NCBI RefSeq assembly: GCF_000787575.1
Contig: NW_012236512.1
Coordinates: 446,511-510,510, forward strand
DNA length: 64,000 nt
Origin: Acytostelium subglobosum LB1
Taxonomy: Eukaryota; Evosea; Eumycetozoa; Acytosteliales; Acytosteliaceae
Direction: 5' to 3'
This document shows, piece by piece, positions 1 to 64,000 of the stretch; position 1 is the first letter of the stretch, and every line of letters begins with the position of its first letter. Under the pieces are notes generated by a model. That model saw only the letters and a list, made by a program, of their open reading frames with translations. It made no database searches and was not told the DNA's origin. Made by a program: the position numbers and the translations under genes.

Positions 1-2863
1 TGACAGCAGACAGAGTATCGATCAGAACCTTGAGGAAGAAGAATATGTCATTGTTTGAGGACTTTAGTTTGGACGATGACTTGCCCCTACTGACCACACG
101 GCTGATGCCATCCAATATCGACACGCACCAAGTGAAGCCTCCAGCCTCCTTGAACGACATCTTTGAATTGTCATTGTTGTGGAATATATAACACATCGCA
201 GCAAGTATATCTGATTGATTGGATGGATGGTGTTAGGCATGACAGGGTCTGATGATGACGTTGCAAATTGAAGTACATACTCTTGCGCATTGATAAGACA
301 TGTGTGTCCAGGGTAGTCGCACCTCCATTGCTCTGCAATACTTCGATGAGGTCGGCAATAATCTTGGACTCCACGCCCAGATTGCCAATAGCTAAAGTCG
401 CGATCGCTTGAAGGATGGGCTGGATGAGATGTGGATCCGACAACAGCTTGTAGAGCAACTTGAGACCTCCAGCCTCCACGAACAGGCTCTGTATGTGGAT
501 GGACTGAATGAAGAACTCCAGCAGCAGCTTGAGCACTGATGTCTCGATCTGGTACAGCACAAACATTGTGCTGTTGGTCACTGTGCCTGAACCAGGGGGC
601 TGACTGGGGTTGGCCGCAGCGGCCGCGCTTGCGTTACACAGCTGCAGACAGATCTCGAGCTCAGAGGGATTCTCGCGAAGCACATCATTGAAGGGCAAAC
701 CCTGGGGATCGGTCAGATAGAACATTAGTATCTTGATGATGCCCGCCTCTTCCAGCTCCAGCAGATTGATCTTGGACTTGGCGATAAGGTCGGTCATGTG
801 CTGGCTGACCATCAGCACAGTGCTGGGTAGACTGCTCTCGAGCAGCGACACGTAGAACCTAATCTCTGCCTCCTTGATCTGGTTCTTGAGCAGCAGTTCG
901 TCCATCATGTCGAGGATCAGTCGTCTATTGATCGTGCTGAGCAGGTCGAACTGGGCAAAGAAGATCTTGAAGGGTTCGAGCTGATGGAACAGGCCCACAT
1001 TGTCATTGTCCATCTGTTCAAAGTCTGCTGGATGTTCGGCAATCAATCCCAAGTTGAATATATCCTTGATGCACTTGAGCAACTCTGTCTTCATCTCCTC
1101 GCTGTTTGTTATCGAGAAGATATTGATGAATATATTGAACACCTTTAAGCTTGTCTTTGATATGTTGTCTGGGGGAGTGAGAGCAAGAGTGAGTATGGAT
1201 GGAAGCGCGCGCGAGATTGGACACATGCATTATACATACTTAGATGATAACAGGCGTCTGGAGAGTCGAGTTGGAACTCCTTTCGAAGGGAAATAAATAG
1301 AAGATTACAGGCGACGTTGATGATGTCCAGCTTGTGTTTCAGGCTGCCATGGTCGGCAATGTGAATAAAGGTGTTGAGTAACACAGTGTAGCCGTTGTTG
1401 TTGTCAAAGTCGTTGTGCAGCGTGACCATTAGACGCGATGAACTCTTGATCGTGTAGACAATGACCTGCGTGATCTCGATGATCGTTGGCACAGGCAGCT
1501 TCTTGGCTGTGTGCGTCTCCTGCTGATTGAGCACGTTGAGCAAACTCTCGACGACGCGCTTGTCATGCAGCACCTGCAGATGCTCCTTGGAGAGGCAGCA
1601 GCTGGACATGATCTGGGCAAAGATCCTGACGATCTGGCTGTAGATGATGGGCGAGTGGCTGGGCGCCGACGTCTGGTGCAGCAGGATGCCCACAAGCATC
1701 TCGATGCAGTCCGAGCGCAGCATGTCGCCCAGTGTGCTAATGTCGCGCACGATGTTGCCCAGGATCTTGAGCAGCTGGAAGCAGACGGCGATGTGTGGCG
1801 CCAGGTCGTGGGTGGACTTGGGCAGTGTGGCACCCATGCCGCCATGATCAGACGATTGTGAAAGTGTCGGAGATGACGCACCTGAGCTTGAGAGTGTAGT
1901 CGGGTTTCGCAGTTCGTGATGCTGGTTCAGGCTGCTGTTCCTCAGGCCATTGCTATTGTTGTTGTTGTTGTTGTTGTTCATATCGTCGACAAGCTGGAAG
2001 GATGGAGGCGATGTACCCATTCCCATTCCCATGCCCATGCCATAGAATGTCGGTGATGAGTTGGTCGAGATGTGCGTGGCAAAGTCGTTGTGATCGTACA
2101 CAATCGCAGAGAATGGAAGTGGCGTCAAATAGAAGTATGTATGAATGCCTGGGAATGGTTGTATATTCGAGTTGACAATATTGTTATGTTTGCTGTTAAT
2201 CGTAGTAATATTGTTGCTGCTATTGTTATTGTGATTGAGCAAAAGGTGAGTGAGGACTACGACTAGGAAACGAATGAATGATATTGATAGTCCACTGGAG
2301 GAGTATCGAGTGAGTATCTCCAATGCATATAATATCAATGGTGCCTCTGATGTCGGTGTACCTCCCAGCAAGTACTGAAGCATATCTGTCGCAGGTGATT
2401 GTTGTTGTCTCTTTGTCGTTGTATTATTATTATTGTTATTGTTGACGCTGTTTCCACTGTTGTTCATATGATGATTGTTGTGATTAAGTGATGGTGATGA
2501 TGAGGATGATGAGGTTGCGAGGAATGCATTCAACTCCTCTACAAGTCGCTTGACCAATGATGATGTGATGTCGCCTAGTGGTGTACTGATGGCCAGTGGC
2601 AAGAGATACTTTGGTGTCTCATTGTGCATCGATACGAATGTCTTTAAGAATTCGATCAGTGATACCATTGCATCCTGATGTACAACAGTCTGTTTATATG
2701 TACTCCACATCGTTGCTATTAGTAACTGTCCACTTGTCATTCCATGTTGTTGTCCTCCTGTCATTCCTTGTTGACTCTGATTCAATCCATTCGATATTGT
2801 TGTCGATGATGATGTTGTTGATATTGTTGATGATGATGATGCCATTCTACTTGAAGATGTCAT
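1..2863 (-). CDS. BEACH-family-like giant protein, N-terminal part (cut by window edge)
   Basis: Read as complement(join(<1..210, 281..1168, 1240..2863)). Both introns (70 and 71 bp) run GTATGT to AG and keep frame. The start at 2863 is followed by a Ser/Thr leader, then helical armadillo-like sequence broken by Asn/His/Ser runs and a Gly-Met repeat (GMGMGMG). The last exon visible, with EAGGFTW followed by a hydrophobic run, resembles the helical N-terminal half of large BEACH proteins (WDFY3/Lvs type), which act as scaffolds in membrane traffic and autophagy. The diagnostic BEACH and WD40 domains would lie beyond the left edge, so the family call is inference from the helical-repeat style. 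About 900 residues are present. It could instead be another armadillo scaffold. Confidence 0.5.
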
Positions 2864-3589
2864 TATAAATATATAAATATAATATTATTATATGTCTAGA
2901 CCAAACTAATGGTACAAGAGATAGAGATAATTATAAAGAGTCAGGTTATGTATGAATGAATTGATATGAGGTTGATGACAAGGTGTTGTTGTTGTTGTTG
3001 GGTTTGTGTGTAGATGGTGTGGAATGAGTGAGAGAGTGGTGAATGGGTCCGTGTGTGTCTTTGAGATTGAGCTTTGAGTTGGGTTGTGTGTGAGTGTGTC
3101 AATCAATCAATCAATTAATCAGTCCAATCAAAGGTCCTGATCACAGTGATCAATAATAATATATAACTTTGTGTGTGTGTATGTATAAGTCCGAACCCTA
3201 TGGATATAGGAATGAATGGAATTGAAAAGGGAATGAACTAATACTTTTAAATAAGAGTTTCTTGTTCTTATTCAATGATCTCCTTCAACTAACAAACTTT
3301 TATTCATAAGGGCACGTCTTTCTTTTTTGGTGCATCCCATCCCCATCACTTGTGTGATCAAGATACCCCCAAACACACTCGAGTCTTTTCGTCTCACGTG
3401 ATGTGACCACACGTCCTTGCGCACCACAACAAAATATCCAATTCTGAATTCCTATGATGATGATGTTACCATTCATTATCTGAGAATATGTGATTGATTG
3501 ATTGATGGAATGTTTACCACTCCTCTTCTTTATGTGTTTCAAACAAATAATAATAATAATAAAACATAATATGTAATTGATTGGTACAT
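2864..3589. other. Intergenic, BEACH-like gene promoter side / SNARE 3' side
   Basis: No convincing gene. It holds an AT-rich start-proximal stretch, GT-rich and TTG-rich simple sequence around 2990-3110, and short CAAT/ATTG tetramer runs. The low-complexity open frame at 2906-3106 on the minus strand (mostly H, T, N, P) looks like simple-sequence noise. Confidence 0.6.
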
Positions 3590-4596
3590 CTAACAATGCT
3601 TTGGATCATTATAAATCTTACATCCAGAGTCTTTGATTGATTGATTGATTGAGTCAGTGAATGGTTGGATGATTGATTGATGGTGATTGAATAACATAAC
3701 ATACCTGTTGCCAACAATACTATTATAACTATAATTAACAATACTATACACATGATTAGACCACAACTGCTTGCATTCCGACGTAATGTGTCCATTGTTG
3801 AAGTGGTCTGCGATAGGTTGGTAGTAGTCCTATCCACTCCCACCTCAATATCATCCAACATCAAATTTTGTTTGGTCTACGTATCAAGAGTGTGAGTGAG
3901 TAAGAATGGATTGATCAATGGATTGTTTGAATGATTGATTGCACTTGAATGATGTACATACTATCTCTGTGTTCATTGTAGTTGCTAGGACCTTCTGTTT
4001 CATCAGTGAGCCAGATAGTAAATCCAGTGCCACATCCTGATCATTCATCGCCTGATTATTCTGATCGAATATTTGTTGATTGGACATTCCCTGTGTCTGT
4101 TCAGTATCCTTGCCCCATGCTCGTTTGCCACTTGAGCTACCTATCAGTTCATTCCTAATCGCGATGATATTTCAGTCAGTGTGTGATCGTGAACGGTAGG
4201 GTGTTTGGTCGGGGCTGGAATCATCCCACCCCACCAACACACCCACCCCATAACATGATCAATCAATCAATCATACCTTGCTTGATTGTTTGAGTTTGTA
4301 CTGGCGGCCTCGAATGATGAGGCTAGGTTGTTCTTCTTTGTGACTAGTTGTTCGACAATCTGTCTTCTACGCATTGTCTCGCGTTCTGTAATGCGCACGT
4401 TTGAGTAGGTAAGGCCATCGAGTAGACGTGACAGGTCGTTTGAAATCTTGACCAACTCTCTTCTTATATTAGGTGCCTGACGCAATGCCTGTGGTGGGTT
4501 ATTACTATACATCGACTCATAACTCCTGACATCCGCGGCCAACTGTGTCAGTGCCGTATTGATATTATCACACTCTATTTGCCATGTGTCGCTCAT
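3590..4596 (-). CDS. Syntaxin-8-like Qc-SNARE
   Basis: Read as complement(join(3590..3630, 3705..3876, 3962..4154, 4277..4596)), 241 residues, close to the usual syntaxin-8 length. The N-terminal helical region (TWQIECDNINTALTQL) is followed by a SNARE heptad stretch (about residues 150-205, including LMLDDIEVGVDRTT) and a C-terminal tail anchor of about 20 hydrophobic residues (IMCIVLLIIVIIVLLATG). A short tail ending KIYNDPKHC comes from the last small exon. Family role: Qc-SNARE in endosomal and lysosomal fusion. All three introns start GTATG and end AG with frame kept. The short last exon is the least certain: without it, translation would run into Ser/Asn-rich intron sequence. Confidence 0.8.
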
Positions 4597-4743
4597 TGTG
4601 ATGTTTGTGTATATGTATGATTTATTGATTGATTGATTGATTGAATGAATGATGTTAATGAACAGACAGGGCTTGCCCTAACACTGATGAGTTGGGGACT
4701 GAGTTAGTCCTCACTGTTTGGGAATGATCTAGATGCGAAAGGT

Positions 4744-5013
4744 CTAACGAAAGATATTTGCAGCCTTCTTTGGCGCAGTTCCAAATTTCGGGACCTTTTT
4801 GGGGTCAAAGGCCTCAGCCCACACACCCTCAAGGACCTTGACTTGAACGAATTCATTGATCAGATGTACAAGGAGTAGTGTACAAGTACATAATAATATA
4901 ACATATATGTTTATAACTCGGCGTTGAACAGAGAACATAGGATATTCCTGAAGGACTTTGGTATAATGGTCGCGGCGCCATTGAGTAGAAGTGGGGATGT
5001 TCGCAATGGACAT
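4744..5013 (-). CDS. Small one-TM protein overlapping the FNIP gene 3' end
   Basis: An 89-codon frame, different from that of the FNIP gene, begins with ATG at 5013 inside the last 103 bases of that gene. It reads as a hydrophilic, Arg-containing N-terminus (STQWRRDHYTKV), one transmembrane segment (about residues 35-53, INIYVILLCTCTLLLVHLI), and a Lys-rich soluble tail (FDPKKVPKFGTAPKKAANI). Composition is non-repetitive, unlike chance frames in this genome, and the layout resembles small subunits of mitochondrial membrane complexes. I do not recognise the family. Alternative: a spliced exon or a shifted C-terminus of the FNIP gene. Confidence 0.4.
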   Translation of the reverse strand: MSIANIPTSTQWRRDHYTKVLQEYPMFSVQRRVINIYVILLCTCTLLLVHLINEFVQVKVLEGVWAEAFDPKKVPKFGTAPKKAANIFR

Positions 5014-7040
5014 GTCATCGATTTGAAACAGTCCGTGAGCAACAACATGGAATGTTCATCAAGTTGTCGCATGCGTACTAGTCTGGGCCTATAGTCAACG
5101 TAGATGAATAACTCGGCAACATGAGCAAAGCAATCAATTGGATACTGAAGTATGTTGCGTGCCATGTTCATCAGACAGACGTGCGCCAATGACTCGGGCA
5201 ACACACCATCGTCAAGCGACTGCGCAAACATCGCGCCAAAGACTACATGTGTCAGTGCGCGTGGTAATGCTCCGCGTTCCAGCGGCTGATTGAAGCTCGT
5301 GCCAAACTTGAGATGGGTGATGTACGCTGGCAGCACGCCAGCTTTGATCGGATGATTGTAGCCGCCCAGATTCAGATGGGTGACGAGCGGTGGCAACACA
5401 TTCGCGTCCAGCTCTTTGTTGTAGTGTTGTCCGAAGCTTAGGTACTGGATGTTGACGGGAAGTTGGTTGGAGGGCAGCGGCTGGTTGAAGTCCGCGCCCA
5501 ACTTGAGTGCTGTGACCGAGGGCGGGATGATGCGGCCAAACAATGAGCGATCAAACCGCGAGCCAAACGCCAGCTGCGTGACAGAGTTGGGCACGGTATG
5601 CCCGTCAATCTGCTGTGTATTGTGGCCAAACGTTAAATGTGTCACCAACAAAGGGATACTTCCGGCTCGCAAATGTTGGTTAAAGTCGTAGCCAAATGTT
5701 AGACGGGTGATTGCCTGCGGTAGGACGTGCGGGTCGATCTCTGAGTTGAACCAATTGCCAAAGACCAATTGTTTGACTGATTGCGGGATATCTCCAACGT
5801 TCAACTTTGATCCAAAGTACGAGTCGATCTGGAGCTGAGTGATTGACTGTGGCAGACTGCCTGTCTCTAACTTCATGCCAAAGTGGTAGCCAAGACGAAG
5901 TTGTGTAACAGACTTGGGTATGATACCCGGCTCCAATATGCGTATGATACCCGACGATGACCTGCCCTTAGACTCGCTGCTGTAATACAAGTCTGTGACT
6001 CCGAATGGCACGCTGTACGAGTACTGGCTGCCCAGTCGCAGCTCAGTGACAGACGACGGCATCTCGGTCAGGGGGTAGTCAAAGGGCGTCTGCAGCTTGA
6101 GACTTGTGAGTGAAGGAGGGAGCACACCGCGTGCCAGCGGTTGATTGAACGCCGAAACAAACATGAGCGATTGAAGCGCGGTTGGCAGCACGCCCGGCTC
6201 GAGGAATTGATTAAACATGTGCAGTTTGAGTGAGGTGATTGACGCCGGCAGCACGCCAGGCGCCAGTGCCTGATTGAACACATTGAGCTCAAGATAGAGC
6301 AGGTTGTGACATGCAGCCAAGTCGTCCATCGCCAGCGATTGATTGAAGCTGCCAAAGATGAGATGTGTCACAGAGTATGGGATTGAATGAGGTTCCAACA
6401 GACGATTGAAGCCAATCAGCTTCAAATGTGAGATGCTCGGCGGGAAGACGCGTCCGTCAATCGCATGATCGTTGCGGTACACGAGGTACTTGGTCCAGGG
6501 CGCCAGCATGCCCTTGGCGACCGGCTTGTCCAGGCCGTACATGAGCAGCTTGGCTGAGCGCGGCATTGGCGGCTCGCCCTCCTTGTCGCTGTATATCCAC
6601 TGCGTGTCCTGTGGCGTACGTGCAGTAAGCGGCACGACGCTGTCATAGTTGAGCATCGGCTGCACAAACATGAGCAGTGTGGAGGGGTCTGTGGCAGGTA
6701 TCTCTGGCTGCGGCCACCAGCAAGATGCCATTGTCGATATATTATCGGCATCAGAGTAACAATCGGTGAATCTATGATGTGATCTTTTGTTTATCAATGA
6801 CAATTGAGTACTATTATCATATAAATATCTACAAGTAAACATCAAACATAAACAATCTACATCATCCATATGTTTCAATATCCTATGTAATAATAACTTA
6901 TTATTGAATACTTTTAAATTATATTCAATTAACGTCATCATCGTCGTCGTCATCATCGAAGTTGTATTTGTACATTGTTGTTGTGATGTTGTTGTTGTTG
7001 TTGTTTGAATGTCTGTATTATTATTATTATTACTATCCAT
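4911..7040 (-). CDS. F-box/FNIP-repeat protein 1
   Basis: Single exon, 709 residues. An Asn/Thr-rich leader precedes an F-box-like helix pair (about residues 38-75, HRILKHMDDVDCLCLMF). From about residue 200 to 610 there is an array of about 22-residue FNIP repeats with the core FNQPL...G.LP.S.T.L.FG. Known family: FNIP repeats form a leucine-rich-like solenoid abundant in dictyostelids and some giant viruses; the F-box suggests an SCF ubiquitin-ligase substrate adaptor. The final 35 residues look unlike a normal FNIP C-terminus and overlap the small ORF at 4744-5013 in another frame, so the native stop may have been lost. Confidence 0.88.
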   Translation of the reverse strand: MDSNNNNNTDIQTTTTTTSQQQCTNTTSMMTTTMMTLIEYNLKVFNNKLLLHRILKHMDDVDCLCLMFTCRYLYDNSTQLSLINKRSHHRFTDCYSDADNISTMASCWWPQPEIPATDPSTLLMFVQPMLNYDSVVPLTARTPQDTQWIYSDKEGEPPMPRSAKLLMYGLDKPVAKGMLAPWTKYLVYRNDHAIDGRVFPPSISHLKLIGFNRLLEPHSIPYSVTHLIFGSFNQSLAMDDLAACHNLLYLELNVFNQALAPGVLPASITSLKLHMFNQFLEPGVLPTALQSLMFVSAFNQPLARGVLPPSLTSLKLQTPFDYPLTEMPSSVTELRLGSQYSYSVPFGVTDLYYSSESKGRSSSGIIRILEPGIIPKSVTQLRLGYHFGMKLETGSLPQSITQLQIDSYFGSKLNVGDIPQSVKQLVFGNWFNSEIDPHVLPQAITRLTFGYDFNQHLRAGSIPLLVTHLTFGHNTQQIDGHTVPNSVTQLAFGSRFDRSLFGRIIPPSVTALKLGADFNQPLPSNQLPVNIQYLSFGQHYNKELDANVLPPLVTHLNLGGYNHPIKAGVLPAYITHLKFGTSFNQPLERGALPRALTHVVFGAMFAQSLDDGVLPESLAHVCLMNMARNILQYPIDCFAHVAELFIYVDYRPRLVRMRQLDEHSMLLLTDCFKSMTCPLRTSPLLLNGAATIIPKSFRNILCSLFNAEL

Positions 7041-7615
7041 GGATATTACTATTATTATCTATCTGTACACTATTATATATATTATTACAACAACACTCAA
7101 CAACAAATCTAGTAAGAAAAATGATTTATCATCCCAGATACTTTCCAAAATTGTGTGTTTGTTGGGACCCATCAACACTGACCCAACAAAACAGCTCCCT
7201 CATCAACACTAAAAATGGATGTTGTTGATCATTTATCTGATTTACACTTTGACAAATAATAATTTAACAGGAGATGATGTTGTTTCAATAGATCAACTGG
7301 ACATTCGTAAGGACAACAAAGACTAGTATAATACTTCTAGCCCACACACTTCTTCGTCAAATGCACCACCTTCTTGTTGAGTGAAACAATTCCAACAATC
7401 TTCTTTGAAACTGTCGATTTGATTCAAGATCAAGTTGGTAGAAATGGGGTTTGTTGTTGAACGACCAATCAACTTTGCAGGGTCTGCTTGTTTGAACTTG
7501 AAGTTTGAGAAAGGTGTTTGAATGATAGGATGAATGAATGAATAGTAGTGTCATTCTATATATATTGTTGTTATAAAGATATATATAAAGATAGAGATAG
7601 AGATAGATAGACATA
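7041..7615. other. Divergent intergenic region with a 60-codon open patch
   Basis: Promoter region shared by the FNIP gene (minus) and the BRCT/DUF4062 gene (plus). The flanks are AT-rich (purine-rich ATAGAGATAGA at 7585-7610). At about 7330-7550 the minus strand is open in two frames at once, with mixed composition; one ends GGAFDEEVCGLEVLY. This could be a gene scrap or a small exon. No ATG-initiated protein is convincing. Confidence 0.4.
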
Positions 7616-10600
7616 ATGAGTAGTAGTAATTTCTTTAATAAGGTTGTATTTTATATTGTTGGTATACCATTGATTGAACAGAATAAGATAAAGAAGGCAG
7701 TAAAGGAACATGGTGGTACTATTGCATTGCAGGTTAACTCACAAGTTCATTACTTGATCACATCACATGAAGAGGTGGACAAACAACCTCCATCATACAA
7801 ATTGGGAACTGCAAGAAAGTTGGCCGCAGCCGGATCACTTCGAATCGTTTCAACAAACTTTATAACAGACTGTGTACAAGCGGGTCGCTTGATCACCGAT
7901 GCCAAGTACTTGCTACTGTTGCCATCATCGCCAAAGTCGCCAACAGATTCGTCAAACAGCCGTTTCAACTTTAGTTCCCCTGCTGGAGACAAGGGCAACA
8001 GTGGCGCCACACGAACATGTTACAACATCCTCGAGCCAATACTCGCCCAACGCGAGTCCCCACAACATGGAGTGCGTCTGTTCATTTCATCTACGTTCTT
8101 GGACATGCAGGAGGAGCGTGAACAGCTCGTCCACCATCTGATGCCCGAGCTGGCAGCATTCTGTAGACAACGTGGCGTCGACTTCTCCTTTGTGGACTTG
8201 CGCTGGGGACTGTCCCGCGAGGAGTCACAGCGTCCAAACGCCATCGCCACATGTCTGAGCGAGGTCGCCAACTGCACTCACTTCCTCTCGCTGTTGGGCA
8301 ACCGCTATGGCTGGAACAGTGGCGATGTCTACGATCAGGCAATCAAGGTGGCCGCACAGACGCGTCCTTGGCTCGAACAATATAACGGCAGAAGTGTCAC
8401 TGAGTTGGAGATACTTCAGGCTACAAAGTACTCGCCCAATCAGATGGCTAAACAACATTTCTTCTACATCAAGAACGACAAGGCTGCCTCAATGAGTGAG
8501 GCAGACAAGCTCACAAGCACAGCAGATGCGCAAGAGAAGCAGACCAAGTTACACAAGTTGATAACAGACCATGAGCTACTCAACTCAACATACAAGGAGA
8601 CTGATATTGGCTCGCTCGTTAAGGTAGGTTCCACTGCGCGATGGGTATCCTTGCGAGCAATCACTAACACTCACATACTCCATCTCCAAGTCCATCTACA
8701 AAGACATCACTCAATCAATCGAGAGAGAGTATCCCAGGCCTGTAAAGTATGACTTTGACATTGATATCAATCTGGCCTACGCCAAGCAGTTGACAAAGGT
8801 GTACTTGAACTGCAATCAGGACTTGGTGTCTAAGATGGACAGCTACTTTGACACTGATAATGGTCCAGAGGACAATCATCCTCTGCTCATTACCGCTCCA
8901 CATGGTGGCGGTGCATCAGCATTGATCTCTCACTGGCTCAGCGAGCTGTCAACACGTGCCCCACTCGACAACGTCATGGCCTGTCTGGCATTTGTAGGCC
9001 TCACTCCAAAGAGTAGACAGCCTGAAGAGTTGCTCAAGACTCTGTACAGCATGATCAAGAAGCACTACAATGTCGCGGCCGTCATCCCAGACGACCCTCA
9101 GCTACTCATAGAGGATCTATGCTTCTGGCTAAATGTAGCAAGCAAGGATGGCAAACAAATCGTGTGGATAATCGATGGACTCGACAAGCTTGACTGGAAG
9201 AAGAATAATGACAATGTGTACACGACCATCTCCTCGCTTCTCCCCAAGAGACTGGGTCATGGAGTCAAGATCATCCTGACAGTTGGAGACAGTATGGCAA
9301 CAGAGGTGACGCGATGTCTTCAGCGCATGTACCCTGGTGGGCTCCGCGCTCAGGCGCTCCAGACCCTGGCGGGCAGCGATCTGCGTATGAACTTTAGCAA
9401 GGTCTATCTAGGTGCGGTGGGAAAGACATTGGAGCAGTCACAGCTCACAAAGATCGCATTTAACTCGCACTGTCAGTCGCCACTCATTCTCTCGAGCATC
9501 CTCAATGAGCTGATCACATCGGGCACTTTCGACACTTTGGACGACAAACTGAGCGCGATGCTACAGTGCCCCACGCCTGTCGATCTGTTTAAGGTGATCG
9601 TGCTGCGATGGCTGAGCGACAAGTCCTACCCCGAGGGACTGGTAGCCAACGTGCTCCAGCTACTCCTCCATTCAGAGTATGGCCTGTACGAGGAGGAGTT
9701 GTTGGCCATCCTCAACATCAAGACTGCACATGGCTTCCTCTCGGCTGCACGTGCTGTGCTCACAATGGATGGATCGAGCAACTATCTCAACATATATGCT
9801 TCATCATTACGCGAGGCGATCAAATCAGTGTTCATTGATGATGCGTCATCGACTGTTGCCCAGGCCAATAGCAAGCGTCTACTTCAATCACTGGTCGACT
9901 ACTTTGTTAGCGCGGCGGCTTGCTCTGACAACGCGACCTCGACAACACTCAAACGTCGTGTTGCCATTGTACCCCGCTACCTCACAGCTGTCGATGACAT
10001 GAAGCAACTCAAGCAATTCCTGTTGAACATGGAGCACTTTAGACTGCTTGTCATTGAGTATGGCAAGGCTGGTCTACTCAAGTTGTTGCTACTGGTCGAG
10101 CCCGATAAGAAGAAGATCGTGGCACAGTATCGTGACGCTCACACTGCCTATGTCAACCGCAGTCCACCACTCGAGGAGCTGTCCGCTGCGACCAGGGATC
10201 TTGGTATCTTCTTTGAGTACCTCTCATACTACGATGATGCGATGATCGTAATGGACATGTCAAAGGACCTCCACATCCGACTCTACAGTGACCTGCACCG
10301 ATGCATTGGTGAGGACTACGAGGCCATGTCCTGCATCTCCAACAAGCAGTCCAAGTTTGACGATGCCCTATACCTCGCCGAGAAGGCATTATCAATTGCC
10401 GAGAGTGTATACGTATGTGTTCGACCTCCCGCAACCTTGGCCTTGCTCACTCACTCACTCACCAATTCACTCAACATAGGGACCTGATCAATATGGTACA
10501 TGCGAGTCACTCAAGCTGGTTGGCGTTGTGTTGAAGAAGCAGGCAAAGTATGATGAGGCACAGGAGACTTATGAGAAGGCGACGGCAATCATACATCGCT

Positions 10601-12279
10601 TCTTTGGGTACTCTGATGCACAGAATGTCTCACAGTACAGCCCTCAGCACTTTAACTCAAAGCTGGCAGACCTGTACAACAACCTTGGAGACATCTATCG
10701 TAAGAAGGCAGTATTTGACAAGGCTGGCACATACTATCAGAAGACTTTGGTGATCTTGGAGAACACGCGCAATGACAAAGACTTGAGCTTTGCAGAGTTG
10801 TTTAAGAACTTGGGACTGGTCGAGAAGAAGCTTGGACATTATGCACGCGCCACCCAACATTACCTCAAGGCATTGGACATTGTCAAGGTCACACTCGGCG
10901 ATGACCATGCAAGCTATGGACTCTACCTTTGCGACCTTGCCGACAACAAGCGCAAAGAAGACAAGTACAAAGAAGCCGAACAACTCTACGACCAGGCACT
11001 ATCAATCCTCAAGGCAAAGTTAGGGTATGTTTGGAATCGATCAATCATTCGTTCAAACAGTAACTAACAAAGTATACACAGAGTTGAACATGTAGAGATT
11101 GCAGAGATATACAATAATCTTGGACTGATTAGGAAGAAGCTTGGACATTACAAGGAGGCCATTGAATATTATCAGAAGGCATTGAACATCGCTGACAAGG
11201 CCTTGGGTCCAACACATCCAAAGGCTGGATTCTTCACTCACAACATTGGTGACTGCTGTATGTACATCTCCCTCCCCTCCCCATCACTCACTCATTCATG
11301 CTAACAATCAACAATGTTAACAGATAGGAAGCTTGGTGATTACAAGCAGTCAGAGGTGTTGTTTGCCAAGTCATTGTCAATCTCGCAGAATCACTTTGGA
11401 TTCGATCATCCAGAAGTGGCCGAGATATTGAACAGCATTGGATTGGTCTACAAGAAGCAGGCCAAGTACATCCAAGCAGAGAAAGAGTACAAGCGTGCTA
11501 TATCAATCGTTTCAAAGGCATTCGGTTCAGATCATCCAAAGTATGGAATGTACACAAACAACCTGGCTGATGTATACCGTAAGATGGGCAAGTATCCAAT
11601 GGCCAAGACATGTTATGCACGTGCACTTGGTGTGATTGAGACATCCCTTGGAGACCAGCACTCAGAGTACGCAGAGGTACTTTATGGAATGGGTCTGCTC
11701 AATCTAAGCATGGAGGACTACAACAAGTCGATTGAATTGATCAACACCGCAATCGACATCACTACCAAGGAGCTGGGTGACAAGCATCCAAAGATTGGCA
11801 TCTATCTCAACAGTCTTTGTGAGGCCAAGCTGGCACAGAAGAAGGCCAATCAGACAACTGGTCAGTTCTCAATCGAGCAGATGCGTCAACAATACGAGCG
11901 AGCACATGATATTCTTGTTGAGGACTTGGGCGAGATGCATCCAGAGATGGCAGACATATGGGTCAATCGGGCCGAGTTGGAGTTCCAGCATGGCAGTCAT
12001 CAGTTGGCCAAACAGTACTATGAGTGTGCGCTTCAGATCATTGGCGAGGTGTATGGCAAGGAGCATGTCAAGTACGAGTCACTGCACACACGTATCAAGT
12101 ACTTCATTGGTGATGTCATTGTTAACAAACCAGAGGAGGTCGATCGTTTGAGCAAACATTCAGAGCAATCGATCAACTTGGTCATTGATCAGACTGGAAA
12201 GTCACGTGAAGAGTCCATCAAGGCATTGGATCAATGTGGAGGTGACATTGTCAATGCCATACTTCAACTATGCGCCTAA
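7616..12279 (+). CDS. BRCT-DUF4062-NTPase-TPR-UBA protein (STAND-like)
   Basis: Read as join(7616..8623, 8691..10412, 10480..11024, 11082..11257, 11324..12279), 1,468 residues, all junctions GT-AG with frame kept. Order: BRCT domain (about 5-100, FNKVVFYIVGI); DUF4062 (about 150-290, VRLFISSTFLDMQEEREQL then DLRWGLS); NTPase core with a P-loop-like APHGGGASAL near residue 405 and Walker B (IVWIIDGLDKLDW) near 495; about eleven kinesin-light-chain-type 42-residue TPRs (about 900-1380); and a UBA-like end (ESIKALDQCGGDIVNAIL) like the NAC/HYPK UBA. DUF4062-NTPase-TPR is the nephrocystin-3/TEP1 layout of signalling STAND proteins. The P-loop Lys is Ala, so ATP use is doubtful. Function unknown: scaffold or sensor by inference. 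Confidence 0.9.
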
Positions 12280-12687
12280 CATCATCATCATCATCTTCAT
12301 GGACGTGCGTGTGGATCTCATCCAACAACTATGTAAATATAATAATAATGTAATTGTTATAAATAGAATATATGTTGTATAACGATGTGTAATGAGTGAT
12401 GATCATCATTACGGTCACCAACCACATCACACACACTCCATTATCAACCACATCACACACATTCTACCACAACACACAACACGGAATACGAATGATGATA
12501 TTTTTCTGATTATTTAGATGTATGATCAATCATGTGATGAAGTGTGGGGTGGTGGATATATTGATTGATCAATCAGTATCACCTGATCCAATATCATATC
12601 CCCATATATCTCATCAATCAATCAATCATTAAGTATTACTTATTTATTTATATATTTATTATTTCAATAAATCATCATAACTATAAA
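12280..12687. other. Intergenic, no gene
   Basis: Simple sequence only: AT-rich terminator side, CACACA-rich stretch near 12415-12480, CAAT tetramers near 12560-12630, then an AT-rich leader before the next ATG. Confidence 0.7.
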
Positions 12688-13407
12688 ATGGGAGAATCCA
12701 AAGGCAAGAAAGGAGAAATAATACTAAAGATATTAATGATCATAATATGTATTGCTTTGGTTGTAAGTATTCATTAAATGAATGGTTCAACAACAAACAA
12801 GACAGATGTGATATTAATAATATGATTGAATTATTACCATATTAGGCAATGACAATACCATATTGGATGAACATTAAGAAGTCATTTGATTCAGAGTCTT
12901 GGTTAGCATTTGCACTCTACATCCTATCTTGTATGATCTTGATATTATTGGCAATCATTGGATTAATTGGAACTATAAAGAGAAGTGTTGGACTCCTATT
13001 ATATGTATGTAGTCTACACTCAATCAATCAATATATCAATCATACATCAAACATATATACCCTAACTCAATTGATACTTTAGTTCTCAGTTGTAATGATC
13101 ATAATGTTATGTCTTGGTATTGCCCAGTTGATTATAACAGCACTTGATCTGCCAGGATGTGGCTCAGAAGGTAATTCAACATCATCATTCTTTAGTTTCC
13201 TATGCGCTTCAAATTCATTCGATTATTTCTTCCCTGTTTCTTTATTATTGGCAATTAATGTAAGTTATATTTCCTTCAAATATTCTTGTATTAATAATCC
13301 AATTTACCAATCAATCAATCATTTATTTAAATTAGTTAATTGGAGCCTGTATCTCTTTGACATTGAGATGGTGTATTGAGAATGATGCACCCAAGAACTT
13401 CTATTGA
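12688..13407 (+). CDS. Small four-transmembrane protein (tetraspan-like)
   Basis: Read as join(12688..12762, 12846..13004, 13083..13259, 13336..13407), 160 residues. A charged start (MGESKGKKGEI) leads to TM1 (ILKILMIIICIALV), a short loop with IPYWMN, TM2 (about 45-68), TM3 (about 80-100, MIIMLCLGIAQLIITAL), a Cys-containing loop (GCGSEGNSTSSFFSFLC), then TM4 (FFPVSLLLAINLIGACISL) and a short tail. Topology and size fit a four-pass membrane protein of tetraspanin or claudin style, but the tetraspanin CCG signature is absent, so no family is claimed. Donors are GTAAGT/GTATGT. The four exons nearly match loop/TM boundaries. Confidence 0.75.
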
Positions 13408-13630
13408 AATAAATTAGTATTTATTTATCAAACAGTCCTGTTTGGCGATTACTTTGGCTCCCACGAATCCACAAGACCTGGTCAGAACCATCACAGGAGA
13501 TTATCTGAAAATTATTGTTGTTTTGAAACTTTTTTCAAGACGTTTTCACTACAAACTACATTGAAGTGCTTCCCTCATTGTCTTATCTAACTTATTTTTG
13601 TACAAATAAATACAACAAGATAGAGTTATA

Positions 13631-16438
13631 ATGGCAAAAGATGATAAACTACAGAATGTAGAGTTGGTCGAAGCTGATCAACGTATGTATATATAATACG
13701 TTTGATAATGATGATCATGTATCTCTAACACAATCAATGAATGAATGAATGAATGTATGATATGAAACAGCATATATTCTTGAACAGATGGGACCGATAG
13801 GTGGATTATTTGGAGAAGAGATAGCATTTCAGGGTGTGGTAGAGGTCAGCGAAGCAGGTGCAGAGCTCAAACAGAGGATATTGGTCATAGGTCGTTACAA
13901 GACTCTAATCATCAAGAAGACAAAGTTCATCAAGAAACTAAAACGACTCATACATCACTATGATCTCGTCGAGATTGCTGAACCATCCTCAAACGCTGGT
14001 CCTGCAATATCAGATTACACCTGTGTATGTATCATCCATCAATGATCGAATGATTGAATGATTGACTGACTCCATGTATCACAGATCGAGATCAAACATA
14101 AGAGCAATGCGGCTACAGCTACGAGTGTACCAGGAGTTGCAATACCTACATTGTTTATAAAGGCACCTGATCGCAAAATTGAGAATATCATCATCAAAGC
14201 TATGGTCTTTATGACTTATACAATCTCAAGGGGCTTCCCTCCTGAAGCCCTGCTCAAGATAAGCCTGCCCAAGGACAGGTATCAATCACCTCCTTTCAAT
14301 CATGGTATGTTGGCCTCGATCAATCATGCTCGCATCCATCATTCTCGCTAACGGTCAATTGATCAAACATAGAGTTTGGAATTGATGGAAAGGGCATTGC
14401 TGAGCAATATGTCGCACACTCACATTACTTCAATCGCAAGGCTACATTGGACTTCCTCAGACACTTGGAAACATTGTATCACACTAGATATCCAGAGATT
14501 GACTTTGGACAGATACCTGGCATCGATCCAACATGTTCCCTTGGGTAGGTACACTCACCTTGTCCTTCGGAGCTGTCCAACTAACTCATCAATCATTCTT
14601 CAGATTCAACTTGTTCACAGCCATCACATGCCTCAGACATAACCCATTCATCAAGTCATTGAAGATATGCAATGTACCTCACATCAATGTTGTATCGTCA
14701 GTCTCGGAAATGATGTATACCAACACGGCTATATCAGAGATCACATTGTCAAACCTTCTGTCTGAGCAGTCGTTCGCTCCACTTGGCGTGACACTTCAGC
14801 ACATTGGCCATCACAGCGCGCTGCAGGTGCTGAACCTCTCGAGCAACACTTTCTCCTACGAGTCTGTGGTCAGTCTGGCCGATGGCCTTGCAGGTTTCCA
14901 TCACTCACTCATCGAACTCAACTTGGCCAAGTGCAACATCCCACCCAAGGGCATGGCATTGCTCTTCCCAGGCATTCGAGCGCAACTTTGCCATGTCACT
15001 CACACTCGAGAAGCTGAACCTGTCAGGCAATCGCTTCCAAGACACAGGCACGTCGGCGTTTGTCTCGTGGCTTTGCAAGATCAGGGGCGTACACGCTCTC
15101 AAAGAGCTGCGCCTCTCGGCGTCACAGCTCAACTTTGGCATGCTGGCTGCGGCCCTGCGTGCACTCGAGGCTATCGAACTGATCGACTTTTCAAAGAACA
15201 AGATTAATCTTGCCAACACACGACTGTTGGCGACAGAGGCAGTGGGATCATTCCGTGCACTAAGATATCTGGACATGTCAGAGTGTGGACTCTTTGGAGA
15301 CTCACTGAGGACTCTGCTCATGTCACTTGTTGCCAACAAGTTGCTGCCCAGATACTCCCTAACGCTGAACGTCTCGAACAATGGCTTCTCGGGCAAGTCG
15401 TCGACCGTGCTATGCGAACTCCTGAAGGAGAGCACGTTCTTAGGCGGACTGGACATCTCGATGAACAGCTTTTCGACTCAGAATCTCGTCGACATCATGG
15501 CTGCGATGGCCGGTCTGTCAGGCATGACAGCTTTTAACATTGGCTACAACAACACATCAGTCTCTGACGATGCACTTATCGCTGGCGTCGTCGACTTTGC
15601 GCACCGACATCAACAACTCACCAAGCTTGGCGTGGCAGTGCACCGCGGACTGGCGGCCTCTCTCCACCCATTGATCCAAGCTCTGTACAACAACAAATCG
15701 ATCACGGCACTCGACATCACTGGCAACGACATGAACGATCATGGCGCATGTCTTTTGGCCGACTGTCTTCGCAACAACAAGTGTCTGCAGAAGCTGTTTG
15801 TGTCGGGCAACAAATTCACCGCTGTCGGATGGCAGTCACTCGCTTCGCCATTCGTATTCTATCGCAACACCTCGCTGACCAAGCTGGAGCTGCCCAAGCC
15901 AAGCGACCAGCTAATGACCAGCGACTCTAACCTACAAGTGCTGTCAACTGAGCGACGTCAACAACTAGAGGCATCGTTCCAATTGATACGACTGCATCTC
16001 GAACTCAACAAGAACCGAGTGTCTGCTGCCAGTAGGTTCAGCTACCTCCCAAGCAGCGATCCTCCCCTCTACGTCAAGCCACCTGCATCCGTGCCCGAAC
16101 ATCTGGCACACCAAGAGGGCAGCTTATCATCGTCATCATCTCCAACGCTGAAAGGAAGTCTGAGCAGTAGCAACATGAGCAATGGAAGTAACGGCAGCAG
16201 CAGTGGCAGTGGCAGTAGTAATGGTAGCAGCAATCACAAGTCAATGATCCCATCAATATTTGCCAAGCCAATCAACTCATTCACAAAGCCAATCAACAGT
16301 CTCTTGCACATGGCCGACATGAAGGAGATCCCAGAGGTGGGCTACAGTCCAGCCAGGAAGATGTCCGTGCCCAACACCTGGAATGACGATGACTGGAAGC
16401 AACAACAAGCATCAACCAATGGCCAAGATGATGAATAG
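13631..16438 (+). CDS. PH-like plus leucine-rich-repeat protein (CARMIL-like), one frame slip
   Basis: Exons 13631..13682, 13771..14024, 14085..14304, 14373..14544, 14604..16438; about 843 residues if the slip is ignored. The N-terminal third has a PH-like fold pattern (RILVIGRYKTLIIKK), then LRRs from about 240 to 620 (LQVLNLSSNTFSYES, LEKLNLSGNRFQDTG, ITALDITGNDMNDHG), then a Ser/Gly-rich tail ending in an acidic patch. PH-like + LRR order matches CARMIL actin-capping-protein regulators, but I see no capping-protein-interaction motif, so the role is only suggested. Within exon 5 the frame changes by one base at CCC 14967-14969: the LRR frame is clean on both sides, and no GT-AG intron fits. 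This is a sequencing/assembly indel or a recent mutation. Confidence 0.75.
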
Positions 16439-16549
16439 TCGACTATTATATATCTCTATATATTTATCATTAATAATAATGTTTAATCTACTTTATGAAG
16501 TATATATATGTATCATTTGAGTTGTGTTTGCAATCAAAGAGAGTATACT

Positions 16550-17039
16550 CTACAACTTATCGTTTCCACGTGGAGGTGGAGGGATGTTCACTGTCGATGT
16601 CGACTGCTGCTGAGTTGATGATGATGAACCTTGGTTTCTGAAAGCAGCCAACTCATTCTCCAACTTCTCGATTCTAGCCTCCAATGACAACTTGTCTGTT
16701 TGTTTGAATGCACGTGTCAATCAATCAATCAATCAAACATAATGACTGAACAGGATGCAAGAAGTACGTACCTCCTTTTGGAATAACAACCAATCTGTTC
16801 AATTGATCAGTGCTCAAGTTTACAATGTTATCAATCTTGATGAACTCGAGGTTGTAAAGGGCAACTGAATGCTCTGACTCCTTAAGCTTGCCCAGTGAGA
16901 TGTGTTCCTGTGCTTCGTTTGGTCTGAATATTGGCACTCTGGTCTTGAGCTTAGCATCCTCTGTCGAGGAGTAGAAGCGCTTTCCAACTGCAGTGTTCCA
17001 CAGTGATGATTGTCTAAAAGTGTTGATACTCTTGTACAT
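16550..17039 (-). CDS. Small mitochondrial-type protein with coiled-coil tail
   Basis: Read as complement(join(16550..16695, 16772..17039)), 137 residues; the intron runs GTACGT to AG. The N-terminus (MYKSINTFRQSSLWNTAVGKRFYSS) is Arg/Ser-rich and lacks acidic residues, like a mitochondrial presequence with a FYSS cleavage region. The middle (ALYNLEFIKIDNIVNL) is compact; the end has a short coiled coil (LEARIEKLENELAAF) then a Ser/Gln/Pro tail. No family recognised. Its start is 105 bp from the neighbouring Cys/His-repeat gene on the same strand. Confidence 0.65.
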
Positions 17040-17144
17040 TTTGTTTATTCGTATATATTAATATATATGTATGTTTGTAACAATAATATATGTTTGTGCA
17101 ATTGTTGAATAAAGACCAAGTGAACCAAGCTGTTTGATTGAACA

Positions 17145-19053
17145 TCACCCCCAAAAAGGTAATAAAAGTTCAGCTTGAACTTCATTCACCACCAAAAGCG
17201 GATTCTTTAAGGGGGGTTCCAGGAGCATCATTCTACCAATCAATGAATCAAATGAGCAGCCATCAGTACCTTCACTTGACAATCGACATCCATCACATTG
17301 TTGCTCCAACTGTGATGATGATGGACAGTTATGATCTTGTCCAAGATGATTATTGATGTCGTCCAGTGATCCATGATGCGAGCAATTGACATGTGGACAT
17401 TTGATCAATGTGTTGAACAATAATCCATCATGAGTCTGTTGATGAACTGTGAATCCAACCGGTCTGTTTGTAATAGAATATCCAGTATCATCGACAAGTT
17501 CATAATCATCATCACCGTCATTACTGTTGACATCTTGACAGGCCTTGCAGCTTTGTCGATCAACACATTGATGTGGCTTCGATGCATGACTCACCTGTCC
17601 TTTCGACATTTGGAAGAAGTTTCCACATGATGTATGTGGACACTTGATCATACCTTTGGCCAACAACATATTGATCGAGGCTTCGTCGTTTAAATCCACT
17701 ATGAACTTGTCTAGTTTGTATAGTGAGGTGTTTGGACAGCTGGCAAACGTCAACGTGCAATGATGAGCCGGCTTGCAATGTCTGTGAAGATCAGAACAGG
17801 AAGAGTAAGATTTGGTGCAGCCATTGTGTTGACACTTGAGCTTGTTGAAACTAGGCTGTGGCCGATTGACAAGGGCTGTTTGTCGAATACATTCAACACA
17901 AGCCAGCCTATCCTCGCAATGATGCTCGTTTGTTGTTCTCAAGTGTCATATGACTGCATGACGGTGTCTGAACCATTTGTTGCATGAGGTGTGCCAACAC
18001 TTGATCATTCCGTCGGCCTTCATCATTGTGATTGACTCCACGTCCTCTGGCGGTGTATCAAAGAAATCGATCCTGTTCTTCCGTTCATTGGGACAGCTTG
18101 CATAGGTGTGCGTACATTCATGACTGGACGCGCAGTGATTGCGCAAGTTGATCATTCGGTTGTGCATAGCGGTGCAATCGTCATGTAGACATTGTAACTT
18201 TGGTGTAGATTCTGAAATGGTGCCTACTGCATTATCATCATCACCATCAACCTCTTTGTCATCATCGGTATCATCGACTTCGGTGTAGTCTAAAGATCTT
18301 TTGCGGGACCTGACTGTGTTGGCTCGATTCAGACATCCAATACATGTTTTATAGTCGGTGCAATGGTGATCCACGTGTGCCTGATGTGCATGATTCGCAT
18401 CCTCCGTTGGCATGAAGTACAGGCAGGATGTGTGCAAACACTTGAAGAGTCCATCGGCCAGCATCATCTCAATGGAGGCAGTGTCATCGGGCGAGACCGT
18501 ATATACTCTCTTGCGATGAAAGCGATCGTTTGGACATGTGGCATACGTCCATCCACATTGGTGAATTGATCGGCAGTGGATATGTAGGTCAGTGAATCTC
18601 CTGTACTCCAGGGTGCATCCATCATGTTTACACAACAATTTAGGATTGGCAGTGCCCGAAGACTGTTCTTTAGGGTCTGGTAATGTTGTTGACATGGTCA
18701 TCACTGCGTCGCTGCGCTGACAGCCGGGACAGGCCAGACGGTCGGCACATTGGTGATCACCACCCCTGATCTTCAAATGCGCATTCAGGCCACTCTTTGA
18801 CCCAAAGAAGTTGAAGCAAGATGTGTGAAGGCACTTGACGAGGCCATTGTGCAACATCAACTCGATTGATGCCGTGTCATCGGGATCGGAATAAAATAGA
18901 GTTCTACGGTATCTTTGTTCGTTTGGACAACCGGCGTACGTGTGTGCATTCGTGATGGATACGACAGTGGAGAAGTACTCTCGTTAGTGTTCTGTAGCTG
19001 TGTGTACTATCTGGGCAACCCTTGTGCAAACAGTATTTCTTCTGTCCTGACAT
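17145..19053 (-). pseudogene. Tandem Cys/His (zinc-finger-like) repeat gene with two breaks
   Basis: About 635 residues made of four and a half tandem units of about 100 residues. Each unit has the same Cys/His skeleton: C-x-H-x2-C, about 13 residues, HC-x4-H-x-C, A-x-CPN, an acidic D-x2-SI-x-MM block, then KC-x-HTSC, and H-x-C-x-D-x3-C-x2-C at the end. This strongly suggests a metal-binding module. I do not recognise it as a named family. The reading frame is interrupted twice: a frame slip within an AC dinucleotide run at about 18938-18948, and an in-frame TGA at 17946-17948 inside unit 3, where the repeat continues in the same frame. Either a young pseudogene or assembly errors. ATG at 19053 starts unit 1 directly. 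Confidence 0.7.
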
Positions 19054-19374
19054 TACAACTTGTTAGTTGTTGTTGTTGTTGTTGTTATTGCTGGGCTGCA
19101 CCAGCATTATATATTGTATTTGTATATGTATTTGTTTGGATGAAACGAAAATGAAATGAGACGACTGACTCGTCACCTCGTGTGCCACATTTGAGGAATA
19201 GACTATGTTTATGGGATGGAATATCCACCATGAGTTTATTCAAATTGATCAACTGATTGAGGAAGCGAAGGATTACTGGATCGATCAATCAATCATCATC
19301 AACCATTGGTAACTGGAGCGCGAGTGAGTGGCTGACTTGAGTGACACCAGCCATCCTCCCTCATCCATTCATGA
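19054..19374. other. Intergenic
   Basis: Contains a TTG-rich run (19060-19090), a small GACGA/TCGTC inverted repeat near 19160-19175 and an ATCCCATAA match on the minus strand near 19210. No gene is supported. Confidence 0.5.
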
Positions 19375-21927
19375 TCATGACTTACTTGACAAAGATGATG
19401 ATGATCCTGCTGCTGATGGTCTGCTCTGTATATAATCATTCAATACCTTCTTAATACATGCGATCTCCTCATATAGCCTGTCGTACTCTTGCTTCTCACG
19501 TTGGAATTTCTAGAGATTGTAAGATTGGTAGTTGGTTAGTAAGGAACCGCTGGATGGATGACCGAATGGATGAAACATACCTCTCCACGCTCTTCAAACA
19601 ATGCATGAATGCTCTTCTGTAGCTTGTCACGTTGTGTTTGATCGGTGCATTGGCTGAGCGATGTCTCGAGACGTTTGAACTCCTCGATGTTCTTGAAGAT
19701 GTACTCGTAGGTCTGTCGATATCGCAAGTACTTTTTCTGTGATGATTCCTTCAGCAGTCGATAGTCATCGTCGTTTGTGATGATAAACAATTGTTTACCA
19801 TTTCCATTGATGTTGTTGATAAAGTTGTAATTGTTTCCATTGGCCACTGGTTGAGATGGAGCCGGCAGAGGTGCAGGGGCATGTGCAGGGGCATGTGCAG
19901 GTTGTTGGGCTGATGGAGGTGGTGCCTTGGTGCTTGATAATGGTGCTGGTGCCGGTGCCACAGATGCCGAAGATGACGATGATGACGATGATGATGATGA
20001 CGATGTATACTTTGCTTTCTTTGTTGGCTTCTCATCGATGTGAATCGATTGTTGCTGTTGCTTCTGTTCATTAACAGTCTGACTATTATGTCTACTATTG
20101 ATGACTTGTTGTTCGTCTTGATGCTGTTGTTTCTTGTTGTTGTTATGTGATGATGAAGTTGACGATGATGAGGCAGTGACACCCTTGGCCTTGGCAGCTG
20201 AGCTCTTTGATGTTGAAGATGATGATGATGATGAACTACTGCTGTTGTTTCCATTTCCAGTTGAGGCCGCTGATGAGTTGGTTGGCAGATCCATCTTTGA
20301 GTAGTGAGGGATGTGGTCCAACTCTGGTGATGTTTGTTTGGCTGGTATTGATGGCACTGGCGCTGGAGCTGGTGCTGGTGGTAGCGCCGGTATCAATTCA
20401 TCGTCATCCATGCTGTGTTTGGGTTGTTGATGTTGTAGTGTTGCCGCACTCTTGATTGGCGCTATCGTTGGCACGATTGGTGACCTGAGTGCCTCGCTCG
20501 CTGATGGTGCTTTGGCTGCATCATTCTTTAGCCATGGTAGTGTTGTGCTGGTCGATGTTGATTTGGTCGATGATGACGATGCCAACGCCGACGACGATGG
20601 AGGTTGATTGTTTGTGAAGCTGCTGTGAGGTGATACGGGAGGTGATAGGTTGGGCGATCCTTTGGACCTTGTAGATAGGTGTTGGCTTGTCTGAGGTTTG
20701 TTACTTGGCTTGATGTTGCTATTGTTGTTGTTGTTGTTTGTATTGATGCTGGGGGTTGTGTAGCTGGCTGGAAGTGAATGTCGGGATGGCACCTTGTGAC
20801 TTGTCGGCTTGGTCAGTGGGGCAGTGCTGCTTGGATTGGTAGTGAAGAGCGTCGGGCTTTGTCGCGCGGGTATGTTTGACGACGATGTGGTTGGTGGCGG
20901 AGACTTGGACATCTGAAGCCTTGATCCTGGTGTTGCAGCTTGCTTGCTAGTGGTGTATATTGATGATGATGATGGGAGTGATCTGTCTGACTTCTCTGAT
21001 CCTAACATTGAAGTGACAGGCGTTGATGATGATGTGGCGGGTGTGGTAGTTATCGTTGGTATATTGGTTGATGTTGATGATGTTGCCGTTGTCGTAGTCG
21101 ATGAGTAGGCATTGTATGATTGCTTGGTGGTTGTTGACGAAGATGATGACGATTGATTGTTTGTGATATTCGGTGAGAGTGACTTCTGAGGTGATATGTT
21201 GGCAGTGGTGGTACTACTACTGGCAGGTGATGTTGAAGGTTCGGGCGAGAGTCTGCTGCTGCTGATGGTGGTGCTCGAGGTGGTGGAGGGAAGGCCGACC
21301 GTGCTCGGTGACAGGCTCTGTGTGCTCGAAGTCGCTGTGCTAGACGTGATGGTGGACAGCCATGTGGATGGCGTCTGCTGCGGCTTGGAGCCCGCGTAAC
21401 GCTTGGGTATCTTGTGGGGCATGATCGGCGCCGAGGTGACTTTGGGCGCGGGTGCGTTGGTCGGAGCCCCGTGCATGCCGCCCTTCTTGGGGTCGTTCGA
21501 GGGCATCACCATCACCTTGTGCTTGCGCTTCTCGCTCTCTGCTCGCTGACTGGACGACTTGAATCGCTGTCGGTCGCTGTCGGTCAGAGTGGTTGTAATG
21601 TTCAACTTCTTGCGAACAGGTCCAACCTCTGTATATCGATTGTTTAGTTGATGAAAGCAATCGAGTGAATCGACTGATGAGTATGTCATGTTGAACTCTT
21701 CACTATCGACTACAAGTTTGGGCTATAGTGAAGTACTAGTGTGAGTGATTGATTGATCTGATTGATTGATTGATTGATTGAGTGAGACTGACACAACATA
21801 CCTCTTCACCATAAATGATCTTTATCGATGCATTCTCTCTCTCTAACTTATCGAGTAGATCGATAGGTATCTTGAGAGACATGACGAACTTTAGTTCCTT
21901 CGCCGGTGTGATTGTTCCATCCTCCAT
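19375..21927 (-). CDS. ELL/occludin-domain transcription elongation factor-like protein
   Basis: Read as complement(join(19375..19509, 19581..21722, 21802..21927)), 800 residues, all exons in phase 0. The N-terminus (ELKFVMSLKIPIDLLDKLE) is short and ordered. Next is a basic patch and about 480 residues of Ser/Thr/Pro/Ala linker with many homopolymers. The C-terminal 110 residues (YRQTYEYIFKNIEEFKRLE ... EYDRLYEEIACIKKVLNDY) match the three-helix occludin/ELL domain. In ELL proteins this domain and the N-terminal region support RNA polymerase II elongation; by family this is a nuclear elongation factor. Occludin itself is excluded because no TM segments precede the domain. Confidence 0.7.
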
Positions 21928-22919
21928 TGTTTGGTTTGTGGTGTTTGTCGTCTTGGAGACAACTCTCTCGCTTCCTTCGCTCTCTCTCTCTCTTCACTCG
22001 CTCGCTCTTTCACACTCTCTCACTATCTCTTTCTCGCTCCTTTAATATCTTCTCTCTACTCCAATGCAATATGACACACCTATATTCTTATCTCTCTCAC
22101 TATCTCTCCTCACGCACAACACTGCTTCTCTCGTTGTTCACCTGATTAATTTGAACTCTTTGATGAATTGAGTTGAATTGAATTGAATTGAATTGTAAAC
22201 ACTCTCTATTGCAATTGTTTGTTCTTGTTCTTCTTTTTGTAATAATAATAATAATAAATATAACAGTACTACTTGTAATATATTGGTTGAATGATTGATT
22301 GGTTGATTGAATAATGAATGTTTAGGTTCATCACAATCCTTCAATTAATTCCATTTGTTTTATTAATCTCCCCAACCTGGGTATTGTTCACCCATTCAAT
22401 CATTCACTTGGTTCTTATTTGGCTAGGTCATCAGTCCATCCATCTCTCCTCAATACACTCTTTCTGTTGTTATAAATCAACTCTTTATAACAAAGCTGAT
22501 CAACTTGAGTAATTCTATCCAAACATAGTATATATACTTGGGTCAACTTATTCGTAGATAACATGGGTCAACATCCATAAAATACATGAACTTCATTAGT
22601 CTCCCATTTTTTGAATGTTTTTTGCAGTTGAACCACATACTCCAATGACTTCCTTATTCAATTTCAATTCAACAATCTCAAACAACTTCATAATTCCTTC
22701 ACACCCATTTAATTAAACAACTAGACATATATTATAATACATACATATAACATCAATACAATACAATACAATACAATACAATACAAGTAATATTAAGACT
22801 GATATTTACTTATATATATATAATTTAAACAAAAAGGATATTGTGTGTGTGAAGGTCATTGCAACATTCATTCATCAATATCTTCTTTTGTTGATTAGAT
22901 AGATCAATCAATCCTGGCT
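21928..22919. other. Divergent promoter region with pyrimidine-rich tract
   Basis: About 1 kb between ELL-like (minus) and GID4 (plus). 21955-22140 is a CT-rich tract (GA-rich on the ELL sense strand), in the position of its 5' UTR or promoter. 22168-22193 has an AATTG pentamer run, and about 22757-22785 a tandem ATACA pentamer. The rest is AT-rich without coding signal. Confidence 0.6.
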
Positions 22920-23634
22920 GTGGAACATATTGTCAATAGCAATGAGCGACAACAACCCTCTAGTTCAGAGACGACAGCAACAGCACCAACAGACTACTCA
23001 TTATATCCCGGCAGTACCTTTACCGGTATCCAGAGGAGTGAGAAGACCTCCTATCCCGTGATCGTCGAGATCAAAAGTGTAGACTTTAAGAACTCCCTAT
23101 TCACTGGTTATCTAACCATTAAAGATCTAACCGAGGTATGTCCATGTCCATGTCCAATCAATGACATCATCATTATGATTGATCACTCACTCACTCACTC
23201 ATGCAATCAATCAATCAATCAATCAAAAGAAATATCCAAATTTGACAACATTCTTTGAGGCAGAGATCATTGGAGACAAGTATTCATTCCTTACACGTAA
23301 ATGGGAGTCGGATGAGACGGTTGATAGGGAGCATTGGACTCAGTTCTCACCGGCATTCGATCAGTATATACAAAAGTTCAATAAGGATGACTTTAAGCCA
23401 GACTTTTCAAACAGCGACTATCTGTTCATGCGTTGGAAGGAGTACTTCTTGGTGCCCGATCATACAATCCGATCGATCGAGGGTGCTTCATTCGAGGGCT
23501 TCTATTACATCACGTATCAACGCTCCACCGGCATCATTCAAGGCTTCTACTATCACAGATCTAGTGAGCGATATCAATCACTAGAGTTAAGACGACAAGA
23601 TCAGCTCAGTTTCCCAACATTCGAATTCAATTAA
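22920..23634 (+). CDS. gid4: GID4/VID24 homologue, GID/CTLH E3 ligase substrate receptor
   Basis: Read as join(<22920..23135, 23230..23634). The core is unmistakable: [17 protein letters not shown]-type strands, [69 protein letters not shown]. This is the beta-barrel that binds Pro/N-degrons and hands substrates to the GID/CTLH ubiquitin ligase. The intron runs GTATGT to AG inside LTE|KYPNL. The start is unclear: upstream in this frame there is a TAG at 22896 and no ATG before the barrel. The ATG at 22942 is in another frame. Either a 5' exon is missing from my reading, or there is a one-base error. Confidence 0.9.
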
Positions 23635-23898
23635 TTCCGCTCATTCATTCATTCATATCCAATGTTCTCTCGCGGCATTAATGACACCGCGGTCATCACC
23701 AACAACAACAACAACAACATCAACCAATATTGTAACTACCTACACCTTATTCCAATCATCTGTCCTCCCTTCCTGAACAACGCATCACATCACATCATAT
23801 CAATCACACTTTATCAATCATGGGAATGCCATGGTCAACCGATCACTCGCCAATCAATCAATCAATCAATCAATCTAAACATGTATATTATCAAACAA

Positions 23899-25671
23899 TC
23901 AATTAATAAACTTCTTTATGACCTTAAAGATAATCAGCCGGAATCGTTCCGGATGGTATGGATGGTGGTCCTTGATCAGATCACCTCGCTGGTACACCAT
24001 TCTCCGATATCTTTGATCTGATGAAGCATACAACTGATGAGACCTATTATTATAACATTCAAGATGTATAGTTCCAACACATGGAAATATTCGTCTCAAT
24101 CTCTGTAGGTGGGCCTGAGCTGAATCTCCATCCTCCACCTCATAACAACGCAGATGAAGTGAGCGCAGCTTGATGTTGATGTTGATGTTGGACATCTGCT
24201 CCATTTGATCTACAGTGAAGTAATCAATATGCATGGCTTCGAGACATGGATGAGCGATGAGTTGAGATATGTTCAACTCCAATGTCTCTGTTGAATATAC
24301 GCATAATGTACGCAACTTGGGGACACAGGCCAGGTCCAGTATTTCGGCTGGTCGTCTGATTGTGAGCTTTGTGATGGAGCCCGGTATCCATTGCGCCATC
24401 GTCTCCAAGTCCTGTCTGAATGCAAAGCCCAGCTTGAGAGTGGCCAACAAGTCGGGCAATGTGCCACGTTGCAACTCATGCTGGAATGAGTCTCCAAGCT
24501 CGAGATGAAGTAGTGACGCGGGGAACACCGGATGATCTTGATCGAATGAGTGTCCCATTGATAATGAGATAAGTGACCTGGGCAAGACCCCTTGTAGTAT
24601 GGCCTGATTGAACTCAATTCCAAACGAGAGAGTGTGGAGTGAGGCAGGGAGGACACCAGGCTCAATAGGCTTGTTGAAGAGGTCGCCGAATCTTAGGGTC
24701 TCGAGCGAGTTGGGCAGGACATCTTGGGCGATCCTTTGATTGAATGTGTTTCCAAATGTCAGCGATCTGAGGGCTGGTGGGAGTGCCCGCACATAGATCA
24801 CCTGATTAAAGTCAACTCCAAGTGTCAGGTTGGTGAGTGAAGCTGGAATGCAAGACACACCATCAGCATGCTGTTGATTGAGTGTCATTGTTTGAAGTGA
24901 TGATGGAAGAGATCCAGGTGTGATATGACCCATTATTGATACATTGATCAGTGATCTAATCGATGTTGCTGATGACAATGCATTGATGTCTAGCTTGCAC
25001 GTCGATAGATGTGTGAGTGATGCTGGCAACTTGCCCAACTCTAGCACGAGGTAGTAGTGTGGATTGAATGTGAGACTTTGAAGGGACTGTGGCAGCGTGT
25101 CCAGATTGATCGGTTGGTTAAAGTCACTTCCAAACTTCAGACTGATCAGTGCTCGAGGCAGTGCCTCAGTGTTTGTGCGAGTATTGAAGTGATATCCAAA
25201 GGTTAACTTGGTGATCGAGTGTGGAAGTGAGCCTTCAAATGGGGATGACTTGGGTGTGCCACTCAATCCACGGACGATCTTTGATATTAATGATGGTGAT
25301 TGAGGTTGAATAATATCAATTGGTTGATCATAGTCCTGACCGAATTCGAGGCATGTAAGGGATGGCGGGAGTGAACCAGGCATAATGTATTGATTGAAAC
25401 TGTCACCAAACACCAAGGTGAGCAATGTGTTTGGTAGCCAACCTTGTTTGAATGGGCTGTTGAACTGGTCATTGATCAACAACACTGTTGTAGTCTGTCC
25501 TCTTTTCTTGTCATCCTTGTTGTTATTGAACAGTGGCAACTTGGAGAAATAGTTGTCAAGCAATGTCATCATACTCTTTGATGTGAGACATAATGATATC
25601 ACATCAAATGTATCATATTCATACAGATAATGTAATATCTGTTTGATAATATATCTTGGAATATGTTCCAT
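23899..25671 (-). CDS. F-box/FNIP-repeat protein 2
   Basis: Single exon, 590 residues. An F-box-like start (IPRYIIKQILHYLYEYDTFDV) at residues 4-45 is followed by FNIP repeats from about 70 to 430 (FNQPINLDTLPQSLQSL, FNKPIEPGVLPASLHTL), then an LRR-like C-terminal cap (LRSLHLRCYEVEDG) and a final basic helix. Role by family: SCF adaptor. It ends 264 bp from the convergent GID4 stop. Confidence 0.88.
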   Translation of the reverse strand: MEHIPRYIIKQILHYLYEYDTFDVISLCLTSKSMMTLLDNYFSKLPLFNNNKDDKKRGQTTTVLLINDQFNSPFKQGWLPNTLLTLVFGDSFNQYIMPGSLPPSLTCLEFGQDYDQPIDIIQPQSPSLISKIVRGLSGTPKSSPFEGSLPHSITKLTFGYHFNTRTNTEALPRALISLKFGSDFNQPINLDTLPQSLQSLTFNPHYYLVLELGKLPASLTHLSTCKLDINALSSATSIRSLINVSIMGHITPGSLPSSLQTMTLNQQHADGVSCIPASLTNLTLGVDFNQVIYVRALPPALRSLTFGNTFNQRIAQDVLPNSLETLRFGDLFNKPIEPGVLPASLHTLSFGIEFNQAILQGVLPRSLISLSMGHSFDQDHPVFPASLLHLELGDSFQHELQRGTLPDLLATLKLGFAFRQDLETMAQWIPGSITKLTIRRPAEILDLACVPKLRTLCVYSTETLELNISQLIAHPCLEAMHIDYFTVDQMEQMSNININIKLRSLHLRCYEVEDGDSAQAHLQRLRRIFPCVGTIHLECYNNRSHQLYASSDQRYRRMVYQRGDLIKDHHPYHPERFRLIIFKVIKKFIN

Positions 25672-25818
25672 GTTGCTAACTTAATTGATGATTGAGTGCA
25701 CTGAAATTGATGATCATGATGTCACCTACAACAAATCAAAATCTCACACTTTGATCAATCAGATAAAGTTCAAGTCGAGTCGAACGACAGATATATAACA
25801 ACAACATCAACAACAAAT

Positions 25819-26014
25819 ATGTTGGGTATAAGGTTGTCCACACATGGTGTATCAACAGCCCTCAGGGCACTTCGATATCAATCATTGGTTGGCTCATCAT
25901 CATCATCAACATCACTTCTTCAGTTGAACAATCACAAGACATACTACCCCTACTTCTGCACATCCTCAAGTACAACTACAACATCATCAGATGTTTCTAA
26001 TGAACAACAACATG

Positions 26015-26045
<31 letters not shown>

Positions 26046-27845
26046 TCTTAATCAACTCAACAATACTACAACAGCATATCGTATATTACGATCAAAGTTA
26101 TTCATACCAATGCAGAAGGATAAACCAACTGATAGTGAAATGATCAAGAGTCATCTGTTGATGGAAAAGACTGGCATGGTTAGAAAGGTATGTTATGTTG
26201 TCAACCTTGACGTCGTCATCAGCACTCAAACTAACACATACTTGACCAGGCTGCATTGGGAATGTATATGAACCTACCATTGGCACACAGGGTCTTGGAG
26301 AACCTTACACGAATCATTGACGAGGAGATGATGAACATTGGCGGACAAAAACTATCAATGCCCAAGCTACTCACCAAACAACTTTGGGAGAAGACCGGTC
26401 GATGGGAGTCATCAGGAGACGAGGTATGTCCATGCCCCCACACCCACTGGAATAATCCCACTCACCCAATCACTCAATCAATCACATTCCAATCAATGTA
26501 GTTGATTAAGGTTAAGGATAGAAGAGGCGATGAATACTGTTTGGCACCAACACACGAGGAGATATTCACTGATGTGATCGCGAATGAGAGATTACCATCA
26601 TCAAGCATGCCAATGTTATTGTATCAGATTGGCGATAAGTATCGTGATGAGATCAGGCCAAGATTCGGCCTGCTTCGTTGCCGCGAGTTCTTGATGAAGG
26701 ATATGTACACATTCGATCGCACGCCAGAGGAGGCCGAGGCAACATATGAGATTGTAAAGGGCGCCTATCATCGCATCTTCTCGCGACTGGGCGTCAAGTA
26801 CATATGTGTCGCGGCCGACTCGGGCAACATTGGTGGCTCGCTCTCACATGAGTTCCAGATCATTACGGACGTCGGCGAGGACGACGTGATCACATGCTCC
26901 AGCTGTGACTACGCGGCCAACGTCGAGAAGGCCGACGGCATCGCACACGTCAAGTACGATCCAACCTGCTCGATCGTTCAATCATTGGCCAAGGTCAAGT
27001 CCAATGAGGGTGCGCTCGCCATCGCTTCAGTGTGGACGGCCGCGGCGGACAAGGCCAACCTCTACTCTGTCAAGCCATACTTCAAGGACATTGGAGTGTT
27101 CGAAGAGATCACCAAGGAACAGATGTTGGCGCTTGACCCAAGCGTACCAGTGCAGACATTCATCGACGAATCAATCAAGGGCAACCAGAAACTGTTGCAC
27201 AACGTCTTCAAAAACAACCTCCCCGACGACGCCATCACTGGACGCTTCAGGAGCGCCACTTCGGGCGACCTATGTGTGCAGCCATCATGCAATGGAGGCA
27301 CATTCATCAAGAAGCGTGGCATAGAGGTGGGCCACATCTTTTACTTGGGCACAAAGTACTCCAAGCCACTGAACGCAGAGTATCGTAACAAAAATGGCGA
27401 GAGCGTGCCCATGGAGATGGGCTGCTATGGCATTGGAGTCAGTCGTCTGATGGCCGCACTCATCGAGTCCCACCACACTGAGGAGCAGGGCATCGTATGG
27501 CCACTACAACTGGCGCCATACAAGGCAATCATCCTACCCAACGCCAACAAGGCCAATGATACCAATCTGCACCGCGCCACATACTTGTACGACATCTTGA
27601 TGCGTGAGCCACTGTTGAGGAATCAGATATTCATCGATGATCGTCTGGACGTGCAATTCCCGCGACGTATCAAAGAGGCCACACTCATTGGCGTGCCATA
27701 TCTCATCTTTATTCGTCCAAACAAGCATCAGAATGAAAAAGGAGAGGTGGAGGACGAGTACGAACTAGTGGACCGCAGGACTGACGAGAAGTCTATATTC
27801 ACAATCGTGGAACTATTGTACTTCTTCAGATTCAAGCTTCAATAA
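25819..27845 (+). CDS. Mitochondrial prolyl-tRNA synthetase (bacterial type)
   Basis: Read as join(25819..26187, 26250..26423, 26502..27845), 628 residues. An Arg/Ser/Gln-rich leader of about 90 residues looks like a mitochondrial presequence plus linker. Class II synthetase signatures follow: LGMYMNLPLAHRVLEN (motif 1 area), CLAPTHEEIFTDV, RDEIRPRFGLLRCREFLMKD (motif 2), CSSCDYAANVEKAD, and GCYGIGVSRLMAALIE (motif 3), then the C-terminal anticodon-binding domain. It charges tRNA-Pro. The bacterial INS editing domain seems shortened between motifs 2 and 3. The start at 25819 is the first ATG after an AT-rich leader. Confidence 0.93.
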
Positions 27846-28115
27846 ATGGACATTAATGGAGAAGATTGAATGATTGAACGAATGAATGATGGGATGGATG
27901 GTCGTGCATCACCTCTATCCCTCTCGCTCACTCTTTAATAACTTATGATTATGGTTGGTAGAAGTACAATATTGATTGAATGAATTATGGGATGGATGTC
28001 GCTAAACTATGATACTCCAGTGTTTGTGATGACCCTGCCAAGAGGTCAATGATGTTGTTGGAGGACATGTGCATAGAGTTGAGATGGATTGAATGGATGG
28101 ATGGATGGATGAGGC

Positions 28116-31100
28116 CTATGATGGTATGTTACGCTTTGGTGGAAGTGGTTTGTTGTTGCTGGTGAGTGGCGGAGACTGGACTGCTGGAGGCGAGACTGGA
28201 GGCAGTGTCGGCAGCGGTCTAGTCGAGCCTTGTTGAGGCGATCCACCACCAGTCGCGGGTGATGATGTTAATGATGGAGATGATGATGTTGGTTGAGGTG
28301 GAGTTGGTCGAATGATTGGTTTGTAGGGTGGTATTACAGGTGGGATGGTCTTCTTGGTGGGCAACGATGTGTCATCCTTTGGCGTCATATTGTTGGCCAT
28401 TGGAGCTGCAGACACATCTGTGGTGATTCGAGTTGGGAGGGTTGAATGTGATCGCGAGACCATTGGTGCAGAGTTCTTGAGAGCTGCCATTGATTTGGGG
28501 AACGCTATGCCACCACCCTGTGGGCGTGGAGGGATTGAGGGTAAGTTGGGTGATGTTGCTGATGTTGCTGGCTCGGCTGGCGCAGGTGTTGGTGCTGGTG
28601 TAGGTGCTGGTGCTGGTGTTGGAGTTGGAAGTTGTCTAGGTTGTGGTTGTGGAGGCTTCTGAGACTGATGTGTTGGTGAGGAAACAGGCGATGGTTCTTG
28701 TTTGAAATGATCTGGTTTCTTTGGTAGAGGAGGTGGTGCGACTGCTGGAGGTCTTTGTGCTGGGATGGGCTTGTCCGCAGGTTGAGTGGATGGGAGAGCT
28801 GGCATAGTTTGTTGACGAACGAGTGGTGTGATCTTTGGTACCGCCTGGGTGGGAGCTAATGGGGCAGTGGCTGGTGCTGGTGCTGGTGATGGTACTGGAG
28901 CTGGTGCTGGAGCAGTTGCCTTTGGAGTAGGTGTGATCATTGGTCGAGGTACTGTGGCTGGAGCTGGTGTGACGATTGGTGCTGGTGTTGGTGCTGGTGT
29001 GGTGATTGGTTTAGGTACAGGTGTTGGCGATGTCGGTGCCAGAGATGGGGATGTCGCTTGAACTGGAGAAGCTGGAGTTGTCTTGGGTTCAGTGACGAGA
29101 TGTAGTGAAGACTTTGAAGAGGGTGGAGGTGGTGGCAAGGGCTTGGCTGGTACAGCCATGTTCTTGCTAAGTGATGAGGATGTGGAAGTACGCGCCAGTT
29201 GCTTGGCGGTGGCGTCAGATGATGGGATGCTAGGCGTGTCCAACAGCTTCTCGTACTCCTTGTTGAGCGCGTCTTGGTAGGGCTTGGTCAGCTGCTGGAT
29301 CTCAGTCAGCCACTCCATCTTTTGTTCATACGAGTCGCAGACTAGTGTGAACTTCCTGCCCTCGCGACCCACCTGTGCAATGTCGATCGTATTCCTGAAT
29401 GTGCCAAAGTTTCTGTCCTCATTGTCCGTGATGGTCGTTGAACCAATAACAAACAATGTCTCCAACTTGATTGATTTCTTGTCCTTCTTTGTCCTCATTA
29501 TTATATCATTGAACAAATAATAATGACTCTTGCCTGATATCTTATCCTTCTCCTCTGTCAGCTCCTTCAAAGTGTCCTCCCTGATCAGATAACGAGTCGG
29601 TGTCAAGAAGTCGAATTTCTAAGATTGATTGATCAGGTGAGTGTGTTAGTGATTGGAATGATTCCAGTTGTGATTGAGTGATTGAATGAGTGGACCTGGA
29701 ACATACCTCTGTTGTCTCTAGTTTCTCGTGGATTTTGTACATCTTGTGCTGCACCTCAGCCTTCCTCTTGTTCTCGTTGACGGTGATGACGGTCTCTTGA
29801 ATCTTGTCGTATGCCTCCTCGAGTGAGGGGATGTCTGGATGCGCTGGGTCACTGTTCTTGATCAGCTCACGGAGCAACAGGGGGTATTTACAAAGTCGCT
29901 GGATGGGCTTGATCAGGAAGCTGTCCAGATGGTTCTGGCGACACTCGGGCATCGCCTGCTTCTCGTCCAAGAACTGCTTGAACACTGGGCTCTTCTTGAT
30001 GCACTGCTGCAGATGGTCGTGCGACACCTGCTGGTTGGCGCAGTACGACGAGTAGATCTTGAGGTAGCCGGCTAGGTACTTGAAGCACGGGCCCACCGAC
30101 ATGCCCTCGTTGGCTTTGGCCATCTTCTCGAGGTCGGCCAGCAGTACCTCGTTGACATTCATCAGCATTTGAATGTTGGAAAAGATCAAGCTAAAGTCTT
30201 TGTCCACGAGTAGCTTGCTGTCGCGCAGTGGCGCCAGGATGACGTGGACGATCACACGCAAGTCGGCAATGTAGTCTTTCTCCGTGTTGATGATCTCGTT
30301 GATAACCTTGTTCCTCATCTTGGTGTCGCCCTCCTCGGGCAGCACATTCTGATGCACGACGGGAGCAAAGGCACGGGTCACCTTGATGATCACCTCCTTC
30401 TTGTCTCCATTGCTGCCAGTGGTCATCGTTGTGGACACGCCAATCACGTCATCGGCTGCCGCTGGTGCAGGCTGTGCGGATGATGCTGGGGCCGTGTCGT
30501 CGGCTTCGCTGCTGTTTGAGTCCATGTCGTCTGATTTGGGATCGGCGCCACCATTGCTGCTGTTGTCATCGCGGATGTCTTGAGAGAGGCGGCTTGGTGA
30601 GGATGACGCCGCCAGGTTGAGCGAGGATGTGGCAGGCGACGAAGATGACACATGTGGCGAGGTGGGCGGTGATGAGATGACCATGTCGCCCGAGTCTGGT
30701 CGCGACTTTTTGTTGAGCATCAGCGACGACGAGGAACCGCTGCTCTTATGATTGCTACCCAGCTTTGACTTGAGCTGCTTCTGTTTATCCTTCTCCTCCT
30801 TCTTCTGTCGCTCCTTCTCTATGCGGTCCTGCTCCAGCTTGTCCTTCTCCTCTTTCTTTTGTCGCTCCTTCTCCTCGATCTCCTCGCGCTTTAATCGCTC
30901 CTTCTCCAGCTTGTCATGCTCGATCTTCTCCTTCTCCTCGCGCTTCAAGCGTTCCTTTTCCGACTTGTCATGCTCGATCTTCTCGCGTCGCTGTCGCTCC
31001 TTTTCCAATTTATCCTGCTCGGCTTTTTCCTTCTCCTCGCGCTTTGCACGCTCTTTCTCTTCCTTTTCAATTCGTCGCTGGTCCTTCTTGGATGCTGCGG

Positions 31101-31314
31101 ATGACTTGTTGTTGTTGTTCTTTTCGCCCACGCCTACTCCACTGGCGATATCATCGTCATCTGCTGCCAAATCATCTGATACGGCAGACTCTGTTGTTTC
31201 CTTGGCTGATGGTGGTTCAACACTTGAGTCTGTGGAAGTCTTCAAAGTGGTAGCATCAGTGTTTTCGCCACTGGTTCCACTTGACGCTTGGTCAACCTCT
31301 ATTTCCACGCTCAT
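28116..31314 (-). CDS. RhoGEF with DH-PH module and proline-rich tail
   Basis: Read as complement(join(28116..29618, 29707..31314)), 1,036 residues, phase-0 intron GTATGT-AG between DH and PH. Order: acidic/Ser leader; a highly charged E/K/R-rich helix (about 75-190, EEKERAKREEKEKAEQDKLE); Ser-rich linker; DH domain (about 325-520, INEIINTEKDYIADL, SFLIKPIQRLCKYPLLL); PH domain (about 540-650, SHYYLFNDIIM, FTLVCDSYEQKMEWL); then about 380 residues of Pro/Ala/Thr sequence with PPLPKKP and PPIPPRP-type SH3 ligands. By family it activates Rho/Rac GTPases at the membrane-cortex. Motif IQRLCKYPLLL is canonical for DH. Confidence 0.93.
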
Positions 31315-32378
31315 AATAATTCAATAAGCTTTGGATTGTTTGATTTGATTGATAATAAATAAGTTGTTTGATTGAGGTTGGAGTGATGATGTAAATGATG
31401 ATGAATGATATGATGACCTGTTGAGTCTATGTTTGATCGCCTGACTGACTGGCTGAATGACCCTGACACAGGTAACAATGTTCGTTGCAACGGATGGCGC
31501 GTCGATTGGATATGGCGCGTGTAGAGATAAGAAGGGACTTGGTGTCTGTGCTGCCGAGTGATTGATTGGTTGGGTGGGTGGGAAGTTAAATATGGCTTGT
31601 TTGTTTGTTTGTTTGATTGTTGGTGTGTTTGTTTGATTGGGGGTTGAGTATGATTGATTGGTGGATTGAGTGAGCAGTGATTGAGTGTGTACACAATGGT
31701 GTTTGATTGAATGATTGATAGTTATTTGTTGTTGTTGTATGTGTATGTATATATTTTATCTGTTGTTTAGGATTGTGAGGATCGTCACACATCTAATTTA
31801 GTGTCTATCTGTACTATGTTTTTGTTAACCAACAAACAATAAATCGCTTTTTGACCATTTTTTTTTGATATATATTTTGAAGGACTAACCCATCTTGTGG
31901 GCAGACCCACGATAACCTGATAGCGATTAATCATGAGATTCACCCCCCCCCTGATCAAAAATAGATCGAAGGTGATTGTGTTGTGTGGGGCAGTGTTTTG
32001 TTTGGCCCTAACATTGACCCATAAAGTGAGGTTGGTGGTGAGCCGATTCCGATGACATTACATGTTGGCATTGACAACATCAATTCAATAGAATTGATTG
32101 ATTGAATGAATGAGAATGAATGTTTATTATACATACAAGTTATATAGAAAGAATAGATAGATAGGGGATGGAATGGATGGATTGATTGATTGGATTGATG
32201 GATGATACAGTGAGGTCCAACTAGGGACACACATTAATAAAGTTAATATTACGCATGTCTGTTATGACATGTGTTGTGTAAGTTGAATGAATGAATGAGT
32301 GATGATGAAGTGTGTGAATGAATCGGTAGCTTGGTAGGGTTGTGGTCGTAGTCTTGGTCGTTGGGGTTGTCGTCTCTT
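31315..32378. other. Intergenic, 1 kb
   Basis: Between the RhoGEF start and the splA stop. It contains GTTTGTTTGTTT and TTGATTGG simple sequence, a run of T at 31857-31866, a C8-9 run near 31942-31950 and the element ACCCATAAA at 32017-32025. Several short minus-strand open frames here consist of H/N/Q/S/T and are not credible genes. Confidence 0.6.
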
Positions 32379-35300
32379 CTATCCATAGAAGCCAATGTCA
32401 ACGTTTGATACAGGGATCGGTGCGTAGGAGGACTCACCTTGCTCCTCCATTTCTTTCAGTTGAATGATGATCTGGCGGAAGGTGGGTCTGTTGGCTGGGT
32501 TGGCATCCCAGCAGCTGGCGATCAGTTCCTTCCACTTGGTGCTCGTGGTCATTGGTAGCACGGGACGATAGTTCTCGTTGGCAGCCAGATTGGCCATCTT
32601 CATCGGGTTCATATCCATCTGCTGCAACTCTTTGGCCGTGATCAACTCCCAAAGCACCATCGAGAATGAGTACACGTCACTCTTCTCGCTGTTGGCCTCG
32701 CCAGTGTACACCTCTGGCGCCATGTAGAGGAAGCAGCCAACTGATGCTGTCATGGCAGAGCTCTGCTCCATCTTGAGTCGCGATAGGCCAAAGTCCGAGA
32801 TCTTGCACTTGAAGTCGCTGACCTTGTATGAGTCGCGTGTGTCCAACGGGTTGTCCAGCAGGATGTTGCGTGACGACAGGTCCCGATGCAAAATGGGCGG
32901 CGTCCTGCCGTGCAGGTAGTTCATGCCCTTGGCAATGTCGAGTGCTATCTTTAGTCGAAGCTTGGGATTCAGTTCCAGGATATCAAAGTGATTGTCCAAG
33001 AACTCTCGCAGGCTGCCACCGCCCATCCACTCAATCACAATACATTGCTCGCTGCTGATTGCCGTACATGCACCCAGGAACTGTACCACATTCGGATGTC
33101 TCACCTTACTGCAGTAGTGAGGAGAATTGAGTGTTAGTTAGGATGAGGTCTTGCTTGATTGCTTGGTTGGGGACTCATACCTTAAAATTGACACCTCGTT
33201 TTGGAACATTTCCAGGGAGGACTTGGTCTTGAACTGATCGCGATAGATGGTCTTGATGGCTACATCTGTTTCTCTCCAGTATCCACGTTTCACCTCGCCA
33301 AAGAATCCTTTGCCTAGCACTGGACCAAACTCTAGCTCACTAAAGTCGATCTCATACTCGGGACTAAGACCCAACGAGCTGCTGACACTGTTGCCATCCC
33401 ATGGACTCGAGCTTGAGCTGAACTGTGATAGAGGTGGCTGTGATGACTTGATGATTGAGTTGGGCTTGGGCGATGACGACAACTCGAATGACTGTGGAGG
33501 AGGCATCTCTTGTGATTGGGCCACTGGGGCGCCCCACATTGGCGATGACGTGTGCGTAGGCATCAACGGCGGCAGATTTTGCTGTTGTTGGTGGACGATT
33601 GGCGGTAGGTTGAAGGTTGGACTGTTGCTCCTGCTGCTGCTGTTGCTGGTTTTAATCGACTGTACATTAATGTGCTGCGGCGTGAACGTGTGGAAATGCG
33701 GCCGACTGGACTGCACCTCGAACTCGTCAACCTTCTTGTCCATCAGGTAGCGCACCTGCTCGACTGAGAGCGTCATGGACGTGGGCTGGCGCTCCTCTTC
33801 AAACGGACTATCCTCGCTGGCGCCGATGTTCCTTGAGCGCACACCACCATGCTTGCCACGCTGTTTGTTCGGACTCTCTCCGCCACTGATCGTGCTCCTT
33901 CTCGTGCGGTCTTCCAGCTGGTGTGGAGAGTAGATTTTGACCGGACGAAGTATGCCCTGTGAGTGGGCAATCTCGAAGCTGCCCGACTGTTGGTCGGGCC
34001 ATCGCTTCTTGAGGCGCTCGTCGTCCGAGCTCTCGCTGGTGTTGTCGCTGATCTGGATCGTGCCGCCGCGGTCCTTCCATATCTCGATCATATGATTGAC
34101 GCGCTCGATAATGTCGGCACGATGCGCAAAGATCTCGATGCCTAGCTCGCTCTTGAGATTCTCGATGGTGAACAGCAGAAGATGGCGGCCCTTGATGTTG
34201 TTGTCGCAAAAGACCTTTTGGTACTGGCCCTTGCCAATAGCGTCCAGCCAGACGGCCACGTCGTTGGGTGTCCAGCAGAGGAAGCCCTTGTTGCCTCGAT
34301 CCGGGCCGAGGCTCTCCGTCCAGTACGAAGGTGACACGCCTGGCAGCTGGTCAAAGTTGAACTTGAACGGTGCTGAGAATGATGTGACTGCCATGCCGCC
34401 TAGCAGATGCTTCATCGAGATGGCTGGGTACAGAGGCTTGGCTGTCGGAACTCGCCAGAAGGCCACGCCCAGATACTCTCCGTTGCGTGTGAAGAAGATC
34501 TCGCGAGTCGTGTTGTTGATGCCACAGCCAATGACAACTGGTTCCATGCTGGCCGATGTGAATGTGGGGCCGTAGAGGTCGCCCAACTTGCCGTTGTAGC
34601 CGAACTTCTCGCCCGTGCTACAATAGCCAAACGACATGGGCATGCGTCCGATATGCTTGTCCAGGGGATACTGCGCGTGCGCAAGGCCGATGCTGACGGT
34701 GGACTTCTTGTAAAAGCCCTCAATGTACACCTCAAAGTAGCAGAGCGTCGTCGTCGACGATGGGAACGGCCGGTTGGCAATGGCCGCGCCTGTCTTCTTG
34801 ATGAACTTGGCCATCGAGAGAGTCGTGTCGTCCTTGCAGCTGATTGACGAGCCATAGCGGCGCCACGCCGATGGCGGTTGTCCGTCGACATCCTGGAACT
34901 GCTGTACAAAGGTGAGCTCGTCCGACGAGTTGAGTATCTTGCGTGGCGACGATGACTTGGGCGAGGAAGAAGGCGAAGTGGAGCCGAAAGACATTGAGGA
35001 TGCCAGCGTAGTCGTGTTGCTGGCTGCCGAAGGCAGTGATATACAGTGTCTGTTGGCGGCATTGCTGTTTGTGAAGCTGTTGGGATGGAGGCTGCTGTAG
35101 TTGGGCGGCGGGATTGAGTTGGAGGAAGAAGATGACAGTGATCCGTTGGACGATGAGTATGATGACAGCGAGGAAAATGAACTGATTGGAGCGCCTGCGC
35201 CAGGCAGGGAGTAAGAGTGTGGGGAAGCTGCGCGTATTGGCGGTAGTGGGACGTGCTCGAGTGACGAGAGCGAGGGCATGGACTTGGACGGGAAGATCGT

Positions 35301-37494
35301 TGTCTGCTGGCCGTCATCCTGGTGCACAATACTACTGAAGCTCACGCTGTTTGATATGCTGTTTGAGCTGCTGCCAACTGAGCCATTGCTTGATATAATG
35401 AGTGGCGTCGGGATCTCGACCATTTGATCGAGGTGCTGGAACTTGAAGGGCGCTGAGAACGTGGCTGTGATGCAGTCGCCAGGCTCATTGAAGCCGACTG
35501 TAGGGTACAGCTGGCCATAGACGTCCGAGAATGCCAGGCCCAGGAACGTGCCGTTCTTGGTGAAGAACATCTGATGCGAGACGACGCCACAACCAATGGT
35601 GTCGCCCTGGCCAAAGCTGGGGCCGTACGACTCTCCCCTGTTCGTGTTGGAGATGTCGTTGTGCCATTTGAACTTGCGGCCATCGTCGCTGTGGTAGCCG
35701 TACGATCGTCCCTTCCAGCCGACATGACTCTCTGTCAGGGGGTAGTCGTCGCCGGCCAGACCCACCGACACCATCTTGCCCTTGACGTTCTCCAGAGTCA
35801 CCTCAAAGTAGAAGAACGAGCCTTCATGGACGGGGTGCGTGCTCTGCACGATGCCAATGACATTGTTGTGTGAGAACCGCGTGCTGATGCGAGCTGAGCG
35901 CTCGCGCACCTGAATGAAGGGCGCGCATCGATTGCTGCTCCATTGCTCCTGCTCCAGTTCGTCTTTTGGTATCAGATCCTCGGTGGCCGCCGGCTGCACG
36001 GGCGGCGACTGCTTCTCGGTCGGGTTGTAACGGAAGGGTGGTGCAAAGTAGCCCACGATGGATTCGCCAGCCGACTGCATGCCCACCGTTGGGAGGTGAC
36101 CAGACACATGGACCTTCTTGCAGGCTGTGCCCAGGTACACTCCATTCTTGGTAAAGTACAATGACTTGTTATTGTCCACTCCACAGCCCACAAGGTCACC
36201 GCTTGAGAAAGGTTGTCCATAGTTTGTAGGTGTAGCATTGCCCAAGTATACCTTGCCATCGCAGTAGTATCCATATGATCTGAATGAACAATAAGTATTA
36301 ATGTGTTAGTTAGTGACTGGCTGTGTCCCTTGGAAGCCTTCATGCATGCATACCCTTGAGCAAATCCTGGAAACACGTCGAGAGGATGCTCTCCGCTCGA
36401 CAGTCCAAAGCATATCTTGCCCTCCTTGCCTGTGATGAGTATCTCAAAATAGTTGAATGAGTTTGAGAATCCGACCGATGCCCTTGCAATCTGTGATGAA
36501 TGAATGAGTGAAGGATGGATGAGTGAGTGATGGATTCCTAGTCTCAGAGCGGGCCACATGTACATACACCAATCTGGCCACTGTGCGGGCTGATGTAGGA
36601 TATGTTCAAATTATCCTCCACTTTGATGATTTGTCCGTTAGTCTTGCGTGTGTCCCACTTGATCTCACTCAGGTCCACGCTAGAGGAGGTCAACTTCTTG
36701 AATATGTTGGAGACCCATGATCCGTTGGTCGGCTGATCATTCTTCTTTGGTGTGGGTGTCTTTGATGTCTTTGATGTCTTTGAGGGCGTAGTAGGCGTGC
36801 CCGCAGATGAAGCAGGTGTGGTGGAGACAGCCGTAGATGTAGTGCTGCTGGTAATCGCACTGCCTTGTGTAGGCTTGGCACCCTTTGTGGGTGCGGGTGG
36901 TGGCGGTCGGTTTGGAGGTCGACTTGATGTATTCTCCAAACCGCCACTGCCGCTGCCACTGACACTTGTGCTGCTGCTGATGCTGCCCTTTGATGGTGAT
37001 GATGAGAGGGAGGGGGAGATTGGTGAAGCGTTGCTGGATGAACGCCCTCGAACTGGTTGGTTGGAGGGTGATGGCTGCAAGCTTGTTGACTGTGGTCGAG
37101 TGAACGTTGGTGCTATCAAAGGTGGAGTGTGTACAGTGTGCATGTTGCCGTTGTTGTTGTTCGCGTTGTAATGATCTCGATTGTTCGGTATGAAGCTAAC
37201 AAAGTTAGCCTCTATCTGTTGATTCATCTTCCTGTTGTTGTTGTTCATGTTGTTGTAATCATAGTGTAATGGATTGACTGTTGGAGCTGATGATGGTCTC
37301 GGGCCCGAGTCTGACATCCTAAGGTCGCGCGGCAGTACTAGTAATGGTGGCGGCGAAGGTATTGTTGGGGATGGCGGTGGTGAAAGTGAGTCTGTTGAGA
37401 CATTGAGTGGATTCCTTGGTTGGTGTTGATGATGCTGCATGTCAATGCTACCACTTCCACTTCCACTACCACTACCACTGCCGCTGCTGCCCAT
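32379..37494 (-). CDS. splA: SplA-type dual-specificity kinase (SPRY x3, SAM, TKL kinase)
   Basis: Read as complement(join(32379..33108, 33181..36279, 36354..36490, 36568..37494)), 1,630 residues. Three SPRY/B30.2 domains (about 320-450, 490-620, 865-1000; SYGYYCDGK, SYGYHSDDGRKF, SFGYCSTGEKFG), a SAM domain (about 1020-1085, WTPNDVAVWLDAIGKGQYQ), and a C-terminal tyrosine-kinase-like kinase: Gly loop LGKGFFGEVKRG, VAIK, HRDLSSRN, DFGLSRL, and MAPEVYTGEANSEKSDVYSF. This is the layout and approximate length of D. discoideum SplA (spore lysis A), a kinase needed for spore differentiation. The start at 37494 is the first ATG in frame with good coding character; a further open frame lies upstream (see 37472-38155). 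Confidence 0.9.
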
Positions 37495-38155
37495 TACTAT
37501 TTGCCAGAGTGTTCTTTGAGTTTGAGTATGACGATGATGAACCAGGCACGAGGAAGTCAAAGTCGAGATCAGTGCTGCTTAGTATCGACGATGAAGAGGT
37601 GCCTATTGTGCGCACCACAGGTATTGGTGTGAGTACCTCGTTGAACATATCTGGATCGTTATGGTGACGCCCCTGTAGTGAACTGCCACTGCTATGTTGG
37701 GGCGTACCAACCTGACCTCCATTGTTATTAATGTTTGATGTATTCTTGTTCTGTCTGGGCGGTGATGATAAGTTGATCAAGTTGTCTCCTCCTCCGCCTC
37801 CACCTCCACCTCCACCATTCAAAAGGTAGTCAGCACTATTGTTCGTCCTATTTATGCGCTGTTGTTGTCTGTTTACACTATTATTACTATTATTATTATT
37901 ACTACTGCTGCTGCTACTACTAATATTATTACTATTATGATTGATATTGTTAAAGTTGATGCCACTACTCAGACTGCCACTGATGCTTATACCTCCACTA
38001 CCGCTGCTTCCGCCATTGTGTACGTTTGAACGAGTGAGCGATGATCGAATGGGTGTTGAAGGCGTCACTGTTGTAGTGGTCGTAGTCACTGTTGTAATCT
38101 GTGGAACAACATGTTGTTGCTGTTGTTGTTGACTCTCGGATGAATGTGATCGCAT
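37472..38155 (-). other. Low-complexity open frame abutting the splA start
   Basis: A 227-codon frame starting with ATG at 38155, rich in N, S, T, Q and G (ten Gly in a row), but with a less repetitive C-terminal third (DPDMFNEVLTPIPVV, SSTDLDFDFLVPG). It stops 22 bases into the splA coding start in a different frame. A one-base change in the GGG near 37490 would fuse the two. It may be a native splA N-terminal extension split by an indel, an upstream ORF, or noise. No protein family can be assigned. Confidence 0.35.
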
Positions 38156-39021
38156 GTGCTGCTTCCGAGAGTGTTTGCCTGTAGCAGCAGGCGGCGGCGG
38201 AATACTAAGATGATTAGAGTCGGCCAGTGTTGTGTCTCTCTATCTTTGGCACTCTCCAGTCTCAATGCGACTCTGGAGAGCACACTATAACTATTCTAAA
38301 GTTTGTAATATATAATATTTGTTTGATTGATTGATTGATCGATTGATTGATTGATCGATTGATTGAATGATTGATTGATTGATTGTTGTAGTACAGTAGA
38401 GTTGTTGATGTTGTAGTTGCTTGAGGTGAATGAATGATGTCAGGAAACCTAGATATTCGATTGATTGATTGAATGAGTCCGACTGTGATGTGTGACGGAG
38501 ATAAAGGGACGTGTGTATGTTGTCCTGTCTGTCTCTTGGCAATGAATGATGAAGTTGATTATAAAATAATAATTATTAATAATATATATATATATATATA
38601 TACAAGGACTACTACTACTACTACTAACACCTAAGGTGATTGTTATTGTTTTGCAAACAAGGACTGCTACTACTACTACTATTATCTCTCTCAGTCTCTT
38701 TCTCTCTTTATTTTTGTTGTCGAGGTGAGTTCAACACTCTCATACACACTCACACACACACTCAAACTCACACACTTTCATTTCATTTTGTTCTCCAACA
38801 AAACCCTTCAACATTGAATGGGTTCGTCCGGAGTGTGAGTGGTCAGTGCCTCTTTCAGACTGGCTCCAACAACACACCCCTGGAACTTCCTTCCTTCTTT
38901 CTGAATTCAAACTTTCCGTTGAGATTCATGCGCTTTCAATAACTTTGGTCAATCAATCTTTGAAACACTTTCACGACTACGACTACAACTACACATATAA
39001 CAAATATATATATATATATAA
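38156..39021. other. Divergent promoter region of splA and bdp1
   Basis: Simple sequences: GATT-rich 38320-38400, (TA)n at 38583-38602, ACT triplets at 38610-38630, CTACTA and CT-rich 38655-38700, CACACA 38730-38775, and (TA)n just before the bdp1 ATG. No gene. Confidence 0.65.
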
Positions 39022-40707
39022 ATGACAACATCTAGAAATAGAGATATACTTAGTTCATCTAATGATATGGGTCGTTCACCTGTGGACTGGGACGCAATCA
39101 AAGAACAAGATACCGATGAGGAGGACGATGCCAATGATGATGATAAGTTGAATACAAAGAAGAGAAAGAATGATCAAGTTGATATCATTAGACAACAAGA
39201 TGATGTAGTGGAAGAAGAAGAAGAAGATGATGGTGATGTCGATGAAGAGTTAGAGCGTGAACTGATACTTGAAAGAGAACAAAAGAGATTGAGATATGAA
39301 GCAGATACTACAACAACAACTACAACATTTACAACTACAACTACGACAAAGGAAACAACAAATGATACAATTACAACAGATTCAGATAACAACAACAACA
39401 ACAGTAATAATAATAATAATAATAATATTGAAGAAATTATAACAAATGATATAAATATTAGTATAGATATAGGAGAGGTTATTGATGAGACAACTCCAGA
39501 GCAGCAAGTGACCAATGTAAATAGTAATGGCAATGTCAATGGCACTGGTGATGGCTCACCCTCAGTCAATGGCACCTCTTCAACAACGACAACGACAACG
39601 ACAACAACAATATCCACTCCCAATGGCACTGGTACACGCACACTCAATGGCAATGAGATTGATAACATGGAAGAAGACAATGATAATGACGACACTGGCA
39701 CTGCAACTGGCAATGACACATCTGGGACAACGACAACGACAACAACAACACAATCACAATCACAATCATCTGGTACACCAAAAAGCAAACGTGGAAGAAA
39801 GAAGAAAGATCCGACTATACCAAAGGAGAAGAAGAAGAAGGAATATGAGAATACTACGTTGCAACCGATTCAACCTGAACAGATCACTCTTTATTCACTG
39901 GGCGCATTGGTCAAGAGGAAGATCGTTGGTGCTGAGATGCCATCCACGCTAGAGAAGAGGACGAGCAAAGGCGCTGCATCGGCTAAGGGTCGCCGACCCA
40001 ACATCGCATTCAACAGCGCGGCGAGTGAGGACGAAGAGGATGATGGCGCCGAGTTTGAGATGGTCGACGGTGTCATCGTGCCCAAGATGCGTGGCCCTTC
40101 CTCCGCACCAGTCATCTACGAACAGGCCAACTATGACACCAACTCGCTCATCAACAGTCAATCTTTCTCGAAACGCGAGACACAGCGTGCATGGAGCAAG
40201 GCAGAGACCGAGGTCTTCTACGAGGCGCTCAAGAAGTATGGCACCGACTTCACATTGATGGAGACTGTGTTTGACGACCGATCACGTCTGCAGCTCAAGA
40301 ACAAGTTCAAGCGCGAGGAGAGGAGCAATCCTGAGCGAGTCCATCAGCTAATTAGTGCAGAGCGCCAGGCCATTGATCTGCGCGAGTTCAGGAATGCCAG
40401 TGAGGCTGTCAAGCTGAAAAAGGTGCAGCGCGAGGAGGCCATCAAGAAGGCCAAGCACGACGCCGACAGGCGTGTTGATGAGGAAAACCAGCAGGAGTTG
40501 GACGATCTGCAGGACGAGCGCGCTCAAGCGGAGCGTCAGCAGCGATTTGGTGCCCTGGGTCGATCGTCAGGCAACAATGACCATTCCGAGGAGGTCATTC
40601 TCGACGAGTACCAACAGCAGCAACAACAGATGCAGAATCAGAGTCAGTACGACTACTTCTCATTCCAAAGCGATTGTTATGATGTCGGTGATGACTATGG
40701 CTATTGA
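39022..40707 (+). CDS. bdp1: TFIIIB subunit B'' (BDP1)
   Basis: Single exon, 561 residues. The first 280 residues are acidic and homopolymer-rich (E/D, T, N). Then an AT-hook-like basic patch (SKRGRKKKDPTIPK), a conserved ITLYSLGALV segment, and an extended SANT domain at about 390-445 (RAWSKAETEVFYEALKKYGTDF, RLQLKNKFKREERSNPERV), followed by a charged coiled coil. The W-T/S-K-x-E-T-x-x-F-Y-x-A-L core with GTDF and KNKFKxEE is diagnostic of BDP1, which with TBP and BRF positions RNA polymerase III. Start follows an AT-rich leader. Confidence 0.93.
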   Translation: MTTSRNRDILSSSNDMGRSPVDWDAIKEQDTDEEDDANDDDKLNTKKRKNDQVDIIRQQDDVVEEEEEDDGDVDEELERELILEREQKRLRYEADTTTTTTTFTTTTTTKETTNDTITTDSDNNNNNSNNNNNNNIEEIITNDINISIDIGEVIDETTPEQQVTNVNSNGNVNGTGDGSPSVNGTSSTTTTTTTTTISTPNGTGTRTLNGNEIDNMEEDNDNDDTGTATGNDTSGTTTTTTTTQSQSQSSGTPKSKRGRKKKDPTIPKEKKKKEYENTTLQPIQPEQITLYSLGALVKRKIVGAEMPSTLEKRTSKGAASAKGRRPNIAFNSAASEDEEDDGAEFEMVDGVIVPKMRGPSSAPVIYEQANYDTNSLINSQSFSKRETQRAWSKAETEVFYEALKKYGTDFTLMETVFDDRSRLQLKNKFKREERSNPERVHQLISAERQAIDLREFRNASEAVKLKKVQREEAIKKAKHDADRRVDEENQQELDDLQDERAQAERQQRFGALGRSSGNNDHSEEVILDEYQQQQQQMQNQSQYDYFSFQSDCYDVGDDYGY

Positions 40708-40842
40708 TTAATTAAATGAATGAAAAGAGGAGATGGATCATGATGATGATGTTGATGATGTACTTGTACAAAGTTCAAGGCATCGTTGTTTGATTGAACA
40801 ACGATGCCATTGTTGTGTGGATACTTTATTCTCTCTAAACTG

Positions 40843-42958
40843 CTACTCGACGTCCACAGCGTCAACGGTCAAGGCTGAGAATGATGAGACGATGATGTTA
40901 TCAGTTTGCTCCAAACTGACTTCGGGCACACTCAAGGTTGCTGCCGCTGCCGCTGCTGCTGCTGCATTGGCGGCCTCAACCATCTTGGCATAGGACTCGA
41001 TGGCTGCGTTTGACTCGTCCTCGGACTGGATAACCTGAATGTCGCTGAATGACTCGTGGGGACCTGGCTCCACAAACATGACCTCGAACTTGTTGATGAT
41101 CTCAATGCCCTCGTTACCCTTTGGTATAGTTGGATGATCCTCGCGCACGACGATTCTCTTCTTACACAGATCAGTGTCCATCTTGAACCAGAGCAGGTGG
41201 ATGTTCTTGACGCCGTACTGGTGAGCCAGGCGGACCCAGGTGCGACGCTGTTGAATGTCAAAGTTGCAGCGATCAATCACCACGCTCTCGCCCTGCTTCA
41301 GACTGGCGATCATGACATCCTCGCACTTCTTTCTCGTTCCAAGATCGTCCTGGTTCACTCTCTTCCAGCCTCGCTCTGCGAGGCGCGATGCAAAGTAACT
41401 CTTGCCCGACGCCGGGAATCCAACAGTGATCAGCACTCTCTGATTGTCATTGTTTCTCGGCTGTGGTGTGGTTGATGGTGATGATGTCTGTGTCTGCTGT
41501 CCCTTCTTGCCCGACTGTTGTTTGACATTGTTTCCAGAGTCAAACTCGGGAAGGATGGCCAGGTCGAGGATGTCGTCCTCCCACTTTGCCCATGAGTACT
41601 GGTCCAACTCCAACTCCTTCTGGAGCGTGGCTTTGTTGACGGGCGATCCCTTCTCCTTCAGCTCCTGTACGATCATCAGCACCTTGGTCTGAATGCCAGA
41701 GTCGAACTGCTCCCAATGATACTTCTCAGCATCGGTGGGCTTGATAGAGAAGATGTTGTTTTGCTCCACCAACTGATTGTTGTCGTTGAGGATGTACAGC
41801 ACTCGCCCCTCCTCGAGATAGTGATTGTACCAATACATGTTCTCTTGCATGTTGTTCTCTTTGCGATACGTCTGATTGATATCCAACAGCTGTTGCTTGA
41901 TAAGAGTTGCACGCTCCTGAAGATTGGCCAGAGTGATTGGCTCGTCCACGTTGGTCAGCACACCATGCTCATTGATCACTGGGGAGATTGCGCCGCTGCG
42001 ACCATCGATGGTCATCAGCGGCTGGAGAGCCAGCTCGAATGAGTAGTTTACAATGTGAGGCAGCTTGTTGCCGCACAGCTCAAACGACATTGATTGACAG
42101 CTGGTGTGCGAGTCCTTTTGAAGCAGTGGCAACAGCAACTCAGGACATTGGTTCTGGAATGTTACATTGGGGATGATATCGAATGATTGCATCGATGTCG
42201 CATGTTGTTTGATTATCTGATTGACGACCTCCAATGCGTTGCCCTTCTTGTCATTGGACAAGAAGTGGCTGGTCCTTGGTCGCGCTCCAACAAAGCAGTT
42301 GCCATCATGATCAAAGTACTTGAAGAACTGGATGTTCATGCCTGTATGATTGATTGATTGATTGAGTGATTGAATGAGTGAGTAAGCTTGAGTTGGGCAT
42401 TGGCTCGCAAATTGACGCGATGTTCATACCATTCCACTTGTTGGCCAGGTAGTATCGCTTGAAATGAACATCTGGCAGGAGATGACTGTGATACTTCTTG
42501 ACCTTGGGGACGACGTAGACGTATTGATAGGTCTCGAGATCGACACCATTCACTCGCATGATGATAAAGTCGTTTGATTCCTTGATGACTACACCCTGTA
42601 ACACATTGTTGTCATTGATAGGGTCGGTAGCAGAGAATGATTGAACATTGTTGGTGGCCAGCTTAGTGACACCCATCGAGCAAGCACGCTGTATCTGTTC
42701 ATCAGTGAATGTTACTGCCATTGGTTTCTTTGATTGTGCCATCGTAGTCTTTGGTGATGATGTCGATGGTGATGATGGTGAAGGTGAGGAGCTACCCTTT
42801 GAGTTTGTGTTTGAAGTAGTTGAGATGGTCAATGTTGACGTTGTTGTTGTTGTTGTTGATGATGGTGATGATGAGTTGTTGGTGATGGAGCCAAAGTCCA
42901 TGGCATCGATGAATGATGTGGTGGCAGTTGATGTTGGAGCCTGTAATCTACAATCCAT
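40843..42958 (-). CDS. Probable RNA ligase-polynucleotide kinase fusion
   Basis: Read as complement(join(40843..42341, 42430..42958)), 675 residues; the intron splits the Gly codon of motif I. Residues 75-400 look like a T4 Rnl1/Trl1-type nucleotidyltransferase: motif I KWNGMNI (Lys174), motif III/IIIa SFELCG and LPHIVNY (262-280), motif IV EEGRVLYI (353-360), motif V FSIKPTDAEKYH (374-385). Residues 475-640 are a P-loop kinase: GFPASGKSYFAS (Walker A, 484-491), VNQDDLG, VVIDRCNFD, WVRLA. By family, the kinase phosphorylates 5'-OH ends and the ligase seals them (RNA repair, tRNA or HAC1-type splicing). No cyclic phosphodiesterase domain is seen. Ligase assignment rests on motif order, not on search. 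Confidence 0.75.
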
Positions 42959-43446
42959 TCTTTTCTAGATAGATATCTATGTAGTTGTAGTTATAATATA
43001 TTATATTACAATGATTGATTGAATTATGATGTGACGTTCGATGACGTATTATCAGTTGGTTGAGACCCAATGACCACCGCGTGTCTCAATGCTAAAGATA
43101 GATAGAGTGCTGTCGACACTCATTCAGGACACTTAATCTTAATTTGAACCATTCACACCAAATTCTCAAAAACATTCTGGATAAAAAGGGTGTGTTTGTT
43201 TGGATCTTTCCAAAGTTACAATTATTTCCACTTTCCAATCGTGACTGATTCGATATATATTCAATGGAACTATTCCATAGTGGTAATTGATCAAATAAAT
43301 AACTAATCGAAGATACTCAAATAATTCACGATAATTTCATTGAAATGATCAATATTCATTTGATCAATCACCTCTGGAACTATTCCAAAAAGAATGATTT
43401 GTTGGGTTTACAAAAGTTTTATAACTTTAATCTTAAGTTAAACTTT
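42959..43446. other. Intergenic
   Basis: AT-rich region between the ligase-kinase start and the lysozyme stop. No open frame of note, no clear repeat. Two TGGAACTATTCCA-like short inverted motifs (43264-43275 and 43374-43386) are seen. Confidence 0.6.
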
Positions 43447-44436
43447 TTAGAGTGCCCTTGAGAGACCTGAGGAGGTGCTTCCAGATGAGCTGCCTGAGGA
43501 TGAACCTGAGGAGCTGCCGCTGGTCGAACCACCTGATGAGCTGCCACCGGATGAGCTGCCACTGCCGCTGCCGCTGGTGGTGCTGCCAGAGCCAGAACCG
43601 GAACCAGAGCTCGAGCTGCTGCCACCGGATGAGGAGGGGTCGCCAGAGGTACCGCCTGGACACCAGTCCTGGTCAATGTCGTAGCCACAGACGGTTACGT
43701 CACCGTTGTATTGCTTCCAGGATGGCGAGCTCCAGCCTCCGAATGGGGAGAAGTCGTCAAAGTTGGCGTTGCCATCGTAGTTGGCGTACCACAGTGGGTA
43801 TGCAGAGCCACCAGACCAGTCGCCAAAGATTGGCTCCCACTGCGAGGCCGAGGTGTAGATGCCTACCTTGGCACCAACAGAGTTGGCACCGGAAAGCATG
43901 TCGTTGAAGAAGTCTTGGTTGGCGCCATAGTCTGAGCCCCAGTACGTGCCTGGACCCTCGATATCGAACCAGACCATTCCAACAGATACTCCATTCTCGC
44001 TAAGGTAGCTCATCATATCGACAACTTGGCCAGCTCCATCACCACATGAAGAGCATGGGAAAATGTAACTGTTGTACGAGGCATTAAGAATGTTAGAACT
44101 TGATGTGATGGACATTGATGGGAATATTGTTTGTTTGTACTTACGCATCAGCAGTGAGACCAGCAGCTTGGGCAGCCTGGATGGTGCCTGGACAGTCTGG
44201 ATCGGTCTGATTGATGGACTCCCAACAACGGACAACAACAAAACTGTATCCATTTTGAGCGAGACATTGGAAGGTGCTCTCATCTCCAGCGGAGGAGACA
44301 TCAACTCCATAAGTCTATTATTCAAATGTTTATGTAAGTATGATTGAATGAATGTTTTAATGAATGTACAAATACATACAGCACTGGCAATCTTGAGCAA
44401 GCCTACAAAGCAAACTAATAAGACAATATATTTCAT
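43447..44436 (-). CDS. Secreted GH25-type lysozyme with Ser/Gly-rich tail
   Basis: Read as complement(join(43447..44068, 44145..44314, 44380..44436)), 282 residues. Signal peptide MKYIVLLVCFVGLLKIASA fills exon 1 exactly. The catalytic domain has YGVDVSSAGDESTFQCLA (the N-terminal catalytic-Asp strand), VVVRCWES, MVWFDIEGPGTYW (the DxE acidic pair) and GIYTSASQWEPIFG, ending near CGYDIDQDWC. It closely follows the GH25 fold of Entamoeba- and dictyostelid-type lysozymes that cleave bacterial peptidoglycan in phagosomes or outside. The last 75 residues are S/G/T repeats, likely a glycosylated stalk. The start at 44436 is preferred over the upstream in-frame ATG, because it gives a clean signal peptide. 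Confidence 0.88.
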   Translation of the reverse strand: MKYIVLLVCFVGLLKIASAVCICTFIKTFIQSYLHKHLNNRLMELMSPPLEMRAPSNVSLKMDTVLLLSVVGSPSIRPIQTVQAPSRLPKLLVSLLMRKYKQTIFPSMSITSSSNILNASYNSYIFPCSSCGDGAGQVVDMMSYLSENGVSVGMVWFDIEGPGTYWGSDYGANQDFFNDMLSGANSVGAKVGIYTSASQWEPIFGDWSGGSAYPLWYANYDGNANFDDFSPFGGWSSPSWKQYNGDVTVCGYDIDQDWCPGGTSGDPSSSGGSSSSSGSGSGSGSTTSGSGSGSSSGGSSSGGSTSGSSSGSSSGSSSGSTSSGLSRAL

Positions 44437-45258
44437 CTTTGGTCTAATAAATATAATAAAGTTAATATTATTATTAATGTCCACTTTGTTTGAATGAATA
44501 TTTACAAACTTACGTTTATGTGAATGAATGAATGAATGAATGAATAAATAAATGTATTATGTGTGTGATGGTTGTATAAATAAATGATTACTGCCCTCAG
44601 GTGCAAACGATAGACAATGTATTGTACAATCTTAAGCTCCATCTTCCTTCTGATGTGAAATCACCTCCTTTACTTTAGATATTTATTTTGATCAAAATTG
44701 AGAGCGAGAGATATTATTGTTTTGAGTGAAGAATCCTCCCCCCACACCTTACTTGAATCACTCATCACCCCCTTTGAAGCGGAGAGGCAAGATCGTTTCA
44801 GACACCCTTCCATCCTATCTTTGTCCATGACAAGCCTGGTCAATGATAGAGAGGATGACCCAATCCCAAGGTTATTACTACACAATAGTATCTTACAGGT
44901 TATATTACGAACCTTACTTTGATCATTCAATCATTAGTTCAGGATATCAGACGACCAAGTCAACCAATACTGCATGCAATGTAGGCAATTGGGCAACCAT
45001 CTTTAGACAATGAATGAAGTGTGTGATGATTCATTCGTGAATCGTGAACAAGCTTTCCCCAACATTGAAGTAAGTTGTAGACAAAGTCAAAGTTGGTGTG
45101 ACGATCTTCAGTCGGTGTTGCCTGGTAGGCCAAATAACAAGAGTTGGTACAGTTCCCAAATGTGAACGAAAGACTCGTTTAGTGATGAAGGGTCACTACC
45201 CTACCCTTACCCATAACATAACTAAAACATAAGATATATATACTTGGATTGTTGTAGT
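44437..45258. other. Intergenic
   Basis: AT-rich near the lysozyme start with GAAT tandem copies (44520-44545). The rest is mixed-composition sequence with short open frames on both strands, none recognisable. It leads into the Cys/His repeat scrap. Confidence 0.5.
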
Positions 45259-45460
45259 AGGACCATGTGATGGTTGTTTGCAAAGCACACGACCTGTTTC
45301 AACTTCTATAAGACTGAAGTGCCAAGCAGAGATCAACAATGCATCGATCAATACAGCTGTCCCGGATGCACAAGCAAGCCAAGCGCCATTACACTGATCA
45401 TTGATCATCCGTGTTTGCTTGCATTGAATGTATTCATTCATTCATCTAGGACAAGTTGAA
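45259..45460 (+). pseudogene. Scrap of the Cys/His repeat module
   Basis: One plus-strand frame contains LFAKHTTCFNFYKTE then QCIDQYSCPGC. This matches the second half of the repeat unit in the gene at 17145-19053 (K-C-x-HTSCFNF ... HQCADRLACPGC), with the Cys/His spacing at the end conserved. No ATG, no first half and no full unit are seen, so it is a decayed fragment or a lone exon of a related gene. Confidence 0.55.
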
Positions 45461-45628
45461 TTGATCAACACTTTAAAGCTCTCCGCTTGGTGGCACCCCT
45501 CACGCGATATACCAACATCACATTGCCTTGATACTATCACTCGACTTGAAGAAGTTAAAGATGGCCGTGTACAAGTACACTACATCACCTCTGAACAGAC
45601 ATAAATTAGAATGTTATAATTATATATA

Positions 45629-45679
45629 ATGTACCTATATATATATTGTTCCCTTACTTTTTTTAAACCTCATCTTCAT

Positions 45680-45727
<48 letters not shown>

Positions 45728-47650
45728 ATAATTAGGAATTTAAACTTTACATCATATCAGCGTTACTACTCCTCAACGGCATCATCAATATCAAATATGA
45801 ATGCAATCAATAACAAGGGATACCTTCATTCTCACAAAAGAGAGGTATGATATATAGTTGAGAAGTTTTGGAAGATGTTGGATATTGGTGTTTACAATGT
45901 CAGCAAATGTGAATATGGAACAATCTTGTCTGGAGCTCCAGGATGTGGAAAGACAATGGCAACATACCTACTCACTGCCATTTCATATGTAAATAATTGT
46001 TTTGTTATTTATATTGTAAGTTAAAATATATATAACTAAGATATGAATATAAGAATTAATCTATTATTTGATCAATCATCTGTCAGGGTGATACAGATGA
46101 ATGGACCAAGTTAAAGACTGTGGAGGAGCAAAGTGTATATTTTTTGAAGAGATTCATTGAAATGAATGAAGAATTAGCATCAATGATTATGGTAAATGAA
46201 AGGAATACAAATGAATATGGAAAATCACTATTGGACTTGGCAAAAATGGGAGTGGAAATTGAGAATCTAAAAAAGTCAGATCAATATTATAACATGTTGA
46301 TTGATCAATTAGCATGTTTGAATATTGTTCCAATTGTGTACTCAATTGAACATAATGGATTATGGATGAATTCAACGGTCATGAATGATGGATCAATATA
46401 TTACCCATGTTTTTCTGGATTCTTTAGAACGTTTACCCGAGGATTCTCTGATCTACATACTCAGATATCAGCTGGATGTGGTTGGACAAGTGAAGAACTG
46501 AGTGGTGGTCTAGATCGTTTAATTTATCAACTTAATCCATTTTCATTCTCTTCATTCAAAGTTGCAATCTCACCAGGTGGACCACTAGAACTCCCAGCAT
46601 CTTGGCAGCCAACTGAAGACCACCAAAAAGAGTTGTTCCGTCTAACTGGAGGCACACCAGGTGAGATCAATCTTCTTCATCAATGGTCAAAGAAATCAAG
46701 TTCAAACAAAGATCCAATGGAATTTGTCCAAATCAGGTTGGATCACTTTTCCAAAAAGGTTGAATGCTTCAAGAATAAATCAAAGGATGATTATTCAAGG
46801 TATTCAAGGTTCATTAAGAGATTCTTTACTCGCAGGACTCCTTCTATATTAATGGCAAATGAACCTTATATGTTTAAAGAAACTGGAATACTCCACCAAC
46901 ATACTAAGTGGAACATTACAACTCCAACATGTTATGCTGCATTCTTGGCTATGTTCAATGATTATTATATTAATTCTAATATCCCACCTTTATCCAGTGC
47001 ATACAATAATGATCTAGAAAGAGATGAAATATTCCAGAGATTGATTATTCAAAGTCTATCCAAACAAAATCAAATGGTGACACAAATCCCAAAATAAGAA
47101 AGAGTCATATTCATGACAGATGACAACATTCCATCAAACCCAACTAAATTGGTATCTCTATATCTCCCTGATCCTAGCGATACATCATTGGGACTTAGTC
47201 ATTCATCAACCACCAAGTGATTCTAAAGACATTCATACAATATTCTTTATTCAAACATCAACATACCTGGTCACCAAGTATTTCAAAAATCATAATCATC
47301 ATGATCTTGATGATTCTGGAAAGAATGGAAGAATATGGAAATCAATGAACAGAGGATATCCAAATGAATCTGATTCAACTTCTTTTGTGGAAAGGATTGT
47401 CACTGGTATCACTGGAAAGGGATGTCGATCATCAATCAAAGATGACAACTCACTGATAGTTGAGTGTGAAGGTGATTGTGTAGAAACCAAGTTTATCTAC
47501 ATCACATCACTTGACCATGATCATACCCAATCCAAAATACCCTACAAGAATATGATGGTGATTGATAGAAAACAATGTCAGAAGGAGTTTGGAATTGACC
47601 CATCCCAACTATTTCAGAATGATGGGAGAATATTTGTTATTGATTTATAA
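45629..47650 (+). pseudogene. Broken Crinkler-like NTPase/nuclease gene (fossil)
   Basis: The parts in order: a Gln/Asn-rich leader with a long CAA triplet run; a P-loop NTPase start (GAPGCGKTMATYLL); a long middle region with PIVYSIEHNGLW and an ISPGGPLELPASW block; a helical region; and a C-terminal part with FFIQTSTYLVTKYF resembling the nuclease-like end of Crinkler (CRN) effector proteins. Crinklers are host- or pathogen-directed NTPase-nuclease effectors known from oomycetes, chytrids and other protists, including amoebozoans. The copy looks broken, with roughly three or four interruptions. Remaining frames are long, so it is fairly young. The family call is by motif order only. Confidence 0.5.
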
Positions 47651-47714
47651 AGAATAGGTTATTATTATTTGTTTGAATTCTGTTATTTTCCATCTTTGAT
47701 TAAATTGTTGAGGA

Positions 47715-50700
47715 TCAAAGTAACATATTCTCATCAGTTATTCTTGGATCTTTGGGTGCTTGTTTGTTGAATATTATGTTGTATTGGAAGTTCTTCTTCT
47801 TCTTTGATCTTAGTTTGTAAAAGACGAATGAGAACTCTACAAAGATATTGGCTACAAGATTGGCACCAATGATTCCAAACAATATGAATCTGAATGATAC
47901 TGGGAACACCAACATTTGAGCAAACTCCCAAACCTTATCCGTTGGTACAAACAGCAACAATATCGATGTTGACAGTGCTATCAAGAATATTACAAACAAT
48001 ATACCTAATGTGAATGAGTGTTGGTGTCAATTATCAGTCAATCAATCAATCATTCAAAGGTCAACTTACTGTTTGTGTATAAGGGCCTTAGGAATGGCTT
48101 GCCAAATGAGAATGAGAGAGCCATGATGAGATATTGGAAGTTGCCATATACGAAGAGTGCTGTCGTGAGGTATGTGACGATGAAGTCCTCGTCGACTACG
48201 TCTTCGTTGTACCATGATTGACTTCGGACGAGGAAGAAGACAAATAGTTGGAAGCCAAAACAGACCAGGACATGTACCAACACTGATCCCACGATGGCAC
48301 CGGATATTAATCTACCTGATGGTCGTCTCTTGGATAGTTTCTCCGAGGGTTTGGTCATGCCCATGAAGATGACAAGTGGGAAGATGACCCAGAGGTCTTG
48401 ATACAAGTATTGCCAATTGCCAAGCACACTTCCAATGAAGTAGAGTAGGATAACACTCATGAATTGGATCAATGAGTACATGCCCATGAACTGGAACAAC
48501 TTGAATGAGACCGCCAGTGATGCACGACCTTCTTTGATCACAGTGGGGCAACATGAGATGTTGGGGGTGGTCGATGTGAATGGTGCGGCGATTGATGCTT
48601 CGGTCTCAGAGAGGGAGACACCCACATGAGCTGACTTGAGTGCGCCACAGTCATTGGCACCATCGCCACACATTCCAACGTATAATCCAATGCGTTGAAG
48701 TTCCTCCACGAGTGTTTGCTTCTGATCTGGTGACATTCTCGCGTAGATCACACCTCGTCGCAACATTTGAATGAACTTTGGATTGCCTGTATGAAGGTAG
48801 TTGGTGTAGGCACGCTTGAAGTATGGTCCAGTGACAGCCAGTGAGTAAGAGCTGACGTCATCATTCTCCAACTTGAGTGTGTACTGATCCAATTGTTGCT
48901 TGCAAAGTAGGGTGTCCTGATCGATTGATTCAGTGATGTTGCGCCAGGCATAATCACCATCAACTTCATAAGGAATGAACAGTGCAGCATCATTGCCAAC
49001 TATCTCACACTGTTTGGCAACACTGACTGCTGTCAATGGGTTGTCACCTGTAACCATGATCGTCCTGATGTTGGCTCGATGTAATGTGGCGATGATTCCC
49101 TTGGACTCTGGCTTCATCTTATTCTCCATGATGATGAACCCAACAAACACTAAACCCTGTTCTGCTTCAGCTCTGACCTGTTCACGATTGGTTATATTCG
49201 CGTAGTTGCCAGTCTTGTAGGCACATCCAAGTACTCTGTATCCCTTCTCCGTGTAGCGTGATAGTTGTTGGTCATAGTCGGCGGGGATTGATGATGACAC
49301 TGAGAGTGTCTTGATGATCTCTGGGGAGCCCTTAACGAATGAGAATCCCTCACCCTTGGCCGTGGACACCAACACACTCATTCTTTGAAGACTTGACTGG
49401 AAGTCGAACCTCTCAATGTAGGTGAGGTTCTCACCTGCCAGACTTGTCGATGCTTCATATGTGAGAGTGGTGCGCTCGGGTGACTCATTGAGGTATGCGC
49501 CCGATGCCTGGAATATCTTGACTTCAAGTGGGTCACCAGTGATTGAGTTGTTGATCCTGGTCAATGAGTGACATGCTGCCATGATCATCTTGAACACACG
49601 GTGGTCTAGGAGATCGATTGAAGTGAGCAGCTCACCAAAGAATGGTGGAGAGCTGTCTGTGCTTGGGGTGGCAGCCAACACAGCGTAAAAGTCCAGTCCC
49701 TCCTCGGTCAAAGTGCCGGTCTTGTCAAAGCAGAATACTTGAATCTTGCCACCCATGTTGAGTCTTGGTGGTGAGATACAGAATATCTTCCTCTTCCTCA
49801 GACGAACCATTGCGAATCCAGTTCCAACTGACATGGCCAATGGTAGTGCAGGTGGGATGACGATCGTGATCAAGTCCAATGCTCTAAGGGCGATAGTACC
49901 GGCATCATTACCAAGATCACGTAGTCTCCATACGGCCACAGCGAATCCTATAAGTGCAACAAAGCACAGAACTCCAATGAACTTGAATGACTCTTGGACA
50001 AACTTGAAATGTGACTTCTTGGGGTAGAGGATGGACATGATCAGCTTGCCCTTGCTCGTCTGGAATCCAGTCTCCTTGACAATGGCCAACACTGGCGCGT
50101 TGAGTGTTGGTGGGATGATCTTGACCGCGACAGTGCCACCATAGAGACAGCTGCGGGCCTCTCGGATGTTGATTGGCTCGGCTAGGGATGACCGCAGGAG
50201 TACCTGATCACGAGTCAACAATGGATGTTTGGTCACGGGCACTGATTCACCAGTCAACATAGACTCATTACAGATGATTTGGCCATGGAGTAATGACATG
50301 TCACAAGGGATGGCCGAGTCCTGCTTCAACTGGACGATATCACCTGGTACCAAACTTCTTGAGGGGATGACGGAGAATGCACCATTTCGCAAGACATTGA
50401 CATCACAATTGAATGATGCCATCTTCTTCAATGAGATGAGGTTTGATCGGATCTCCTTGAGACTGAGGCATGAACTGACTGATGCAATCAAGAAGATAGC
50501 GGCTGCGTAGTAGTAGTATTGTTCATTCATCCATAGAATTACACTGTACAATTGGAATATGAAGAATGGATGAAGTACCTCCTCCATCAATAGTCTTGGG
50601 ATACTACGCAATGGAATATCAATGAAATTATTTCCAAACAAATAAGTCTGAGTTTGGAACATATCATTATTAATTCCATTATCAATCATATTGTACAAAT

Positions 50701-51376
50701 CCTCAATATTGTACATTGTCCTGATCCTAAATAATTTGTGATTGTGTGAGTTAGTGAGCGAATGATTGATGGAATGATTCCAGTTTGAATATAACTTACT
50801 TTGGTTGGATATAGGCATCTTGATCAACATCATAAAAGAATCTTGTGAATCTGAATATGATCAATTTGTCAACTCCACCTCCCTAAGTGAGTGTCACATG
50901 ATGTGTTAGGCGACGATCCATGAGCCAAGGGTCCAATGCCCACTTATATATATACATACTCTTGAAACAGAGGTGACATTGCATATTTCAAATCGTTTGT
51001 CATTGCCATAGACTAGGACGACAGTTGCTTCGGACAATGTACATAACTTTCGTCTAAGTCGGAGTTGGAATAATTTGAACCAGTGGAATCCAACATAGAT
51101 CAATCCACAAGTGATCACGACCAATGTCCAATATAGGATTTCTCTAATCAATGTGTACTTGTAACCAGTGATTGAATCGATACATAGTAGATCATCAATT
51201 CCAGGTGTACCTGCTGCATCTTGTATTGGCACAGCTGCTGTTGTTGTTGATCTCTCCTTGTTTCCACTGACTTTGTGTTTGTTTGATGGCGAAGGAGTGT
51301 TTGGACTATCACACTTGGACTCTAGTGCATCCTCCAAGTGAGTTAAAGGTAGGTCATCAGGTGAGTTATCAATCAT
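47715..51376 (-). CDS. P5B-type cation/polyamine-transporting ATPase (ATP13A2-like)
   Basis: Read as complement(join(47715..48004, 48070..50726, 50800..50882, 50960..51376)), 1,148 residues. Hallmarks: P5 N-terminal membrane hairpin (YWTLVVITCGLIYVGF), actuator loop TGES (MLTGESVPVTK), a proline-rich TM4 (VIPPALPLAMSVGTGFA), phosphorylation site FDKTGTLTEEG, MVTGDNPLTA, hinge CGDGANDCGALK with the P5 run SLSETEASIAAPFTS, and six C-terminal TM helices. PPALP in TM4 marks the P5B subgroup, whose animal members export polyamines from lysosomes. Location by family: endo-lysosome. All four exons join in frame through GTATGT/GTAAGT introns. Confidence 0.94.
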
Positions 51377-52093
51377 TCTCTACAAATATATATTATATGT
51401 ACAAGTTGATTGTTATAATTAGAATGATTGATTGATTGAAGTGAATACAGAGATGAATGGATGAGTGGCCAGTCTTGGAAAGAGGCCAATGGATATGAAG
51501 AGATGATGCCCACTACTTGACCTAATATAACCATTAAATTAATGATAATGGTTGAATTGTTGATCATGATGTGAAGAGTCATACTTGACTCTAAGCCCCT
51601 CACCCACATCAATGTAACCTGATTGATTGATTGAGTGGTGTGTGTGTGAGTGGGTTGACTGATTGACACTTTGATTGATTGATCAATCAGGTGATTGATT
51701 GGATTGCTGCAATGGGGTGATCTAACACACAGATACAAAGAAACACTAACTTACACACACATTTATATGATTGATTGGTAAGAGGCCTCTTGGAATAATC
51801 ATCAAAGTGTGTTGTGTTGTGTTGAATGAATGACATTGGTGGCCAATAGTCACATGACCATGGTACACTACTATAGTGTGTTAATGACTTACACCTTGAC
51901 CGATCCTCGCGACGATCATGTTTGTAGCATGATCATCACTGTCAATGAAATTAAACCACCTAACTGCTTACTTCCCTGATGATTGATCGTGATTGATTGA
52001 TTGATTGGGTGAATGAGTGAACGAATGAGTGAACGAATGACCAAGCCATGGACGGGCACCAAGGGTAATTACACTACGTTGTTGTTGTTATTA
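51377..52093. other. Intergenic
   Basis: Between the ATPase start and the PPPDE-PUL stop, both minus. Holds ATTG tetramer runs, GTGTGTGTG near 51640 and a GTTGTTGTTATTATTA run next to the following stop. No gene. Confidence 0.65.
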
Positions 52094-53624
52094 TTATACA
52101 AGTACTTTCAATTGCTGTACCAATGTTTGGAGTCTGTCCACCTTGCTATACTTGTCAAAGTCAAACTCCATCGCTGACATCAACTCTATGATGTTGTCTG
52201 AACAATACATGAATGTTCCAAGTGCCATCAATAGTCTAAAGTCAATCTCTGGATCCTCTGACAGTGGGTTCGACTCTAGTGTATGATGAATCGCGGAGAA
52301 CAATGCCAAGATGTGCTCCTCATGCTCCTTGTTATTGAGGTACAGCGCCAGGTTGTAACTGATCATGCTGATGGCACGCTTCAACATCTTGTCATTCGAG
52401 TGCAAACCCTTGAGCGTGGCGGCCACAATGTTGCTGAGTGGGTCGCCTCTGAGCACGTACTCGATGCCATTCTTGGTCGAGAAGCAATTGATTATGATGC
52501 GATAGATGATCAGCTCGGTCTGTCGTGAGAGCTGGGCCTCGGTAGACTTGAGGCGATTGATGAGCACCGCGACGAATGGGTTGGACAGGCTGGTGTAGTA
52601 GTTCGAGACGTCCTTGAGCATCAGCATACGGACGAGCTCCAACACGGGGAAGATCTGAGGCTCGGGCAGTTCATTAGCCAGGCGCTCCAGGTACTTCATA
52701 AGATCGACTGGCACTGTGCACCTCGTTGTCAGGCCCTCCTTGATGATGGACTGTGCACGCTTGATATGTTGTTCAAACTCTTGTTGATCGATTGATTGTA
52801 CGCTCTTTGTGCACTCCCTCAGCTTGGCAATGACCGGTTCAACATCACAATGATTGAATAACGCTGGTTTGCCATCGAGTAACACATGAAGTTGACTGGC
52901 CACCTTGGCATGCTTGTGACTGGCGTCAGTCTTTGGATGTGATACATTGCTGCTGCTGTTGTTGTTGTTGTTGTTGTTGTTAAGATGAGATTGAGGTTGT
53001 TGCAGACGAGGTTGAGCAGCAGGATTGACTGGTCCCATTGTTGATCCCCAGCCTTGTTTGCTGAAGAAGCTATTTATCAAAGGTTGTATCATCATACCAA
53101 ATGGTGTAGACATGACTTCTTGAGGTAGACCAACAATGTCTTTTGTTGTATGTGAGGGCAAGGGCAAGGGCAAGGGTGAGGGTAAGGGTAAGGGTAACAT
53201 GTTAGACTCACGCCATCAATCATTCAATCATTCAATCAATCAATCACATTCATTGAAACATACGATTTGGTATTGGAGTACCTAGAAGGAAGTTACTACA
53301 CTCGTTTGAGAAGTGATTACAGTTGTTGTCGATGAGATGATAAGAGTCCATTGAGAAGCGTGAACGCATGCCCTCGAGGAAGTCAACAAACACCTCTTGT
53401 GGTATGTCGGTGTTGCCAAGTTCAATGACCTCCATTGGTTGTCCATAAGGTGTTTGATGTGGTCTATCATGTAATATACCTCCACCAAAGTAATACTCTG
53501 TATTATATACAACTATACCAGTATGATATATAGCCTCTATATGCTTACCAATGAATGATCTAGAGTACATTCTAGCCATACCATTTGACAAGTCATATAC
53601 ATGTAACTTTACACTATTGGCCAT
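52094..53624 (-). CDS. PPPDE (DeSI-type) peptidase fused to a PUL domain
   Basis: Read as complement(join(52094..53139, 53264..53624)), 468 residues. Residues 1-120 are a PPPDE domain: KLHVYDLSNG, catalytic His34 in YHTGIVVY, FGGGI, and catalytic Cys102 in DNNCNHFSNE. Such enzymes remove SUMO or ubiquitin. After a Gln/Asn linker, residues about 200-468 form a PUL domain (LMKYLERLANELPEPQIFPVLELVRMLML), the armadillo-like fold of PLAA/Ufd3 that binds p97/Cdc48. The fusion therefore points to deubiquitination or deSUMOylation at Cdc48. The acceptor at 53140 is the only one that keeps the frame; the 124-bp intron holds a GGGTAA/GGGCAA array. Confidence 0.88.
53158..53199. repeat. Short GGGTAA/GGGCAA array inside an intron
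   Basis: About seven hexamer copies (GGGCAA, then GGGTGA, then GGGTAA) on the plus strand. It lies within the intron of the PPPDE-PUL gene and encodes LPLPLP if read through on the minus strand. Confidence 0.8.
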
Positions 53625-54176
53625 TATTATTATTATTATTATTATTTGTATGTATATGTTGTTTGAATGAATGTAACTCAGTTCTGACTCAGGCCTGTAA
53701 TTTATAAATTGTTTGAATATGTGAATGACTGTTCACATTCACACTCTTGGTCATTGACAACAAATGATTTGTTTTGTTTGATTCACACATGTTGTCAATC
53801 CATGGAACAATGGAGTCCTTCCATTTCGATGACAATGATGACGACACTTTGTATCTTATAAATAAGGTATAATCTACTAATATTGGTATCTTGATAAGAT
53901 ATCTTAGTCAATCATTAAGGACTAGTTCTCCCTGATGTTAATTTGTTCAATTAATTAATTATTATTGATCACATCATCAATTCCAGATTGCTAAGATGAG
54001 GACTGAAGATTGAAAAACACACCAGTCCGGAATAAACAGAATGCCTAAGACAATGATTCTAGATTCAAACAACTACTCTACTTATACTTGAATGAAGTCA
54101 CTCATTCATCATTCAAACAAATAAGGATAATCGATCAAACAAATAAGGAGTAGTTGTAGGAGTAAGAAGAGTAGGA
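53625..54176. other. Divergent intergenic region
   Basis: Shared upstream region of the PPPDE-PUL gene (minus) and the third FNIP gene (plus). ATT triplets at 53623-53645, otherwise AT-rich with no gene. Confidence 0.65.
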
Positions 54177-56370
54177 GTGATGGAGTCATTGTCAGGTCTG
54201 CTGCTGAAGCATATCATTAGCTTTCTAGACATTGATAAACTGGATATTATATGTCTATTACTTACATCAAGAGCATTGTTTAAACAAAGACATCTATTAT
54301 ACAATCACTATGTTGCAACAAGAAGTAATAGTATATCAAGTGATAGACATCTTATTACAGGTGGAGGTATAATAATCAATCAAAATAACAATAATAATAA
54401 CAATGTTGTAGTCAGTACAAGTAGTAGTAGTCGTATGGATGTTGATGATGATAATGGGAGTGTCAATACAACAACAACAACAAAAAATGGAAGTTGTTGT
54501 CATTGTTCAAGTACAATGGACACAAGCAATGATGATGAACTGTGTCATATGACAAAGTCACCATCATCATCATCATCAACTTCGACATCAACAACAACAA
54601 CAAGAGAAGCACATTCATTACAATTGTTGAGGAATACAAGTCATATTGCTACATCACTCAATGTTAACTCAATCAATGATCTATGTATGTATGATCGATT
54701 GAATGATTGATTGATTGATTGAATGAATGATTGAATGACGTTGGCTAACTTTGTCATTGATCAATGTAGTGAACTTGTCACCTTCAATCACAAGGATAAC
54801 GATCAAACATTGTATATTTGGACCAAGCAATCCTTTGGTATCAGGATTGTTGCCACAGTCTATTGTTGACCTGACAATGAGTCATTGTTATAACATGCCA
54901 ATCATTCAAGGTGTACTGCCATCGTCCTTGCTCACCTTTGCACTGGGCGACGACTTTAATCAACCACTGGCACCATCAACCCTGCCCCAGACTCTGACCA
55001 AACTTACATTTGGATACAACTTCAATCAGCCGTTGCAGGCTTATGTGCTTCCGCAGTCGCTCACTGATCTTACATTTGGTTATCAGTTCAATCAATTGAT
55101 CGTGCCAGGCACACTGCCTCGAGAACTACGCAAGTTAGTGTTTGGACACAATTACAATCTTCCATTGATAGGCGCTACCTTGGATAACAACAGCAGCACA
55201 CAACGAGGCAGCCTTCCTCAATCACTTACAACACTAAAGTTTGGCAATGACTTTAACCAGACACTGACACCTGGCACTCTGCCCCATAAGCTCTTATCCG
55301 TTGAGTTTGGTAGTCTGTTCAATCAACAAGTGGCACCGGGTACGCTTCCATCATCACTCAAAGTGCTATTCTTCAACACGCGATTCAATCAACTTGTTCC
55401 CGCGGGATCACTACCTGCTTCACTGGTACACCTAAGGTTTGGCTCAAACTTCAATGAACAACTGGAACAAGGTGCTCTGCCACATGGCTTGGCCAAGCTA
55501 GAGTTTGGTTTCTATTTCAATCAAACAATCACACCATTTACCTTCCCTCAGACGCTGACCAACCTCAGGTTTGGCTCCAAGTTTGATCAGTTACTCACAC
55601 CTGGACTGCTGCCTGCCTCAGTCAAGGTGCTCAACTTTGGCAATCTTTTCAACAGCGTCATACCCATGAACTCGCTCCCGCCACACCTACTTAGAGTTGG
55701 CTTTGGAACAGAATTTAATCGACCTCTGCCACCTGGTACCCTTCCCCTATCACTCACCAGTCTAAAGTTTGGTCGACGATTCAATCAAGAGTTGGGGCCG
55801 AACGTTTTGCCACCTGCTTTACAAGTGCTCAAGGTTGGCTGTGAGTTCAATCAACAAACGTCACACCTTCCAAAGACACTCCGATCAATCACTGTTACCA
55901 ACTATCGCGCTCACCTCAGTCTTGTTCAACAGTGCTACACATACATCAGTAGGATAAAAGTATCCACAACGCCACAAACAAATCTCTCTCCAACTCTATC
56001 ACCTTCAAATGGAACGATCCAATCATCGCCTCCAACACCCTCATCACCATCACCTCCCATCATACTCTCCAATCCAAACCCTGGTCAACCATTGAAGCTT
56101 AGAGAGCTTTACATGTATGGCTATCTAAAGGACTTGAGCGAGTACCAGTACATAGTTGGATCACTCGCCAAACAACTGTTCATTCCCAACATTTACATCT
56201 ACCTTGACCTGAACAGCGATATCTTCAACTACTACTGCCGCATCATCGACCAAGACGTATCACTAGTGCTGGACGAAAAGCAATCCGGTGGCTTCATCTC
56301 CACCAACAGTGTACTCCAAGGTCATGTCCTTGACCGGGCCATCCGCGCCAGGGTACACGAGTATCGCTAA
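54177..56370 (+). CDS. F-box/FNIP-repeat protein 3
   Basis: Read as join(54177..54684, 54770..56370), 702 residues. F-box-like helix at 8-45 (LLLKHIISFLDIDKLDIICL), then an N/S/T/D-rich linker. From about 205 to 560 come FNIP repeats (FNQPLAPSTLPQTLTKLTFG, FNQTLTPGTLPHKLLSVEFG). A Pro/Ser linker and a C-terminal cap follow. Intron: GTATGT-AG, phase 1. Same expected role as the other two FNIP proteins: SCF substrate adaptor. The cap ends HVLDRAIRARVHEYR, a normal-looking stop, in contrast to FNIP protein 1. Confidence 0.88.
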
Positions 56371-56475
56371 CCAATCAATCAATCGAATTAAAGACCAGAA
56401 GACACGAGTCCTTCATTCATTCATTGACCATCGATTGACTTGTACATTGGCATTGTTGTATTTACAAGATGATCA

Positions 56476-59470
56476 TTACTTGGCGGTCGTTGGTGTGGCC
56501 GCTGCAGGAGCAGGTGGCTTCTTGATTGGCATGCACAGCTCTTGATTCATGTCCAATACCCATTCCTTTGATTCCAGATAGCTGATCAATGCTGGTTTGT
56601 TTTCATCAAACAATAATTGCTTCTCCAGGAAACTGAATCGAATATGTGGCTTGTACGATTTGACCATTGCAGCCAAGATGTTGTCTCGAACTCGAGTCGA
56701 CAATAGCTTGTCCAGGAAGTACCTCTGATGATTGTATGATTTGCAGTATAGTCGTTGGAACTGCATGTAGTTGCCATTCAAAACGGCGCATGATACCTTG
56801 AATGAATGATGTACAATCTCATTGCTCAATATCTCTGGATCAATCTCCGAGAGCAATGGATGTAAGTCTATATGGATGGGGATGGTGTTAGTTTGGCTGT
56901 CTTCCATTGATTGAATGTATTCCATACCTTCTTGGTTATATAACAATGTGAATAGTATATCATATGAGATGAACTCATACTTGAACTTGCTGTCCAATGA
57001 AGTGGGGCCGCTGTACAGCTCCTTAATCTGTGTAATACATTGTCCAAACTCTTGGAAGTCATTCTAAGTATGAGTAGGGTAGGATCAATGTCAGTAAGGA
57101 GGGTCAGACCAATCAATCAATTGGACACACTTACATTCTCAAGTGAGATGATTGCATTGCTCTCATAGACTTCGAGTGTAAAGGCATTCCTGATGTGTTG
57201 CACGACAAGGTCTTGTCTGATGGACTTGAGCTGGTCGACAGTATAATCATAGTTCTTATTCATCTTATACTTCCTTATAAGCAATGGGAACCACTTCTCC
57301 AGTATTGATTGTGGTCTTATCTTGGATGCCTCAGGTTTCTAGGATGGATTGGTTAGTGAGCGAGAGTATGTGGCGCGGCTAGGTAAGGGGTACATACCGT
57401 TGTCAACCTTAGGTACTTCTTCTCGTACTCACTACATGTTCCAACGATTGGCTCATCTTGACCAGATGATTGTGCACTATTGTTGTTGTTGTTATTGTTG
57501 TTGGGTGTTACAGGTTGTGGCATGTCGTTGCCCTTTGATGGCGTGGTGACACCTCCGCCTCTACCGCCACGTGATGGTGATGGTGATGATGATGATGTCT
57601 GTGGCTCGAGATACTTTGATGGTGTAGTCGATTGTTGTTGTTGCTGTTGTTGTTGATCTGGTCGCCTAAACTTCATTGGACTATTGTTATTACTAGTACT
57701 CCTGGATCCATCATTCTTGATTGTCACTTGGAAGTTGGTTGGCGTAGGTGAGCTATAGGGAGTGAGGTCATTGATGTCACGGCGTCGATTGGGTGGCGTG
57801 GATTGTACCTCCCTGCGATCGACATTGACCACTCTTGTGACTGGTGAGTGCAATACACTCTCCTTCTCCGCTTGCAATCGATCCTTTAACTTCTGTTGCC
57901 TTATATACTCCTCTCTCTGCTTGATCTTTGATTCAGCCGAGTCCCAACCCATCCTTGACTTCTGGCTGTCCTTATCCTCTTCAACCTTTGGTCGTGCTAC
58001 AGGCACAACTTGTTCCTCCTCCTCCCCTTGGTCATCATACTCCTCCTCATCATACTCTTCCTCTTCGTCGTACACCTCCTCTTCTTCTTCCTCTTGGTGA
58101 TGTCTCTGGTTTCCATGTGTGTCGCGCTGGTGCTGACGTTGCTGCTGAGGTTGCTGCTGATGTTGAGCGTTTCTGGAGGGCGACGTACCCTGCTCCTTGG
58201 CCTTCTCTTGATTGATTAGATCGCGTAGATCACCTTTGTACTTGAGGGGTGACTCATGTTCCTCTTGCTCTTCTCTCTGGCGATGTGTGGGTCGATGTGG
58301 AGATGGTGTGTGTTGCTGGCCAGCGCCATGTCCATGCAGCCTTTCCTTCTCCTGATTGATCAGATCGCGTAGATCACCCTTGTACTTGAGAGGTGATTCA
58401 TGCTCCTCAACATCATCCAGAAGTGCAGATCGAAAGTGTTGTCCACTGCCACCCTGTCTGTTGTGATCCTCCCTGTAGGGTGATGCATGGGGCGACGGCG
58501 TATGGTGGTGATTGTGGCCGCCACGATCATTTCTGCCGCGTCTGGATGCCGACGACGGACTCGATCTATCATCCCTTGGTGACGAACGCGATGAAGAATG
58601 GCCGCCACGACCATCCCTCTGTCTCTCCTCATCTCGCAAGTCGCCAGTATGTCTGTTTGGTGAATGGTTTGATCGTCCACGATTACTATGTTGTTGATGT
58701 CTTGGCGAGGAGTTATGGTAGTCACGCTGAGGCGGGGATGAAGACATTGGAGGCTGTTGAACATGAGGTGGTTGTGGCGAGTCCAGGTCAACATATCTTC
58801 CACCGCCACCGCCCATCTGTCTGTTTGGTGATGGTGTTCCATGACCATGTCCTTGTGCTCTGTTGTCCCTTTCTCGATGTTGCTGACGTCCATGATGCTG
58901 ATCAGCATCCTGAACAAACAGCTCGACACGCTGTTCAATGACCTCTTCAACTACGACCTCATACTCGTCCTCATCAAAGTCCTCATCCTCGTCCTGACGT
59001 CTCCTATGTTGTGGATGCTGATGATGTTGATGCTGGTGCTGATGATGATGTTGTTGTTTATGTTGTTGTTGATGTCTTAGCTTCATCATCAATGATGATT
59101 GAGTGTTCTTGTTGCCAGGTGATGTACCGCGTGTCTTGCCTGCCAGTCTTGATGCTGTGGGCCGCGATGGCGAAGTTGAGGAATGCGAGTTACTTGGCAT
59201 TGGCGAGCCACCTGTGCTACCGAATGCAATCTGTGTCTTCATCGAATGATAGTTCTGTAACTCTTTAGCATAATCATCTTGTGGCTCATTGTTGTTGTTG
59301 TCATGTGTGGAGGCAGGTGATGATCTTGATGAGGAGTGATGTGCAGGTGATAAGATTATTGGATTCCTGGCATCCAGTGCGTCGGCATATGCTACATCCT
59401 CATCCTCTTCAGTGATCTCACTCCACGTCTTTGAGCCAAGTGACTCTAATGCATCAGATGGGTTCAACAT
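56476..59470 (-). CDS. SAC3/GANP-domain protein (LENG8/THP3-like)
   Basis: Read as complement(join(56476..56867, 56928..57063, 57135..57338, 57398..59470)), 934 residues. About 640 residues of His/Gln/Ser/Arg-rich, partly RS/SR-like sequence, including two near-identical copies of ESPLKYKGDLRDLINQEK (about 355-374 and 404-422), precede a SAC3/GANP/PCI domain: GTCSEYEKKYLRLT, LKSIRQDLVVQHIRNAFTLE, YEFISYDILFTLLY, YMQFQRLY. Closest layout known to me is LENG8/THP3, nuclear mRNA-processing factors. The 60-bp last intron has no stop and is a multiple of three, so its retention would also be in frame; splicing gives a better family match. The ATG at 59470 is the first in frame. Confidence 0.83.
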
Positions 59471-61081
59471 GTACCTCGATGTTTGCCTTGTTTCCTCTTT
59501 AAAGTTATGTGTTATTGTTTTGATTGATTGATCGAGAATGATTGATTCACACTCAAACACAAACACACTTTGATTGATGAAGTGATTGATCTACCAATAC
59601 TTGGAACTTCACTTCCTAGGAAGTTGGTAAGGTGACTTTATTATCTGGATAACTTTATTGGACTTCATTTATTCATATTCCAATTAGGACTTCAGTTAAT
59701 GATATATTTTCTTATGATAAACTTAACAAAATAGGATTGTATTCAAGTCGTAGATAATCAGAACGATCGCCCAAAGTGATAGACCGATACGCTTGAAAGG
59801 GTGGTTCAAAGTTTGAAGAAGTTGGTCAAGGACCCAAGCACTTCAACCAAAAAAAAGAAGTTGGGTCGCATTCATCTCAAACTATCTTTGCATCACACGA
59901 AAACTTAGAATGAATGGTTTGTGGGGCGTTGCATTTACCATGGTGCCTAATTGGGGACCATTAAGTTGTTGATGATTGGTCAGTCATAGAGAGATAGTCG
60001 ATTGATGTGTGAAGAGTAGGTTATGTTTTGTTGGGCACTTGATCCAAAGGGTTTTTTTGGAGTCAGTCAGAAGTGATACATTGAGTCCTGCCTATCTTTC
60101 CTCACTACTTTGTCATTGATTCATTGACACATCTTAATCATTATAGTATAACATACTACTACTACTACTACTTAAATACAAATACATACCAGTATTACTT
60201 AAGAGTGATTCAAAAACAACAATATTACATTACATAAATTTGTAACAATAATATTAAATTGTATTTATAGCACTTTAACCTTAGATAGTACTATTGTAAA
60301 TATCATTATCATTATCACTACACTTCTAAAACGACGACAACTCAATCACACACATTCACTCTATCACACTCACTCATATCACAACAGACCATCATCACCC
60401 CTAAAGTAGATACTCACACCTCACCATCTCACTCACACTCACACACTCTTACCAAACACAACCACACACACAATCTCACCATCTCACCTGATTGATTGAC
60501 ACGGTGTCGGCACCCGACTGATTGTAAGTGTTGGTGTCAGAGTCACAACTCACACAACAATACCACTGTCTTTGAAATATTACAATCATCCTTTCATCCA
60601 ACAACAACACTAACAACAACAAACAATATTTAGTGTTGGTATCAATCATTCATCACTTATTCGTTCATATAAACCAGCCAACTCTCTGTTTGTTTGTTGT
60701 TATTATTGATCAAACAACCACATACATCATACCAGTCAGTCAATCAGTCAGTCAGTCAGTCAGTCAGTCAGTCAGTCCATCATTCTTTCATTCACACCAG
60801 CCAGTCAGTCTGTAATATATAGATATATCCAGGGACAGATCAATTTCCATCTCTATACCATCATTACTCAATACTCATTACCATCTATCCATTCATTCTC
60901 ATTATCCGCATCCACAAATTTGTGTGTAAACTTACTTGTTGCTTAATCCACTTCCACTTCACTCCTCCTCACTCAATCAATCAATCACTTAACTCAAAAC
61001 GTATACATAGATATAGTTTACTAATTACATAATATATATTAGTTAGATATAACTTTATTATTACATTTACATTAAAAGAAA
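59471..61081. other. Long intergenic region and OSBP gene leader
   Basis: 1.6 kb with no credible ORF. 59580-60100 has mixed composition. From about 60150 it becomes AC/T-rich and purine-poor on the plus strand, with a (CAGT)n tetranucleotide run at 60735-60778, as expected for a long 5' UTR/promoter of the OSBP gene, then AT-rich sequence before the ATG. Confidence 0.65.
60735..60778. repeat. (CAGT)n microsatellite
   Basis: About ten CAGT copies, one altered to CAAT, in the presumed OSBP-gene leader. Confidence 0.85.
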
Positions 61082-62519
61082 ATGGCAACTATTGATGTTT
61101 GTAATGTTATGGCCATCAGTGATCAGTTCGCTGCCATGTCCACTACTTCCACAAACTCGCCAAAGAATGGAGCAACTCCACCACCACAAGGAAATGGCAA
61201 GCAGCTACAGACAAAAGTATTCGCACAGAATCAACGTCATCCAAATGGAGGCTGGAAATTCATTGATGAAGTAGAGCTCAAGAAACAAAGAGGGTAGGCA
61301 TCATTATGGTGTCAATCCATCAATCACGTGACATGATCATGTGATACTAACTTTGATCACGTAATACATACATATAGTGTCTGTTGGGAACTTGTAAAGA
61401 GTGTTGGAAATAGTATAATTGAGGGCAAGGAGTTGACTAGTACATGCCTGCCTATAACTTTGTTCGAGCCAAGATCATTTTTGGAGAAGTTCACTGATGT
61501 ATGGTGCTACGCACCAGACTACTTGCCAAAGGCAGCTGCCTCCAAAGACCCAGTGGAGCGCATGAAGAATGTTGTGGCCTTTGCCATCTCTGGTCTGCAC
61601 CTGACCAGCACTTTGACCAAGCCATTCAACCCACTGCTAGGCGAGACCTTCCAGTGCTACTTTAGCGATGGCACTCAAGTGTTTTGCGAGCAGACTTCGC
61701 ATCATCCACCCATCAGCAGCTGGCAGATGCAAGGTGCAGGCTTCCACTACTATGGCCAGGGTGTCTGGTCCGCTGCCTGCCGTGGCAACCTTGTAAAGGC
61801 TTACCAGAAGGGCAGCCACACTATCGACTTTGAAGACGGATCTTCAATCCACTGGGCACTGCCCGAGATCCTGATCAAGGGCATCTTCTGGGGCGATCGT
61901 ATCACAGACTTTAATGGCAAGATGGTGTTTACAGATGAGAAGAATAAGCTATGGTAAGTGATCACATGACTTGATACGATCAGCTGACACTATTAAGTGA
62001 TCAGCTGACTCGTTTTTCGATCAGCTGACAATACTGAAATTCATCCAACATCGAACTGACATGTCCCTTTTCCCAATCCAACCATCTAGTTGCGAGATAA
62101 CCTTCAATCCACATGCACTGGGCTTTGTAAAGAGTATATTCTCCAAGCAGAAGGAGCCATCAGACTACTTTGTCGGACAGATATATAGAATAGGAGGCAG
62201 TGCCACGCCCTCGAGCAAGGACAAGAAGAAGGGCGAGCAACCAGAGGTCGTCTGCGAGATTGAAGGCTCGTGGTTGACACAGTTGACCATCGACAACAAG
62301 GTCTATTGGGAGCTGAGTATGGTGCCACCAGGTGTTATCTACCACGAGTCACCACTGCCCACCGACTGCAGATACCGTGATGATCTACGTTATCTCAAGG
62401 AAGGTAACATCGAGAAGGCCAAGGAGCACAAGTCACTGATCGAGGAGAAGCAAAGAAATGAGGCCAAGATGCGCAAGGAGAGTAAGAAGGATAGGGAGAA
62501 GTCTAGCCACAAGAAGTAA
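61082..62519 (+). CDS. Oxysterol-binding protein family (short ORP)
   Basis: Read as join(61082..61293, 61378..61953, 62090..62519), 405 residues, no PH domain. Family signatures: LPITLFEPRSFLEKF, PFNPLLGETFQC, the diagnostic EQTSHHPPISS, and WALPEILIKGIFWGDR. The C-terminus is a Lys/Glu-rich helix. Such short ORPs move sterols and phosphoinositide between membranes at contact sites. Introns are GTAGGC-AG (85 bp) and GTAAGT-AG (136 bp), with frame kept. The second intron holds three copies of GATCAGCTGA(C/T). Confidence 0.93.
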
Positions 62520-63357
62520 TAATAGTATTAGTATTCATAGTTTAGTTAGGATTACTCAATAGGGAGTTGTAGTATCCAACTCCAACTGGAGTAGTCATTC
62601 AGCCATATACACTGTCACACACATATATATAATAATATAAATATATCCTGTATTTCCAAACACTTTCCAACCTTTTGTTTACCACTTCTCCGCCCATCAT
62701 CAATCAAAGTAACTGATGGTGTGTGTGGTCCATGGAGTGATGTGCCCTGGGGGACGACCCCTTCATTCTCGCTCTCACTCTACAACGACTCTTGGGAAAT
62801 CCCAAACAGCACTTGACATCGATGTCATAAAAGTAGTCGTCATCATAGAGATAATTGGTTTTATTATTACCATCCTTGGAGTTTGATGATGATGGCGATC
62901 ACCTTCAACCCACCAAAACATAACCCCTTACGACCATTGTGACACGTTTTTGATCAATTCGTTGAAGCCCTGCTTTGAAAAACATCAAGGTTATTTTTAC
63001 CATCTAGATCATGAGATACATCATCAAATTTTATAGGGCCACCGATTCGTTCACCTGTTGTACAATCACACTACATACATACAGGACACCCTTGCTTCGT
63101 TCTTACTTTCTGCAGAAGGTCAAATACCATTCATTCATTCAAACTCGATCACTCAATCAATCAAACAACTTATATATATATAATCTACACATAAGTTTGA
63201 ACGACTTCAGCGTTGTGGGACTCACTCAAACAATCACTCATATACTCACTTCTCCAACATACTCGCGAGTTCATATATATCACTTGTACCATCATTATAG
63301 TTCATCAGCAATAATAGTAGCACTCACAGCCAGTGGTAGTTGATAGATTGTTCAAAG
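62520..63357. other. Intergenic
   Basis: A 3' flank with AT-rich sequence to 62660, then mixed sequence; the plus-strand frame at 63011-63343 has no recognisable domain, and I treat it as chance. CAAT tetramers before the next gene. Confidence 0.55.
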
Positions 63358-64000
63358 ATGGATAGTGGATCACCACTTATCCTATTCCTCATCATCAAGT
63401 TGTTGGAATTGATTGGATATACATTCTCAATCATATGTCTTCCAATAACATTATATTGTAAATTAGTATTGGTAAGTAAACAATCATCCATGGCCTTTGA
63501 ATCATCAATTCAATGGTCGCGCCAACTTCCGTCAAACTTCCGCGACGGAAACACGGAAACTCGTAGTCACACATGCACTCACACTCATACAAACTCAACT
63601 CAATCAACACGAATGAATAGTTAATCGTTGCCCAAGAATCTAGCATCAAGGAATCTAAAGGCTTTCACTTGTTTATTGCATTGCCGCGATTGTTATTGGT
63701 GTTGCCATTCTTCCCATGGTCATTCTTGGCATTGTCTGGCCTTTATGGATGGTTGATCAGCCTGGCCATCAAGGACGGACGACTGTTCATCCCGTTCGTC
63801 ATTGGCCTGGGCGCATTGGCCGTCAACATCATTGGTTTCATCTTCACCTGCTACAAGTTCCCCTCGGTCAAGCCCAAGTTTGGCGCATACTTCAAACAGG
63901 TTCTGGAGGCGCTGGCCGACCTGTTCGCATTCATCGCCTTTGTCTTGTCGCTGGCAACATTCATCCGCGTACCCTTCATGATATACACAGTGTTTAGCGC
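63358..64000 (+). CDS. Multi-pass membrane protein, start only
   Basis: Read as join(63358..63471, 63652..>64000), running off the right edge. Exon 1 (MDSGSPLILFLIIKLLEL then IGYTFSIICLPITLY) is a membrane segment. Exon 2 begins ESKGFHLFIALPR and continues through several hydrophobic stretches (LLLVLPFFPWSFLALSGLYGWL, FIPFVIGLGALAVNIIGFIF, LFAFIAFVLSLATFI). The acceptor at 63651 is the one giving phase 0 and keeping the hydrophobic frame. Family not recognised. At least four TM segments in the visible part. Confidence 0.65.

Follow-up and report, generated by a model that had tools for sequence, protein, structure and literature searches.

The gene and its surroundings

The window, by which we mean the whole stretch of 64,000 nucleotides of Acytostelium subglobosum LB1 DNA that was analysed, carries on its minus strand a gene that codes for a 675 aa protein after splicing (Table 1). 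The reading frame drawn in the first-pass annotation agrees with the coordinates and with the deposited A. subglobosum LB1 protein P0001, which is 100% identical to the spliced product over the full query region (residues 75-640); the splice junction thus matches the public gene model. The intron does lie within the glycine codon of motif I, as that annotation had placed it. A search of the genome found no second copy of the gene. Residue numbers refer to the 675-aa protein; those of P0001, which was used in alignments and models, are higher by 2.

The convergent neighbour (39022-40707, plus strand) contains a Myb_DNA-bind_7 domain (E 6.1e-27) and resembles the TFIIIB subunit Bdp1. The neighbour at 43447-44106 (minus strand) encodes a Ser/Gly-rich protein that, judged by eye, is possibly a lysozyme-like glycosidase; the part of this protein that was tested gave no Pfam match at E 0.001.

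Table 1. Features of the ligase-kinase gene, in window positions
Feature	Position	Strand	Remarks
Whole ligase-kinase gene	40843..42958	-	ATG at 42958, stop TAG 40845-40843
Exon 1	42958-42430, 529 nt	-	opens with ATG at 42958
Intron	42342..42429, 88 nt	-	GT-AG, phase 1, GTATGA...ATACAG; splits motif I Gly177 codon (G/GC)
Exon 2	42341-40843, 1499 nt	-	terminates in TAG
RNA ligase (nucleotidyltransferase) domain, about residues 87-441	41548..42700	-	span includes intron
Motif I, Lys174-Trp-Asn, with Gly177 beyond the intron	42431..42439	-	predicted adenylation site; Lys in 85/86 rows
Motif III, SFELCG 262-267	42070..42087	-	Glu264 and Gly267 in 87/87 rows
Motif IIIa region, LQPLMTID 282-289	42004..42027	-	rests on position and conservation rather than superposition
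Motif IV, EEGRV 353-357	41800..41814	-	Glu354-Gly355 in 86/86 rows
Motif V with the His after it, SIKPTDAEKYH 375-385	41716..41748	-	Lys377 in 86/86, His385 in 85/85 rows
Polynucleotide kinase domain, about residues 478-640	40951..41439	-	Pfam AAA_33, E 1.1e-15
Kinase P-loop, GFPASGKS 484-491	41398..41421	-	G.P..GK[ST] pattern

The ligase and kinase domains

Motifs I, III, IV and V occur in order and are nearly invariant, as in the ATP-dependent nucleotidyltransferase RNA ligase superfamily. Conservation was scored in an alignment of 87 ligase segments, the Acytostelium protein among them, after 4 of 91 with a length under 230 aa had been left out. Besides the lysine, motif I has Asn in 81 of 86 rows, with Asp in the other 5, and Gly in all 86; the KxDG rows (e.g. 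P0104, P0106) bridge KWNG and the usual KxDG. Motif V reads SIK here, whereas its first residue is Lys in 76/86 rows. The order of the ligase motifs in the first-pass annotation holds, with starts at 174, 262, 353 and 375, but its assignment of SFELCG to III/IIIa does not, as this is motif III only. The PLM strand around residue 284 is the probable motif IIIa, with Met286 at a site occupied by Phe in 84/87 rows. The spaced motif set appeared in none of 20,000 shuffles, a weak control because the pattern was fitted to the same sequence.

In a Pfam search with a limit of E 10, although HMMER filters discard most matches above about 0.1, the kinase AAA_33 was matched and no ligase family was; PF09511, PF08302 and PF08303 were all unmatched in the Acytostelium protein. 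Among the relatives, P0011 matched RNA_lig_T4_1 (PF09511) from motif I to motif V at E 6e-5 and 23.4 bits, under the cut-off of 28.3, and L006 matched RNA_ligase weakly (E 0.0048). When profiles were compared with hhalign, against 120 Rnl1-type proteins, motifs I and III came into register, but non-significantly (E 0.038, probability 1.4%), and a smaller pair of alignments brought only motif III together; with no curated match either, membership of the T4 Rnl1 family (PF09511) was rejected. With 5 members searched in PHROGs and 6 in NCBIfam (the best 25 matches in the longest NCBIfam lists), the families matched were those of kinases and phosphoesterases, and none was an RNA ligase family.

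Structure comparison found the nucleotidyltransferase ligase fold both in the model of the Acytostelium protein and in a ligase-only model (mean pLDDT 96.7) of a relative 31% identical to P0001 (alignment A4), for which all 50 structural matches listed were ligases. The profile search proposed in the first-pass annotation gave no PF09511 match, and the structure comparisons gave a ligase fold and no contrary one.

The C-terminal half is predicted, from its P-loop kinase fold and intact P-loop, to be a 5'-OH polynucleotide kinase. It is 36-42% identical to the solved Mucorales kinases (PDB 9d8a, 9drz), and together with the AAA_33 match and the intact GFPASGKS this bears out the earlier placement of a P-loop kinase after the ligase. 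Among the relatives, in whose domain orders MPE, LIG and KIN stand for metallophosphoesterase, ligase and kinase, the G.P..GK[ST] P-loop pattern is present in 48/48 MPE-LIG-KIN, 18/18 MPE-KIN and 22/27 LIG-KIN rows, the NQD[DE] pattern in 38/48, 14/18 and 18/27, and the D[RN][CT]N pattern in 40/48, 17/18 and 19/27, respectively. All four kinase patterns tested are retained in the ten dictyostelid-clade rows. Seven eukaryote-type LIG-KIN proteins (P0068, P0070, P0071, P0072, P0073, P0075 and P0080) have lost most of the four patterns and kept the ligase; of these, P0068 and P0072 nonetheless have a generic P-loop.

Relatives in protists and, probably, in phages

Two homology searches yielded 108 proteins, 25 in the first, which scored just the 7,996 candidates having most words in common, and 90 in the second (83 new). 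With the proteins of two further contigs, L003 and L006, the set comes to 110, which slightly overcounts independent sequences, as over the ligase L006 is 99.7% identical to P0062 and L003 89.9% identical to P0044. Our own domain HMMs divided the 110 into MPE-LIG-KIN (48), LIG-KIN (27), MPE-KIN (18), LIG (14), MPE-LIG (2) and KIN (1), although some architectures may be shortened by contig ends. These relatives probably form a family apart from Trl1, and one without a name in the libraries tested. The first-pass description of an RNA ligase fused to a kinase, with the cyclic phosphodiesterase of Trl1 missing, stands. The MPE-KIN proteins (P0022-P0024, P0090-P0103 and P0105; 18/110) are without a ligase domain and possibly are end-healing enzymes paired with a separate ligase. 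P0106 joins a KxDG ligase of the family to a Pol-beta nucleotidyltransferase of RlaP type (PF10127, E 3e-8), which is a known RNA-repair partner.

Ten sequences, nine named and P0005, make up the dictyostelid-clade members. Some of the other protist members have the ligase alone or with a degraded kinase, and the gene models of Naegleria, Willaertia and Balamuthia are ligase only. In a quick ligase tree of 84 of the 87 rows (the near-copies P0008 and P0009 and the divergent P0106 were left out), 8 dictyostelid-clade rows grouped (SH-aLRT 100) within a 14-row group (99), itself within a 29-row group (99). This largest group holds every tree row named as a eukaryote or taken from EukProt and no MPE-LIG-KIN rows; for unnamed rows our label 'eukaryote-type' is based on this tree, and 14 of the 29 rows are unnamed metagenome proteins that would be eukaryotic by their position in it. 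A tree that holds the other 54 rows together outscores the quick ligase tree. In the kinase tree (84/94 rows, leaving out P0008, P0009 and 8 with a degraded, unrelated or cut kinase), 14 eukaryote-type LIG-KIN rows stay together (80). Four LIG-KIN rows (P0016, P0019, P0074 and P0079) do not group with the eukaryote-type clade in any tree in which they were placed, and they may be fragments of proteins of phage type.

Among contigs of viral collections, a full MPE-LIG-KIN protein was found only on IMGVR_UViG_3300032213_002832 (167,515 bp; L003, also found as L015). Its surroundings encode a ribonucleotide reductase, two head-maturation-protease-like proteins, an ATP-dependent DNA ligase and a PF09414-type RNA ligase, as well as a nicotinamide phosphoribosyltransferase and a cytidyltransferase-Nudix protein, which are NAD-salvage-type genes. 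L006 is filed as a Bacilli MAG contig, but because its ribonucleotide reductase, protease-like, ATPase and other genes lie in an order that, read by eye, resembles L003, it would be a phage contig in a Bacilli bin. We infer that the remaining MPE-LIG-KIN proteins are phage proteins as well. On another viral contig, L005, the stretch 383-4129 carries 21 predicted tRNA genes, along with a match to the kinase only. The ligases of Naegleria (P0082) and Balamuthia (P0081) are up to 49% identical to those in the 47 phage-type rows, far above the 24-35% of the ten dictyostelid-clade ligases.

Proposed function and comparison with known systems

The domains and models point to a bifunctional enzyme that heals and seals RNA ends, with ligase and kinase both acting on RNA, a reading to which we give a probability of about 0.8. 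We infer its catalysis, donor nucleotide, RNA substrate and cellular role as follows. The C-terminal kinase would phosphorylate a 5'-OH RNA end, probably with GTP as the donor because relatives are GDP-bound, and the N-terminal ligase would take AMP from ATP onto Lys174, transfer it to the 5'-phosphate and seal that end to a 3'-OH. As the amoeba protein has no domain for 3'-end healing, either a separate enzyme would open 2',3'-cyclic phosphates or the substrate would already carry a 3'-OH.

The genome contains several companion genes. RtcB is present (E 1.1e-162) along with its activator archease, so that the ligase-kinase is likely an extra enzyme. There are also Tpt1 matches on C22 and C24, and a PNK3P phosphatase match and a related kinase match lie close to each other on C54, probably as one PNKP gene. 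For the separate phosphodiesterase gene raised in the first-pass annotation, there is a 2H phosphoesterase-superfamily match on C49, a candidate only for the 3'-end healing partner. Two T4 Rnl1-type (PF09511) ligases, L001 (G000:C56:279775-280386) and L002 (G000:C46:867955-868686), have relatives in dictyostelids, Acanthamoeba and Naegleria. Together with RtcB and the ligase-kinase gene, they bring the candidate RNA ligases of this amoeba to at least four. RTCB occurs in Dictyostelium according to a review (PMC13247085). The most likely role of the ligase-kinase, though with chances only about even in our judgement, is to mend tRNA or other RNA that has been cleaved, working alongside RtcB and not as the enzyme of bulk tRNA splicing.

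One alternative is that the protein is a very divergent Trl1 orthologue that has lost its cyclic phosphodiesterase (CPD) domain and still takes part, together with a separate phosphodiesterase, in the splicing of tRNA or in splicing that depends on IreA. In its favour, the LIG-KIN order claimed for the protein in the first-pass annotation is upheld by the motif positions and by Foldseek, in which the best match of the whole model is Trl1 LIG-KIN; for the ligase-alone model, tRNA ligase entries rank second to sixth among the matches listed, and PF08303 (tRNA_lig_kinase) matches the relatives P0014, P0015 and P0012 above its curated cut-off. The genome also has Tpt1, an enzyme that removes the 2'-phosphate remaining after joining of Trl1 type, although Tpt1 is also found in RtcB users. 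However, neither PF09511 nor PF08302 is matched in the protein, VIA puts the relative's ligase about equally near archaeal RNA ligase, Rnl1 and Trl1, and RtcB with archease could handle tRNA splicing; we regard Trl1 orthology as unlikely. Within the parts consulted, a 2026 report (PMC13343406) states that it is not known if IreA of Dictyostelium carries out mRNA splicing or acts by degradation alone, a 2018 review (PMC6025073) states that an XBP1-like target has not been identified, and neither names an RNA ligase for this pathway.

Alternatively, the enzyme may repair damage by conflict RNases, such as tRNA-cleaving toxins from its bacterial prey, and have been exchanged between protists and large phages. 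The 48 MPE-LIG-KIN proteins among the 110, the one of them on a 167.5-kb viral contig near an RNA ligase, a DNA ligase and NAD-salvage-type genes, and the identity of the Naegleria and Balamuthia ligases to phage-type ones all favour such a history. According to the part consulted of a review (PMC7824862), ligases and kinases probably serve jumbo phages against RNases; that part names ligases, kinase-HAD proteins and, in a few phages, calcineurin-like phosphatases, and no MPE-LIG-KIN chain. The low identity of the dictyostelid-clade ligases to phage-type ones argues against it, as do the L003 and L006 stretches, in which no tRNA genes were found, and one conserved copy is what a housekeeping gene would show just as well; we hold this explanation only tentatively. 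That this is a protein of ligase fold which acts on DNA nicks, or one that has lost catalysis, is very improbable.

Returning to the healing and sealing enzyme, its wider history can be put as follows, with the chances evenly balanced. An unnamed RNA ligase family, which none of the tested Pfam, PHROGs and NCBIfam models identified as a ligase above cut-off, would occur in large phages, as a one-chain MPE-LIG-KIN that mends and then joins both ends of an RNA break, and in amoebae and other protists, after passing between eukaryotes and the viruses of bacteria. Dictyostelids would have kept or gained its LIG-KIN half as an enzyme dedicated to RNA-damage repair beside RtcB and two Rnl1-type ligases. 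If true, this adds a ligase family that curated libraries miss, links RNA repair in amoebae to the counter-defence machinery of phages and supplies a candidate RNA-joining enzyme in Dictyostelium, a gene open to knockout in a standard laboratory strain. The ligase-kinase protein was not recognised among the open-licence papers listed on RNA ligases, kinases, metallophosphoesterases and RNA repair, including those on Dictyostelium, Naegleria and giant viruses.

Trl1 (LIG-KIN-CPD, PDB 9r3w) has in common with the Acytostelium protein the order LIG then KIN, the fold of both domains and a motif I of KxNG type. It differs in having a CPD, in that the Acytostelium protein has no sequence-family match to it, and in that the two domains cannot be superposed jointly on the Acytostelium model (rmsd about 17). 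The cyclic phosphodiesterase is missing, as first described: no Pfam match to the C-terminal 2H domain (PF08302) was found, and residues 651-676 of P0001, with pLDDT under 50, would not fit one. The archaeal ATP-dependent RNA ligase structures (PDB 5d1o, 2vug), which are of Rnl3 type and were compared by fold, are without a kinase and 11-12% identical. The solved chains of the Mucorales kinases comprise the kinase only (165-176 residues). RLIG1 (C12orf29), a eukaryotic and also viral 5'-3' RNA ligase proposed for tRNA repair, has a KxDG motif in contrast to KWNG, as far as the part consulted goes (PMC11494293); membership by sequence was rejected, as PF17720 was unmatched (Pfam, limit E 10). 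The 50 structural matches listed for the relative's ligase model include no RLIG1 structure. T4 uses two separate proteins, Rnl1 and a Pnkp with an aspartate-type phosphatase, in the part consulted of a paper that also gives the Trl1 and Branchiostoma arrangements (PMC3400036). Bacterial Pnkp (PNK-MPE-LIG) has the same three activities that are expected of the phage-type MPE-LIG-KIN relatives, but the Acytostelium protein was rejected as a member on its LIG-KIN order and its TIGR04075 score of 16.7 bits against a cut-off of 750. What is new is the family and its apparent spread across phages and protists.
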